From assembly GCF_902686445.1 (NCBI RefSeq), contig NW_025920106.1, positions 1,240,001-1,304,000 on the forward strand: DNA of 64,000 nucleotides, in the 5' to 3' direction. The notes beneath the pieces were generated by a model that was not told where the DNA came from, did not search any database, and was given only the letters and a program-made list of their open reading frames with translations. Below are positions 1 to 64,000 of this stretch, in pieces (the stretch's first letter is position 1; each line of letters starts with the position of its first letter). A program made the translations under genes and the position numbers. Source of the stretch: Sciurus carolinensis (Eukaryota; Chordata; Mammalia; Rodentia; Sciuridae).

Positions 1-536
1 TTATTGGAATTGAGGAAGTCACAGAGATATACTAAAGGAATGAATAAAATTTTCAATGAAATAATATCCAAAAATTACCCAAACCTAAAGAATGGAATGG
101 AAAAGCAAATACAAGAGGCTTTCAGAATACCAAATGTACAAAATTGCAACAGATTCACCCCAAGGCATATTGTAATGAAAGTGCTTAACATTCAAATAAA
201 GATATAATTTTAAAGGTTGCAAGAGAAAAGCATCAGATTCCATATAGGGGAAACCAACACAGATATCATCAGGATTCTCACCCCAGAAACTAAGTGCTAG
301 AAGGAACTGGATCAGCTTTTTTCAAGCTCTTAAAGAACATGGTTGTCAATAAAGAATCTTATACCTAGCAAAACTAACTTTCAGATTTGAGAATGAAATA
401 AAATTCTTCCATGATAAACAAATGTTAAAATAAGTTGCAAATAGAAACCTGTGCTACAAAAAATTCTCAGTAAAATATTCAATGAGTAGGAAATGAAAAC
501 AACATTTTAAGTCAGCAAAGGAAGGAAGTACCTTAA
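1..536 (+). pseudogene. L1-A ORF1 remnant (RNA-binding/C-terminal part)
   Basis: Codons 4-207 read as the end of the RNA-recognition region and the start of the C-terminal domain of L1 ORF1p, with residues such as NYPNLKNGMEKQIQEAF that align with the ORF1 copies at 26000-27036 and 46560-47581. Downstream of 207 the frame is broken, but similarity continues to about 536, where the ORF1 stop would lie. ORF1p is the trimeric nucleic-acid chaperone that packages L1 RNA; this copy cannot make it. The coiled-coil half lies outside the window. Confidence 0.8.
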
Positions 537-597
537 GTGTAAAGCCAAAATAAAAAAGGAAAACCAAGTCACATTAAAAATTAAAAATAAGCCAAAA

Positions 598-3500
598 ATA
601 CCAGAAATAAAAATCATATCTCAATAATGACCCTGAATGTTAATGGCCTAAGCTCATCAATCAAAAGGTGTATACTGGCACATTGGAATAAAAAGAAAGA
701 CCTAACAATATGCTGCCTTCAATAGACTCATCTCATAGAATAAAAACATCCACATACTAAAGGTGAAAGGATGGGAAAAAACAAACCATGCACATCGACT
801 CAGGAAAAAGTGGGGGTTACTCAGGTAAAATGGACTTCAAGACAAAGTTAGAAGGGATGAAGAAGAACATTTCTTACTGCTAAAGGGAACTATCATTCAG
901 AAAGACATAACAATTATAAATATTTATGTTCCAAATAACAGCACATCTATGTACATCAAAGAAATTCTTCTCAATTCCAGGATCCAAATAGACCACAACA
1001 CAATAATTCTGGGTGACTTCAACACACTGCTTTCACCACTGGATAGATATTACAAACAAAAACTGAGCAAAGAATCTATACAACTTAATAACACAATCAA
1101 TAACTTAACCTAAAACACATATATAGAATATTTCATCCATCAATGAGCAAATACATATTATTCTCAGCAGCACATGGATTCTTCACTAAAATAGAACATA
1201 TATTATGCCACAAAGCAGTCCTTAGCAAATCTGAAAAATAGAAACACTACCTTGTGTTCCATCAGATCATAATGGAATGAAATTACAAATCAATGACAAA
1301 ATAAAAAAACAGAAAATACCCCAACACCTGGAGACTAAATAATATGCTACTTAATGTAGCATGGATAACAGAAAATATAAAGGAGGAAGTAAAAAAAAAT
1401 ATCAGAAGTAAATGAGAATGACAATACGAAATATCAAAACCTCTGGGACACTATGAAAGCAGTACTAAGAGGAAAATTTACTGCATATAGTGCATTAAAG
1501 GAAAGAATAAAAAGTCAACAACTAAATGCAACAACTAAATGACCTAACACTACATCTCAAAGCCCTAGAAAAAGAAGAGAAGACCAACACCAAAACTAGT
1601 AAAAGACAGGAAATAATTAAAATCAGATCTGAAATCAAAGTAATTGAAACTAAGGAAACAATTCAAAAAAATTGACAAAAAGTTGGTTCTTTGAGAAAGT
1701 AAACAAATAGATACACAGCCACAGTAATGAAGAGAAGGAGTTAGATAATTTAAATTATAAGCTTCATGATGAAAAAGGAAATATCACACAGACACCATTG
1801 AAATATATAACATAATTAGAAACTACTTTGAAAATCTATACTCCAACAAAGTAGAAAATTTCAAAGACATCGAAAAATTTTTCAAGACATATGATCCTCC
1901 CATATTGAATCAAGAGGACATACACAATTTAACAGATCAATTTCAAGCAATGAAATAGAGGAAGCCATCAAAAAGCTTACAAATGAAGAAAAGCCTGGAG
2001 TCAGATTCTCAGCTGAGTTCTACAAGATCTTCATATAAGAACTTATACCAATACTCCTCAAACTATTCCATAAAATATGGAGGAAATTCTTCCAAATTTA
2101 TTCTGTGAAGCCAGTACCACCCTGACACCAAAACCAGAAAAACACGCATCAAGGAAAAAAAACTTTAGACCAACATTGCTCATGAACATAGAAACAAAAA
2201 TTCTTAACAAAATTCTTGAAAATCACATAAAAAACTTATTAAGAAGATAGTGCACCTCAATCAAGTTGGGTTCATCCCAAGGGTGAAAGGTTGTTTCAAC
2301 ATCTGGAAAAAAATAAATGTAATTCATTACATCAATAGACTTAAGGTTATGAATCATATGATTATTTCAATTGGTGCAGAAAAAACATTTGGTAAAATAC
2401 AACACTCTTTTATGCTCAAAACACTAGAAAAAGTAGAATAGTAGGAACATTCCTCAACATTGTAAAGGTTATCTGTGCTAATCCCACATACAACATCATT
2501 CTTAATGGAGAAAAACTAAAAGCATTCCCTTTAAAACCTGGAAAAAGACGTGGATGCCCTTTTTTGCCACTTCTATTCAACATCATCCTTGAAACACTAG
2601 ACAGAGCAATTAGGCAAACCAAAGAAATTAACAGGATACAAATAGGAAAAGAAGAACTCAAGCTATGACTATTTGCTGACTACATGATGTTATATTTAGA
2701 GGATCCATAAAACTCCACCACAGGACTTCTAGAACTAGAATTTTTAATTGATAAATGAATTCGACAAAATAGTAGGATATAAATTCACCACACATAATCT
2801 AATGCATTTCTATTCATAAGTGATGAATATTCTGAAAGTAAAATTAGGAAAACTACTCCATTCACAACAGCCTCAAAAAAAAAAAAAAACACTTGGTAAT
2901 CAATCTAACAAGGAGGTGAATGACCTCTACAATGATAACTACAGAACCCTAAAGAAAGAAATTTTAAAAAACCTTAGAAAGATCTCCCATATTCTTGAGT
3001 AGGCAGATTTGTATTGTCAAATGGCCATACTTCCAAAGTCACTATGTATATTTAAGAAAATTCCAATTAAAATCTCAATGACATTCATCATAGAAATAGA
3101 GAAATTCATTGTGAAGTCCATCTGGAAGCATAAAAGACCAAGGATAGACAATGCAATTCTGGGTAGGAAGAGTGATGCATGAAGTATCACAATACCAGAC
3201 CTTAAACTCTACTATTGAGCAATAGTAACAAAAACTACATGGTATAGGCACCAAAATATACAGGTAGACCAAAGGTAGAGAATATAAGATACAGAGACAA
3301 ACCCACAGAAGTACAGTTACCTCATACTAGATAAAGGTGCCAAAAACTTGCAATGGAAAAAAAGAGAGCCTCTTCAACAAATGGTGCTAGAACAACTGGA
3401 AATCCATATGCAGTAAAATGTAATTACATATCTATCTTTCACCCTGCACAAAACTCAACTCAAAATGGATCAAGGATTTAGGAATTAGACCAGAGAGAGT

Positions 3501-4353
3501 TCACCTAAATCATCATGATGATTTAGTACCAGACTTTTTTAAAAAGGCTCCCAGAGCGCAAGAAATAAAAGCAAGAATCAAAAAATGGGATGGATTCAAA
3601 CTAAAAATATTTTTCCAAACAAATAACACAATCCATAATGTGCAAAAAAGAGACCACAGAGTGGGAGAAAATCTCTTCTTCATGCATTTCACATAGAGCA
3701 CTAATAGCAAAAATTTATAAAAAATACTTGCAAAACTTTATACCAAAATTACAAACAAACCAATGAGTAAATTGGCTAAGGAACTGGGCAGATACTTCAC
3801 AGAAGATATAGATGTGATAAACAAATATATGAAAAAGTATATCTCATCTCTAGTAATTAGAGAAATGCAATTAAAATATACCCTAAGATTTTATCTAACT
3901 CCCATTAGAATGGTAATTATCAGGAACACAAGCAATAATAAATGTTGGTGTGAATGTGGGGAAAAGGTTCACTTATACATTGTTGTTAGGGTTGAAAATT
4001 GGTGCAGCCACAGTGGAAAGCAGTATGGAGATTCCTCAGAAAACTTGAAATGGACCCACAATTTAACCCAGCTACCCTACTCCTCAGTTTATACCCAAAG
4101 GACTTAAAATCAGCATACTACAGTGACACAATCTCATCAATGTTTATAGGTGCTCAGTTCATGATAGCTAGACTGTGTAACCAATGTAGATTCTCTTCAA
4201 TTGATGAATGGATAAAGAAACTGTTATGTATACACAATGGAATACTACTCAGCCATATAGAAGAATAAAATTATGGCATTTAATGGTAAATGGATGGAGT
4301 TGGAGGATATAATGCTAAGTGAAATATGCAAATTCCACAAAACCAATGACTGA
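598..4353 (+). pseudogene. L1-A ORF2 remnant (endonuclease-reverse transcriptase)
   Basis: By alignment with the ORF2 start of L1-B (25944, minus), the initiator here is ATA at 598 instead of ATG. The endonuclease region follows from about 600. The reverse transcriptase region lies at about 2160-2800, with a readable stretch at 2250-2441 carrying the VGFIP and NRLKV blocks. The catalytic FADD box is damaged: positions 2672-2683 read F-A-D-Y, so the second aspartate is lost, and a stop lies just upstream. The C-terminal part is read in two overlapping frames at 3763-4268. The stop equivalent is TGA at 4351-4353. The many stops and frame changes leave no functional product. Confidence 0.88.
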
Positions 4354-4619
4354 ATGTCTTATCTGATAATTGGATGATGGAACATAAAAGGGGGGACATG
4401 GTAAGTGAAGATGGAGGCACTTTGATTTGTATAGAAGAAAATGGGGTGGGAGGGGTGAGGAAAGAGAGATAGTGGACCAAGAAAGACTTTATTACCCTAT
4501 GTTCATGTAAGATTACAGAATTGGTGTGAGTCTACAGTGTGTACAACCATAGAAACAAGAGTTGTACCCCATTGGTGTACAATGAATCAAAATTCAGTCT
4601 TTAAAAAATATATATGTAC

Positions 4620-7600
4620 TTTAAAAATATTGTCTTGTCAGGGTATATTTGTTAATATTGATGTATCAATTTTGATTGGTCATTGTAGATTCATTCATAT
4701 AGACCCATGGGGTAAATTTGATATTGACTACCCATTGGGGTAGATTTTTCAATATCAACTTTTTCGTGTATATTCATCAATATTGATTCATTGGTGTAGG
4801 TTTTTTCATATTGACCAAACTGAATAGTTTCCTCAATATCAACTCAAGTGTTTTGAATCATTGACATCAGCTAAACTGGGTAGATTCATTGAAATTGACT
4901 CATCAGTCTAGATTTGTCTATATTGACACACTGTGGTAGATTCATTGATATCTACTCATTGGTGTAGATTTGTCAATGTTGTCCCATGAGTGTAGATTCA
5001 TTGAAATCAACTCTGATTTAGATTGGTCAATAAAGTCTCAATGAGGTAGATTCATCAATAATAACCTGTCAGTCTTGATTCATCAATATTGACTTGACAG
5101 GGTAAATTTATAGATATCTACTCATTGGTGTAGATTCATCAACATCTACTCATTGACATAGATTTGAAGATAACAACCATAAGGAGTACAATTGTTAATA
5201 TCAACCCATCAGTGTAAACTCATAAATATCTACTATTGGTGAATCTCCTATATAAATTAATTGGTGTAGACTCATCAGTTTTGATACATCACTGTAGACT
5301 CATCAAATTTGACTCAAAGGTTAAATTTGCCAATATTTATTCATCAGTGTAAAGTCATCTATACTGACTCTTCAGGGTAGATTTGTCAATTTTGACTCTT
5401 TGAAATAGATTCCTCAACATTGACCCATAAGGGCAGATTGATTGATATTGCCTGGAATGGGTAGATTTGTTGATATCAACTCATCAGTTTAGATATGTTG
5501 ATATTGATATGTCAATATAGAGTGGTGTAGATTTATAGACAATGACTCATTGATATTGATGCATCAACATTGATTCCTTCATGTAGATTCACTTATATCA
5601 AACTATCAGTGTAGATTTGTCAACATTGACCCATTGGGATAGATTCATTGATATTGACTAGATTTGTTGATATCAAATTGATGGTGTTGAATCATTAACA
5701 TCAATTCTCAGACAGATTTGTTGGTATTAACTCATCAGTGTAAATTCATCAATACCAATCACCCAGGGTAGATTTGTAGATGTCAAATCAATGGTAGATT
5801 TATTGATATCAACCCATCAGTATAGATTAGTTGATATTGACTTGAAGGCATGGATTCATTAATGTCAACTCTTCAGTGTAGATCACTAGATATAGATTCA
5901 ATTGGGTATATTCATCAATATTAACTCAACAGGGTAGATTTGTCAATATCGACTTGTCAGGGTAGATTTTTTGATATCAAACATAGTGATAGATTCACAC
6001 TGACATTGTCATGTCAGTGTGCATTTGTCAATATTGACTCAATGGGAGTAGATTTGGTGATATCTACTCATTGGTTCTGATTTGTTGATATCTGCTCATC
6101 ATTGTAGATTCATCAATGTCAACTGATAGGGATATTGATCAATATCAACTGTCAGTGTAGATTCATTAATATCTACTTGTTGGTATAGATTAATTGATAT
6201 CAACCCTTAGGGGTGGATTCATCAATATTAACCAGTCATGGTAGATTTGTCAAAGTTCATATGTCAATACTGATTTGTCAATTTAGACTCCTTGATATTG
6301 ACCTGAAAATGTAGATTTTTCAATATTAACTCTTCTGGGTGTATTCATCAATATCAATCAATTGGTGTGGATTTGATAATAACTATCACTGGGGAAGATT
6401 CACTGATATTGAATCATCAGGATACATTCATCTATATCAACCCACTGGTGTAGTAGCAGGAGTAATATAACTGGTGAAACATTGTAATTGCCTAGGATAA
6501 GAGTTCCTCTATTCCCAGAAGATTTGTGACTGAGATCAAGGTTAGAGCTGAAAAGATTCTTGCACAGAGCCTCCTCATGCAGGGTTTTACCACAGCAGCT
6601 AAACATCCTGTGTCCTTGCACATGAAAATTTCCAGGCACCAGTCATACCACAGTCATGAGGTCATCAGAGACCCCCAGTCTCAATCACTGCTCTCCCATC
6701 CTGTCACCACTCTGCACAGAAATGTAGTCATTTGAGTAGATTCATCTATATCAACCAATGGGGATAGATTTGTTGATATCAACTTGATGGATTAATTTTA
6801 TCAATATTGATTCAATTGGTTTGAATGGTTCAATCTGTCAAAATCAATTCATTTGGATACACTCATCAATTTGACCCATTTTCCTGATTCATCAATATTA
6901 ACTTGATGTCATAGATTTATTGATATGGACCCATAGGGGTAGATTTATCAATATCAAACTGTAGTGGTAAATTTGTTCACATCAACACAATATATTACAC
7001 AATAGATTCATCAATATCAACTTTTTGGATACATTAATTGATATTGATTTGTTGATATTGATTCATTGATATAGATTCAACATTATTGACTCATCAGTGT
7101 AGATGCATAGATATCAACTCATCAGGGTAGATTTGTTGATATTGATTCTTCAGTGTAGATTTACAGATATCAACCCATTTTTGTTGGTTTATTGAAATTA
7201 AACCTATGGAGTAGATTCATCAATATTGACCTTTCAAAGTACATTTGTCAATATCGACCCATCAATGTAGTTTGATCAATATTGACCCATTCGGTTAGAT
7301 TTGTTCATATCAACACATTGGGGTAGATTTGTCAATATTGATACAAGCATGTAGATTCATAAATATTGACTCATTGTGATAGATTGTTCATTATCAATTT
7401 GTCATTCAATGATATGATATACTTTGATGGGTAGATTTGTGGATATCAACTTGTCAGTGTAGATCATCAATATTTACCCATTGGTGTACAATCATCAATA
7501 TCAAACCATCAAGGTAGATTCATCTGTATTGACCCTTTGAAGTATATTTGCCAATATTGACTCTTTGGTGCATATTCATTGTTACTGATTTGTCTGTGTA

Positions 7601-9262
7601 GATTCCTCCACACCAACCCACTGTGTTAGAACAGTCAATATCTACTTGATGGGATATATTCACTGATGTCAATCATAGGTGTTGATTCATTGATATTGAT
7701 TCATTGGTGTAGATTCTCTGATATAAAACAATTGGAGTAGATTCACTGATATTGACTCTTCAGTGTAGATCCATCCACATCAATCCATTGGGTTACATTT
7801 ATTAATATCAACTTGTTGGGGTAGATTCATTGACATTGACCTGTAGATTTTGATTCATCTACATTGACTAATCAGTTTAGTTTTGTTGATATTGAACTAT
7901 CCATGTTGATTCATAACATATTGATTTGTCAGTATTGATTCATAGATGTAGCTTCATTTATATTGAACCATCAGGGTATCAGGGTATATTAATCAATATC
8001 AACTTTTCTGGATAGATTCATTGTTATTGTCCTGAGGGTAGATTTGTTGATATTGACTTTTGGTGTAGATTTATCAATGTTGACTCATGGGTGTAGATTC
8101 TTCCATATCTACTCTTTTTGGGTATATTTATCAAAATTGTTTCAATTGTGTAGATTTGACAATATCAAAATATCAGTGTAGATTTTTTAGTATTGACCCA
8201 TTGATCTTGATTCATTGATATTGACTTGATTCTTTAAATTTATCAATGTCACCTTAAAGCTGCAGATTCATCAATATCTACCTGTCAGGACAGATTCATC
8301 AATATTGACTTGAAAATTTAGATTCATCAACTTCGACACTTTGGTGAAGAAACAGCTATGTGAATCCTTCAGCAATGATTTGTTGATATGACCCTATGAC
8401 AAATAGGCATACTTTCATCAATATCAACTCATTGGTGCAAATTTTTGATATTGACTTGTTGGGGTATATTGTTCACTATTGATTTGCTGATATCAATTCT
8501 TCAATATAGGTATGTCAATACTGACTTAATGGGGAAGGTTTGTCAATATCTACTCACCTGTGTAGATTTGTCAAAATTGGACCATCAGTGTAGATCCATG
8601 GATTATGACTCATCAGGTTAGAGTCATTAAAATCTACTCACTGGTGTAGATTTATTGATATCAAAACATTGAGGTAGATTCACCAATATAGACTCAATGG
8701 AATTTACTTGTTGATATTGACACATTGATGTGCATTCATTGATATTGATGCTGGGGTTTATTTGTTGATATCAACTCTGGGAAGATTTATTGATATTGAT
8801 GTGTTGGTATTGTTTCATCATTTACATTTGTAAACATTGATTCACCATGATAGATTATTGATATCCACAATTCTGTAGAGTTTTGTTGATTGGTTGGGGT
8901 TGATTTGTCATAATCAATGAGTCATGGTAGATTCTCTGATATCAACTAAACTGGGCAGATTCATCAATATTGATTTGTTGAAATAAATTATGTAGATTCA
9001 TCAATATTGACTAGGCTATGTACATTGGTTGATATTGATATGTGTGGGTAGATTTGTTGATATTGACTCTTTGGTGAAGATTTGTAGATAATAACTTATA
9101 GGGGTAGATTCATCAATATTGATTTGTCAGTATGGATTTGTCAATGTAGATTCATTGATATCAACCCATTGAGGTATATTTTTTGATATCTATTTTTCTG
9201 GGTATATTCATTAATATCTACCTTTCTCATCAGTGCAAACTCATTTATATCAACCTGTCAGG
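4620..9262. repeat. 28-bp AT-rich minisatellite, about 150 degenerate units
   Basis: Units average about 28 bp and start with GTAGATT. Next come a YR-T-YR block, ATAT, another YR, AC, and a tail of the type YCAT-YR-GG. The YR positions are nearly always CA or TG. Many units contain perfect 10-base palindromes, TCAATATTGA or TTGATATCAA. Copy number is estimated from array length divided by unit length, allowing for the island at 6451-6733. Units are diverged from one another, and no open frame of interest crosses the array. I do not recognise it as a named satellite. Confidence 0.93.
6451..6733. other. Non-repetitive 283-bp island inside the minisatellite
   Basis: The 28-bp periodicity stops at about 6450 and resumes at about 6734. 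The intervening sequence has higher GC and no GTAGATT units. It has no clear poly-A tail or inverted termini, so I cannot call it a SINE or DNA transposon. Short frames cross it on both strands (for example 6526-6735), but they run out of repeat sequence and show no recognisable domain. It is either an insertion into the array or a remnant of pre-array sequence. Confidence 0.7.
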
Positions 9263-9264
9263 GT

Positions 9265-10722
9265 TTTTAAAGGTTTTTTGATAGGGCATTCTGAGGCTTG
9301 TATAGAAGAAGTCTCTCTGAGATTTGTAGGGAGGACTGTTGAATGAGGTGTATAAGTTGGGTGCTCATTGGTAAAAATTAAGAGTTAATTGAGGTGTGTA
9401 TTTGTGGACATCCTTAGTGAGTAAGGAGAGATCTCTGAGATAAATGAAGACAAACTGAAGTTTGAAAGGACGGCTGTATGAGTTGTGTAACAGGGCCCTC
9501 TGAATAGTGAAATTATGGCATTCTGAGGTGTGTTGAATTATGGTGTGTGGTGTGTAACAACGGTTCTCTGGTCATAACATTGATACAGTGATTGATAAAT
9601 AATTTGTGTAGGAAATGTGTCTAAGGTATGTGTGTATGGCCCTCTGAATTCTGTAGAAAGGGCAGTTGATATGTGTAGGTAGAGTTCTGAACTGTGTGGA
9701 GAGGTGACTGCTATGTGTGAAGGAAGTGTTCACTGAAGTGTGAAGGAAAGGTTCTCTGAGATTTGTAGTGCAGAAGATTTGAGGTGTTTAGGGAGGCCTC
9801 TATTAAGTATGCAGGAGGAATCTATAAGGAGTGTAGAAGGGCTGTTTTTTACATAGGAGTGCTCTCTGTTGTGTACTTTGGGCCCTCAGAAATGAATAAT
9901 GAAATCTCTCTGCTATGACTAGGTATAACACATGAGATGTAATGAGAATATTCTTTGAGTATAATAGGGGGAATCCCTACATTGTTTAGGGAGGTCACTC
10001 AACAGTGTTTCCAGTCTTCTCTGAGGTGTGTCAGACCAAACCTCAGAGGCAAGTAGAGAGGGCATTTTGGAGAGTAGTAAGTTGTATCTGAGTTGTGTAG
10101 TATGGTGTGTTGCTTGTAGCATGGAAATTCTGAGGTCTGAATTAACATCTCAGTGGAATTGATAGGGAGCACTCTCTGGGCTGTATAGAAAAAGCTGAGT
10201 CATTTAAGTGTTGCTCAATAAAGTGTGGAGGCAGTGTACCTATGGGCTATATTAATGGGAATTTGAGGTGTGTAGAAAAAGCTCTTGGTATTAGTAGGGA
10301 GTCATTATTTAGACATATAGTGAAATGAGTTTGAGGTGTGAAGTAAAGATTCTCTGAGGTGTTAAGTTGGTTCTCATTTTTATGTAGGGTGGGCTCTCTG
10401 ACATGTAGGGAGAACACTCTGAAGGGTGTAGGAGGGCTTTATGAGGTTTGTAGGAAGGCTTATTGATGAGAGTGTAAGTGTTCACTTAAGTGAATAACAA
10501 GGATATTTTCAGTGTATAGGAAAGGTCTCTGTGGTAAGTCAAAAGTTATCTCTGAGGTGTGTATTGCAGGCTCTCTGACATGAGTAGAAGTCTCTCTAAG
10601 GTGTTTACAGAAGACTTGCTAAGAAGTATAGTTACTAGGTCTTGTGAAGTACTAGTTTGTACTCACTCAAATATGTAGTTATATCTCTCTGAGGTATGGA
10701 GGGAATGATGTAAAGTGGTGCT
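9265..10722. repeat. Second degenerate tandem array (CTCTGAGGTGTGTAGG-type units)
   Basis: A loose repeat with variants of CTCTCTGAGGTGTGTAGGGA recurs every 25-30 bases or so, with many indels. The base composition (G and T rich) and the unit are unlike the adjoining 28-bp array. Units are too diverged to count reliably by eye. No coding sequence is supported inside it. Confidence 0.75.
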
Positions 10723-10739
10723 CTTTTAAAGGATAGTAC

Positions 10740-13690
10740 CACAGCTTGATCAACATCAAATTCAATGAGTCACAAATATGAGAAACAAATATAAACACAC
10801 ACAGACAAAACTTTGTGGGTCTGGTGCTATCTAAATGGAAATCTGAGTGGACGGTTAGACTCTACTCACTTCTAATGGCCTCTTCTGTTTCACCTCTGGT
10901 CTTCTTAGGAAATATTGCCAGAGTTGTTGGTCCCAACATTGATACAGTTCTTCCAATCTTGGGAAAATCCCCTACTAGGAACTTTCCTGAGTAATAAGCA
11001 TCCAAAGATGAGTAGACAGCAATAACTCATGGCTCTGGACTTGCTATCTCAACACAAGTGAGCAGAATGGGAGCTTATCTGGAATGTGGGTGCCTAGCAA
11101 CTGATGTTCCAAGTTCTGTGTGTTCTACTGCCAAGAAAGTGAGGTCACTTCTTGGGGACTCCATACTGAAAGCCCTTTCTCACACAAGATGGTCCTAATG
11201 ACCCACTGAGATGCAGGTTCCACCCATCTTCCCTTGACATATACACAAGTGGACATGGCTACACCAACACACCCTGGTTCTGGACCCAGATGTCCCAGGT
11301 GTAGCCAACTAACCTGGTTTGGAGAGACAGAATTATACCCATTTCTTCCTTCTGGCCATGTGGGTGGTCCTGAAGAAGCCATTATGCCTTACAAGGCTTG
11401 AATACTTTTGCTATTTATTCCTCTGAGATTATTCTAGTGTATGCTTTTGAAGTTGTCATCAGGTGTATAAGGCCATTTATATATGTACTCCTTGGGAACC
11501 CTAATGTTTGAGTCATGTGTGTGTAATGCACCAACATATAGAAAATGCAACACAGAAAGGAGAGGGAGAGGGGATAACAAACATCTCTACCATGATGTGA
11601 GTCAACAGTGAAAGAAGAAAAATCAAATTCTACCTTGTCCTTGTTTCTATTCTGACCCACTGGAAGATTCTGACCCACTGGAAGTTTTTCTTCACTGATT
11701 TTAAGAGATAGTCTCCTTGTGCCATAGACCTTCCAATGATTCCTGTGAAATTTAGAATTGTTCATTATTTCTTCTCCTTTTATTATGTGGGTACACTACA
11801 AGGGATCACTGGTACCAAAAAATTCTATTGTCCAAAACCTGTAGCTTCCCCATCTAAGTGAATCCACATCAGCATCTGGTTTCAAAGAAAAATAAATCAG
11901 CAAGAGCCATGGTATTTTACTTCCAAGATGTAGTCATCAGAATTCTCACTTCTTTGTCTCCATAGTCCCATAACAGTGGCAGTGCTATATTTCCAGAGAT
12001 CTTTTGGAAAATTTGTGTGGCAGCAAGCAAAGTTCCAGGGACCCCAGTAAATAGCAAGAAACTGGCATTTCTGTTTCCATTTCTAAATTACTCACATAGA
12101 TGAAAATATTTTGGTTATAAAATTCATGAATGTAATTTTTATCAAGAAGAAATGATGGTGTGAATTTGACAAAATTTTGTTCAATACCATGGTCATAACC
12201 ATGGGAGTGGAATTCTCTTTATTTCTTTAGGGAACATCTGCATTGCTTCTTTCAAGGTCACAGCAGGTCACTTCTTTCAGTGTGTGTTGTTGAAGACAGT
12301 TTCTTTCTATTCTTCCTACTAAAGTTTGGAAAGAAGGCCCCAATAGAAGAACAAATAACCAACTCAGAAGGTAATATTTATTCAATAGCTAAGGTTACTG
12401 GAGGAGAGAGAAGGACTGACAATTCAGTTTTGAAAAATGGAAAAGGACTATGTAACCACTCTCTTAAGGGGATAGTCATTAATCTAATCCAGGTTCACTA
12501 AGAGCCCTGTGCACACTTTTGAATGAACACAAAAAGCTGATCTCCTTCTCTTCTATCAAGAAACATCAAAAATTATCAAGCTATCTCAAAGACTTAGAAC
12601 CATCTTGCTTGTGCACCCATAACTAATTGGCTTTTCATTACCTTCCCACAAATGTGAGAGTCTGATGATAGACCACTGGCTTAGAAAGACTTGAATATCA
12701 ATACTCATATGTGCAATCACCCCTTTGGGAGGGTTCCCAAAATAGGGCATTGCTGAATGCTTCTGAGATCCTTTAAATTTACTGGGGAACAACCAATGGG
12801 GAGGGTCAACACAAAGGAGACCTGCAACTCTGAATAGTGCTGAGTTCGGTAAGCCCTGAGGCACCAGTGGATTTGAAAAAATGAAATAGACTCTGTTTTT
12901 TAAGCTGGTAAAATCTATGTCATGGAAAATTCTCCCCTCTTATCTCCTGCTCCTGTAGATATTCATCTTATGACATTATGACATTATGTGATAATGTTTC
13001 CTATCCACTAAATTTCTTCAGGAAGGAGAAAGAGCCCTTAATGAACTTTGACAGGCCAGATAGGACCATGAAATTAGCAGAAGTTCAGTCAGTTTCCAAG
13101 TCATTGTAAAAAGCCATTAAGCTAGCAAGTTCAGGTAGTGATAATTTCTCATCATTGACCACTCTTGGAAAATGTCTAAAAATTGATCTGCTGGGATTGT
13201 TGCTTAATTCTCCAAAACAGGAGAAAAAAGAAATCAAAGAAAAGGAGTGGTGGATTCTGGGTTTCAGAGGGGTTTGATTCCAGTGGAAACAGATTCACTG
13301 TCTTAACAAATAAGTCCCACAAACAAGTATAAAGCCTACATGAGTGTTAGTTCCTTGAGTCTAATACATCTTTCTACCAATATCCTCAACATGGTTCTGT
13401 ACCCAGTTGTTCCAGTCCTGACTTTCACACTCTGAAGCATGGCATCACCACATCCAAACACTGAGGCATCCAAACCACTGAGGGCTGTACTATTTCCTTT
13501 CTAAGAAGATCATCCATGACACAGGTGTATTGTGCCAAACTCTCAATAGAAAAATCACAAGAACATATATTCTTTTAAAATTATGATTTTTCTGATGGGT
13601 AGACCAACGTAGACAAAATAAAAATTTTAAAGTGATATATTATGACCACAGCTTCCCTACTGAAATCCAAATTAGAGATAGACAACATGT
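10740..13690. other. Unassigned region
   Basis: About 3 kb with mixed base composition follows the tandem arrays. Short frames exist on both strands (for example 11415-11765 minus, 116 codons), but none shows a domain, splice context or codon pattern that would support a gene. I recognised no repeat family here, although old LTR fragments are possible. Confidence 0.5.
11649..11684. repeat. Exact 18-bp tandem duplication
   Basis: The 18-mer ATTCTGACCCACTGGAAG occurs twice in direct succession with no mismatch. Exact identity suggests a recent slippage event. Confidence 0.95.
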
Positions 13691-13699
13691 GTATTAACA

Positions 13700-14160
13700 G
13701 AAATAAGCAAAGTGCAGAGACTGAGTGGTTCTTTGCACCTAGGGACTAGACAGATTCTGAGGAAGAAGTGTCACCTGAGCAGAGTTGAGAGAAAGGATAG
13801 GATTTTGATAGAGAGCAAAGCATATTTTAGAATTTAATAGATCTGCCTAGTTTGGATAGGGAAAGCATATTCAGGAAGAGACCTGGTGATAGGTGAATCT
13901 GAAAAGGAGGTGTGAGCCTTGAAGAGTTCCACCTTTATATGTTGCATACCTTCAAGAGTGATATCCATGTGAAGGAAGACATCAATAGAAAGTAAAAGGA
14001 CAGGAAGATAGGAGAAAATTATTATATTACTTCAAATAATGAAGGTAAAGTGGACAGAGAAATTAATTTTGAAGACATTTCAGAGGCAAGATTGAGAAGA
14101 ACTTGCATTTAGTTTGAGGAATAAGCAAGCAGTGAAAATGTGGAAGAGGCAAACTAACTA
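13700..14160 (-). mobile_element. L2-like ancient LINE fragment (tentative)
   Basis: The purine-rich style, with phrases such as CACCTGAGCAGAGTTGAGAG, resembles the reverse complement of the mammalian L2 3' region as I recall it. No alignment was run. It lies immediately upstream of a clear MIR, another repeat of similar age. Confidence 0.35.
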
Positions 14161-14178
14161 TGAGACTGGCAATATTTT

Positions 14179-14395
14179 AGTAACAATAGCTAATGTGAAT
14201 TGAAGGTCTTCTGTGTGCCAGTCTGGGCCACTCATCATGATTTATTTAATGATACCAGTAGTGCTATTATAAAGCTGAGGAAACGAAGGCACAGAGATAT
14301 TGCCCAGTTTACCCAAGATCACACACTAGTAAATGTCAGAGCCTGATTAAAATTTAATTTGCAATCCCAACCACTACTCTCACTGACTTACAGCA
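14179..14395 (+). mobile_element. MIR SINE (ancient tRNA-derived)
   Basis: The core reads GTGTGCCAGTCTGGGCCA. After it come CTGAGGAAACGAAGGCACAG and CCCAAGATCACACACTAGTAA, the order and spacing of the MIR consensus in sense orientation. The age of the family fits the heavy divergence. Confidence 0.85.
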
Positions 14396-15126
14396 CCAGA
14401 GAAGAGCAACTCTCTTGGAAAAGCACTGACTGGAGATGCTGAAAGTGGAAATGGTTGTCAGGTCGATGTATGACTATGGAGAAAAGTAGGCCGAGGACAG
14501 AAGCCTGGACTATGCTGCAATGTAAAAAGGACTGTGATCCCCTCCACTGCCTCCTGTCCCCAACTCACACACAACACATTGCCCTCAGTCAGTAACTAAT
14601 CTGCCTTTCTATCAAGCACATTTTCCTGTTGGTTTCTTAAAGTTGCCCCAGGTTATCTCAGGCCAGCCACCCCAAACATCCTTGTGATGCTACAGCATTG
14701 ATTTGACTATTCATATACTGTAGATTAGATGCTGAAGGACAGGAAATGGGAGTGAATGAATTCCAGAAACAAATGCATTCTGACCTATAGCACTGAGTTC
14801 CAGTTTTGCTTGGAACTTCTGCCAGACATGCCCCCAACATTAGCTACTTTCTGGACCATCTTTTGGATGTCCTATATTCAATATAGTTTGTACTTTTATT
14901 ACTCCTTTTTCTATCAAATATTCATTATGTGAAGGAAAAATGTGGGACTGTAGTAAAGAGTCCATAAAAAGGACTAAGAAACTTGCCAGTAAAGCCAGGC
15001 TAATTGAGAACTGTGACAACTGAGTGTACCCAAATAAAGAGTTAGGGGCAGAAGTCAGTGATCTCTTTAAAACAACAGAGGAGATTGAAAAGAACAAAGG
15101 GGATTCATTTTTAAAATACTTTTTAG
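14396..15126. other. Unassigned region
   Basis: Between the MIR and the next SINE. Short minus-strand frames at 14658-15097 have no recognisable domain. I see no gene or named repeat. Confidence 0.5.
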
Positions 15127-15240
15127 ATGTTGCCAGACCTTTATTTTATTCATTTATTTATATGTGGTGCTGAGAATCAAACCCAGTGCCTTACACATGC
15201 TAGGCAAGTTCTCTACCACTGAGCCACAAGCCTAGCCCCA
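15127..15240 (-). mobile_element. ID-type SINE (tRNA-derived), minus strand
   Basis: In reverse complement it starts GGGGCTAGGCTTGTGGCTCA, has the box A-like GTGGCTCAGTGGTAGAG and the box B-like GGTTTGATTCTC, and continues into an A/T-rich tail with AATAAATGAATAAAATAAAG. This is the common squirrel ID-like form with a longer 3' extension. Tail and head are both present, so the copy appears full length. Confidence 0.88.
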
Positions 15241-16172
15241 GAAAGGATATTGCATTGAAAATATCAACAAAATGGACAAAACCCAAAATATAACATCTAA
15301 AAATCCCCTCACAATGAAAATTCAAGGCCTACTCTCCTTCAATGTTCACTCCAAATCAATGGGAATACTGGTTAGGAGCATAAATGATACACTATAAATT
15401 ATAGGTGAAGAATATGAAAACACAGTTGAGGTAGATAACATTTTAGAAAAAATTAAAATTTTAAAGCACCATGAAAGAAAAAGAACCTGTAATATACAAA
15501 AAAAAAAAACACTGCATAAATTGAACCAGTAATTAAGACAACCCATAATCCCTTCCAAAATAAGAAGTTGGACAATTTAGTACAGATAAATTTTAGTCAG
15601 AGCTTAAAATTAGGTGTTGCTAATTACTAGTTGTGACTTTTATGTAATCAGAACTTTAACTGCTCATTTGTAGCCCCTAGATACCAATTGAAATGACAGC
15701 CCTTAATAAGCAAGAAAGCACAGATGTAAATAATTTGCTGAAATAGTCTGAAAAGTGCAAAAATATATTTACTTGTTTTACAGATATTTAATGTACTTCT
15801 AACAGGTGCCAGACTTTGTAGTTTGATATTTAGTGATGAAGTTTAATATTTAAACTTACTCTGGGCTAAATAGGAATTAAGCTACAAGACAGTATAGGAA
15901 ATCATTTTGACATATATGATCCTAGACAATAAAACATCTAGGTGCAGACAGTCAGGTATTAACAGGAGGTCTTTCCTTCAGCTTGTTCTGTTGGGAGCAC
16001 AGATGATGGATTTGCTTCAGACCTGACACTTGTCACTAAAACATATACCATTTTATCTTGCTATTTATCTTCTTAGTTGCTAGCAATACAGAAATTAATT
16101 GTACAGTAAGTTTTTTCTTATGAGTCATCTTTCTAATAAGTTTGATATTATTTATAATTAAAATATTTTTCA
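15241..16172. other. Unassigned AT-rich region
   Basis: AT-rich DNA between two SINEs with a short A-run near 15499-15510. A 70-codon minus-strand frame at 15346-15558 has no recognisable feature. No gene is supported. Confidence 0.5.
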
Positions 16173-16296
16173 GGAGCTGGGGTTTAGAGCTCAGTTGTAG
16201 AGGTCTTGTACAGCATGTGTGGGGCACTGGGTTCAATTCTCAGCACCACGTATAAACAAATAAAGGTCCACTGAAGAATAAAACAAAAAAAAATAA
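16173..16296 (+). mobile_element. ID-type SINE, plus strand
   Basis: It begins GGAGCTGGGGTTTAGAGCTC, has the tRNA-like GTTCAATTCTCAGCACCACG, and ends in an A-rich tail. The same extended form occurs at 15127-15240 in the opposite orientation. The element is diverged in box A. Confidence 0.85.
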
Positions 16297-16360
16297 ACTG
16301 TGCACAATGAAACTACATGCATTCTCCTATCATGTATAACTAAATAGAACCAATAAAAAT
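16297..16360 (+). mobile_element. Possible L1-type 3' tail after the SINE (tentative)
   Basis: The phrase TATCATGTATAACTAAATAG followed by AATAAAAAT resembles the stretch at 40085-40145. Both look like 3' ends of retrotransposed copies. Whether it belongs to the preceding SINE or to an L1 is not settled. Confidence 0.3.
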
Positions 16361-16430
16361 ATTTTAAAAATACATTTTCAACTATAATAGAGATACTTCA
16401 TCTATATACTTCAAGATAAACAATCCTTAT

Positions 16431-16515
16431 TTTTTTTTTGCAGTGCTGGGAATTGAACCCAGGGCCTTGTGCTTGTGAGGCAGGCACTCTACCAACTGAG
16501 CTATCTCCACAGCCC
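16431..16515 (-). mobile_element. ID SINE, minus strand
   Basis: In reverse complement it reads GGGCTGTGGAGATAGCTCAG and TTGGTAGAGTGCCTGCC, then the box B-like GGTTCAATTCCCAGCACTGC. A poly-A tail follows, seen as a T-run at 16431-16439 on the plus strand. This is the short ID form, like the copy at 52479-52575. Confidence 0.9.
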
Positions 16516-18299
16516 AATCATCATTTTTAGTTTACTTAGAAACATTTTTGTAGTGCTCTGGAAACTGATGACAAATTCCAAAATATAGTATTAGAAATTA
16601 TAGATTTACAAAGAGTCTGATTAATTTGTTTTTCCTCAATATTTAAAGTAGATCAGCATTCCTAGATAGCCTAGAACCTTTTAAAACCATTATTTGATTA
16701 TACTTAAGTGACATCTAAAATATGTACATTTTTCTAGTAGCCTGTCATATAGAACAATAAAGTATATTTTATGGGCTTTATTCTTTGCTTTAGGTAATTT
16801 TGCAATTGTTATCTGCAAATCATTCTATAAAATGGATTGGCAATTGATCCATCACAGGGGTCACGAGACAACCAAATGACTGTGATCTGTTTGGGAATGT
16901 AAGGAACACCATTTTCCCCAGGGAATTATAATAATTATTTTAACTTTCTTGGCCCCTGCAGTTTCCCACACTACTTAACAGACACATGTCAGTGCCAATC
17001 GCATCTGGACAGAGCTGATTCTCCAGTACTGCTTAATTTGAGCTCTCAGAAATTCTAATGAAGTCTGACTGAAATTAAAGTCTTATTAACTGGTCAAGTT
17101 TGTCCCCCTAGTCTAGTTTTCCTGTGTCAAAAGAAGGATACTGTGAAACTCTCTGTTCATTTGGTTTGCACTTTTTATAACATTGATAGTCTACATTTAT
17201 GTTGGCATTTTAAAAACTGTTTTTATATATTCCACTATATATGAAAATACATTTTTTATTAAGTGAATTTTAATGTTTTTGTTTTTATATGCTCTTAGCT
17301 CTTAAACATTGAACACTGTTGACAGTGAAGAAATTTTCTTAATGTTTTCAGTGGAACTAATAAGCATGTGAACCTTTTTTCTTTTTAATTCTGCATATGC
17401 TGAATTGTGCTTGTATACACACTATAACCAGCTGTGCCTTTCTTTGTATTCAGTTTTATGTAGAAGATTTATATACTTTTAGTATTAAGAGAAAATATTT
17501 GAAAGACAAAAATTAGTATCAAAGAACTCTTTAGTAAAATTTCATTACTTTTAACAATAGGCAAAATATGAAAGCATATTATATCACTTTTCCCTTTTAG
17601 TTTTCAATTGTGTAAGAATTTCCTTAGAATCTCTTTTCAATTAAAATTAATTAAATGTAATATCCAAGTAACATTTTATAAAAGTAAAATAATCCATACT
17701 TAGAAAATAAACATTCATAAAAGAAAATGTTCTGAAGAGCATTTTTAGACTTTGAAATCACTTAGATATTCTTACCTTTTCTCCTCCCTGACAAAAGTCT
17801 GAAATGGATAGTCACCAGTCCATACCATCCAGACTGTTATACTTTCTAGTTGAGCATATTATTTCAAAAGATTAGCCCTGATTCTTCCTATAGAAAAATC
17901 ACACCAAACTGATATATTTATTGTATCAATAGAAGTCAGGTTTCTTTAAATACCTGCAAATATAAATAACATTTAAAAATCTAATATTTTGAAAGCTCAC
18001 TGGTGATAAACTCAAACAACAAAGAAGTGATTTTGTAACACTTTTGTGAGGATAGCCACAATTTTTGATGGATCAAAAAATGTACTGTAATACAAATATC
18101 AAAGTAGGTAATGAAGGCATTGCTTGCAGAAACTGAGACATGAAAAACTGCTTTATATTTTACTAAATTGATGGTACCAATAGAAGAAAACCTGGCAAAA
18201 ATTCTTCAGGAATCACATCACTGTGGAGCTACCTGCAGACACAACAAGGAGATTCTTTGTGTAGTATAGTTTAGAACAGTGATAAAACATTTTCTCTTC

Positions 18300-18302
<3 letters not shown>
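16516..18302. other. Unassigned AT-rich region
   Basis: About 1.8 kb with no open frame and no repeat I can name. The part at about 16800-17120 is less AT-rich than its surroundings and looks non-repetitive. Sequence alone does not show whether it is functional. Confidence 0.5.

Positions 18303-18332
<30 letters not shown>
18303..18332 (+). repeat. Poly-A run (30 bases)
   Basis: Thirty uninterrupted A residues. It could be the tail of an old retroposed sequence to its left, but no element is recognisable upstream. Confidence 0.95.
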
Positions 18333-18333
<1 letters not shown>

Positions 18334-19286
18334 ATGAGGCACCATTTCAGTAGCACCAAACCTATGCATGAAGCAGGATTATTTCAAAGTAGATAAATGA
18401 ACTAGAAAGTGTCCATTGAAGTTTAGGTTAACTGTAATCAGCAGATCCTCCTTCCCTATTTCCGAGCTCACCTCTATTTTCTAAATAGAAGTCAACAGAG
18501 GGAGAAAGAGTGTCCTGGCAAAACTGCAGATACTAAAACTTTTGTTCCAGGTATTACACAACACCCACTTGGGATAGGGAACAAGGCATTGGTGGACATG
18601 GAGGACAGGGTCCAGTAGAGAGAACTGAAAGGGTGGGTTGCTGTGACTGGCACTTGACATTTGAAGTTCACCGAATGTCAGTCATCCTTAGATCACAAGT
18701 CTGCAGTACTGAGACTCAGACACTGATAAATCCACCATTAATCAGAGTAATGGGATGGGTCTCCAATGTTCTTTGAAGGAGCAGAGGGTGAGGTCATAGC
18801 TTTAAAGGTTTCTCTTGACTTTGATTAAGGAAAAAAAACAGCAACATGGCGCACACTCACTAGCTCAGTTTTCCTCTTGTGGATGCCTCACAGATTAAAG
18901 GCATACCACATTAACCAACCCACTGCCTCCAGACCTAGCGATGCTCCATCCTGACCCAGTGACTCTGAGGAAAAGGTGAGAAAAAGGTGCTGTGGGCCAG
19001 GTAGGACCCGTGCAGGTAAGGCAGGGTGAGGGAATACTCTGGTTCTTGGACCTGGAGCATATGGGTTTGCCCCTACATGTACACAAAGAAGTGCCCTGCA
19101 CCCACCCACAGTCTCTGTGATTGGTAGTGACACACAAAGTTGGTGTAACTGTTCATGAAAAATTAATGCAAATGTTTTTTTTATTCCTAGCAACAAGAGG
19201 CACCATGGGGTCCAACCCCTCCTGTGAAGAGCTGTGACAGAGGATGGGAGAGCAGTGACTGAGATTGTCTCTGATAGCATCATAGC
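18333..19286. other. Unassigned region left of the provirus
   Basis: Moderate GC. Overlapping minus-strand frames at 18888-19283 (131 codons) and 18895-19137 show no recognisable domain, so I do not call a gene. It could be unrelated flank or more LTR-type sequence. Confidence 0.45.
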
Positions 19287-19800
19287 TGTGAGAAAAGAGC
19301 CAAGAGCCTGGGAATGTTTCTGTGCAAAGGCACAGGATGCTTAACTACTGTGGCAATGCCTTGCATGAGCAGTCTCTGTTCAAGAGTCCTATTAGCTCTG
19401 ACCTTAATCTCAGGCACACAGCTCAAGGAAAGGAAGGAATTATTATGCTAGACAACCACACTATTTCACCAGCTCTGCTTTCCAGGTTCTGCCTGTCTTA
19501 GAGTAACTTTTAACAATGGTCTTTCTTGAGAGCTATGAAAAGCCCTATCATTGCACTTTCCAACTATGGATTGCAACTACAGAAAAACTACATAGGATGT
19601 CCTAATTTCTGAAACTTTCCTGAATATGAAGAATTGCATAGTCTTTAATCTGATAATGAAACATATATAAAGATTGCTGGCATAAGTCTTTAGAGCTGCT
19701 TCTCCATCAGAGAGCAGAGCTCCACCTGATCCCAGCTTAATCTTCAAGGTCGTGTTTGTGAATCTTTATTTTCCAATCCCCCTTCACCCCTCACCATACC
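19287..19800 (+). repeat. LTR-like block at the 5' side of the provirus
   Basis: It starts with TG (TGTGAGAAAAGAGCC), has a TATA-type element at about 19662-19672 (CATATATAAAG) and lies directly upstream of nucleocapsid and pol remnants in the same orientation. These fit a U3-R-U5 arrangement. I could not fix the 3' boundary or a convincing primer-binding site; a degraded TGG-starting site near 19807 is only suggestive. The gap to the nucleocapsid is about 50 bp, so most of gag is missing. Confidence 0.5.
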
Positions 19801-19844
19801 AGAGAGTTTGGTTGCACCCACCCAAGTTGCCAGGAGTGGACATG

Positions 19845-19995
19845 GCTTTGATAAACTGATACAATTGTAAAAACCTGGTCATCTATTAAAGGACTGTAAG
19901 ATTAAAAAAAGGGGGGACTGCAAAAACAGCCCAATAAGAAATATCCAATCTGTCATAAGAGATTTCATTGGACTAATCAATGCAGATCTAAAACA
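19845..19995 (+). pseudogene. Gag nucleocapsid remnant with two damaged zinc knuckles
   Basis: The first CCHC knuckle is recognisable as YNC-KN followed, after a one-base frame change, by GHLLKDC. Its first cysteine codon appears to have become TGA. The second reads YPICHKRFHWTNQC, where tyrosine stands at the first cysteine position. In retroviruses these knuckles bind genomic RNA during packaging. Both are disabled here. No capsid or matrix sequence was found to the left. Confidence 0.65.
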
Positions 19996-20099
19996 CACAC
20001 ATCAGGAAAACTAATTAGGGGTAATCTCCTGACCCAAGGCCAAAGGAAGAGGAACCTTCTCATCTGTAGATGCAGATGTCTCCTTCACAGATGTTTACA

Positions 20100-20480
20100 G
20101 TTCAAACAGAAGCTCCTTCCACAAATCCTTTCATGCTACTGGAGGAAGCACAGGGTTAGATTTGCTTACTACTGAGGATGCTCAAATATGTCTACCTGGG
20201 GAAGTTTATAAAATTCTTACTCAAACTCAAGGGCCTCTACCCAAAGGTAACTTTGGTTTAATTTTGCCCCACTCTCACAGTGCTAAAGAAGGAAAATCTA
20301 TAATTCCAGAAGTGATCAATTCTGATTACACTGGTGTAGTATACATTCAAGTTTGTCTCATATGCCTTTAGTTATCCCCAAAGGATCCTCCACAGTTCAA
20401 TTAATTGTCATTCCTTATATTACTGCCCAACAACCCCTAAATGAAAGAGGAAACACAGAATTTGATTACAGTATTATAGA
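20100..20480 (+). pseudogene. Proviral dUTPase remnant
   Basis: The frame through 20162-20371 carries the dUTPase motif order. A GSTGLDL block comes first (about 20138-20160), then a degraded PHSHSAKEG block, then an INSDYTGVVYI block. After a frameshift near 20350 the later KGSSTVQLIVIPY strand can be read at about 20380-20425. The enzyme hydrolyses dUTP and keeps uracil out of viral DNA. The frameshift means no complete product. Confidence 0.75.
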
Positions 20481-20499
20481 AGTATGTTTACCTATTACT

Positions 20500-20800
20500 G
20501 AAAATAGATGAAAATTAACTTTTTTTAAAAAATGAGCAGTCAATCACAGGGTTACTGGACACAAGTGCTGATGTAACAGTTATACCTGTCTCAAAGTGGC
20601 CTCATGCATGGCTCTTTCAGAGGGCCATCCCAGGGTGGGAAATTGGAGGAAATAATAAACAGGTGTCTAAAAGGTCTCTGTGTTTGCAATGCTTCACCCC
20701 TTCCAACTCACAAGTTATTACTCACATTTAAACATGCATTATGGCGATTTAATTTCCTATAAGGGACCAAGACATCTTACATAAGTTACAAATGCCTATG
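20500..20800 (+). pseudogene. Proviral aspartic protease remnant
   Basis: The active-site segment at 20552-20587 reads as LLDTSADVTVIP. The D-T-S-A at 20558-20569 has serine where retroviral proteases normally carry glycine after Asp-Thr. In-frame stops lie upstream (about 20510) and the frame changes downstream. The protease follows the dUTPase directly, as in betaretroviral pro genes. Confidence 0.7.
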
Positions 20801-20829
20801 GAGTCACATTATTTATAGGGGTGTCTGTG

Positions 20830-22000
20830 GAAATGACCACCTTGCCATTAAAGTGAAAGGTCACCACTCCTGTATGGGTAGAACAGTGGCCAATGTCTAA
20901 GGAGAAGGTGGCAGCTGCAGAGGCTCTCATTCAAGATCAGTTAAAATTGGGATATATTGAACCTTCTAAATGACCACGGAATACACCCATTTTTATCATA
21001 AACAAGAAATCAGGGAAATGGAGATTATTACAAGAATCAAGAGAAATTAATAAATATATACAACATATGGGTCCACCTAAATCTGGATTGATTGCCTAAT
21101 CCTAATTTAATTCCTCAAGATTTTTCTTTATATGTAATAGACTAAACAGACTTTTATTTTTACTATTCCTCTCATTCCTGATGATTGAGAAAAATTTGCC
21201 TTCACAGTTCCTGTTTTCAATCATCATAAGCCTGCTGATAAATATCAGTGGTAAGTTTTTCCTCAAGGTATGTTCAGTAGATGCACATTATATCAACATT
21301 TTGTGAATAATGCTCTTCGGTGTTTCTGACAACTATTCCCACATATTCTTGTTTATCATTACATGGATGATATTTTGTTTTCTGGGCCCATACTTACAGA
21401 ACACACTTTAAATAAATTACAACATATTCTATTACAATCTGGCCGCTATGTGGCCACAGAAAAAATTCAATGACAACTCCCTATTAACTAATTAGTATAT
21501 AGAATACTCCAATTTTTATTCCATTCTTCATGTTTGAAAATTAACTCTTTCTCCCAAATTCTTCTTAGTTCATTTACAACAACTATTAAGACATTTTAAT
21601 TGGGCTCCACCATATATTTCTTTAACTACTGATATGTTGTCACCTCTTTTTCTAGTTGTTGAGAAAACAACATAATCCCACCAGTTTTTTCAGGTAACTT
21701 CTTCACACACTGCCACTTTTCAGCATGTTAACGAGAAGTTTTTTACAGTTCTTATAGACTCCCAACACTCAATGTTCTTTCATCTCTAATAATCTTTACA
21801 GGAAAGCCTTATGCCTTTACTTCAGTTGCTGCCATTTATCATCAAATCTTCTATGTAGTACAGTGGTCATATTCTCCTCAATTTTCAGGAAAAAATAATG
21901 TTCACCCTTATGCTGATATGTTTTCAAATGATCTCAGAATGTTGTCATCAAATTTTATCTCTTACAGGAACAGATATATTCATGTTCTTTATGCTACTTA
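20830..22000 (+). pseudogene. Proviral reverse transcriptase remnant
   Basis: The fingers region is readable at about 20850-21060, with EALIQDQLKLGYIEPS followed by a stop and then KKSGKWRLL. The catalytic box is intact as Y-M-D-D at 21360-21371, followed by ILFSG. Multiple stops and frame changes lie on both sides. The order relative to protease and RNase H is normal for pol. Confidence 0.8.
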
Positions 22001-22149
22001 TAGAATGACTTAACATTTACAGTATTTACAATTTTCTTCATATTCTCAAGCTGTCTTAACTAAAATTTTAGCTCCTATTGCTTTCCATACACCTCAGGAT
22101 GAATGCCTTTCCTTGTGTCAAGTCTCTCATGCTCCTTCTATAATCTCCT

Positions 22150-22610
22150 CCATTCCATTTTACAGTGGGATTACTGTCTATACTGATGGAGGAAAACAAC
22201 AAGATTATTATGTATATTCACTGATAAAAAGTGGACTGATTATTACACATTGCCTCAAGTTTCTCCTCAGCAAGCAAAATTAGCTGCAATTATTTTGGCT
22301 CTTCATTTGTTTTCCACAACATTAAACATCATTACAGATTCTCAGTATATAGCCAAACTTATACCTCATATTTTCTCTGAAATTTGGTCACCTCATTTGA
22401 ACTCTAATTTGTTATCTCTGCTTATTACTCTTTATTGCCTTTTATAGGATTATACAGCTCCAGTATTTCTTCCTCATATATGTGACCACACTAAGATTTC
22501 TGGACAACTCACTGGAGAAAATGCTCATACTGATGCTGCTATAAAATCACTTTATCCTCTCTTTTCAGATGTCATGGTATCAAATACTTTTTTCATCAAA
22601 ATTTTTATTT
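22150..22610 (+). pseudogene. Proviral RNase H remnant
   Basis: A VYTDGG block (about 22170-22190) supplies the first catalytic aspartate. After a frame change, 22250-22447 reads through a QQAKLAAIILAL helix and an ITDSQYIA block with a further catalytic aspartate. This is the layout of retroviral RNase H, which removes RNA from the RNA-DNA hybrid. The frameshift and the stop after 22447 inactivate it. Confidence 0.75.
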
Positions 22611-22614
22611 TTTA

Positions 22615-23330
22615 ATGAAATCCTTTTCTATTTCCTCTCAACAGGCCCATATCATTGTTAATAATTGCTCTCATTTTAAACCCTTTTGTTTCCCCACTTG
22701 GGAAATGGTAAACCCTCGAGGTTTATATTATAATGCCCTTTGGCAGATAAGTATAACTCATTTTCCTTCTTTTTACCCCTATTTCTACTTACATGTTACA
22801 ACAGATACATCCCCAGGTCTTATATTGGCCAGTGCACATTGTTCAGAGAAGGTCTCAGCCTGTATCTCTCATGTGCTCCTCTGCACTGCCACCGTGGGCA
22901 AACCTCATCATTTAAAAACTGAGAATGTCCCTTATACTTCTAGTTACTTTGCTAAGTTTTGTAATCAATGGAATATAATTTTAACCCATGGAAATTCTCA
23001 AAATCCTACTGGGCAGACTTTAGTAGAGTGTGCACATCATACACTTAAAATGTGCCTTTTAAAAGAAAACAAAAAGGGATCATAGACTTGCTCATGTTAA
23101 TAATGCTCTCAATATTGCCCTGTTCACAAGAAATGCTCTTAATATACAGTATAAAGATAATACACGTTGTTGGTCCTCTGTCTTGGACAGGTACATTTCC
23201 TCTAACAAACCCCTACCAAAGATTTCAGTAAAATACCAAGTTCCACCATAACTAATATGGCAGATCCTGCAACTTTAATTACATGTGAGGGGATATGCTG
23301 CTGTTATTACTCATACAGTTTCTCTCTAAA
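22615..23330 (+). pseudogene. Proviral integrase remnant
   Basis: An open stretch of 156 codons (22615-23085) covers the end of the zinc-binding domain and the catalytic core. At the first catalytic position the sequence reads WQISITH, with serine where the family has aspartate. At the second it reads KTENVPY, with glutamate for aspartate. The third acidic residue is kept (TLVECAH). Downstream to about 23330 the C-terminal region can be followed only in fragments. The protein would be catalytically dead even if expressed. Confidence 0.78.
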
Positions 23331-23664
23331 TTCCTGCCAGATGTGTGAGATCCATCCATCATCATGAGTTGACATCAAGGAATTCCCAAACTGGTTACCA
23401 AATTCTATTTGACTCTGGATGAGGAGGACCCTAATTCAAAGAAGGAACTCCAAAAAGAACAAGAGGCCCAAGAAACCCTCGATCTAGTGATTTGGGGGAT
23501 ATAAAGATTTTAGCATATACTCAACATTTGCTAGAACAGATGGATTTAAAATGTACCCTGGAAATTTGGTTACCGTTCTGTTTGCCAAACTTACCCAGAA
23601 TTCCACAACTAAGCTGATTATTATTGTGTTATTTCTGTGTTATTGTATTCTTGTTGGTGGTAAC
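23331..23664 (+). other. Provirus 3' region, possibly the start of env (tentative)
   Basis: Following integrase, the sequence carries broken frames. One at about 23530-23660 is hydrophobic ([13 protein letters not shown]), as expected of an env signal peptide. No surface-protein sequence follows because L1-B begins near 23665. The call rests on position and hydrophobicity only. Confidence 0.3.
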
Positions 23665-25384
23665 CCAGCTGTTTCATTGCTTGCATATAAAAATGGTTTA
23701 GATTTATGCATGTTGATTTTATAGCCTGCTATTTTGCTGAATTCTTTGATGAGGTCTAGAAGTTTTCTGGAGTAGGTTTTTGGAACTTCTAAATATAGAA
23801 TCATGCCATCCGCAAATAATGACAGCTTAAGTTCCTCTTTTCTTATTCGTATCCCTTTAATTTCTTTAGTTTGCCTAATTGCCCTGGCTAGAATTTCGAG
23901 GACAATGTTGAATAGAAGTGGTGAAAGAGGACATCCCTGTCTTTTGCCCATTTTTAAAGGGAATGGTTTCAGTTTTTTCCATTAAGAATGATGTTGGTCA
24001 TGGGCTTAGCATAAATAGCCTTTACAATGTCTAAGTATGTTCCTACTAACCCTATTTTTTTCTACTGTTTTGAGCATGAAGTGGTGCTGTGTTTTGTCAA
24101 ATGCTTTTTCTGCATCTATTGAAATAACCATATGATTCTTATCCTTAAGTCTTGACATGATGGATTACATTTATTGATTTACAAATGTTTTACCATTCTT
24201 GCATTCCAGGGATGAACCCCACTTGATCATGGTGCATGATTTTCTTAATATGTTTTTGGATATGGCTTGCCAATATTTTGTTAAGGATCTTTGCATCTAT
24301 ATTCATTAAGGATATTGGTCTAAAATTTTCTTTCCTTGATGTGCTTTGCCTGGTTTGGGTATGAGGGTGATATTAGCTTCATAGAATGAGTTTGGGTACC
24401 CTCCTTTTCTATTTCTGAATACTTTGAGAAGTATTGAAAGGAGTTCTTCTTTGAAGGTCTTGTAGAATTTGACTGAGAATCCATTCGGTTCTGGACTTTC
24501 CTTGGTTGGTAGGTTTTTAATGGCTTCTTCTATTTCATTGCTTGATATTGATCAGTTTAAATTGTGTATGTCCTCCTGGTTCAGTTTGGGAGGAGCATAT
24601 GTCTCTAGAAATTTGTCAATGTCTTCAATAGTTTCTATTTTGTTGGAATACAGATTTTCAAAATAGCTTCTCCATATGTTCTGTATCTCAGTGGTGTCTG
24701 TCGTGATATTTCCTTTTGCTTCATGTATTTTAGTAATTTGAGTCTTCTCTCTCCTTCTCTTTGTTAGTGTGGCTAAGGGTTTGTCTATTTTGTTTACTTT
24801 CTCAAAGAACCAACTTTTAGTTTTGTCAATTTTTTGAATTGTTTCTTTTGTTTCAATTTCTTTGATTTCAGCTCTGATTTTAATTATTTCCTGTCTTCTA
24901 CTACTTTTGCTGTCATTTTGTCCTTCTTTTTCTAGTGTTTTGAGCTGTAATGTTAGGTCATGTAGTTGTTAACCTTTCATTCTTTTCTGGAATGTGCTCC
25001 ATGCGTTGAATTTACCTCTTGGTACTGCTTTCATAGTGTCCCAGAGATTTTGATATGTTGTATCAACATTCTCATTTACCTCTAAGAATTTTTTATAATC
25101 TCCTCTCTGATGTTTTTTGCTATCCATGTTTCATTCAATAGCATATTACTTAGTCTCCAGGTGTTGGAGTAATTTCCTGTTTTTATTTTGTCATTGATTT
25201 CCACTCTTATTCCATTATGATCTGATAGAACACAAGGCAGTATCTCTATTTTTTTGCATTTCCTAACGGCTGCTTTGTGGCATAGCATATGGTCTATTTT
25301 GGAAAAGGTTCCATGTGCTGCTGAGAGGAAAGTGAATCTGCTCATTGATGGATGGACTATACTATATATATATATATATATATA

Positions 25385-25419
<35 letters not shown>

Positions 25420-25944
25420 TAGGTTATTGATTGCGTTATTGAGTTCTATGGTTTCTTTGGTTGGATTTTGTTTGGAAGATCTATCTAGTGGTGACAGCGG
25501 TGCGTTAAAGTCACCCAGAATTATTGTGTTGTGGTCTATGTGATTTCTGAAATTGAGAAGGATTTGTTTGATGTACAGGGATGCACCATTGTTTGGGGCA
25601 TAAATATTTACTATTGTTATGTCTTCCTGATTTATGGTTCCCTTAAGCAGTATGAAATGTCCTTCTTTATCCCTTCTGACTAACTTTGGCTTGAAGTCCA
25701 CTTTATCTGATATAAGGATGGAAACACCCGCTTTTTTACTGAGTCCATGTGCGTGGTAAGTTTTTTCCCATCCTTTCACCTTTAGTCTGTGGACGCCTTT
25801 TTCTATGAGATGAGTCTCTTGCAGGCAGCATATTGTTGGGTCTTTCTTTTTAATCCATTCTGCCAGTCTATGTCTTTTGATTGATGAGCTTAGGTCATTA
25901 ATGTTCAGGGTTATTATTGAGATGTGATTTGTATTCCCAGTCAT
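23665..25944 (-). pseudogene. L1-B ORF2, truncated (endonuclease and part of RT)
   Basis: It starts with ATG at 25944 and reads HISIITLNINDLSSSIKRHR, the start of the L1 endonuclease. The endonuclease frame runs to about 25417, where a TA microsatellite breaks it; endonuclease similarity resumes at 25345-25082 with SAAHGTFSKIDHMLCHK. The RT portion at 23640-23951 carries the [16 protein letters not shown] block. The catalytic box reads F-A-D-G, so the second aspartate is lost. The ORF ends at the left boundary of the element before the RT domain is complete. Confidence 0.85.
25362..25417. repeat. (TA)n microsatellite inside L1-B endonuclease
   Basis: About 56 bases of almost pure TA with a single interruption (ACTATA). 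It lies inside the ORF2 coding region at the point following the residues NNAINNLD, so it expanded after the L1 inserted. Confidence 0.95.
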
Positions 25945-25999
25945 TTGGCTTATTTTTGTTTTTTAAGTTGGCTTGGTTTCTCCTTTGAGTGATTTATCT

Positions 26000-27036
26000 C
26001 TAAGGTAGTTCCTCCCTTTGCTGAACTACATTGTTGATTTTCATTTCCTCCTCATGGAATATTTTGTTGAGAACATTCTTTAGTGCAGGCTTCCAATTTG
26101 TAAATTCTTTTAACTTTTGTTTATCATGGAAGAATTTTATTTCATCTTCAAATCTGAAGGTTAGTTTTGCTGGGTATAGGATTCTTGGTTGTCAACCATG
26201 TTCTTTCAGAGCTTGAAATACATTGTTCCAGGCCCTTCTATCTTTTAAAGTCTGGGTTGAGAAGTTGATTGCCCTCCATATTGGTCTCACCCTATGTGTA
26301 ATCTGATGCTTTTCTCTTACGGCCTTCAAAATCCTATCTTTATTTTGAATGTTAGGCATTTTCATTATAATGTGCCTTGGTGTGGATCTGTTGTAATTTT
26401 GTGCATTTGGTGTTCTGTAAGCCTCTTGTATTTGATTTCCCATTTTATTCTTCAGTTTGGGGAAATTTTCTGATATTATTTTATTGAATAGGCTGTTCAT
26501 TCCTTTGATTTGTGTCTCTGTGCCTTCCTAAATTCCAATAATTCTTAAATTTGGTCTTTTCATGATGTCCCATAATTTTTGGAGATTCTGTTCAGATTTC
26601 TTACCATCTTCTCTGTTTGGGCAACTTTATTTTCAAGATTAAATATTTTGTCTTCCTTGTCTGAAGTTCTGTCTTCCAAGTGGTATAGTCTTTTGGTGAT
26701 GCTTTCCATTGAGCTTTTTATTTGGTTTATTGTTTCCTTCATTTGAAGGATTTCCATTTGTTTTTGGTTTGTTTTTTTTTTTTTTTTGAGAATCTCTATC
26801 TCTTTGTTGAAATGACCTTTTGTTTCCTGCATTTGCTCTTTCAGCTTATTGGTATTATCATGCATTCCCTGAATTTGCTCTCTTATCTCATCCTTTGCTT
26901 CACAATTCATCTTAATCATGTATAATCTGAAGTCCTTTTCTGACATTTCTTCTAACATACTGTCATTGGATTCTATTAATATAGAATCTATGTTTGTTTG
27001 GATCATTTTATTCTCTTGTTTTTTCATGTTGTTCAT
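26000..27036 (-). pseudogene. L1-B ORF1 (coiled coil, RRM, C-terminal domain)
   Basis: ATG is at 27036. The first 158 codons include a long heptad-rich coiled coil (about residues 50-145, KEIEILKKKKK through LENKVAQTEKM). A one-base deletion relative to L1-E falls just after MVRN. An in-frame TAG lies near 26529, before the EGTETQIKGMN block. The RNA-recognition and C-terminal parts are read at 26192-26500. A second stop at about 26190 replaces a cysteine codon. Similarity continues to the natural stop at 26000-26002. The family protein is the L1 RNA-binding trimer. Three lesions disable this copy. Confidence 0.85.
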
Positions 27037-27760
27037 GTATCTTCCCCTCTAACAGTGCAGATGTGGGGTATTGCAGATTTCCCCCTATAGGCTCATAGTG
27101 GCCCTATAGGTTTCCCAAACCCTTTATTTAAGAGGAGATCAATATTAGCAGTGCCCAAATCAGACACTATGCAATAATAGACCAAATAGCCCCTATGGGG
27201 ACAATAACAAAATTGTCATAGTAAACAAAATGAGTTAAAATATTATCTTTGGTAAAACAAACAGTTTTGCAATAAGGTCTGCTCTTTCAAATGGAAGACA
27301 AAGAGGATGCAGAGGGATGTAGAATGTGACTGTTAATGGGATAAGAAAAGAATATACAGAAGTTCTATAAAATAGAAAGGGTTAGAGTGTAATCAAAAGA
27401 AATCGGATATTAGCTTGCAAAAAAGGGAGAAAGAGACTCTGAGGGAATAGGTAAACAAAAGGAAAAGAGAGCAAGAAAAGTAAAGAAATAAAAACTTAAA
27501 TATTTTTTTAAAAAGGAGAAAAAAGAAAATCTACAGTATAACAGTCATATACTAATGAAACCTCCCATTGTTCAGTAGCCTGATCCATGAAAGGAACCTG
27601 ACAATGAGCTTCAAGCCTCCAGCAGGCATCTCTGGATGGGTTTTTCTCAACCCTAAGATTGGAGCGACGGCTTCCAGGATTCTCCAAGATGGCAGCTCTG
27701 ACTTTGAAATGTGTTGGCAAATGGGGAGCTGCAGCTCAGTGGTGGACGTGGTCAGCTAGA

Positions 27761-28004
27761 GGTCCTGGAGGCAGGATGCGGTTGGTCCAGCAAGGGTCCT
27801 GGAGATCTGGTGTGTTTGGTGTGGTTGTGGGATCCTGGATGCCGGGTGCAATCATTCAGTCTGGGGTCCCGGTGATAGGGCGCAGTCAGTTGGTCTGGGG
27901 GTCCTGGCGACAGGGAGCAGTCAGTTGATGTGAGGGCCCCAGAGTCAGGGAGTGATCAGTTGGGCTGAGTGATCCTGGAGACAGGGCTCAATTAGTCTGA
28001 CCAG
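27761..28004. repeat. Seven ~35-bp tandem units in the L1-B 5' UTR
   Basis: Successive units begin with variants of GGTCCTGGAGACAGG and continue with variants of GCAGTCAGTTGGTCTGG. Seven units can be laid end to end by eye, with the most similar ones in the middle (about 27865-27970). The repeat lies in the promoter-containing 5' UTR. Confidence 0.8.
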
Positions 28005-28435
28005 GGGTTCTATGGGGCCTGGTTGTTGTCTCAAAATGGTGGCAGCCACGTGTAATCAAACCTGCAGGAACTGTAACAGTGAACTTCCAGGCAACAGCAG
28101 GCAGCTGGTTCTCCACTAGCAGCCTGCAATCACTTTGCTGACTGTTGTCGGATGATTGGGAGGTGAACCTAGTGCATTGGGTGATGGATAGATGTAAGGC
28201 AGGCAATGGACAGTTGAGAGGCAGGCAAATGGCAAATGATAGGTGCCTGACAGTGAGCAATCTGCACTCAAAAAAGGTGTCAATATGCTGGCAGACTGCA
28301 GGTCATCACAGCAGAGAAATGGGGTAAACACCAGGGGATCGATAAGCACCAAAAACTGCCTCATGGAGAAACAGATATCCTCTGCTTGAAACTGGAGTTA
28401 TGGAGCGACAAGGAACACAGCCTCCCTCTAGTCCA

Positions 28436-28444
28436 CCATCTTGG
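28436..28444 (-). promoter_or_regulatory. YY1-like site at the L1-B 5' end
   Basis: Minus strand reads CCAAGATGG within about 15 bases of the 5' end. In other mammals a YY1 site with core AAGATGG near the L1 5' end directs accurate transcription start. The match is to the known core; binding is inferred. Confidence 0.45.
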
Positions 28445-28451
28445 AACTCGC

Positions 28452-28574
28452 ATTTTCTGGCATTGAAAATTTTGTACTTACTGTGATTTTATTCATTCTA
28501 TATATTCAATTGTGTTTGTTAAAAAAGTGAATATTCTGACTTTCAGGACTCCTGTCCCAACAGGAACCAGCTCT
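28452..28574. other. Short unassigned spacer between L1-B and L1-C
   Basis: About 120 bases between two L1 pieces. It may be the other side of the L1-B insertion site and thus provirus sequence, but no retroviral motif can be read with confidence. Confidence 0.3.
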
Positions 28575-29236
28575 GTGGACCCTGCACCAAATAGAGGAAA
28601 AAGTAGAACAAAATCTCCATCATGTTGGCTTAGGAACAGACTTCCTAACAGTACTCCCAAAGAGAAAGAAATTAATGCAAGAAACAATAAATGGGATGGA
28701 TTCAAACTCAAAAACTCTTTCTCAGCATAGGAAACAAGAATGTGAAAAGAGATCCTCTGGAATGGGAGAAAATCTTTTCCACAGGGGCTTCAGATAGAAC
28801 ACTAATCTCCAAAATTTTGAAGAACTTAAAAAAATTTACAACAGAAACACAAAAACTCAATACATAATTGGTCTAAGGAACTGGACAGACACTACACAGA
28901 AGAAGACATATAGGTGATTAACAAATATATGTAACAGTGTTCATCATTTCTGGTGATTAGAGAAATGCAAAGATTTTATCTCACTCCAATTAGAATGGCT
29001 ATTGTCAAGAACACAAGCAGTATGTATTGGCGTGGATGTGGGGGAAAAGGCACACTCATACATTGCTGGTGGAGTTGCAAATTGGTGCATTTTCTCTGGA
29101 AAGTAGTATGGAGATTGCTCAGAAAACTTGGAACGGGCCCACATTTTGACCCGGCTATCCCTCTCCTCAGTTTATACCCAAAAGATTTAAGATTTAAGAT
29201 CAACATACTACAGTAGCAGAGCCACAGCAATGTTAA
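28575..29236 (+). pseudogene. L1-C: ORF2 C-terminal fragment, plus strand
   Basis: It aligns with the region downstream of the RT in L1-G. It includes the KWDGFKLKNSFSA block (about 28690-28728) and the cysteine-rich region at about 29015-29105 ([17 protein letters not shown], the CCHC-like motif of L1 ORF2). It breaks off at about 29236 before the end of ORF2, with no 3' UTR. Stops and frameshifts are present. Confidence 0.85.
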
Positions 29237-29238
29237 TT

Positions 29239-29325
29239 ATATGTTGTATCATCATTCTCATTTACCTCTAATAATTTTTTTAATCTCCTCCCTGATGTTT
29301 TTTGCTATCCATGTTTCATTCACAA
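29239..29325 (-). pseudogene. L1 endonuclease-region scrap, minus strand
   Basis: The 87 bases match the minus-strand segment of L1-B around 25055-25135 (TGTTTTTTGCTATCCATG and its flank). It abuts the plus-strand L1-C piece, so the two L1 fragments meet in opposite orientation. Confidence 0.8.
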
Positions 29326-29559
29326 TAGTTAGATTGAGGAACCATAGACAGAGGGCTGTTACTCCATGAACACTGAGGCATTTTTCATTTAAAAATGAGC
29401 TGTGATTTTCTCCTACTTTTGAGAATAAGAAGTTGAGAATAATAAACTTAGAGATGAGAGGGTTTGCAAATAAATGATACCATGGTATTAGAACGATCAC
29501 TGAACCCTAATATTTTCCCACATGTTACAATGTAGAGCCCAGTATTCCTGTTATAGTCA

Positions 29560-29700
29560 ATGAATCATCCAACTCACCTGGAAGTAGAACTGAATACACA
29601 TTCTCAGCCTTAACGTGAACCTACCGGATCCAGTCTGTATTTTAACAACATTTCCAAGTGATTCCGATGTAAGTTAAAATTTGATAGTCACTAAATAATT
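29560..29700 (-). mobile_element. MER5-like hAT DNA transposon remnant
   Basis: Phrases such as CACCTGGAAGTAGAACTGAA, CCAGTCTGTATTTTAACAAC and CAAGTGATTCCGATG followed by TTTGATAGTCACT match the order of the non-autonomous MER5A element in reverse complement, as I recall it. Terminal repeats were not resolved. Confidence 0.65.
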
Positions 29701-31320
29701 CCTTCATGACTGTTAGAAATTTTTTATAAGCATGATAAACATCAATCTCCTATGTCCTTTTTTCTCTCTGTCTTAAATCCTCTCATGGCTCATGAGAATA
29801 AAAGAAATTTTTTTTTTCTAAATGATAGATGCATAAATTTACTTTTAAGAAAAAATGCAGCTTTCCTAAAATATTAATAGAGCCACCTATTTGTAAATTG
29901 ATACATTCTGTTCCATCATTCCAGACGTGGAACAAGTATAAAAAAATTGTTCAACAAGCATACCACTTGTGGTAACTTTGAGAGAATATGTGACTATTAT
30001 GTTCACAGAATTGAATACTTAGTACTTAATGGGCCAAAAAAATCATCTTTATGAAACTCTTGGAAAAATATTAATATTTATATAAGTAGCTTTCCTTCAA
30101 TAAAAAAATAGATGAACAACTCCTATAGAAATAAGCAAAGAAGATGAACAGGCAACTCTCAAAAAATAAAAAGGGAAATAAATGTTTTAAAAAGGCACAA
30201 AGAAATTAAGCCATTCAAAAATGAAAATGAAAGTCATAATGGGTTTCCTTCATATATCAATTAATAAAATCTGAGAAGTTCACCCAGAAGGGAAATGACA
30301 ATCACAAATTGGCCCTGGCAGGTTCTTGAATTACACAACAGAAATGAATCTTAGGGCATATAAGAAGAAACACAAAGATTTATTCAGGAAAACAAAGAGA
30401 TTATTAGAAATGTAAATGAAAGAGTCAGATATACACTCAATGGGAGAAGGGGTGGAAGTACTTGAGACTGAGACTCACTTTAGGGGTAATGGGCTCATCT
30501 TTTTAAAAAAATTTTGTAGATAGTGAACATGAGAAGTGGCAAGGGGTTGAGTGTATATCTATCTGTTGAGCTCAACACTTAATCATGGAGCATGGGGTCC
30601 ATTACAGTTGCCTGCTTCTCTCAGGGTCTCTATGTTGATGTCATCCAGTCAACATATAATGTGCAGAATATACTGATGAGTCTCTTCAGATATTTCCCCT
30701 TCACTTTATTTAGTCTAAAGGAAACTGTATGAAAACTAGCAACAAATATGAACATTAATTTGACTTACAATACACTAAGATTCAAAGTATTGTAAATTGT
30801 TTCTGGAGGAGAATAGTCTTGGGGAGGAAAGGTGAGGATGCTCATAACAGCTTCTCAGATTTAAATTTGCAATTTCTTTGTTGGTTTCCCTTCTACCTAT
30901 CCATATTTATTCTGTCTGTACCTCAAGGGGCATCAAATCATGTTTTCCTGTTCTTACAAAATTTCAATTGTGAATATATATTTTATAGTAAACTAGTAAA
31001 GTGTTTTCATAAAAAAGCGGGTGGTGATAAGTCTAATAAGTCACTTGTTACCTAACTCATTAAGAAATGTCCCTAATGAATTCTCAGTAGGTTCTCTGAG
31101 AAAAATAATCCCCAATACCATTAGAAGGCAAGTTACAATATAAATGTGTCCACAAAGGAATATTGTGCATTTTCATGTGCAAACAAAGCTCCCCATTCCC
31201 CATCCTTGGGTTACTTACACCTGGACCTGTGGACTTCTCCGGATGAGAACTCTCCCCTCCAGAGGCTTCAGTGTTTCACTCTCATATTCCTGCCAATATC
31301 TAATTCCAGCCTTACCATCA
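29701..31320. other. Unassigned AT-rich region
   Basis: No recognisable repeat or coding sequence. A 78-codon frame at 30819-31055 has no domain. Short A-rich stretches near 30105-30200 are the only notable feature. Confidence 0.5.
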
Positions 31321-31329
31321 GCACAACCC

Positions 31330-31425
31330 CAAAATATTGAACAGAAACTCTAGTGGGAGAGCAAGAAGGCTATGGTTTAGTAAGTATTCCAGGTGATTCC
31401 ATAGCAACTCATGTTTGATGACTAT
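31330..31425 (-). mobile_element. Second MER5-like fragment
   Basis: The stretch with GAAACTCTAGTGGGAGAGCA, ATTCCAGGTGATTCCATAGC and CATGTTTGATGACTATTGG follows the same order as the element at 29560-29700 and the MER5 family. The left part is too diverged to bound. Confidence 0.5.
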
Positions 31426-31539
31426 TGGTGGAAAGAAATTGCTTTCATTCTAAATTTTTGGGAAGTGTTTATCAGACTCTTTTTTCCAGCCCTGGGGGCC
31501 AGGCAAGAGAGAAACAATTACAGTTATTATATGACAAGC

Positions 31540-31950
31540 AATAATACTTCCTGGAACAAAAGATAAACCAGGAATAATGTTCCAGGAAATTAATGTCTAA
31601 AGTGAGACCTACAGGATAAATAAGAGGGAATCAACAGCCAGGACAAAAGGTATTCCTGGTGAAGAGAATGGCACATGGAAAGCAGAGTTTTAATTTTAAC
31701 ATAAAAAACAGAGTACCATGAAGTTTTTTATACAGGGGATTACCCCATACAAAATGTCTTTAGAAGCATGATTCAGACAATGCACTGGGTTGTGACTATG
31801 CATGAGTGGAAACCAGAAGAGCTACTAGGAGGTGACTGCTGCAATTTAATTAAGATATTACAGTGACAGCATGGATAGCACAGAAGCAGCACCTGAAGGA
31901 GCTGTATAGGAGATAGGACATGTGTGATTTGGATATGTAGTATACTGCAA
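31540..31950 (-). mobile_element. L2-like LINE fragment, left part (tentative)
   Basis: Purine-rich text such as AGACCTACAGGATAAATAAG and GGAGGTGACTGCTGCAATTT resembles the reverse complement of the mammalian L2 3' region. A similar stretch at 32420-32910 looks like the continuation, split by the LTR-like element between them. Confidence 0.45.
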
Positions 31951-31984
31951 AACCTCCCAAAGCTCACTGGTACAACAATGTTCA

Positions 31985-32376
31985 GAAGCAGGGTTTTCAG
32001 GAAGTGGTTGGATTATGAGGGCTGTAATCTCACCAATGTATTAATCCATTGATGAATTCATAACAGAATAAAATTTTTGGAGAACTGAAAACTGTAAGAT
32101 ATGGGGCCAGAAGGCAGTATTTCCTTGGAAGTCTGTCCTTCAGGACTATAGTTTTAACCTGACCTCCCTCCCCATATCTATCTCCCCCCTCTCCCTCACC
32201 TTCCTTTCAAATATGAAGTGATCATATTTGCATTACTACATACTCCCCACCATGATATCCTGCCTCTTAGAAGCCAAGAGCAATGGGGTCAAATCATAAG
32301 CCAAATTAAATCTTCCCTCTTTTTAGTTGATCCTTTAGGTAATTTGCCACAGCAATGGATATCAGGCTAACATAGG
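31985..32376 (+). mobile_element. MaLR-like LTR (tentative)
   Basis: It has GGAAGTGGTTGGATTATGAG near the left, CCACCATGATATCCTGCCTC in the middle and ATAAGCCAAATTAAATCTTC near the right. The end reads TTTGCCACAGCAATGGATAT then CAGGCTAACATAGG. This order resembles solo LTRs of the ERVL-MaLR group as I recall them. Confidence 0.45.
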
Positions 32377-32419
32377 ACCCATAACTAAGAAAGGACATTG
32401 TTAAGGGTGCATCCTGTTT

Positions 32420-32910
32420 TCCAGCTTAGAAGAAGATGTTTAATTTCTGTACAGAAAGATCACAGGTGGAGAAAATAAAATAAAGGTATGGTGTGCAGAA
32501 GACCATATTTCAAATTTGAATCTATTAAACTTTATGTGTCTGTTGGACTTCCACACACAGAAGGTATTATTAGACATGTGGATGTTGAGTATAGAGCAGA
32601 AGAAAACAAAGAACTTCAAGCTTTCTTCAATAGTAAAATATCAAAAAGTTAAGGACAGAAAATATGACCTCTACATTTCATTATGAAGGTGTCCACACAG
32701 ACCTTAGGAGAGAAGTTTTGGTGGGATTCTGAGCGAGCCCCTGGATAATAGAGGAGCAAGGGTGTGGTGCAAATGCCAGAATTGGCTTTGGAAGGGGCAA
32801 TATGCCAAGGTGAGGCAGAAGATGGCAAGAAAGTGTACAGACATGAGAGAAGTTTGAATCCTAAAGAAAGGTGTACCAAGAAGGAGGGGTTCATGTTCAA
32901 TTGTTTCATT
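32420..32910 (-). mobile_element. L2-like LINE fragment, right part (tentative)
   Basis: TTCCACACACAGAAGGTATT, GAAGTTTGAATCCTAAAG and AAGGAGGGGTTCATGTTCAA follow the order of the same ancient LINE in reverse complement. Short frames on both strands here (32649-32952) are incidental. Confidence 0.4.
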
Positions 32911-33164
32911 AAATTTTCAGATTTTGAATTTTTTCCATGCTTTTGCATCTAGCAATAATTCACTTCTTTATATTGCTGAAGAATAGTCTACCATATGGAC
33001 ATACTATGACTTCTTAATCTCCAATTAATAGACATTTGTATTATTTTGAATGTTTGGATGCTGTGCACATTTATGGTTTTTTCAAGTACTTTCTCTTTTA
33101 GTATATTTTTATTTATGTTTTTTCAATGCTCTATATCTAGGAGTAAAACTACTTTTTCACGGAA

Positions 33165-33335
33165 CCAGTTATTTATTTTCGTACCAGGAATTGAACATTG
33201 TGGAGGTTAACCACTGAGACAAGTCCCCATCTCTTTATTTTTTATTTTGAAACAAGATCTCACTAAGTTGCTTAGGGCCTTGCTAAGTTCTTAGGCTGGC
33301 TTTGAATTTTGGATTCTGCCTCTGAAACTTAATAA
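33165..33335 (-). mobile_element. B1-ID composite SINE, minus strand
   Basis: In reverse complement a B1-like half comes first, including GCCTTGTTTC-type text degraded to TGAGATCTTGTTTC. An ID-like half with GGTTAACCTCCACAATG and an A/T-rich end follows. The layout matches the other composite copies in this window. Confidence 0.7.
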
Positions 33336-33449
33336 AAGTTTTCTGCCTATGTTGTTGCAAATGCTTTTTAATTGACCAATACTATTGCATGTGTATATAT
33401 ACAACATTTTCTTTATTCATTCATCAAAATTTTAAGCTTTAAAAAATTA

Positions 33450-33655
33450 GTGGGATACAGTGTGCACACCTGTAACCCTAGTGGCTTAGATGAGTTAGGC
33501 AGGAGGATCACAAGTTCAAAACAAGACTCAGCAATTTAGCAAGGCCCTAAGCAACTCAGCAAGGACCTGCTTCAAAATAAAATATAAGAGAAGATCTGGG
33601 GATGTGTCTTAGTGTTTATTCGACCCTGGGATCAATTCCTGGTTCAAAAAAATTA
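33450..33655 (+). mobile_element. B1-ID composite SINE, plus strand
   Basis: A B1-like left half is present: TGTGCACACCTGTAACCCTA, then GAGTTAGGCAGGAGGATCAC and GTTCAAAACAAGACTCAGCA. It is followed by an ID-like half (GATCTGGGGATGTGTCTTAG, then ATCAATTCCTGG) and an A-rich tail. Confidence 0.85.
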
Positions 33656-36234
33656 ATTTGTGATGATTTTAGATAAAATTATGTACAGAAAATGACAAAG
33701 AAAAGGTAAATTTGAAACATAAGTATTATACATTTTAATTCTATACACATACAAATAAAAATAATTGATATAATAAATATACACAAGAAAGTTTTATAAG
33801 ATCATTAATTTTTTAAATATTTTAAATTATTATGCATTCATTCCTTGGTTTATTTCTTCTCAGAAATCATAAATAGGAACTCAAAACTATTATAAAAAAA
33901 CACAGAAATAGCTTTTCTCTCTAGGAAGATTAAGACCCTCCTGTTACAGCACTTAGAATTTAGTTGGGGTTTCAGTGGGCAACCATAGATAGAAACACAT
34001 GTGAAAGTTAGCTATTAATCCTCTTTGAAATTTTTTTTTCCTACTGAGGAAATGAGACTGTTAATAGAATTAGTCAAGTTAATTGTCAGAATGGTAGGTT
34101 GCTTTCAACTTAGAGATGTAGTTGTTATTATTAGTATTCCTATTATTACAGCTACTCTGTAGGAAATGCTGCATGTGATCTCAAAACTCAGTATTATAAA
34201 ACATGATTACAAATAAGTAAATATTTCAAATATAATGCCTTCTGAAGTCAAGAAAGTATAGAAAACATCATCCTTAGGAATGATAGATATAATGGACTGG
34301 AAAGTTATTTTCTAAAAGAACATCAAAATATCATTTATATTCTTGGCTAAATATATTATATTGTTCTTTGTCTAATTAGCTTGACCCAGCTATTTCCCAC
34401 ATTCACTAATGACAATATATAGTTGCAAGGCACATTTTTGCTCTAAATTTTACTTTTTTCATGTTATTTTCAAAGTCCCCTATGAGAAATACTTACACCA
34501 TAGGCATATTTCTTGCTTGCAAAATTTTCTGTTTTCAGAAACAATGTCAATTACTGCTAACAAACATTTTGTTTATAAAGCAAATAGAAATAGCTATCCC
34601 TTGATTCCCAGAAAATCACCCTTACTGAGTGGATTTCTGTTAATAGACTCTGTGCAGAATATTAGCATATACAAGATTAACGAGAGTGAAAACTTTATTA
34701 ACCCTCTGAAGTAGGGATCAAGAGCTCTTTGATTAATTTTTTTAACTGGAGTAAAATGAGAAAAGTAACCAGTTTGCATAGATAACTGATCTAAAATTGA
34801 TCAAAATGAATCCTCAAGATCTACATCTAAATAAATTCCACTGAAAGACTTTTCCTTGGATATTTAAATGTGATGTGTTCTTTGTTGTATAGTAAAAAGG
34901 AAAAGAAATGATGATATGATTTTTGCCACAAATATTTGACAAATTTAGTCTTTTTTAGAATTTTTAACTCATTAACCTAAAACCCATTCTAAATATTTTC
35001 ATTAATTTTTCAGTTCACTAATGATATACATTTATTTTACAAATTAGCACTCTTCAATGTAGCTGAATTTTTGAAGTATATTTTTGACCCATTCATAACT
35101 GTTTGTGTTTTTTTACCCAACAGTTCTTTGGTTCTTATGCACATATCCTCATCATTTTTTCTCACTTTTTCCTTTCTTTTTTCCTTTTCTTTTTGATTAA
35201 GGTTTTAATGACTCTCAAGTTATTCAGTGCAAGAATTAGCTCATTTGTTTACTCTGTTACACAAAAAATGACAATTTTATACTTCAATTATGCCTTAGTT
35301 TCTCACTTGTAGCTGCAGAGACTAATCTCCTTCATTACTTTAATATATGCAGATATTCATTTAATTTTTCCAATAAGAGATTTTAGTAGATAACTTAGAA
35401 TAATTATTATCTTGAGTTAAACAAGTATTTTCCAATATAATTTGCCTCTATTTGTTAATCCCACTGCCTTCTTAGAAATCAGTCCATCTCCCCACCACCA
35501 AAAAAAATAAAATAAAATTAATACAGTTCTAATTTTTACTATATATGTGAAATTAATCTTATGTAACTCAGTAATTGACAAATTCAAGCATGTAGGGGAA
35601 ATATTACATTTTTGTGTAGTTTGTCAACAGTTTCTGGTTTTCTATCCAACAATTCATTTGAACACATCTCTGATGGTGTTTTGATGCTGTTTTTAGGATT
35701 TTTTATTAGAATGTGTTCACGTGAATTGAGTATCCTTCAATAGTAATACATGTATGATTTTTACCATATTATTTTCTGGCACATTACCAAGCACTGCAAT
35801 GATTTAACAATCATTCTCTAATAGATTCAGTGTCTTGCAAATAAAATAGATTTCTACAAAAAAGTAACCTATGTGTAGGATTCTTTAATTCCCAGTCAGA
35901 GCCTTTTCTACTGCAATTTCCATGCTAGGTTCAGTTGACAATTATTATCCATGTCCCATTATGGTGCTCTTTTGATGCTATTTATTCTGCTTATTATTCA
36001 TTTTGACTGATATACTTAATTGTTCAAATAATATTTTTCACATCTCTTCTCTGATTACTAACATACTGATATGTCACCATAAGTTTCTTCACTTTCAAAT
36101 TGTTTGAGCAACTTTTCTTGAATATGTAGAGTATAAAAACAGATTTAACATTAAGTACAAGTAAAATGCTTGACTAAAACAAAAAATTTACATGTTAGAT
36201 GAACTACACTGAAAGACTTAGAACACATATAGCA
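33656..36234. other. Unassigned AT-rich region
   Basis: About 2.6 kb of AT-rich DNA without a named repeat. Frames such as 34409-34714 (101 codons) have no recognisable domain and no conserved start context. No gene is supported. Confidence 0.5.
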
Positions 36235-36375
36235 ATTTGTAGCTCTGTGAACCTGAGCAATTAAAATGTTCAGCCTCAGTTTTCTCTTATAAAATATAAA
36301 GAGAGGAGTAATTATGTAAAATCTGGGAGAAGAATGAACAAAGATATTATATGTAAAATGCTTACTTCATCTCAC
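36235..36375 (-). mobile_element. MIR SINE, minus strand
   Basis: Text such as CTCTGTGAACCTGAGCAATT, CAGCCTCAGTTTTCTCTTAT and ATATGTAAAATGCTTA follows the reverse complement of the MIR consensus in order and spacing. Confidence 0.65.
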
Positions 36376-38689
36376 ACATTGGAGTCTCTTGGCTTTATAT
36401 AAATATTGTTTTATTTATGATACTGACAATATTTGTAAAACCATTGAGAAGTTTTGTGAGTGAAGGAGAACATTCAGCGTGTGCAGAAATGATGTAATGG
36501 AAGAGAATACTCACAGGAGGTTAAATTACATAAAAATAATTTCAGTAGTATTTAAAAATGAAAGCACATATTTGTTGGAAAACTAAACATCAGTAGCACA
36601 GACCTGGGAGCAGTGTATGACAGCATAGTCCATATGAATAGAGCTAGTAGAAAGTCAGTGTATGTTTCTCTGACAAAGAGACCATCAGTTTGCATTCAAT
36701 GGAAAACACAAGTGTTGCAAATAAAAAGGTTTTAAGTGCCTTCATTTGATTTTGAGACAAAAGGGAGATTTGGGACCTAAAATTTTTACAGAATGAAAGA
36801 AGAGGATTGATGTTGAAACCCTTGAGAAGATTATTAAGTGTTGGTTTGTGTTCTGTATTACTGGAGTAATAACATAGTGGGCATTGTATAAAAAAGTTTA
36901 TGTCTGATTTATACAACTAGGAGCAATAGAATTCATAGATGCATAGGCATTGGTTTTGCCTTTAAAGAAGTGGAGAAATACAAGGATATAGTGCACTTAT
37001 CTTTCCCACATTCTCTAAAGAAAGTCTGAAAGAGAAAATTGTCTTTGCAAGGATATAGTCAGGAAATGCACATAACGGGAGGGGATGAGAATAAAAGAAG
37101 TTATTTCAAATGTAGGAATAGTTTGAGAAACACAGAAACAATATTAGAAAGCCATTCAGTAAATACTTATTGCTTGTTGGGCTTGTATTTGTTTGATACA
37201 TGATAATAAAATAAAAAAAATTATAAGATTATGAACACTTAAAATGAGTGATTGACTCATACATGCTAAGCTTTATTCTTAAATAACAAATGCATAGCCA
37301 GTTTTTCTGGAATCTAACCAATTGAGTGAAGTCAACATCCCACATTATTAAATACTATGAAAAACAAAATAATACAAAACAATAATGAAATAGAAAAGAG
37401 AAAAATATCTAGATGGCTTATCAATTTAAGAATAGCACTAAAATTATACTCAGGGAATGTTAATATTTAGTTTTGATAATATGAAAGAGCAGTTTATAAA
37501 TGAAAATCCTTTTGTATGATCTGATACTATTTTACCAGGTACTTGCTTACTTGTTAAACTCCATGGATTTTCTTTCATAAACAGAACATTTCAATTGAAC
37601 ATTGAACTTTCAAAGTGGAAATTTTTAGGGTGTCAACCTTGTTCTGTTTCCTAATCACTTCATAATATTATATCAAATATTTTTCTCAATAAAGTAGTAA
37701 ATTTGAAGTTATTAAAAAGTTTTGGTAGCATTTATTATTGTGTTTGGAACCACTATACTAATACATAAAATGCCTGCTGTATGAGAACATAATCATAGGG
37801 GTTGAGTGGTAGGTAGTTTAGTAGAAAATAGAAAGGAATTTCCTTAGACCTGTTTAAAGGATACTAGCTATATATATCATGGAAGAGGCTTTCATAACAA
37901 ATGTAACAAAAAGGTGATAAAATATTGTTGTTAAGTCTTCCTGTCATGAATTAATCTATTCAATTTATTTATATATAATACTAAAATATTTGTATAGATA
38001 TTTATAGCATATTCACCCTACTGAAGAGAAAACATATCAAAGGAGAAGTTCAGCTAGAATATTTCCCTTCTGTGCTCCTCTCTCTCCTCTAAAGGACAAT
38101 AGAGTTACAATAAGCTAGTATTATTTTAACATTCTTAGAACATCTGACTCTGCTTCTTTAATCGAATGCCCTGTTAATGAAATATCTCATCATATTTTTC
38201 CTTTAGTTCTTATTGTATTATTTCTCATTCAATTCATTTTTATCAAACAATGTGTGTTGTGATATGAGAAAAGAAAATTAGATGAGTGCTAAAGAGCAAA
38301 ATATACAACATCTATTGATGCATCCAAGGTAACATTATATTTGTGGAGCAAGAACATCAAGGAGCACTAATTTAATAATAGATATAGGAAAATTGTCATC
38401 AAATAAAGCACATGAGGACTAGAGAAATAATTTTATGAGAAATAACATGAAGACCATTCTTTTTTCCAAAACCTGTTAATGATTGTTAAACTGTGATGAT
38501 ACGCTTTGGAATTATTTTCAAATAATTCAACACCTCTGAGAATTAGTATGGGTTTTGTATGATTTGTTAATCAGGATAGAGGACTTCACAGCTCTAAAGA
38601 AATAATAACTGCAGCATAATGTGAGCGTTTGAACACTGGCTTTATGTTCAATGATAGGAGAAGATGCAGAGACATAATGCAGGAAAAAT
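36376..38689. other. Unassigned AT-rich region
   Basis: AT-rich, with no named repeat. A 90-codon minus-strand frame at 36644-36916 is unremarkable. No gene is supported. Confidence 0.5.
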
Positions 38690-39620
38690 TCATTCTTCAC
38701 AGGAAATCCAAACTATCTCTCTCATTGCTACCATACATACCCAAGTCACCATCACCTCTCATCTAAACTCCTGCACTAGCAGTTGTCTTTCCTTTTTCCA
38801 TTACTGCCTTTGCCAACCCTGTTCTATTCACTATACTGAAATCAATGCTCTTTAATATTAAATTGTATTATGCCGAGCACCCCATCCTGAATCTCTTCAT
38901 TGTTTTCTATCACATCTTAATATATACTTCAAAATACTGATGAAGATGTAAAGGCAAGACATAGACATACTCTGACTGCTGTTACTGCCCTTTGCTTCTA
39001 GTTATCCTGAGGTTATCCCCTGAACCACACTAAGGAGTATCTGTGGTTTCTATTTATATATTTATTTTACTGGTAACAGGGATTAAATCCAAGGAAGAAT
39101 ATCCATAAACACTTAGACACATTCCAACCATCCCACCTTTTTTAAATTTTTGAGACAAGCTCTCTCTAATTTTCTTAGGGTCTTGAATATATAATGATCC
39201 TGACTCAGCCTCCCAAGCTGCTGGTATTGCATTCATGTGCCACCTCACACATCTAAGGAGTGCTTTTTGTAATCAGCATATTTGTATTATTCCATCCATA
39301 TGGAATGCTCTCAAAGCATTGACAGTATTTGTATTGGTATTGATAGTACCCTCTGCATTTATTCAGTCCCCTATCCAAGATATTTTTTCAGATTATTCAG
39401 CCTGGTCTAATACACCTTTCTAAGACACTTCTAAAACTTTATCTAATTTAGTTTTTCAATGCACTTCTTACTGTAAAATATTTTGTGTGTGTTTGCTAAT
39501 TTCTTTCTTATCCAGCAAACATAAGCTGCATGAGTGAAGGGCTTGTTTGTTAATTCCAGGTTCAAGCAAGTATTAGGACCTTAAGCATCATTTCTGTTTT
39601 GGAAAATGAAAACAATGGAT
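38690..39620 (+). mobile_element. L2-like LINE fragment interrupted by a SINE
   Basis: Left part (38690-39052) holds pyrimidine-rich text such as CCATCACCTCTCATCTAAAC and TGAATCTCTTCATTG. Right part (39256-39620) holds TGGAATGCTCTCAAAG and CAGCAAACATAAGCTGCATG followed by AGTGAAGGGCTTG. Together they follow the order of the L2 3' end. A B1-ID SINE is nested at 39055-39252, so the LINE is older. Confidence 0.5.
39055..39252 (-). mobile_element. B1-ID composite SINE nested in the L2-like fragment
   Basis: The plus strand runs from an A/T-rich tail (TTTATTTTACTGGTAACAGG) through an ID-like half to a B1 half read in reverse (TTTTTGAGACAAGCTCTCTC, then GACTCAGCCTCCCAAGCTGC). It ends near CACATGAATGC on the complementary strand. 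Confidence 0.75.
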
Positions 39621-39999
39621 GATAATTTGAAATAATGCTACTCGTATTTATTTCAAGCACAAAGAAGTGAACAAGAACACTCCATTATATGTTTATTGAT
39701 GGAAGAAACATTCTACATATGTGTGAACACACTGTTCACTGACCAAATTGATCTACTCAGCACTGAAGTTATGGGACAGTGCAACTGAGGAATTGCATTT
39801 TTGATTTCCATTTGAATTAAATTTAAATAACTACATTTCTACAATTTTAGAAAGTACAGAGTAGAAAAATCATAGGTGAAGGGGTATAATTAGATAGAAT
39901 ATCTTATCACATGACACAAATATTTCATGTAGTTAAAATTAAAGAAGCGGGAAAAGGAAACACAGTAGAATAAATCACACAGAAATTTCTTATGTTTAT
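39621..39999. other. Unassigned AT-rich region
   Basis: No coding sequence or named repeat recognised. Confidence 0.5.
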
Positions 40000-40145
40000 A
40001 CATGAATGCACCACCAATGAAAATCCACATCATGTGCAACCATGGGATTTGAATAAGTTATATTCCATGTATGTATAATATGTCAAAATATACTCTACTG
40101 TCATGTATATCTAAAAAGAAAAAATAAAAGTAAATAATTTTTTAA
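40000..40145 (+). mobile_element. Possible L1 3'-end fragment (tentative)
   Basis: AATATACTCTACTGTCATG followed by an A-rich end resembles a retroposed 3' terminus and shares phrases with 16297-16360. Family assignment is uncertain. The SINE at 40160 inserts beside its A-rich tail. Confidence 0.35.
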
Positions 40146-40159
40146 AAAAAATTAAATAA

Positions 40160-40365
40160 GCTGGGAGCAGTAATGCCTGCCCACAATCCCAGTCTTGGGA
40201 GAGTGAGACAGGAGGATGGCAAGTTCAAGACCATCATCAGCAACTTAGCAAAGCACCAAGCACTTAGCAAGGCCTGTCTCTAAATAAAAAATAAAAAGGG
40301 CTGGGATACACCTCAGTAGTTAAATGTCTCTGGGTTCAACTGCTGGGCAAATGCCCCCCCCGAAT
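40160..40365 (+). mobile_element. B1-ID composite SINE, plus strand
   Basis: The clearest composite copy here. The B1 half carries GCTGGGAGCAGTAATGCCTG, GAGACAGGAGGATGGCAAGT and AGGCCTGTCTCTAAATAAAA. The ID half carries GGGCTGGGATACACCTCAGT and CTGGGTTCAACTGCTGGG. This B1-plus-ID architecture is the main pointer to a squirrel-related genome. Confidence 0.88.
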
Positions 40366-40464
40366 TTAAATAATTTTCTTTAAATATTTGTCTAACTAGA
40401 AAAGAGTTTCCAGGTATTTCTACAGTATGAAAAATATTACATGAATTTCCAACAACTTGCTTCA

Positions 40465-40552
40465 GGTCTGGCAATATAGCTCATTGGTAGAGTGCTTACC
40501 TAGTATACATGAGATCTTGAGTTTGGTCTTCAGCACTACAGAAAGAAAAAAA
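40465..40552 (+). mobile_element. ID SINE, plus strand (diverged)
   Basis: GGTCTGGCAATATAGCTCAT, TGGTAGAGTGCTTACC, the box B-like GAGTTTGGTCTTCAGCACTA and an A-rich tail. Diverged from the young copy at 52479. Confidence 0.8.
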
Positions 40553-40774
40553 ATGCTCTGCTTTGATTTTGGCTTACAATGAATTAATATAACACTGTGA
40601 ATTACGATCCTATTTGAACTAAAAGTGTACAAGTTTTTCAAATACTGAGAATTAAAGAAAAAGAAAAATAAATATGAGATAATTATTTTCATACTGAAAT
40701 GAATTTATGAAACAATTATTTCTAATACTGGAAGATGCTTTAAATGGATTTATTTAAACAACTGAAAATAACAA

Positions 40775-40977
40775 CTTTGTCCAAATTGCATACAAAAACA
40801 TATTAAAAAGATAGTGCACCATGATCAAGTGGGTTTCATCCCAGGGATGCAAGGTTGGTTCAACATCAGAAAATCAATAAATGTAATTCACCATATCAAT
40901 AGACTTAAAGTCAAGAATCACATGATGATTTCAATAGATGCACAAAAAGCATTTGATAAAATACAGCATCCCTTTAA
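40775..40977 (+). pseudogene. L1-D: isolated 200-bp L1 reverse transcriptase fragment
   Basis: It codes, in one clean frame, the segment from [17 protein letters not shown] through [26 protein letters not shown], matching L1-G and L1-E. This spans the front of the RT domain including the motif A region. It starts and stops abruptly, with no tail and no 5' UTR, and lies in unrelated AT-rich DNA. Confidence 0.9.
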
Positions 40978-41488
40978 TTTTCAATATACAAAATTGTCAA
41001 TGAAATATTCAAGTGCAGATTATATGTATTTCATATATATAAATTTTCAATTATTATTTATGATATTATGAAATAGGGAATATTCTCAAATCAGAGTCTC
41101 ATGAATTTACATAAAGTACAAACATAATGCAGTCTATTGTTGAAGTCCAATTTGGAGCTAAACCATTAATTTGTCCTAAAAATTTATAACATAATAAAAG
41201 GTTATTGTGTATATGTATTTTGTTGTGAGCAACTTATCATTTTAACCTTCCATAATAGTCTTTATTTCACAGTGTTATACATTACTAGCACCTATAATAT
41301 CAGTGATAACGTGAGATAAATTTATTTATGTGTTTGAAGTAAAAATTAATGCTTTCTTATTTTTTTTCATTCTGAGGATTAGCTAAGCACACAGCTTCCC
41401 ATTTTTTTAAATAAGCCTCCTTCTGCCTCTGTTGAAAACTTTTCTGTATCAATTTCCTCCCTCCCTCTGGATTTAAGCCACTATATCT

Positions 41489-41489
<1 letters not shown>
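40978..41489. other. Unassigned AT-rich region
   Basis: AT-rich, no coding sequence or repeat recognised. Confidence 0.5.

Positions 41490-41530
<41 letters not shown>
41490..41530. repeat. (TCTA)n tetranucleotide microsatellite
   Basis: About ten perfect TCTA units. Likely polymorphic. Confidence 0.95.
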
Positions 41531-41543
41531 AATTATCTATTGT

Positions 41544-41752
41544 TTCCTAGTCTTGGAGATTTAACCAGTTGTACTTATTCACTGAACCACATCCCCAGTG
41601 CTTTTTATATTCTATTTTGAACCAGCATAAATTAGAGAGCTAATTTACTTATAGCCTCACTAAGTTATGGAGACTGACTTTGAACTTGTGATGCCTTTGC
41701 CTCTGCTTCTTCAATTGCTTGAATTATAGGTGGGTGCCACTGGTTGCTGGCT
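41544..41752 (-). mobile_element. B1-ID composite SINE, minus strand
   Basis: The plus strand reads CACTGAACCACATCCCCAGT (ID half reversed). It then reads TAGCCTCACTAAGTTATGGA and AATTATAGGTGGGTGCCACT (B1 half reversed). Diverged but complete in layout. Confidence 0.75.
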
Positions 41753-42416
41753 CTAACCACTTTCTCTGTGTTTCTAGTGTACTCACATCTCTTGGAATCT
41801 CTGATCTCCATTGCTTGCACCATTAGGTAAGAGGAACCAAAAAAAAAAAAAGCCAGACTTGTCCTGGGTGAATACAAGATTCCCTTGCCTATAAAAAGGA
41901 TAATATCCTACTTCTACTAAATAAAACATAAAACTACTGATTTCTGAGTTAGAACACATCGTCCAAATATGTGGATAAGTTTGGTTTTGGTTAATGCATG
42001 CTATAATGTTTAGAAATGTATAGTGTTTTCTCTGCTTTTCTTTTTGCATTCACTACAAAGATTCTGAGATTCAATCTTTGCAATTAGACATCCTGCTGAA
42101 TACTGAAACTTTCAATGGGATCTAAGTGACTACACAAGTTCCAGTCTGTGATAAATTTTTCTGGACCCTTAAAGAACTCACATTAAAGTTGAAGTACATT
42201 AGAGTGGGTTAAGGGAAAGTCAATTCTGGTGAGAAAATCATCAGCAATATCTACTATGGGAAAAACTTGCTACCTCCTTTTGCCTAATGACAACAGAATT
42301 TTCACTGTAGGAGAAATATTCAGAAATAATTTTGTGCAAACAAAAATATTTCCTCTTTTCTTGGTAAGGTAAAGAAGCATATCACTTTGATATTTGAAGC
42401 AACTGATTTGTTCATT
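41753..42416. other. Unassigned region left of L1-E
   Basis: No gene or named repeat. This is the pre-insertion flank of L1-E. Confidence 0.5.
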
Positions 42417-42434
42417 TGACTTTGATGGTTTCTT
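42417..42434. repeat. L1-E target-site duplication, left copy
   Basis: TGACTTTGATGGTTTCTT, identical to 48365-48382. It immediately precedes the reverse-complemented A-rich tail of L1-E. Confidence 0.93.
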
Positions 42435-42632
42435 TTTTATATTGTAAACAAATGTGATACTTGTTGTTTCTCTGCACATGGAGTCAAGGCATACCATTTG
42501 TGTAATCATAAATTTACATAGAAAAATGTTGTTTGATTTATTCTGGTTGTTTTTCCTTCCCCACCACCCCTCCCACCGCTCTTTTCCCTCTATACAGTCT
42601 TTCCTTCCTCCATTCTTGCCACCCTCCTTAGA

Positions 42633-42668
42633 CCTAACCCTAAACCTAACCCTACCCCTAACGCTAAC
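42633..42668 (-). repeat. G-rich, telomere-like tract in the L1-E 3' UTR
   Basis: The plus strand reads CCTAACCCTAAACCTAACCC and then CTACCCCTAACGCTAAC, so the L1 sense strand is a run of imperfect TTAGGG-type units with several GGG blocks. The equivalent place in L1-G (about 61205-61262) is also C-rich on the plus strand but less telomere-like. The tract could fold as a G-quadruplex in L1 RNA. Confidence 0.8.
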
Positions 42669-42717
42669 ACCTCCCACCCACCATTATATGTCCTCATCTG
42701 CTTATCAGCGAGATCAT

Positions 42718-45700
42718 TCATCCTTTACATTTTTGAGATTGACTTATCTCACGTAGCATGATATTATCCAATTTTATCCATTTGCCTGCAAATGTCATAA
42801 TTTTATCATTATTTATGGTGGAGTAATATTCCATTTTATATATATACCACAGATTCTTTATCCATTCATAAACTGAAGGACATCTAGGTTGGTTCCACAA
42901 TCTGGCTATGGTGAATTGAGCAGCAATGAACATCGATGTGGCTGCATTTCTGTAGTATGCTGATTTTAACCCCTTTGGGTATAGGCCAAGGAGTGGGATA
43001 GCTGGGTCAAATGATGGTTCCATTCCAAATATTCTGAGGAATCTTGATACTGCTTTCCAGAGTGGTTGCACTAATTTGAAACCCCACCAACACTGTATGA
43101 GCGTACCTTTTTCCCCACATCTTCACCAACACCTGTTGTTGCTTGCGTTGTTGACAATTGTCATTCTAATTGGGGTGAGATAAATCTTAGGGTGGGTTTG
43201 ATTTGCATTTCTCTTATTACTCGAGAGGTTGAACATTTTTTCATATATCTGTTGATTGATTGTACATCTTCTGTAAAGTGTCTGTTCATTTCCTTAGCCC
43301 ATTTGTTGATTAGATTATCTGTATTCTTGGTGTAGAGATTTTTGAGTTCTTTATATATTCTGGAAATTAGTTTTCTATCTGAAGTATGAGTACAAAGATA
43401 TTCTCCCATTCTGTAGGCTCTCTCTTCACATTACTGATAGTTTCATTTGATGAGAGAAAGCTTTTAGTTTGAATCTATCCCAGTTGTTGATTCTTGATTT
43501 TATTTCTTGTGTTATGGGAGTCCTGTTAAGGAAATGTGATCCTAAGCCAAAAAGTTGAAGATTTGGACCTACTTTTTCTTCTATAAGATGCAGGGTCTCT
43601 GGTGTGATTCCGAGGTCCTTGATCCATTTTGAGTTGATTTTTGTGCAGGGTGAGAGATAGAGGTGTAATTTCATTCTGTTGCATATGGTTTCCTGGTTTT
43701 CCAGCACCATTTATTGAAGAAGCTATCTTTTCTCCATTGCATATTTTTGGCCCCTTTGTCTAGTATGAGAAAATTGTATTTATTTGGGTTTGTGTCCATG
43801 TCCTCTATTCTGTACCATTGATGTACCTGTCTATTTTGGTACCAATACCATGCCCTTATTGTTACTATTGCTTTGTAGTAGAGTTGGAGATCTGCTACTG
43901 TGATACCACCTGCTTCACTCATTCTGCTGAGGATTGCTTTAGCTATTCTGGCTTTCTTATTCTTCAACATGAATTTCAGAATTGCTTGCTCTATTTCTGT
44001 AAGGTACATCATTGGGATTTTAATTGGAATTGCATTGAATCTGTATAGCACTTTTGGTAGTATGGCCATTTTGACAATATTAATTCTTCCTATCCAAGAA
44101 CATGGGAGATCTTTCCATCTTCTAAGGTTTTCTTTAATTTCTTTCTTTAGTGTTCTGTAGTTCTCATTATAGAGGTCTTTCACCTCTTTTGTGAGATTGA
44201 TGCCCAAGTATTTTATTTTTTTCGATGCTATTTGAATGGTGTAGTTTTCCTAACTTCTCTTTCTGAAGATTCATCAATTATGTATAAAAATGCATTGGAT
44301 TTAGAGCATTGATCTTGTAACATGCTCCTTTACTGAATACACTTATGAGATCTAAAAGTTTTCTGGTGGAATTTCCAGGTTCCTCTAAATATATAATCAT
44401 GTCATCAGCAAGCAGGTATAGTTTGAGTTCTTTTCCTATTTGCATCCCTTTAATTTCTTTGGTTTGTCTATTTGCTCTGACTAGAGTTTCAAGGACGATG
44501 GTGAATAGAAGTGGTGAAAGAGGGCATCCCTGCCTTGTTCCTGTTTTTAGGGGGAATGCTTTCAGTTTTTCACCACTTAGAATGATATTGGTCATGGGCT
44601 TAGCATAGATGGCCTTTACAATGTTAAGGAATGTTCCCACTACCTCAATTTTTTCTAGTGTTTTGAGCATGAAGGGATGTTGTATTTCATCAAATGCTTT
44701 TTCTGCATCTATCAAAATTATCATGTGATTCTTAACTTTAAGTCTGTTGATATGGTGAATTTCATTTATTGATTTCTGGATGTTGAACCAACCTTCCATC
44801 CCTGGGATAAAACCCACTTGATCATGGTGCACTATCTTTTTAATATATTTTTGTATGTGATTTGCTAAGATTTTGTTGAGAATTTTTGTGTTAATATTTA
44901 TTAAGGATATTGGTCTGAAATTTTCTTTCCTCAATGTGTCTCTGTCTGGTTTAGATCTCAGGGTGATATTGGCTTCATAGAATGAGTTTGGGAGGGTTCC
45001 CTCCTCTTTTATTTCATGGAATACTTTGAGGAGTATTGGAATGAGCTCTTCTTTAAAGGTTTTGTAGAACTCGACTGAGAACCCATCAGGTCCCAGATTT
45101 TCTTTGTTGGTAGGCTTTTGATGACCTCTTCTATTGCATTGCTTGAAATTGATTTATTTAAGTTGTGTATATCCTCCTCATTCAGTTTAGGTAATTCATA
45201 TGTCTCTAGAAACTTGTTGATGTCTTCGAGGTTTTCTGTTTTGTTGGAATATAGATTTTTAAAATAGCTTCTTATTATGTTTTGTATTTCACTCTTGTCT
45301 GTTGTGATATTTCCTTGTTCATTCCAAAGTTTAGTAATTAGCATTTTCTCCCTCTTTCTCTTTGTTAGTGTGGCTAAGGGTTTATCATAGTTGTTTATTT
45401 TTTCAAAGAACCAACTATTTATTTTGTTAGTTTTTCCGATTGTTTCTTTTTTTTCAATTGTGTTTTTTCAGCTCTGAGTTTAACTATTTCCTGTCTTCTA
45501 CTACTTTTGGTGTTGGTCTGCTCTTCTTTTTCTAGGGCATTGAGCTGTAGTGTTAAGTCATTTATTTGTTGACTTTTACTTCTTTTGTTGAATGTACCCC
45601 ATGAAATAAATCTTCCTCTAAGTACTGCTTACATAGTGTCCCAGAGATTTTGATATGATGTGTCTTTGTTCTTGTTTACTTCTAAGAATTTTTTTGTTTC

Positions 45701-46503
45701 CCTCCTGATGTCTTCTGTTATCCATTCATCATATTATAGGGTATTATGTAATCTCCAGCTATTGGAGAATTTTCTGTTTTTTTTTTTTCTGTCATTTATT
45801 TCTAATTTCAATCCATTATGATCGTAGAATACAAGGTAATATTTCTGTCTTCTTGTATTTGCTAACATTAGCTTTGTGGCATAAAATATGGTCTACTTTA
45901 GAGAAGGATCCATGTGCTGCTGAGAAGAAAGTGTATTCGTTCTGTGTTCGATGGTATATTCTCTATGTCTGTTGAATCTGAGTTGTTGATTGTGTTATTG
46001 AGATCTGTGGTTTCTTTATTCAATATTTTATTGGAAGATGTATCCAGTGGTGAGAGAGGTGTGTTAAAATCGCCTAGTATTATTGTGTTGTGGTCTGTTT
46101 GATTTCTGGAATTAAGAAGGATTTGTTTGACGTACATGGATGAGCTAATGTTCAGAGCATAGATATTTATGATTGTTATGTCTTGCTGATTTATGCTTCC
46201 TTTAAGCAGTATGTAATGTCCTTATTTGTCCCTTATGACTAGTTTTGGCTTAAAGTCCACATTATCTGAAATGTGGATGTATACTCCAGCTTTTTTGCTG
46301 TGTCCGTGTGCATGGTATGTTTTTTTCTATCCTTTCACCTTTAGTCTATGGGTATCTCTTTCTATGAGATGAGTCTCTTGCAGGCAGCATATTGTTGGAT
46401 TTTTCTTTTTAATCCAATCTGCCAGTTTATGTCATTTGATTGATGGGTTCAGGCCATTAACATTCAGGGTTATTATTGTGATATGATTTGTATTCCCAGT
46501 CAT
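42718..46503 (-). pseudogene. L1-E ORF2 (endonuclease-reverse transcriptase), broken
   Basis: ATG is at 46503 (MTGNTNHITIITL). The natural stop is at 42718. The span is 3786 bp, a multiple of three, so indels roughly cancel. Open pieces include the endonuclease part (45898-46137), the RT fingers and palm (44278-44934), the region after the RT (43671-44207) and the C-terminal end (42718-43071). The catalytic box at 44401-44412 reads L-A-D-D, with both aspartates kept and leucine for phenylalanine. [16 protein letters not shown] precedes it. Several frameshifts and stops separate the open pieces. Confidence 0.9.
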
Positions 46504-46559
46504 TTGACTCATTATTGTTTTTTGACACGATTTGGTATCTCCTTTATTTGACTGTACTT

Positions 46560-47581
46560 TTAGTCTAGTTCCTCCCATTGCTGATTTGCATTGTTGTTTT
46601 TCATCTCTTGCTCATGGAAAATTTTGCTGAGAATGTTCTGTAATGCTGACTTTCTTTTTGTAAATTCCTTTAGCTTTTTTTTTTATCATGGAAGGGTCTT
46701 ATTTCATCATCAAATCTGAAGGTAAGTTTTGCTGGGTATAAGATTCTTGGTTGGCATCCATTTTCTTTCAGGTCTTGGTAAATGTTGTTCCAGGTCCTTC
46801 TAGCTTTTAGGGTCTGGATTGAAAAATCTGCTGAAATTCTTAATGGTTTCTTTCTGAATGTAATTTGATTCTTTTCTCTCATGACTTTTAAAATTGTGTC
46901 TTTATTTCGTATGTTGCGTTTTTTCATAATATTGTCCCTTGTTGTGGTTCTGTTGTAATTTTGTATATTTAGATTCCTTTAAGTCTCTTGTACCTGGTTT
47001 TCCATTTCATTCCTTAGATTTGGAAAACTTTCTGACATTAGTTCATTGAATAGATTGTTCATTCCTTTGATTTGTTTCTCTAAGCCTTCCTGAATCACAA
47101 TAATTCTTAAATTTGGTCTTTTCATGATATCCCATAATTCTTGGAGATTCTGTTCATGATTTCTCACCATCTTCTCTGTTTGTTCAACTTTGTTTTCAAG
47201 GTTAAATATTTTGTCTTCAATGTCTGTGGTTCTGTCTTCCAGGTGTTCTATCCTATTGGTTATGCCTTCTATGGAGTTTTTATCTTGGTTTATTTTTTCC
47301 TTCATTTCCAAGGATTTCTGGTTTTTTTTGTTTTTATTCAGTATCTCTAATTCTTTATTGAAATGATCTCTTGCTTCCCATAGTTGGTCTTTTAACTGTT
47401 GATTTGTGTGATCATTTAATGCCTGCATTTGCTCTTTCTTCTCCTCCTTTTCTTCCTTGATTGTTTTAATTATGTACCTTCTGAACTCCCTTTTTGACAT
47501 TTCTTCTGCTGTGCTATCATTGGGTTTTATTGATATAATAACTAGATTTGTTTGGGATATTTTCTTCCCTTGTTTTCTCAT
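46560..47581 (-). pseudogene. L1-E ORF1 (coiled coil, RRM, C-terminal domain)
   Basis: ATG is at 47581. Two hundred codons are open, covering the coiled coil (LEILNKNKKNQKS through LENKVEQTEKM) and the start of the RNA-recognition domain (NLRIIVIQEGLEKQIKGMN). A single in-frame stop follows QVQET at about 46978. The same frame then continues through the C-terminal domain to about 46670, where a run of ten A residues shifts the frame before KEFT. The natural stop lies at 46560-46562. Only two lesions separate it from an open ORF1. Confidence 0.9.
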
Positions 47582-48364
47582 ATTGGTCAGATATCAGTGA
47601 GAGTCTGAGATATTGCAGATTTCCTCTATTGGCTTATAGTGTCCCTGTAGATTTCCAGTATATCACCTCCCAGCCTTCAGTAGCCTAAAATCTTGGAGGA
47701 ACTTTGTAATGCAGTGCTTCCAAAGAAAGGTGCCCCAGCCTGCTACTGTTTCCAGGGTTTGGAGCTGACTCTGAGTGTAAAGGCTCCCACTTGGTGGCTC
47801 GCTCCTCGAATCTGGCCACAGAACAAGCATGCTGCCAGAGGGAGCAGAGCTGCCTGGGGAAGACTCTAGCTGGCCTGCCCTGCTCTGAGAAGCTGCCCCT
47901 GTCTGGGTCTGCCACTCAGTCCAAGCTTCACCCGGTGGAGGAGACTCATCCCGTGGCTCTATGTTAGTCTGAGTCTCTCAATGCCTCCCCTTCTTAAATC
48001 CTGGATTCTGGAGCAACAGGAGATGCAGCCACCCTCTAGTTCACCATCTTGGCTCATCCTGTGGAAGGAGACTGCTGCCAGAAGGGAGCAGGGTTTCTTG
48101 GAGAAGTCTCTGACTGCCTTGCCCTGGTTCCAGAGGCTGCCTGCAGGCTGGAGCTCACTGCTAGGTCCACGACTTGGAGTTGGTTCTGTGCAGAAAGACT
48201 CTCACTGGGCAGCCTGCTCCAAGAATCTGACCGTGGAAGGAGCCTTCTGCTGACAGGCGCAGAGCTGCCTGGGGAAGACTCTAGCTGCCCCTCCTTGCTC
48301 TAGAAGCCGCCCTTGTTCGGGCCTGCCACCCGGGCTGAGCTTCACCTGGTGGGGGAGACTCACC
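47582..48364 (-). promoter_or_regulatory. L1-E 5' UTR with repeated monomers
   Basis: GC-rich. Three related blocks contain variants of GCAGAGCTGCCTGGGGAAGA followed by CTCTAGCTG; they lie at about 47812-47900, 48055-48150 and 48224-48315. The outer two also share the downstream TGCCAC and GAGACTCA segments, ending at about 47950 and 48364. Repeated promoter monomers are known in mouse L1 families. A YY1-like CCAAGATGG at 48044-48052 (minus) marks the position that is the 5' end in L1-B, so L1-E carries about 310 extra bases upstream. Confidence 0.75.
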
Positions 48365-48382
48365 TGACTTTGATGGTTTCTT
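48365..48382. repeat. L1-E target-site duplication, right copy
   Basis: Identical 18-mer to 42417-42434, directly next to the L1 5' end. Confidence 0.93.
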
Positions 48383-48954
48383 GATGTTCAAAAGAGTTTT
48401 ATTCTTCAATCAGGACCATTATTAATTCATCCATGTAAGTATTTGTATGTTGCATTTGCATGGGAGAGAAAATACAAATGAGTTACAGTGAATTAAGTTT
48501 TGAGAACAGCAGGTTATTTAATTTAGGCATGGTTTTAAAATCTGTCATCATAGTTTTACATGTTGATACTGAATTTTGGAAATAGCTTTATGACTTAATT
48601 TATATACCCTGCTTAATTATCATTTATTCTGAGGTCAATCATTTTATATGCTATATTTTTCTTTAGTCATCCACAAGAAACAGAACACAATCATAAACTA
48701 GTAGTTATATTAATGTAATTGACAACAATGCAATAAAATTACATTTAATTGTTTTGACAAATTGGAGAAAAATAAATCTCTAACTTGTGGATGTTTGGAT
48801 GTTTCTGTATCAAATGTCATTAAATAATAATAAAATATATATAAAAGAAAACTAAGTACTGTAGAAAACAATAGTTTCTGAAAGCATCCATAAAACCACT
48901 CTGGATGCAGGAACTCAGATAAGAGATTTTACAAAGCAGAAGAGCAGAGTGTCA
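48383..48954. other. Unassigned AT-rich region
   Basis: Flank of the L1-E insertion. No coding sequence or named repeat. Confidence 0.5.
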
Positions 48955-49002
48955 TGGAGAGGGGGAGGGGAAGAAGGAGGGGGATGGGGACAGGGAGAGG
49001 GT
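48955..49002 (+). repeat. G-rich purine tract
   Basis: Almost pure G and A with at least five runs of three or more G, for example GAGAGGGGGAGGGGAAG. The spacing allows a G-quadruplex on the plus strand. Confidence 0.85.
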
Positions 49003-49245
49003 GCAAATGATGTGGAAGCTATTCTTAAGTAGTTGAAGTTCTCAGGGTAACAATCTAGAAAGGTAGTGAGTTATCTCAATTATTGTTTACAGTCAGTAAC
49101 AATGTAGGTTGTAAAATGATGGGGGACAGAATCAGGGGAGAAATGGCTGCATCCTTGCCAACCAATCATCCCTTCAGTTTCAACACAAGAAAATAAAAAT
49201 GTCATACATCAAAATAAAACAGAAGTTACCATGTACAAATCACCA

Positions 49246-49249
<4 letters not shown>

Positions 49250-49309
<60 letters not shown>
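49250..49309. repeat. (GA)n microsatellite, about 30 units
   Basis: Uninterrupted GA dinucleotides over 60 bases. The frame through it (ERERER) is an artefact. Confidence 0.97.
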
Positions 49310-49316
<7 letters not shown>

Positions 49317-50299
49317 TCTTTCCACTCAACAATTTTGAAGGTAGAGTAAATTATAGCAGTCTTCTCTGGAATGATCTAGGTCTGATTTATAGAGTTCAAG
49401 ACTGACAAGAGGGGGTAGCAATTGCCATAGCTCAACTCTGGCATAAGGCTTTGAAAAGATATTATATATTTATTCCTACAGTAAGGTGGTTCACATTTTA
49501 TTTTATAGAGCACAGTGATGGATGTCACTTTGAGAGACTTTCAGTGATATGTAGTAGCTCCAAACAGTGAGGTAGACTTCAACAGTTTAAACAGTATGCA
49601 CCACTCATTGCCCAGAATGAATATGCTGGTTTTGTGTATGCCTTAATTATGCCATGGCAAAAAATTTGCATATGTCCAGAATGATTTGTTAACTTCTTTT
49701 ATAAAAAGAAACCTCTTGGTCTGTTTGTAACACTGCAGCATAAAGTAGAGGAGAGTTTTCTTTTAAAAACAGAAACATGAAGCAATGCTAATAGGTCTCA
49801 GAGACCTAATTTATTTTTCTCTGAGATGTGGATGAGTTAACTGCTTTATATGTCATCATGCATTTTCACTTAGCCACAAATGAGGTCATGTGGGTCAAAT
49901 CACTTCTAGATTGATTCCTGTCTTATGCCATATTCTGCTCTTTCTCTTGGTCCCTACCTAAGTTAACTGATACTGAAATGCTATTTTTATGCATTTCTGT
50001 TCTTGACCTTCTTCCCATAACTTGCAAATTTTTCCCCTTGTGCATGATTACACAAGATTCCATTCAACTTGAATCACTGGGAATGATTTTCTTTGGTTTT
50101 CTAGCACACACTTCAATTAAGCAGTAGCACAAGTGTGGAGCTCTCTACTAATTATTGACAACTTTCTTGGATGATGACTTTTCTCCTTGGGTCTGTTCCC
50201 TCCTGTGCTTCCAAAAGGCTTTCTATTTAGGTAAAATTCAACAGAAACCTGAGTAAATTGGAGTGCTGAGAATCTTACATAATTTTATTTTATGATTAT
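49310..50299. other. Unassigned region
   Basis: No gene or named repeat recognised. Confidence 0.5.
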
Positions 50300-50870
50300 T
50301 CAAATCCAAGCAACAACCAAGCTATGACTCTTCAACTTTATGTACTCATACTTTATCCTCTCCTTCTCAACACTTTATACACAGCCTTAATTTAAACTAT
50401 TGTAGTATTCACCTCTAATTACCTTCATACACCCTGAATCACACAAAATGTAAATTGATCAATAGGAATTCCATGCAAATCCATTAATTGTTCTCCAAAA
50501 CCTATAATAGAGTGCAGTCTTTAACCTTGCCCAGATACTCACATAATTTTACATCTGCAATGGTCAGTTTAAACTCCAAAATGGTGGATATGAGTACAAT
50601 CCCTTATGTCAGCAATATGAAATTAAATTTACTTCCCTGAACTCATAATTCTGTTTCATGCCCCAATGAAATTACACCTGTATCTAAAATGTCCCTCTAT
50701 TCTTTTCTCACTTAAGTAATTCACACTCTTCCTTAATACCTATTCTTATGTTTTTACTCCTGCAGGAGAGTGTACTTCTACTCTTGTATCTGAAACTATG
50801 TGAGAATCTAGTTACACATACTTATTTGTAAATTTCTCAAGAGTCTAAATGGATCATATAAATGCATGTA
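50300..50870 (+). mobile_element. L2-like LINE fragment (tentative)
   Basis: Pyrimidine-rich text with TTTAAACTATTGTAGTATTC and TTCATGCCCCAATGAAATTA, then TCTAAAATGTCCCTCTATTC, follows the general order of the L2 3' region. Strongly diverged. Confidence 0.35.
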
Positions 50871-50903
50871 GGCAGAAATTTTAATTTTTAAAATATATTA
50901 TTT

Positions 50904-51092
50904 CCTTGGCACATACCTGTAATTCAAATGGCTCAGGAGGCTGAGGCAGGAGGATCAAAAGTTTCAAGTTAGCCTCAGCAACTTAGTAAGACCCTAAGTA
51001 ATGCAGCAAGACACTATCTCAAAGTTTAAGAATTCTGGGGATATGGCTCAGTGATTAAGCACCCCTGGTTTCAATCATCAGTATCCCCACAA
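50904..51092 (+). mobile_element. B1-ID composite SINE, plus strand
   Basis: B1 half: TTGGCACATACCTGTAATTC, GGCTCAGGAGGCTGAGGCAG, then GACACTATCTCAAAG. ID half: TCTGGGGATATGGCTCAGTG, then GGTTTCAATCATCAGTATCC. Confidence 0.88.
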
Positions 51093-51099
51093 AATATAT

Positions 51100-51172
51100 G
51101 TATGTCTGTGTGTGTGTGTATATATGTATGTATACATAATTTATATTATATATATAATATAAATATAATTTT
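51100..51172. repeat. TG/TA simple-repeat stretch
   Basis: A short (TG)n run followed by TA-rich repeats, starting at the 3' tail of the preceding SINE, a common place for microsatellites to arise. Confidence 0.85.
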
Positions 51173-52462
51173 TAAAAATGTATTTACTGATGAAATTGGT
51201 AATTGAAATATTAAGAATCTTTTGTATATTCATACCACTTTTTGTAAAAAGTAGTGAAATTTTAATGTGTGAATTCAAAATTAAATAGTCCATTGTGTAA
51301 TAAAGAATATAATACAACATATATTTATGTATTTTTGTGAAAATAATGGACCAATTAGTAGCATCTCTCCTGTTATCATTAAAAATACAATATATAACAG
51401 AATATTTAAAAACCAGGTCTGGGAATTTCAGTCACTTAGTTAATTTATTATTTTATATATTCTGTACAATATTTTTGTCTGGAAGGGAGAAGGCTTTAAA
51501 GATGTTAATAACTAAACCAATTAAATATATTGTACTTGCTAAACATGGTAGAATCACACTTTAGAATTAACAAAATTCACATAAGCAAACCTTAATTTAT
51601 TTACAACTTTTACTAGTATTGGTGAAGGTGGTTTTACTATTTTGAGAAAGCCAATAGGTATAAATTTTTGAGGAAGGATTTCTGTAATTAAACAGGCTCT
51701 GAGCATGGACTGAACCATGTTAGATTTCTGTGAGCAGAAATCTTCAGATTTTTATATTGCTAACATGATGAAATACTTCATTTGTCAAAAAGAGTAAGTC
51801 TCTTTTTGACCATGTCATGCAACCACACTATCTAGACTATTTTACAAAGCTAGTTTTCCCAAATCGCCACCTTGAATATGTCACATGGATGCTTCCATTG
51901 TTAATTCAATATTTAGTTAAATAAATGCAAAGTAACCCTATGTGAAAGAAGCAATAGAAATAATATTTTAAGTTTCTTTGTTACTGAAGCCATTTTAATA
52001 AGTGGTACCCTAAGTATTCTAGGGTATGGTATGCTCTTCTTCCTGGAAAATATTCAAGAAATATTTTTGATAATATTTCTAGTGTATAAGGAAATGTTGA
52101 ACAATTAGACAAAATCAAAGCATAAGCTAAAAACATGCAAATATAAAATCTATGAGTAAGATTTAGAATAAACATTTTCAGACCCAATTTCCTAGGATAT
52201 TTATGCATCTTTTGAAATACTCAATATGATTTAAATATAGATTAAAATAATTTCTGGGGAAGTCAAGTTGTAGCATTGTGATTTAGTCAGTGATCTAGCT
52301 GGTAGGAAACTGTGTGTGGAAAATGCTGCTACTGATGGGAGTCCTTTGTATTGAGGGATTTGAGAGTGGAAGCACATGTGGAGAAGAATAAAACAACATG
52401 GTGCATGACAGCACAATCCAGGCTGCAGCTTCTTTGGCTGTTACTACCAGTGACTGCCAAGC
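51173..52462. other. Unassigned AT-rich region
   Basis: AT-rich. A 75-codon frame at 51337-51564 and others show no domain. The part after about 52250 may belong to the L2-like fragment that continues past the ID SINE. Confidence 0.5.
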
Positions 52463-52477
52463 ACAGGTGTGAAGATT
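52463..52477. repeat. ID SINE target-site duplication, left copy
   Basis: ACAGGTGTGAAGATT, identical to 52576-52590. Confidence 0.92.
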
Positions 52478-52478
52478 A

Positions 52479-52575
52479 GGGGCTGAGGAGATAGCTCAGT
52501 TGGTAGAGTGCTTGCCTTGCAAGCCCAAGGCTCTGAGTTCAATCCCCAGCACCAGAAAAACAAAAACAAAACAAA
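52479..52575 (+). mobile_element. Young ID SINE with perfect target-site duplication
   Basis: GGGGCTGAGGAGATAGCTCA, GTTGGTAGAGTGCTTGCC, the box B-like GAGTTCAATCCCCAGCACC and a tail of CAAAA-type units. It is complete, has undamaged promoter boxes and is flanked by an exact 15-bp duplication. This points to a recent insertion by L1 machinery. Confidence 0.95.
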
Positions 52576-52590
52576 ACAGGTGTGAAGATT
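52576..52590. repeat. ID SINE target-site duplication, right copy
   Basis: Same 15-mer as 52463-52477. Confidence 0.92.
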
Positions 52591-52609
52591 GACATATGGA
52601 AAATAGATA

Positions 52610-53170
52610 CTGAGGTAAAAGAATCTTCATTAAAGTGGGAGCAGTAGAAGCAATCTGGAAATGAAAGCATGTTTCACAAAAAATCATGACTATTTTATCA
52701 TTCCATGAGAGTCAACAATGAGAAAACAATGGAACAGTGGTCAAGGGAAGATAAAGAAGGGAAGTGAAGTCACTTTGAAGAGATCACCAGTCATGAAGAT
52801 AAGGAAGAATCAGCAAGTTATCATTATTAAACCATTGGGGATAATTAGGATTTTTTTTTAATAGAGATGAATGTACTGGAAATGAAAGATTTAAGACTCT
52901 TTATGGAAAGAGGTGAATTCTAAATTACATATTAGGGAGAATAGAAAGAAAGAACAAGGACTGCTAAATGATAATTCAGTAGATATTAAGAAGAGTCCAT
53001 GGGATGAATGATTGATGGAGTTGAGTCATTTGGACACAAACATAATGGGAAGATGTAGTAAGAGAAATCACAAGTCATTTCTATTCTAGGTTTTTTATTT
53101 GAGCTAAATAATGATTCTGAAAGTATCTATGTAGTATTTCAAAAGAGATAAACAGGGTTAAGAGAATAAT
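52610..53170 (-). mobile_element. L2-like LINE fragment (tentative)
   Basis: Purine-rich text with AGAGATCACCAGTCATGAAG and TCTATTCTAGGTTTTTTATT followed by TGAGCTAAATAATGA resembles the reverse complement of the L2 3' region. No alignment was run. Confidence 0.35.
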
Positions 53171-53629
53171 AATCTAATGCTATGAAGATCATTGGCCTGT
53201 GATATCTCTGTATGTACCCTACTCTTATTCAATCTGGTGCTCTCTGCTCATGCAGGCCTACAAAGTCACTGGGCCTCTTCTCTTTGCTGCCTGGCCTTCC
53301 TTTTGTGCACTTTCAGTCTGTGTGAACTTAAACTGAATTCATATAAAAATTGCTTCCAAATTTCTTTTTCCTACATGAACCTACTATTTGAAGTCTAAAT
53401 GGAAACCCTCTTAAATATACATCTGAATTTTTGAAATATATACTGACTAAAACTGGGTTTTCTGATAATTTTGCCTCCAAACCTACTTCTCTCAAGTCTC
53501 TGCCTCTGAAGTTCATAGCAACACTTTTCTACCAATTACAGGGGCCAACATCCTCCTTAAGGAAATCTTTTAGTATCTTCTTTCTTTGACATGATATATG
53601 TATATAATCATCAGCAAAATATGACTTCA

Positions 53630-54150
53630 AATCATGTTTAACCACTTCTCATTGTTCTGATCTAGTCACTCAATCTCCCACCTAAATTACTGCAATAAAC
53701 AGAATTCTTTTGTCTTTTGTATCTAGAACCCATGGATTTTATTTACAGTAGAGTATTTACAGTAGAAATCTACTAAAACCAAACACAAATTATTTGATAC
53801 CTCTAATAAAAGTTATCCCAATTTTTTTATATGATTCAGATTAAAAGCACAAGAAGCTGATGATAGTTTACAAAATATTGATCTTCTGTTTCACACGAAG
53901 GTTCAGCTTTCTTTAGCCACCAAGGACTTCTGTTTTCTGAACATTGGCAATGTTCTATCAGAAAGTTTTATACTCATCTTGCCTCTTCCTTGAAGGCTTC
54001 TCTGCCTTGTATTTCCATAACTTGCTTGCTATAAATATTTATTTCTATAATTATTAATTTCCAATAAATATTTCCATTTCTACCTTATTTACAATCACAG
54101 TGTCTGTACTTTATCAAATATTTTTCTGTAACCCCTACCATATAAATTTT
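53630..54150 (+). mobile_element. L2-like LINE fragment (tentative)
   Basis: Text such as AAATTACTGCAATAAACAGA and CACACGAAGGTTCAGCTTTC, then CTTCCTTGAAGGCTTCTCTG, follows the sense L2 3' order loosely. Low certainty. Confidence 0.3.
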
Positions 54151-57122
54151 AATATATTTATTTTATATGATTTTTTGGGTTTCTAATTTATGCTTCATGG
54201 ATGCATTGAAATATTTTGGTTTTGCTTTACTGTTTTATTGCCTATACACACACTTGACACAAAATTTTAATGATCATTTGCTTGATGTGTGTATGAATAA
54301 GTGTTGGAACCATGTAAATTCCTTACTCTCAGTGACTGAGCAGATTTAGGTCCTTTGAGAGCACCTTTGATAAAACATATTGTATAGTGACCCAAAACCT
54401 AGGACCAAGATTTTCCTCAAAAAAGATGAGCTGAATCAAGCTGAAAATCTTTTGCAGCAATTTAAGTGGATAACTGCAATAATGTTGGCAGGATTTTTTG
54501 AAAGAAAAAATGGGAATATTATTATATAAAGGGGGCAAGAACAGGTGCCATGGAAAAAGAAAATGGATAGAAGAAAAAGGGCTTGTTTGAAGACAAAATG
54601 ATATTCTAATGAGGTGGTAGAATAAAACTGATGGACAAGAGTCAGACTCTAAAGATGTTGCCATATCAGTTACAGATTCTGTCCTCAATTTTAGGCTAAA
54701 ACTTCTATTTCAGAAAACATCAATCCATTTATGTTTCTTACAATTACAAAGGATGTGAATTTCAAACTGACTCAGCTGAAAACACCATTTAACTTCAACT
54801 TTTACAAAATCACCTTGATATTGCTTTCCAATTTCTCTTTCTAAACACAAATTTAATTATGTATTGTTCTTTTGGCAACACTACCTTGATGGCTATCTTA
54901 GATTTTGTAAATATCCAAGGTATTTGGCATTCCACTTTTGTTCAGGGAACCATATTTTTGCTGTTGAAAGTGATTCGTTCCATCCTTATTAGTCCAATGC
55001 CCCTAGGGATTTGGTATTCACATTCCAAATATGGAACACTGGAAATTTAAGTGTGAGAATCAGCAGGCTGCAAGGACTCTGGCTTCCTAGAAATATCTCA
55101 GAACATTTTATTCTGAGAAACTTCCACATCCCTGGACAAGAGAAAGAGACAAGTCTTTACAGCTTGTCGAGCATAAAGTCACGTTTCTCTCTCTCTTTCC
55201 AACAAACACAGTCTACTCAGCTTATTTTTTCTCAGAGACACTTTTCAAGTGCCTTCAAGGAGCAGGTGGGGCACTAGGATAATCTCTTCTTTGAGTCCAT
55301 CCTTTTGGAAGACCAGGAGAGGCTGCTTCTGCTTTCAGTTCTGCCAAAATTAGTGTGCAAGAAATCAAATAGCCTAGCTTATAGCAAATAAAGTTAATAT
55401 TATTGTGCAAAGAGGCCTGATTTATGGAGTGTATGGGTCTTGTAATAGTGAGGTATGCACCACAAGATTCTGTGGTGTAACAGAAAGTCCTCAATTTATA
55501 GGATAGTGGAAAAAAGCAGATGGAACATTTGTAGTATTTTCTGTGTTGTTACATAACATAGTTTGGTCATATAATTTAAATAATTATTTCCCAATTTAAT
55601 TAATTCTCTAAGCACCCAAGTGAATTTTAAATTTGGATATAATTTTAGAGATCTTTCATGAAATAAAAAAGGTATGTAAGCAATTCTACTGACAATACAA
55701 ATATATTTGATTTAGAGAAAGTCACAAAGATATATATTCAAATAAGTGACTTTCTTGACAATATTCATTTCTGACCTGGCTAGGGTTAGTAACTATACAG
55801 CTAATTTTCTAACTGTATTCAAATCTAATAATCTGTATTTTACTTCTGTCAATAGGAAGTGAGTTACTTATCTAAAAAATTAAAATAAAGTAGTGTCTAT
55901 ATCTACTACATGTGATGTTCTAAAATTTACCCAAGTTAATCATAAAAAAAATTTAGAAGTTGTTAATGAAAATGGCAATATTCAATGAATGCATTTGTTA
56001 GTATGGACAAACACATTCTCATTAAATTCCCCATTCACTTTCATTTCAATTTGTCACTGACTCTAAAAATGGTGTACTTTTATCAATATTGTAGGTGCAT
56101 CCACATTATTTCTACTAGGATTTCTGTTGCTTGTAAATTTTTAAAATTAATTTTACATTGGATAAATTTATATATTAGGTAGATAGTGTTAATGAGAGGG
56201 AAAGTAGAAAGCTATAGTAGATTTTAAATATAAAAGATAAGTCCTTTAATTATAAACATAAAAACTTTATTTTGTACTGTGTATGATAACTTGATAAGTA
56301 TGATTTAAACAATAATCTGCACAATTAGACTAAATTTAGTATTAAAAGCTTTGTTGTCATTAAAGAAATTGAAGGTAAATGGAAGGCTATAATGGTTTTA
56401 TCATAGAGAAAAGCAAAACAAAACACAGAATAATTTCATATAATTGCATATAGTTTGAATTAATGAAGTTGTTTGATAAATTCTAGTCTAAAAATGTGAA
56501 TCAACACATATATTTTAAAATGAGTGATTTACTGGACTAATAAAATCAGTCCTTAATTATTATGCACAGGAAGTCCTTGAAATTTGGTCAATCTGATAAG
56601 CACAAATGTTTGTTAACATGTAAAAATTCATTTGGCTGAAATATAATAAGATTTCATTGAATCATAGTTATAGTTTATGTTATCAGTAAGATATAAAATC
56701 TTGCCACTTTTATTTCCATACTTTTGTTAATAAGATTCTTAATGTTTTATTGTTTTTATTATTTATTAAATATTTTTATGAGAAATAAAGTAATAAAAGT
56801 AAGATAATTACTATATATAAATGTATATAACTGATTTTCCTGATGATTCCTTAAAATTATCTTTTAGAACATTTATGTCAACCAGAAAAACAAAGTTTAA
56901 TATAATTATGATGTAACACCCTCAAATGTACCAATGTGAAACTAAGCAAAATCTAGTATGAGATTATTAGTTCCCCAAAATGAGGAAACCATACAATTTA
57001 TAATCCATATCAAGTAGATTAGAGTGTAGATGTTTAATTATACCAGGTTTACAAAAATACACTGATACTGTCTGCTATAAACCAGGATACCACAATCGGA
57101 TGATCATCATATGAACAAACGT
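54151..57122. other. Unassigned AT-rich region
   Basis: About 3 kb. Frames up to 119 codons (54329-54688 minus) carry no domain I recognise. No repeat family could be named. Confidence 0.5.
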
Positions 57123-57147
57123 AAAAAAAAAAAAAAAAAAAAAAAAA
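57123..57147 (+). repeat. Poly-A run (25 bases)
   Basis: Twenty-five uninterrupted A residues with no recognisable element in front. Confidence 0.95.
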
Positions 57148-57479
57148 GTGTTTATTATACAATATATGTGATGTCTGTACAGACATACACTGCTATTTCA
57201 TATTATTTATGCAGTATATATAACTGTATATAAAATTCATGAAAATATGTATGTGTACATATTTTTATGTTTATCTGTTTAATGAATGCTTTTTAAACTG
57301 TTAGGTAAATACTAAATGGAAGAAAGAAAGCACTGGTACAATTCAAATAATAATTGCTTTTAAATAGTTGCTTTTGTACAGTTCTCTATAGAATTGACCG
57401 AGTTGAGCAGTTTCTTCAACTTGCCCTTTAACAAAAGCAAATACCCTTTTTTCTTTCTTTTTTAAGTTTATAGGCAAAT
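57148..57479. other. Unassigned AT-rich region
   Basis: No coding sequence or named repeat. Confidence 0.5.
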
Positions 57480-57806
57480 TTAATTGGTAGAAAGTACTCC
57501 CTCCATCGACACCAAGTGTGGTTGTGCCAGGCTAGCTCTGAAGTTGGTAAGGTGTGGAGTCAAGACTCCCAGACTCGGGGAGTTGGGTGGAAGCAGTTCT
57601 GTGGTGAGCAGCCTGCAAACTCAATAATTGTGGGAACAGTCATACATTTTATAGGCTTTCAGCCCAATCACAATATGCCACAGGGAATCAGACCACCAGG
57701 TTGCTATACAAGTTCCCTTGGTAACACTGAGTCGATTTGGGGCAGTTTTATACTATCCTAGGTAGGAAAAGCAGAATGCTCCTCCCTGCAATTTTTTCTT
57801 ACACAC
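57480..57806 (-). repeat. LTR-like fragment downstream of an env tail (tentative)
   Basis: On the minus strand it follows an env-like reading frame and contains two TATA-type elements (plus-strand positions about 57646-57654 and 57746-57752). The GC-richer R/U5-like part lies further downstream. Ends were not resolved and no second LTR copy was found for comparison. Confidence 0.4.
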
Positions 57807-58020
57807 TTGGGACATTCACTTCTGCCACCCAAGAACTAGGATTTCTCCGAACATTTCCCCCATTTTTATTAATTTGGACAAGGGCTTTCTTCAGGAGGAC
57901 TTGATTGACCTGAACTCTTGTGATTCTTTTGTTGAAAGTGGACCACAAACATTTTATAACTGCAAGTATTAGAAGAAAGAGTATGCAGGATAATCCTAAC
58001 ATTATAGTAGGATTTACCAT
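57799..58020 (-). pseudogene. Retroviral env transmembrane tail remnant (tentative)
   Basis: A 73-codon frame with a hydrophobic helix at about residues 6-24 (IMLGLSCILFLLILAVI), then a basic segment (NKRITRVQVNQVLLKK) and a short polar tail. This is the layout of the end of a retroviral envelope protein, and an LTR-like block follows. Surface and fusion regions were not found. The class of retrovirus is uncertain, and it need not belong with the provirus at 19287-23660. Confidence 0.45.
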
Positions 58021-60006
58021 ATTAAGCAGGTTCTATTTAAAGGTAATAACACAAGACTTCTCCCCGGAGGGAGAAGGGGGGCATGGCTGATGTTCTAAAG
58101 TCCCAAGAAGTGAGCACACCCTATATCCTTTATGTTAAGGTTTCTTTTGTTCTCCAGTTCTTTCCCCCTTTTCTCCCCTTCCTGTCTATGTTACTAGGCA
58201 TGGTTGTACAGGAAGATGCACAAAGTTAGAAGTGAATGGGCAGGGCAAGAAAAAAGTGATTCAGTCAGGTAAGTCTGATAATCAATGGACTCTGCAGATC
58301 CTTGACATTCCATTCTCCCAGGGGCAGTCTCCAGTTTCCAGAGACAGATGGTTTCTTGGCTTCCATTTCCTCCATTTGACTTGATCCCCTATTTCTACAC
58401 TAACTGCCTGCCCACAACTCTGGCTTTATTTCTCCCTTTTGCTTTAGAAACTCTTTACTGCTATAAGGAAAGGGAGTGATGATTGCTCTGCCTTCTTTGA
58501 ACTGTAAGGAGGCAACATGTGACAAGCAGTTTGAAGTTCCCTTTTAGAAACTGGGTCAATGGAGGGGTCCATGGTACAAGTCTGTTTGGGGAAGAGCAGG
58601 TTGCAATGTCATTTGGGTGTGGGTGCTTCTAAGAAAGAGAAACAAAAGACATGAGTATTGAAATGAGATTAATACAAAATAAATGTTGCAGCATCTGGAA
58701 CATGTCATGAAGATGACAGAAGTCAATAATCCCTCACTAGAAGGTGGAAGAACTGAGAAATTGTTCCCATAACAAGGCCTAACAAAGGCTGGAGAGAACA
58801 AGGTCTTTATGTGGTCTTGTTATCATTGTTAGCATTCTCCAAGTTATCAGGAATGTAAACACCACATTTAATTCTTAATGTCATTGGTGACACCAGAAAA
58901 TATAACTAAATGACTTTGTGTCATCTGATTTTGTAAAATATCTTTTTATTGGTATAACCTGTGTTTAGTAGAGATCTCTATATTTCAGTTACTTCTGGCT
59001 AGATAATCAAACTAGCAAACATAAATGAAGCCAAACTGTTTAGCTTAGGAAGTTCTGTAGGCCTTAAACTGGTGAAAAATTTCTGACTCTGGCAGTTTCT
59101 CTTGATAGTTATCAGGCTCATTTGCCTAAGAATCTCTTTTTTGTAACTTCCAAACTTTACTTATTCTAGTGGGCTAACACAAGTGTATTGTATAAGTTAC
59201 ATTTAACTATTGTTTCATTTAAATGCCCAAGAATGTTTTGGTTTCAACTCTTTTTCTAGATGTTTATGATAAAGCTGATCAAATTGACTTGTTTCTTTAT
59301 TGTTAAGAGTCAGTTGAGCTCCCACAGGGGTCACTCATGGGAAACTTGAGAGCAGCCTCTTAGGTCCATTAGTGTCATTTGCTAGATAGGGTCTCCTTGA
59401 TGAGATGGCTTTCCTTGGAAGCATCAGGGATGTCTCCCTTTTCCAATGACCCTCCTCTGCAGCAAGTGCATTGATTGGCTTTCCATCCTCCAGTGGTCTC
59501 ATCAATTTCCTTGATTGGGAGGTCGTGTGACCCAGAGTTGCAAAGCCCCACAGAGAAGTCCTCTTGTTCCCTGGATTCAGGCTGACTTAGAGGGCAAGAG
59601 CCAAATACTGGTGTTTCTTGGCCTCTGTATTTAATGTCATTCTCTAAGTTTGATTTTAAATATCGAGGAAGCCAGTCTCACCACTCATAATGTAAGAGTA
59701 GTGGGCTTCAATATCAGTGTCTATAATTTTATTTATAGTCTGCATTTGTACTGGAATTTACCATTATATACTCTCTGTTCTGTAGGTGATGGCTTATTAT
59801 CACAAGTTACCTAGGTTGTTGAAGCAGTACCTCTGCAAACATTAACTGGTAACAGTTTTACTAAATAAAATTAGCAAGAGTAAAAATACATTCAGCTTGT
59901 ATAATAGCTATCTTGAATTTTGGCTGAGCATTTTGGCTCTACCATATATCCCCTTTTGAGATCACAGTAATTCCACAACAAGAACCAATCCTCTGATTAT
60001 AACTTT
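58021..60006 (-). other. Possible further retroviral internal sequence, otherwise unassigned
   Basis: Upstream (on the minus strand) of the env tail. Minus-strand reading gives short fragments of retroviral character, for example IGDQVKWRKWKPRNHLSLE at about 58340-58400, resembling the integrase C-terminal region. Another cysteine-rich scrap is at about 59440-59510. All are broken. I cannot assign a clear gene order. Confidence 0.3.
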
Positions 60007-61025
60007 ATTTTTTAATTTTTTTTAATTTTTACGGAGACACTTTGATTCATTGTACACAAATGGGGTACAACTTTTCATTTCTATGGTTGTACACAATGTA
60101 CATTCACACCATTCATGTACTCGTACATATATATAGGGTAATACTGTTTTAATCTACTGTTTTTTGATCCCCACCCCCTCCCACCCCCTTTTATTCTACC
60201 CCCTCCAAAATTTCTTTATTCTTCTCTTCCCCCTGTTACCCCCATTGTTACATATTGTCATGCAATTATCAGAGAAAATATTCAGCCTTTGGTTTTTGGG
60301 GCTTGGCTTATTTCACTTAGCATTATATTTTCCAACTTCATCCATTTACCAGCAAATGCCATAATTTTATTGTTCTTTATGACTGAGTAATACTCCATTG
60401 TGTATATATACCACAGTTTCTTTATCCATTCATCAATTGAAGGGCATCTAGGTTGGTTCCACAATCTAGGTATTGTGAATTGAGCTGCTATGAACATTGA
60501 TGTGACTGCATGACTATAGTATACTGATTTTAAATCCTTTGGGTATAAACCCAGGAATAGCTGGGTCAAATGGTGGGTCCATTCCAAGCTTTCTGAGGAA
60601 TCTCCATACTGCTTTCCAGAGTGGCTGTACAAATTTGCAACTCCACCAAAAATGTATGAATGTGCCTTTCCCCCCACATTCATGCCAACACTAATTGGAG
60701 TTAGATTAAATCTTAGGGGTGGTTTAATTTGCATTTCTCTAATTATCAGGGATGCTGAGCATTTTTTCATATATTTGTTAATTACTTGTATATCTTCTTC
60801 TGTGAACTGTATGCCCATTTCCTTAGCCCATTTATTGATTGGGTTCTTTGTATTTTTGGTACAAAGTTTTATAAGTTCTTTATAAACTTTGGAGATTAGT
60901 GCTCTGTCTGAAGTATGTGTGGAAAAGATTTTCTCCCACTCTGAAGACTCTTTTTTCACACTGTTAATTGTTTTCTGTGCTGAGAAAAAACATTTTAGTT
61001 TGAATCTATCCCATTTATTGATTCT
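60007..61025 (-). mobile_element. L1-F: 3' part of an L1, minus strand
   Basis: It runs from an A-rich tail (plus-strand T-rich at 60007-60033) through a 3' UTR into the last part of ORF2, then stops at 61025 where L1-G begins. Its 3' UTR matches L1-A, not L1-E or L1-G. It is either 5'-truncated or split by L1-G, with the rest beyond the window. Confidence 0.9.
60282..61025 (-). pseudogene. L1-F ORF2 C-terminal fragment
   Basis: One open frame of about 247 codons, from RINKWDRFKLK to the ORF2 end (SEISQAPKTKG). The cysteine motif region is altered: it reads [20 protein letters not shown], lacking the spaced cysteines seen in L1-G at the same place. The frame is open across the whole fragment, but the upstream end is cut by L1-G. 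Confidence 0.85.
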
Positions 61026-61037
61026 TTTTTTTTTTAT

Positions 61038-61273
61038 TGTAAGCAAATGGGATACATGTTGTTTGTCTGTACATGGCGTAAAGGCATACCATTTGTGTAA
61101 TCATAAATTTACATAGGGTAATGTTTGATTCATTCTGCCATTTTTTCCCTTCCCCCCCTCCCCTCACACCCTTCCCCTCCATCTATACAGTCCTTCCTTC
61201 CTCCATTCCTGCCCCCTCCCTAAACCCAACTCCAACCCCAACACTAACCCTTCCCACCCCCCCTTATGTGTCA
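61038..61273 (-). other. L1-G 3' UTR with C-rich (sense G-rich) tract
   Basis: The plus strand carries a long pyrimidine block at about 61140-61265, including CCCTTCCCCCCCTCCCCTC and CCCTAAACCCAACTCCAACC. On the L1 sense strand this is a G-rich tract just before the end, a known tendency of mammalian L1 3' UTRs. Confidence 0.85.
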
Positions 61274-63424
61274 TCATCCACTTATTAGCGATATCATTCT
61301 TCCTTTGGTTTTTTGAGATTGGCTTATCTCACTTATCATGATATTCTCCAGTTTCATCCATTTGCCTGCAAATGCCATAATTTTATCGTTCTTTATGGCT
61401 GAGTAATATTCCATTGTATATATATACCACATTTTCTTTATCCATTCATCAATTGAAGGACATCTAGGTTGGTTCCACAATCTGGCTATTGTGAACTGAG
61501 CAGCTATGAACATTGATGTGGCTGTATCTCTGTAATATGCTGATTTTAAGTCCTTTGGGTATAGGCCAAGGAGTGGGATAGCTGGGTCAAATGGTGTTTC
61601 CATTCCAAGTTTTCTAAGGAATCTCCACACTGCTTTCCAGAGTGGCTGCACTAATTTGCAGTCCCACCAGCAATGTAAGAGTGTACCTTTCTCCCCACAT
61701 CCTCGCCAACACCTGTTGTTGCTTGTATTCTTGATAATTGCCATTCTAATTGGGGTGAAATGGAATCTTAGGGTGGTTTTGATTTGCATTTCTCTTATTA
61801 CTAGAGATGTTGAACATTTTTCCATATGTTTGTTGATTGCTTGTATATCTTCTTCTGTGAAGTGTCTGTTCATTTCCTTAGCCCATTTGTCAGTTGGATT
61901 ATTTACATTCTTGGTGTAGAGTTTTTTGAGTTCTTTATAGATTCTGGAGATTAGCGCTCTATCTGAAGTATGATTGGCAAAGATTTTCTCCCACTCTGTA
62001 GGCTCTTTCTTTGCATTGCTGATAGTTTCCTTTGCTGAGAGAAAGCTTTTTAGTTTGAATCTATCCCAGTTATTAATTCTTGCTTTTATTTCTTGTGCTA
62101 TGGGAGTCCTGTTGAGGAAGTCTGGTCCTAAGCCAACATGTTGAAGCTCTGGACCTACTTTTTCTTCTATAAGATGCAAGGTCTCTGGTCTGATTCCGAG
62201 ATCCTTAATCCATTTTGAGTTTAGTTTCGTGCATGGTGAGAGATATGGGTTTAGTTTCATTCTGTTGCATATGGATTTCCAATTCTCCCAGCACCATTTG
62301 TTGAAGAGGCTATCTTTACTCCATTGCATATTTTTGGCCCCTTTGTCTAATATGAGAAAATTGTATTTATTTGGGTTAGTGTCCATGTCCTCTATTCTGT
62401 ACCATTGATCCACCTTTCTATTTTGGTAACAATACCATGCCGTTTTTGTTACTATTGCTTTGTAGTAGAGTTGAAGATCTGGTATTGCGATACCCCCTGC
62501 TTCACTCTTTCTGCCAAGGATTGCTTTAGCTATTCTGGGTTTTTTATTCTTCCAGATGAATTTCATAATTGCTTGCTCTATTTCTGTAAGGTACATCATT
62601 GGGATTTTAATTGGAATTGCATTGAATCTGTATAGCACTTTTGGTAGTATGGCCATTTTGACAATATTAATTCTTCCTATCCAAGAACATGGGAGATCTT
62701 TCCATCTTCTAAGGTTTTCTTGAATTTCTTTCTTTAGTGTTCTGTAGTTCTCATTGTAGAGGTCTTTCACCTCTTTTGTGAGATTGATTCCCAAATACTT
62801 TATTTTTTTCGAAGCTATTGTGAATGGGGTAGTTTTCCTAATTTCTCTTTCTGAAGATTCATCGCTTATATATAAAAATGCCTTAGATTTATGTGTATTG
62901 ATCTTATATCCCGCTACTTTACTGAATTCACTTATGAGATCTAAAAGTTTTCTGGTGGAATTTCCTGGTTCCTCTAAGTATACCATCATATCATCAGCAA
63001 ATAGGGATAGTTTGAGTTCTTCTTTTCCTATTCGTATCCCTTTAATTTCTTTGGTCTGTCTAATTGCTCTGGCTAGAGTTTCAAGGACGATATTGAATAG
63101 AAGTGGTGAAAGAGGGCATCCCTGCCTTGTTCCAGTTTTTAGAGGGAATGCTTTCAGTTTTTCACCATTTAGAATGATATTAGCCATGGGTTTAGCGTAG
63201 ATGGCCTTTACAATGTTAAGGAATGTTCCCACTATCCCTATTTTTTCTAGTGTTTTGAGCATGAAGGGGTGCTGTATTTTATCAAATGCTTTTTCTGCAT
63301 CTATCAAAATAATCATGTGATACTTGACTTTAAGTCTATTGATATGGTGAATTACATTTATTGATTTCCTGATGTTGAACCAACCTTGCATCCCTGGGAT
63401 GAAACCCACTTGGTCATGGTGCAC
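61274..63424 (-). CDS. L1-G ORF2, long open part (reverse transcriptase and C-terminal region)
   Basis: An uninterrupted stretch of 716 codons. Residues 1-150 hold the RT palm: AEKAFDKI with the motif A aspartate, [16 protein letters not shown], and an intact F-A-D-D box at residues 142-145 (62990-63001). A long linker follows. Near residues 560-590 lies the cysteine motif [18 protein letters not shown], with C-x3-C-x7-H-x4-C spacing. The ORF ends [14 protein letters not shown]1 ORF2p nicks target DNA and copies L1 RNA onto it. The first codon shown is GTG, reached only because of the upstream frameshift; the true ORF2 start lies beyond 64000. Confidence 0.88.
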
Positions 63425-64000
63425 TATCTTTTAATATGTTTTTGTATGCAATTTGCTAAAATTTTGTTTAGAATTTTTGCGTCGATGTTCATTAAGGATA
63501 TTGGTCTGAAATTTTCTTTCCTCGATGTGTCTCTGTCTGGTTTAGGAATCAGGGTAATATTTGCTTCATAGAATGAGTTTGGGAGAGTTCCCTCCTCTTC
63601 TATTTTCTGGAATACTTTGAGAAGTATTGGAATGAGTTCTTCTTTAAAAGTTTTGTAGAACTCGGCTGAGAACCCATCTGGTCTTGGACTTTTCTTTGTT
63701 GGAAGGCTTTTGATGACTTCTTCTATTTCATTACTTGAAATTGGTCTATTTAAATTGTGTATGTCCTCCTCATTCAGTTTAGGCAATTCATATGTCTCTA
63801 GAAACCTGTTGATGTCTTCGAAATTTTCTATTTTGTTGGAGTATAGATTTTCAAAATACCTTCTAATTATGTTTTGTATTTCAGTCGTGTCTGTTGTGAT
63901 ATTTCCTTGTTCATTCCGAATTTTAGTGATTTGGGTTTTCTCTCGTCTTCTCTTTGTTAGTGTGGCTAAAGGTTTATCAATTTTGTTTATTTTTTCGAAG
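63424..64000 (-). pseudogene. L1-G ORF2, upstream part in a shifted frame
   Basis: Reading from the window edge, this covers the region between endonuclease and RT and the start of the [22 protein letters not shown], then [15 protein letters not shown] and [20 protein letters not shown]. It ends at IQKHIKR followed by a stop. L1-D and L1-E have five A residues at this point on the sense strand, and L1-G has four (plus-strand T-run 63429-63432). One deleted base accounts for the whole frame change. Confidence 0.9.

Follow-up and report, generated by a model that had tools for sequence, protein, structure and literature searches.

A 28-bp tandem array in the window, as we call the whole 64,000-nucleotide stretch of Sciurus carolinensis DNA that was analysed, very probably descends from a unit with five CG dinucleotides that was amplified, whose CpGs then decayed one at a time at the rate ordinary for germline-methylated sites, and which was duplicated as an array. 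It has the properties of a decayed methyl-CpG repeat, namely a CG deficit accompanied by CA and TG, a CG ancestry revealed by comparison of copies, and fast CpG-specific transitions; moreover, linkage is found within dinucleotides, and the sites change independently, cell by cell. The founder would have been a 28-bp unit of about GTAGATTCGTCGATATCGACTCGTCGGT, with CG at five positions and itself made of two diverged copies of a 14-mer. After amplification, each CpG would have decayed alone, a C-to-T change yielding TG when on one strand and CA when on the other, at a rate ordinary for a germline-methylated CpG. The array would then have been copied several times inside larger duplications, with an early split, at which CG still filled about two thirds of the cells, between lineages A and BC, and later splits at about 4-10%. 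CpG ancestry, amplification and subsequent decay had been proposed in the initial annotation of this DNA, and the copy comparison, likelihoods and rates reported here bear this out, at a rate typical of methylated CpG. The array illustrates a familiar mutation process with unusual clarity and is not a new system; a literature search with queries that left out the unit itself found no paper on it among the titles listed. It amounts to a natural replicate experiment, in which five CpG sites are repeated over about 150 units and many duplicated copies, with the non-CpG columns as a clock, so that a single locus allows one to measure how fast CpGs decay, how this depends on strand and context, and in which order amplification, duplication and decay took place.

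The array runs on the forward strand from about 4626 to 9264 of the window, in a host genome of 2.8 Gb. A wraparound profile of 28 independent columns, fitted on 4700-6452 and 6736-9262, produced 157 rows and the unit given in Table 1. The minisatellite described at 4620..9262 is thus real, but it is not one array, being interrupted by an interspersed-repeat insertion that is 75% identical over 257 bp to positions 19222-19472 on the opposite strand. A gap of similar size is present at a similar place in several other copies of the array, where it is known from segment gaps and not from sequence. The unit consists of two diverged copies of a 14-mer; with CG written at its five YR sites, a rotation by 14 brings identical bases together at 20 of 28 positions, and the runner-up rotation at 9. 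This dimer structure predicts a fifth YR site at columns 22-23, which behaves like the other four. Classical mammalian minisatellites have units of 10-60 bp arranged head-to-tail, are GC-rich and vary in length between individuals. The 28-bp tandem unit falls within that range, but the array is AT-rich (GC about 0.33 today) and its units are highly diverged. The neighbouring 23-bp minisatellite, used as an informal negative control, exhibited no matching CA/TG alternation when its dinucleotide lists were inspected.

Table 1. Location of the array, its neighbours and its residual CG dinucleotides (positions in the window).
Feature	Position	Strand	Basis
28-bp array, part 1, unit GTAGATTYRTYRATATYRACTYRTYRGT	4626..6453	+	profile segments and rows
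Interspersed-repeat insertion, 274 bp, splitting the array	6454..6727	unassigned	segment gap and comparison
28-bp array, part 2	6728..9264	+	profile rows and segments
Neighbouring minisatellite, 23-bp unit GAGGTGTGTAGGGAGGGCTCTCT	9263..10720	+	adjoins the 28-bp array
Residual CG, site 17-18, probable survivor	5950..5951	+	posterior root CG 0.68-0.69, three root positions
Residual CG, site 17-18, survivor	7255..7256	+	posterior root CG 0.95-0.99, three roots (0.98 at the middle root)
Residual CG, site 17-18, probably re-created from TG	8334..8335	+	posterior root TG 0.84-0.90

Dinucleotides were counted in the 149 units with at least 20 columns, a cell being one dinucleotide site in one unit, and cells with non-adjacent bases were dropped beforehand. 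The 727 cells of the five sites comprised 281 CA, 237 TG, 39 TA, 3 CG and 167 others. In 10,000 within-site permutations of the second base, CG had a mean of 129.8 and a minimum of 103, far above the 3 observed, and the 518 CA or TG cells exceeded both the permutation mean of 289 and the maximum of 336. An excess of CA and TG over independent base frequencies had been set beforehand as the test of the initial annotation, and was therefore found. Its claim of dinucleotide sites dominated by CA and TG likewise stands, except that there are five such sites per unit and not four; the four that it named hold 215 CA and 207 TG among 586 cells (149 units). Its hand count over ten units proved exact, the units starting at 4870-5140 containing 30 CA or TG, 2 TA and no CG in 40 cells. 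The cut-off of at least 20 columns also applied to the CG tallies, independence tests and insertion comparison, whereas units with at least 18 columns entered the pairwise copy comparison, the trees and the BC fit, and units with at least 16 the count for the window and L026, the A/BC chains and the 16-state rates.

Mutual information between neighbouring columns amounted to 0.51-0.74 bits at the five sites and to no more than 0.13 at every other pair; linkage is near complete inside each dinucleotide and about absent three bases off. Tests between sites of the same unit yielded p<0.05 in 2 of 60 cases (lowest p 0.018), and tests of the same site in units 1-6 apart in 3 of 180, both over six arrays which are not fully independent, the two copy groups contributing four and two of them. 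Since the states of the sites are independent within a unit and across neighbouring units, they point to decay cell by cell and not to inherited unit types.

An exact 22-base motif of the array has 507 matches in the genome, compared with 0 for its reversed control. Twenty regions of 10 kb were sampled from the places of these matches, making 21 arrays with the window, in all of which CG occupies 0.5-1.8% of the YR cells. The arrays are duplicates of larger segments. The closest copies of the window are L021 and L022 (95-96%), followed by L014, L018, L019, L020, L026 and L028 (79-84%), and a second copy group is made up of L009, L010, L012 and L027, with L013 and L023-L025. Outside the group A trees are L015, whose alignment to the window ends at 6440 and which enters the per-unit majorities used for the A/BC comparison and strand counts, and L016 and L017, with no qualifying match for these trees and with pieces at 75% and 80% in an earlier alignment. 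Within copy groups, the CA/TG states mostly agree unit by unit (389 the same and 16 different between the window and L026), which indicates that most of the decay preceded those duplications. In the pairwise copy comparison, copy pairs with fewer than 60 comparable cells were dropped. The CA/TG disagreement of L014 with the window (40/111, at 72.9% identity) and with L015 (39/127) was taken as unit misregistration, with a control divergence of 0.22-0.24, and a better alignment of L014, at 84%, was used in the trees. Where some copy of a group A site carries CG, both CA and TG are found among the others in 18 of 39 sites, compared with 104 of 691 sites where no copy carries it.

No undecayed array was found: the genome contains no exact copy of the fully CG core GATTCGTCGATATCGA. 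At up to 2 mismatches this core has 298 matches, compared with 879 for the reversed control, the three best having one mismatch. Two of these three places were examined, and hold arrays with CG in 8/407 (2.0%) and 4/108 (3.7%) of the YR cells, which is slightly above the other 21 arrays, yet still decayed. As to surviving CGs in the window array itself, those previously noted do exist at 5950 and 7255, where other copies show CG, TG and CA. A third, at 8334, has a posterior CG of 0.15 at the middle root and was more likely re-created, and only the first two look like survivors.

The same inference of ancestral CG from TG and CA is made for the decay of CpGs in transposable-element families; the Dfam consensus caller, as described in PMC7805219, draws it from TG and CA dimers that sit in adjoining columns. 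Here, the copies are tandem units and duplicated arrays, which allows orthology to be followed unit by unit and an old split to be tested. Moreover, a minisatellite alternating between CA and TG can be a former CpG-rich repeat, a possibility that bears on the classification of repeats and on consensus building.

The tree of group A was built from non-YR columns and given three root positions, and rates were expressed per control substitution, leaving out cells with fewer than 5 copies in the group A likelihood and fewer than 3 in the BC and 16-state rate fits. In group A, CG changed to CA at 20-23 and to TG at 14-18, and subsequent changes to TA were at 0.65-0.68 from CA and 0.43-0.45 from TG (three roots). 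The 16-state fits of both groups gave 17-21 for CG to CA and 17-19 for CG to TG, compared with 0.67-0.81 for other C-to-T changes, and CpG transitions are thus about 25 times as fast as other C-to-T changes in the same sequence. Dropping the CpG excess costs 244-282 in 2ΔlnL in A (three roots) and 151 in BC, whose fit uses a single midpoint root and a tree with two weak nodes. Methylation followed by deamination is the chemistry that we infer. CpG transitions are tied to methylation in PMC6731651, and PMC8683084 reports that they vary with trinucleotide context but still exceed the genome average by an order of magnitude.

At the root, CG accounts for 0.04-0.10 of the cells in A, depending on root position, and for 0.07 in BC. 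A founder with CG in all cells, whose only parameter is time, comes close, in both groups, to the fit of a free root with 4 parameters (-3376.7/-3374.1, -3384.5/-3382.3 and -3399.6/-3397.5 for the three roots of A; -3259.9/-3256.9 for BC). The span that precedes the root was fitted at 0.065-0.084 control substitutions for A, and at 0.074 for BC.

The older split between A and BC gave access to an earlier stage of decay. Using non-YR columns only, the two lineages are colinear over 24-52 units, depending on the setting, with chain scores of 40.1, 52.3 and 54.6, compared with at most 14.1 in five unit-order shuffles of each. The 34-unit chain has a non-YR identity of 0.88, and 66 of its 109 CA/TG cells carry the same state in both lineages, 43 opposite states; of adjacent control column pairs, both members changed in 5 of 383. 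Agreement of CA/TG remains at 0.60-0.62 in each class of alignment strength, compared with 0.51 for random unit pairs, and this constancy makes misalignment unlikely as the cause of the disagreement. A joint likelihood with a 16-state dinucleotide model, on chains of 34 and 44 units, placed the share of CG at the split at 0.66-0.67 of the cells (0.5 to 0.8 within about 3.4 log units; one free fit halted 0.46 short of its optimum), with stems of 0.065-0.075 control substitutions. Splits without CG were worse by 78 and 88 log units in the two chains.

At the split, some 10% of the cells apparently lacked CG, with CT, AG or CC in both lineages. These states are shared in 13 of 29 cells of the 34-unit chain (1.7 by chance) and in 14 of 48 of a 52-unit chain (2.7 by chance). 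Columns 20, 21, 24, 27, 28, 1, 3 and 4 were also already variable, with derived states shared in 46 of 66 cases, compared with 7 of 27 in the core, which means that the founder was not one uniform unit. Together, the shared states and the variable columns indicate change outside CpG before the split without a matching loss of CpG. Such a pattern would be produced if the CpGs had been protected before the split, either because the germline left them unmethylated or because mismatch-directed gene conversion restored them, and methylated only later, which we consider rather unlikely. CT, AG and CC are indeed common to both lineages and CA/TG mostly are not, change before the split was little in the core columns and much in the tail columns, and a pre-split phase without CpG excess beats a constant excess by 7.7-9.7 log units, a gain that reaches at most 0.3 in simulations of constant excess (n=60). 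However, the gain changed sign in 5% of 60 unit bootstraps and shrank to 2.6 when restricted to the 17 units of clearest orthology. Moreover, a founder with about 11% of never-CG cells, the proportions of its non-CG states having been chosen after seeing the data, fits better with one more parameter (-1495.3 compared with -1502.3, and -1922.7 compared with -1929.8), and late loss of protection given the same extra parameter is still worse (-1498.8 and -1926.5). A switch of this kind, with CpGs mutating like other bases before the split and at the methylated rate afterwards, in units whose TAGATTCGTCGATATCGA core is conserved and whose tail varies, therefore seems doubtful; if true, it would be as if an originally bound, protected repeat had lost its protection.

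In mammals, methylation is the default for CpGs outside islands. We infer that this default, and not targeted silencing, caused the decay. The array had been regarded in the initial annotation as a record of silencing, that is, as heavily methylated, and its observed/expected CpG of 0.041, compared with 0.095 in 10721-64000, as well as its high CpG rates, are in line with that view. Nevertheless, CpG is low in that flanking sequence too, and the adjacent 23-bp array and the L1 on the left are equally CpG-poor (0.043 and 0.057). An unrelated CpG-rich insertion in L011 and L017 loses CpGs by transition at 30.1 per non-CpG substitution (bootstrap 95% 19.8-47.2), compared with 35-38 per control substitution in the array (the sum of its two CpG transition rates). 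These values, from one insertion in one copy pair and on different yardsticks (array control columns and insertion bases outside CpG), are equal within error and compatible with a loss in the array that is faster by up to about 1.9-fold. Default germline methylation would thus suffice. The faster loss than at unrelated CpGs that a specially silenced repeat should show was not seen against this one insertion; the reading of the array as a record of silencing is not supported, and targeted silencing is an improbable cause of its decay. The CpG deficit of the cattle X neocentromere, repetitive DNA that is CpG-depleted and TpG-enriched, is read as methylation followed by deamination in the accessible portion of PMC12663436, where the argument draws on overall CpG and TpG counts and on methylation profiles from a centromere rich in TEs, whereas single cells of a 28-bp unit are followed on a tree here.

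Alternatively, the amplified units could already have differed in CA and TG, CG never having been common. Copies from later duplications would then share their CA/TG states unit by unit, as they do, and heterogeneity of the founder is real at other columns. However, a mix of inherited unit types is hard to reconcile with little or no linkage three bases apart next to nearly complete linkage within dinucleotides, with the 43 disagreements among orthologous cells or with the cost of removing CG from the split. With three more parameters than the all-CG founder, a CG-less mix gave -3389.8, -3391.1 and -3400.5 for the three roots of A, worse by 13.1, 6.6 and 0.9 (the last at the root least liked by the data), and -3267.4 in BC. 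Fitted per site, with two more parameters, the mix is slightly favoured at sites 1, 4 and 5 (by 1.1, 3.3 and 2.2) and disfavoured at sites 2 and 3. As the main cause, such a mix is disfavoured and very improbable.

The decay of the CpGs, to which we return, also shows a bias between strands, as counted from per-unit majorities with A and BC pooled. At sites 8-9 and 22-23, where the two strand contexts differ, the ACGA strand changed 378 times and the TCGT strand 214 times. APOBEC-type enzymatic deamination prefers TC, and although all five top-strand sites are TCG in the inferred unit, this bias is opposite to that preference and C changes about 25 times as fast in CG as elsewhere, which leaves such an enzyme a scarcely credible substitute for methyl-CpG deamination. 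At sites 11-12 and 17-18 of the palindrome, which are mirror images of each other, change favours one and the same strand context at either site (365:286, p=0.002).

In the comparison of A and BC, the two old lineages of array copies, derived bases were shared at 46 of the 66 in the tail columns of the 28-bp unit versus 7 of 27 in the core. The tail (columns 20, 21, 24, 27, 28, 1, 3 and 4) was already variable before these lineages split, while the core was not. Column 28 carries T at a frequency of 0.50 and G at 0.38 in the array at 4626-9264.

Among the listed exact matches of the 22-base array motif (507 in total genome-wide), the large contigs C5 and C11 carry eight places; all others fall on contigs C16-C22, with C16-C19 measuring 3.0-8.4 Mb. 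The insertions of L011 and L017, two other array-bearing regions of the same genome, have 22 CGs in common and differ as CG/TG or CG/CA at 36 positions; this pair served solely as a yardstick for the CpG rate. Across 257 bp, the insertion interrupting the window array shares 75% identity with the opposite strand of 19222-19472.

Features in and beside the array copies and elsewhere in the window
Feature	Position	Description
CpG-rich insertion inside array	L011 3290-7010; also L017	carried by two copies
Interspersed repeat	6454-6727	274 bp; interrupts 28-bp array
Second minisatellite, distinct from 28-bp array	9263-10720	23-bp unit GAGGTGTGTAGGGAGGGCTCTCT; directly follows 28-bp array
Pfam-matching open stretches	22534-23085, 25387-25962, 44278-45153, 61274-63430	

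The second minisatellite obtained a profile score of 419, compared to 22 for the control, a single shuffled sequence. Elsewhere in the window, four of the eight open stretches scanned matched Pfam integrase, endonuclease or reverse-transcriptase families; the integrase-core match scored under that family's cut-off. Judging from these sequence matches, the four stretches are probably retroelement remnants.
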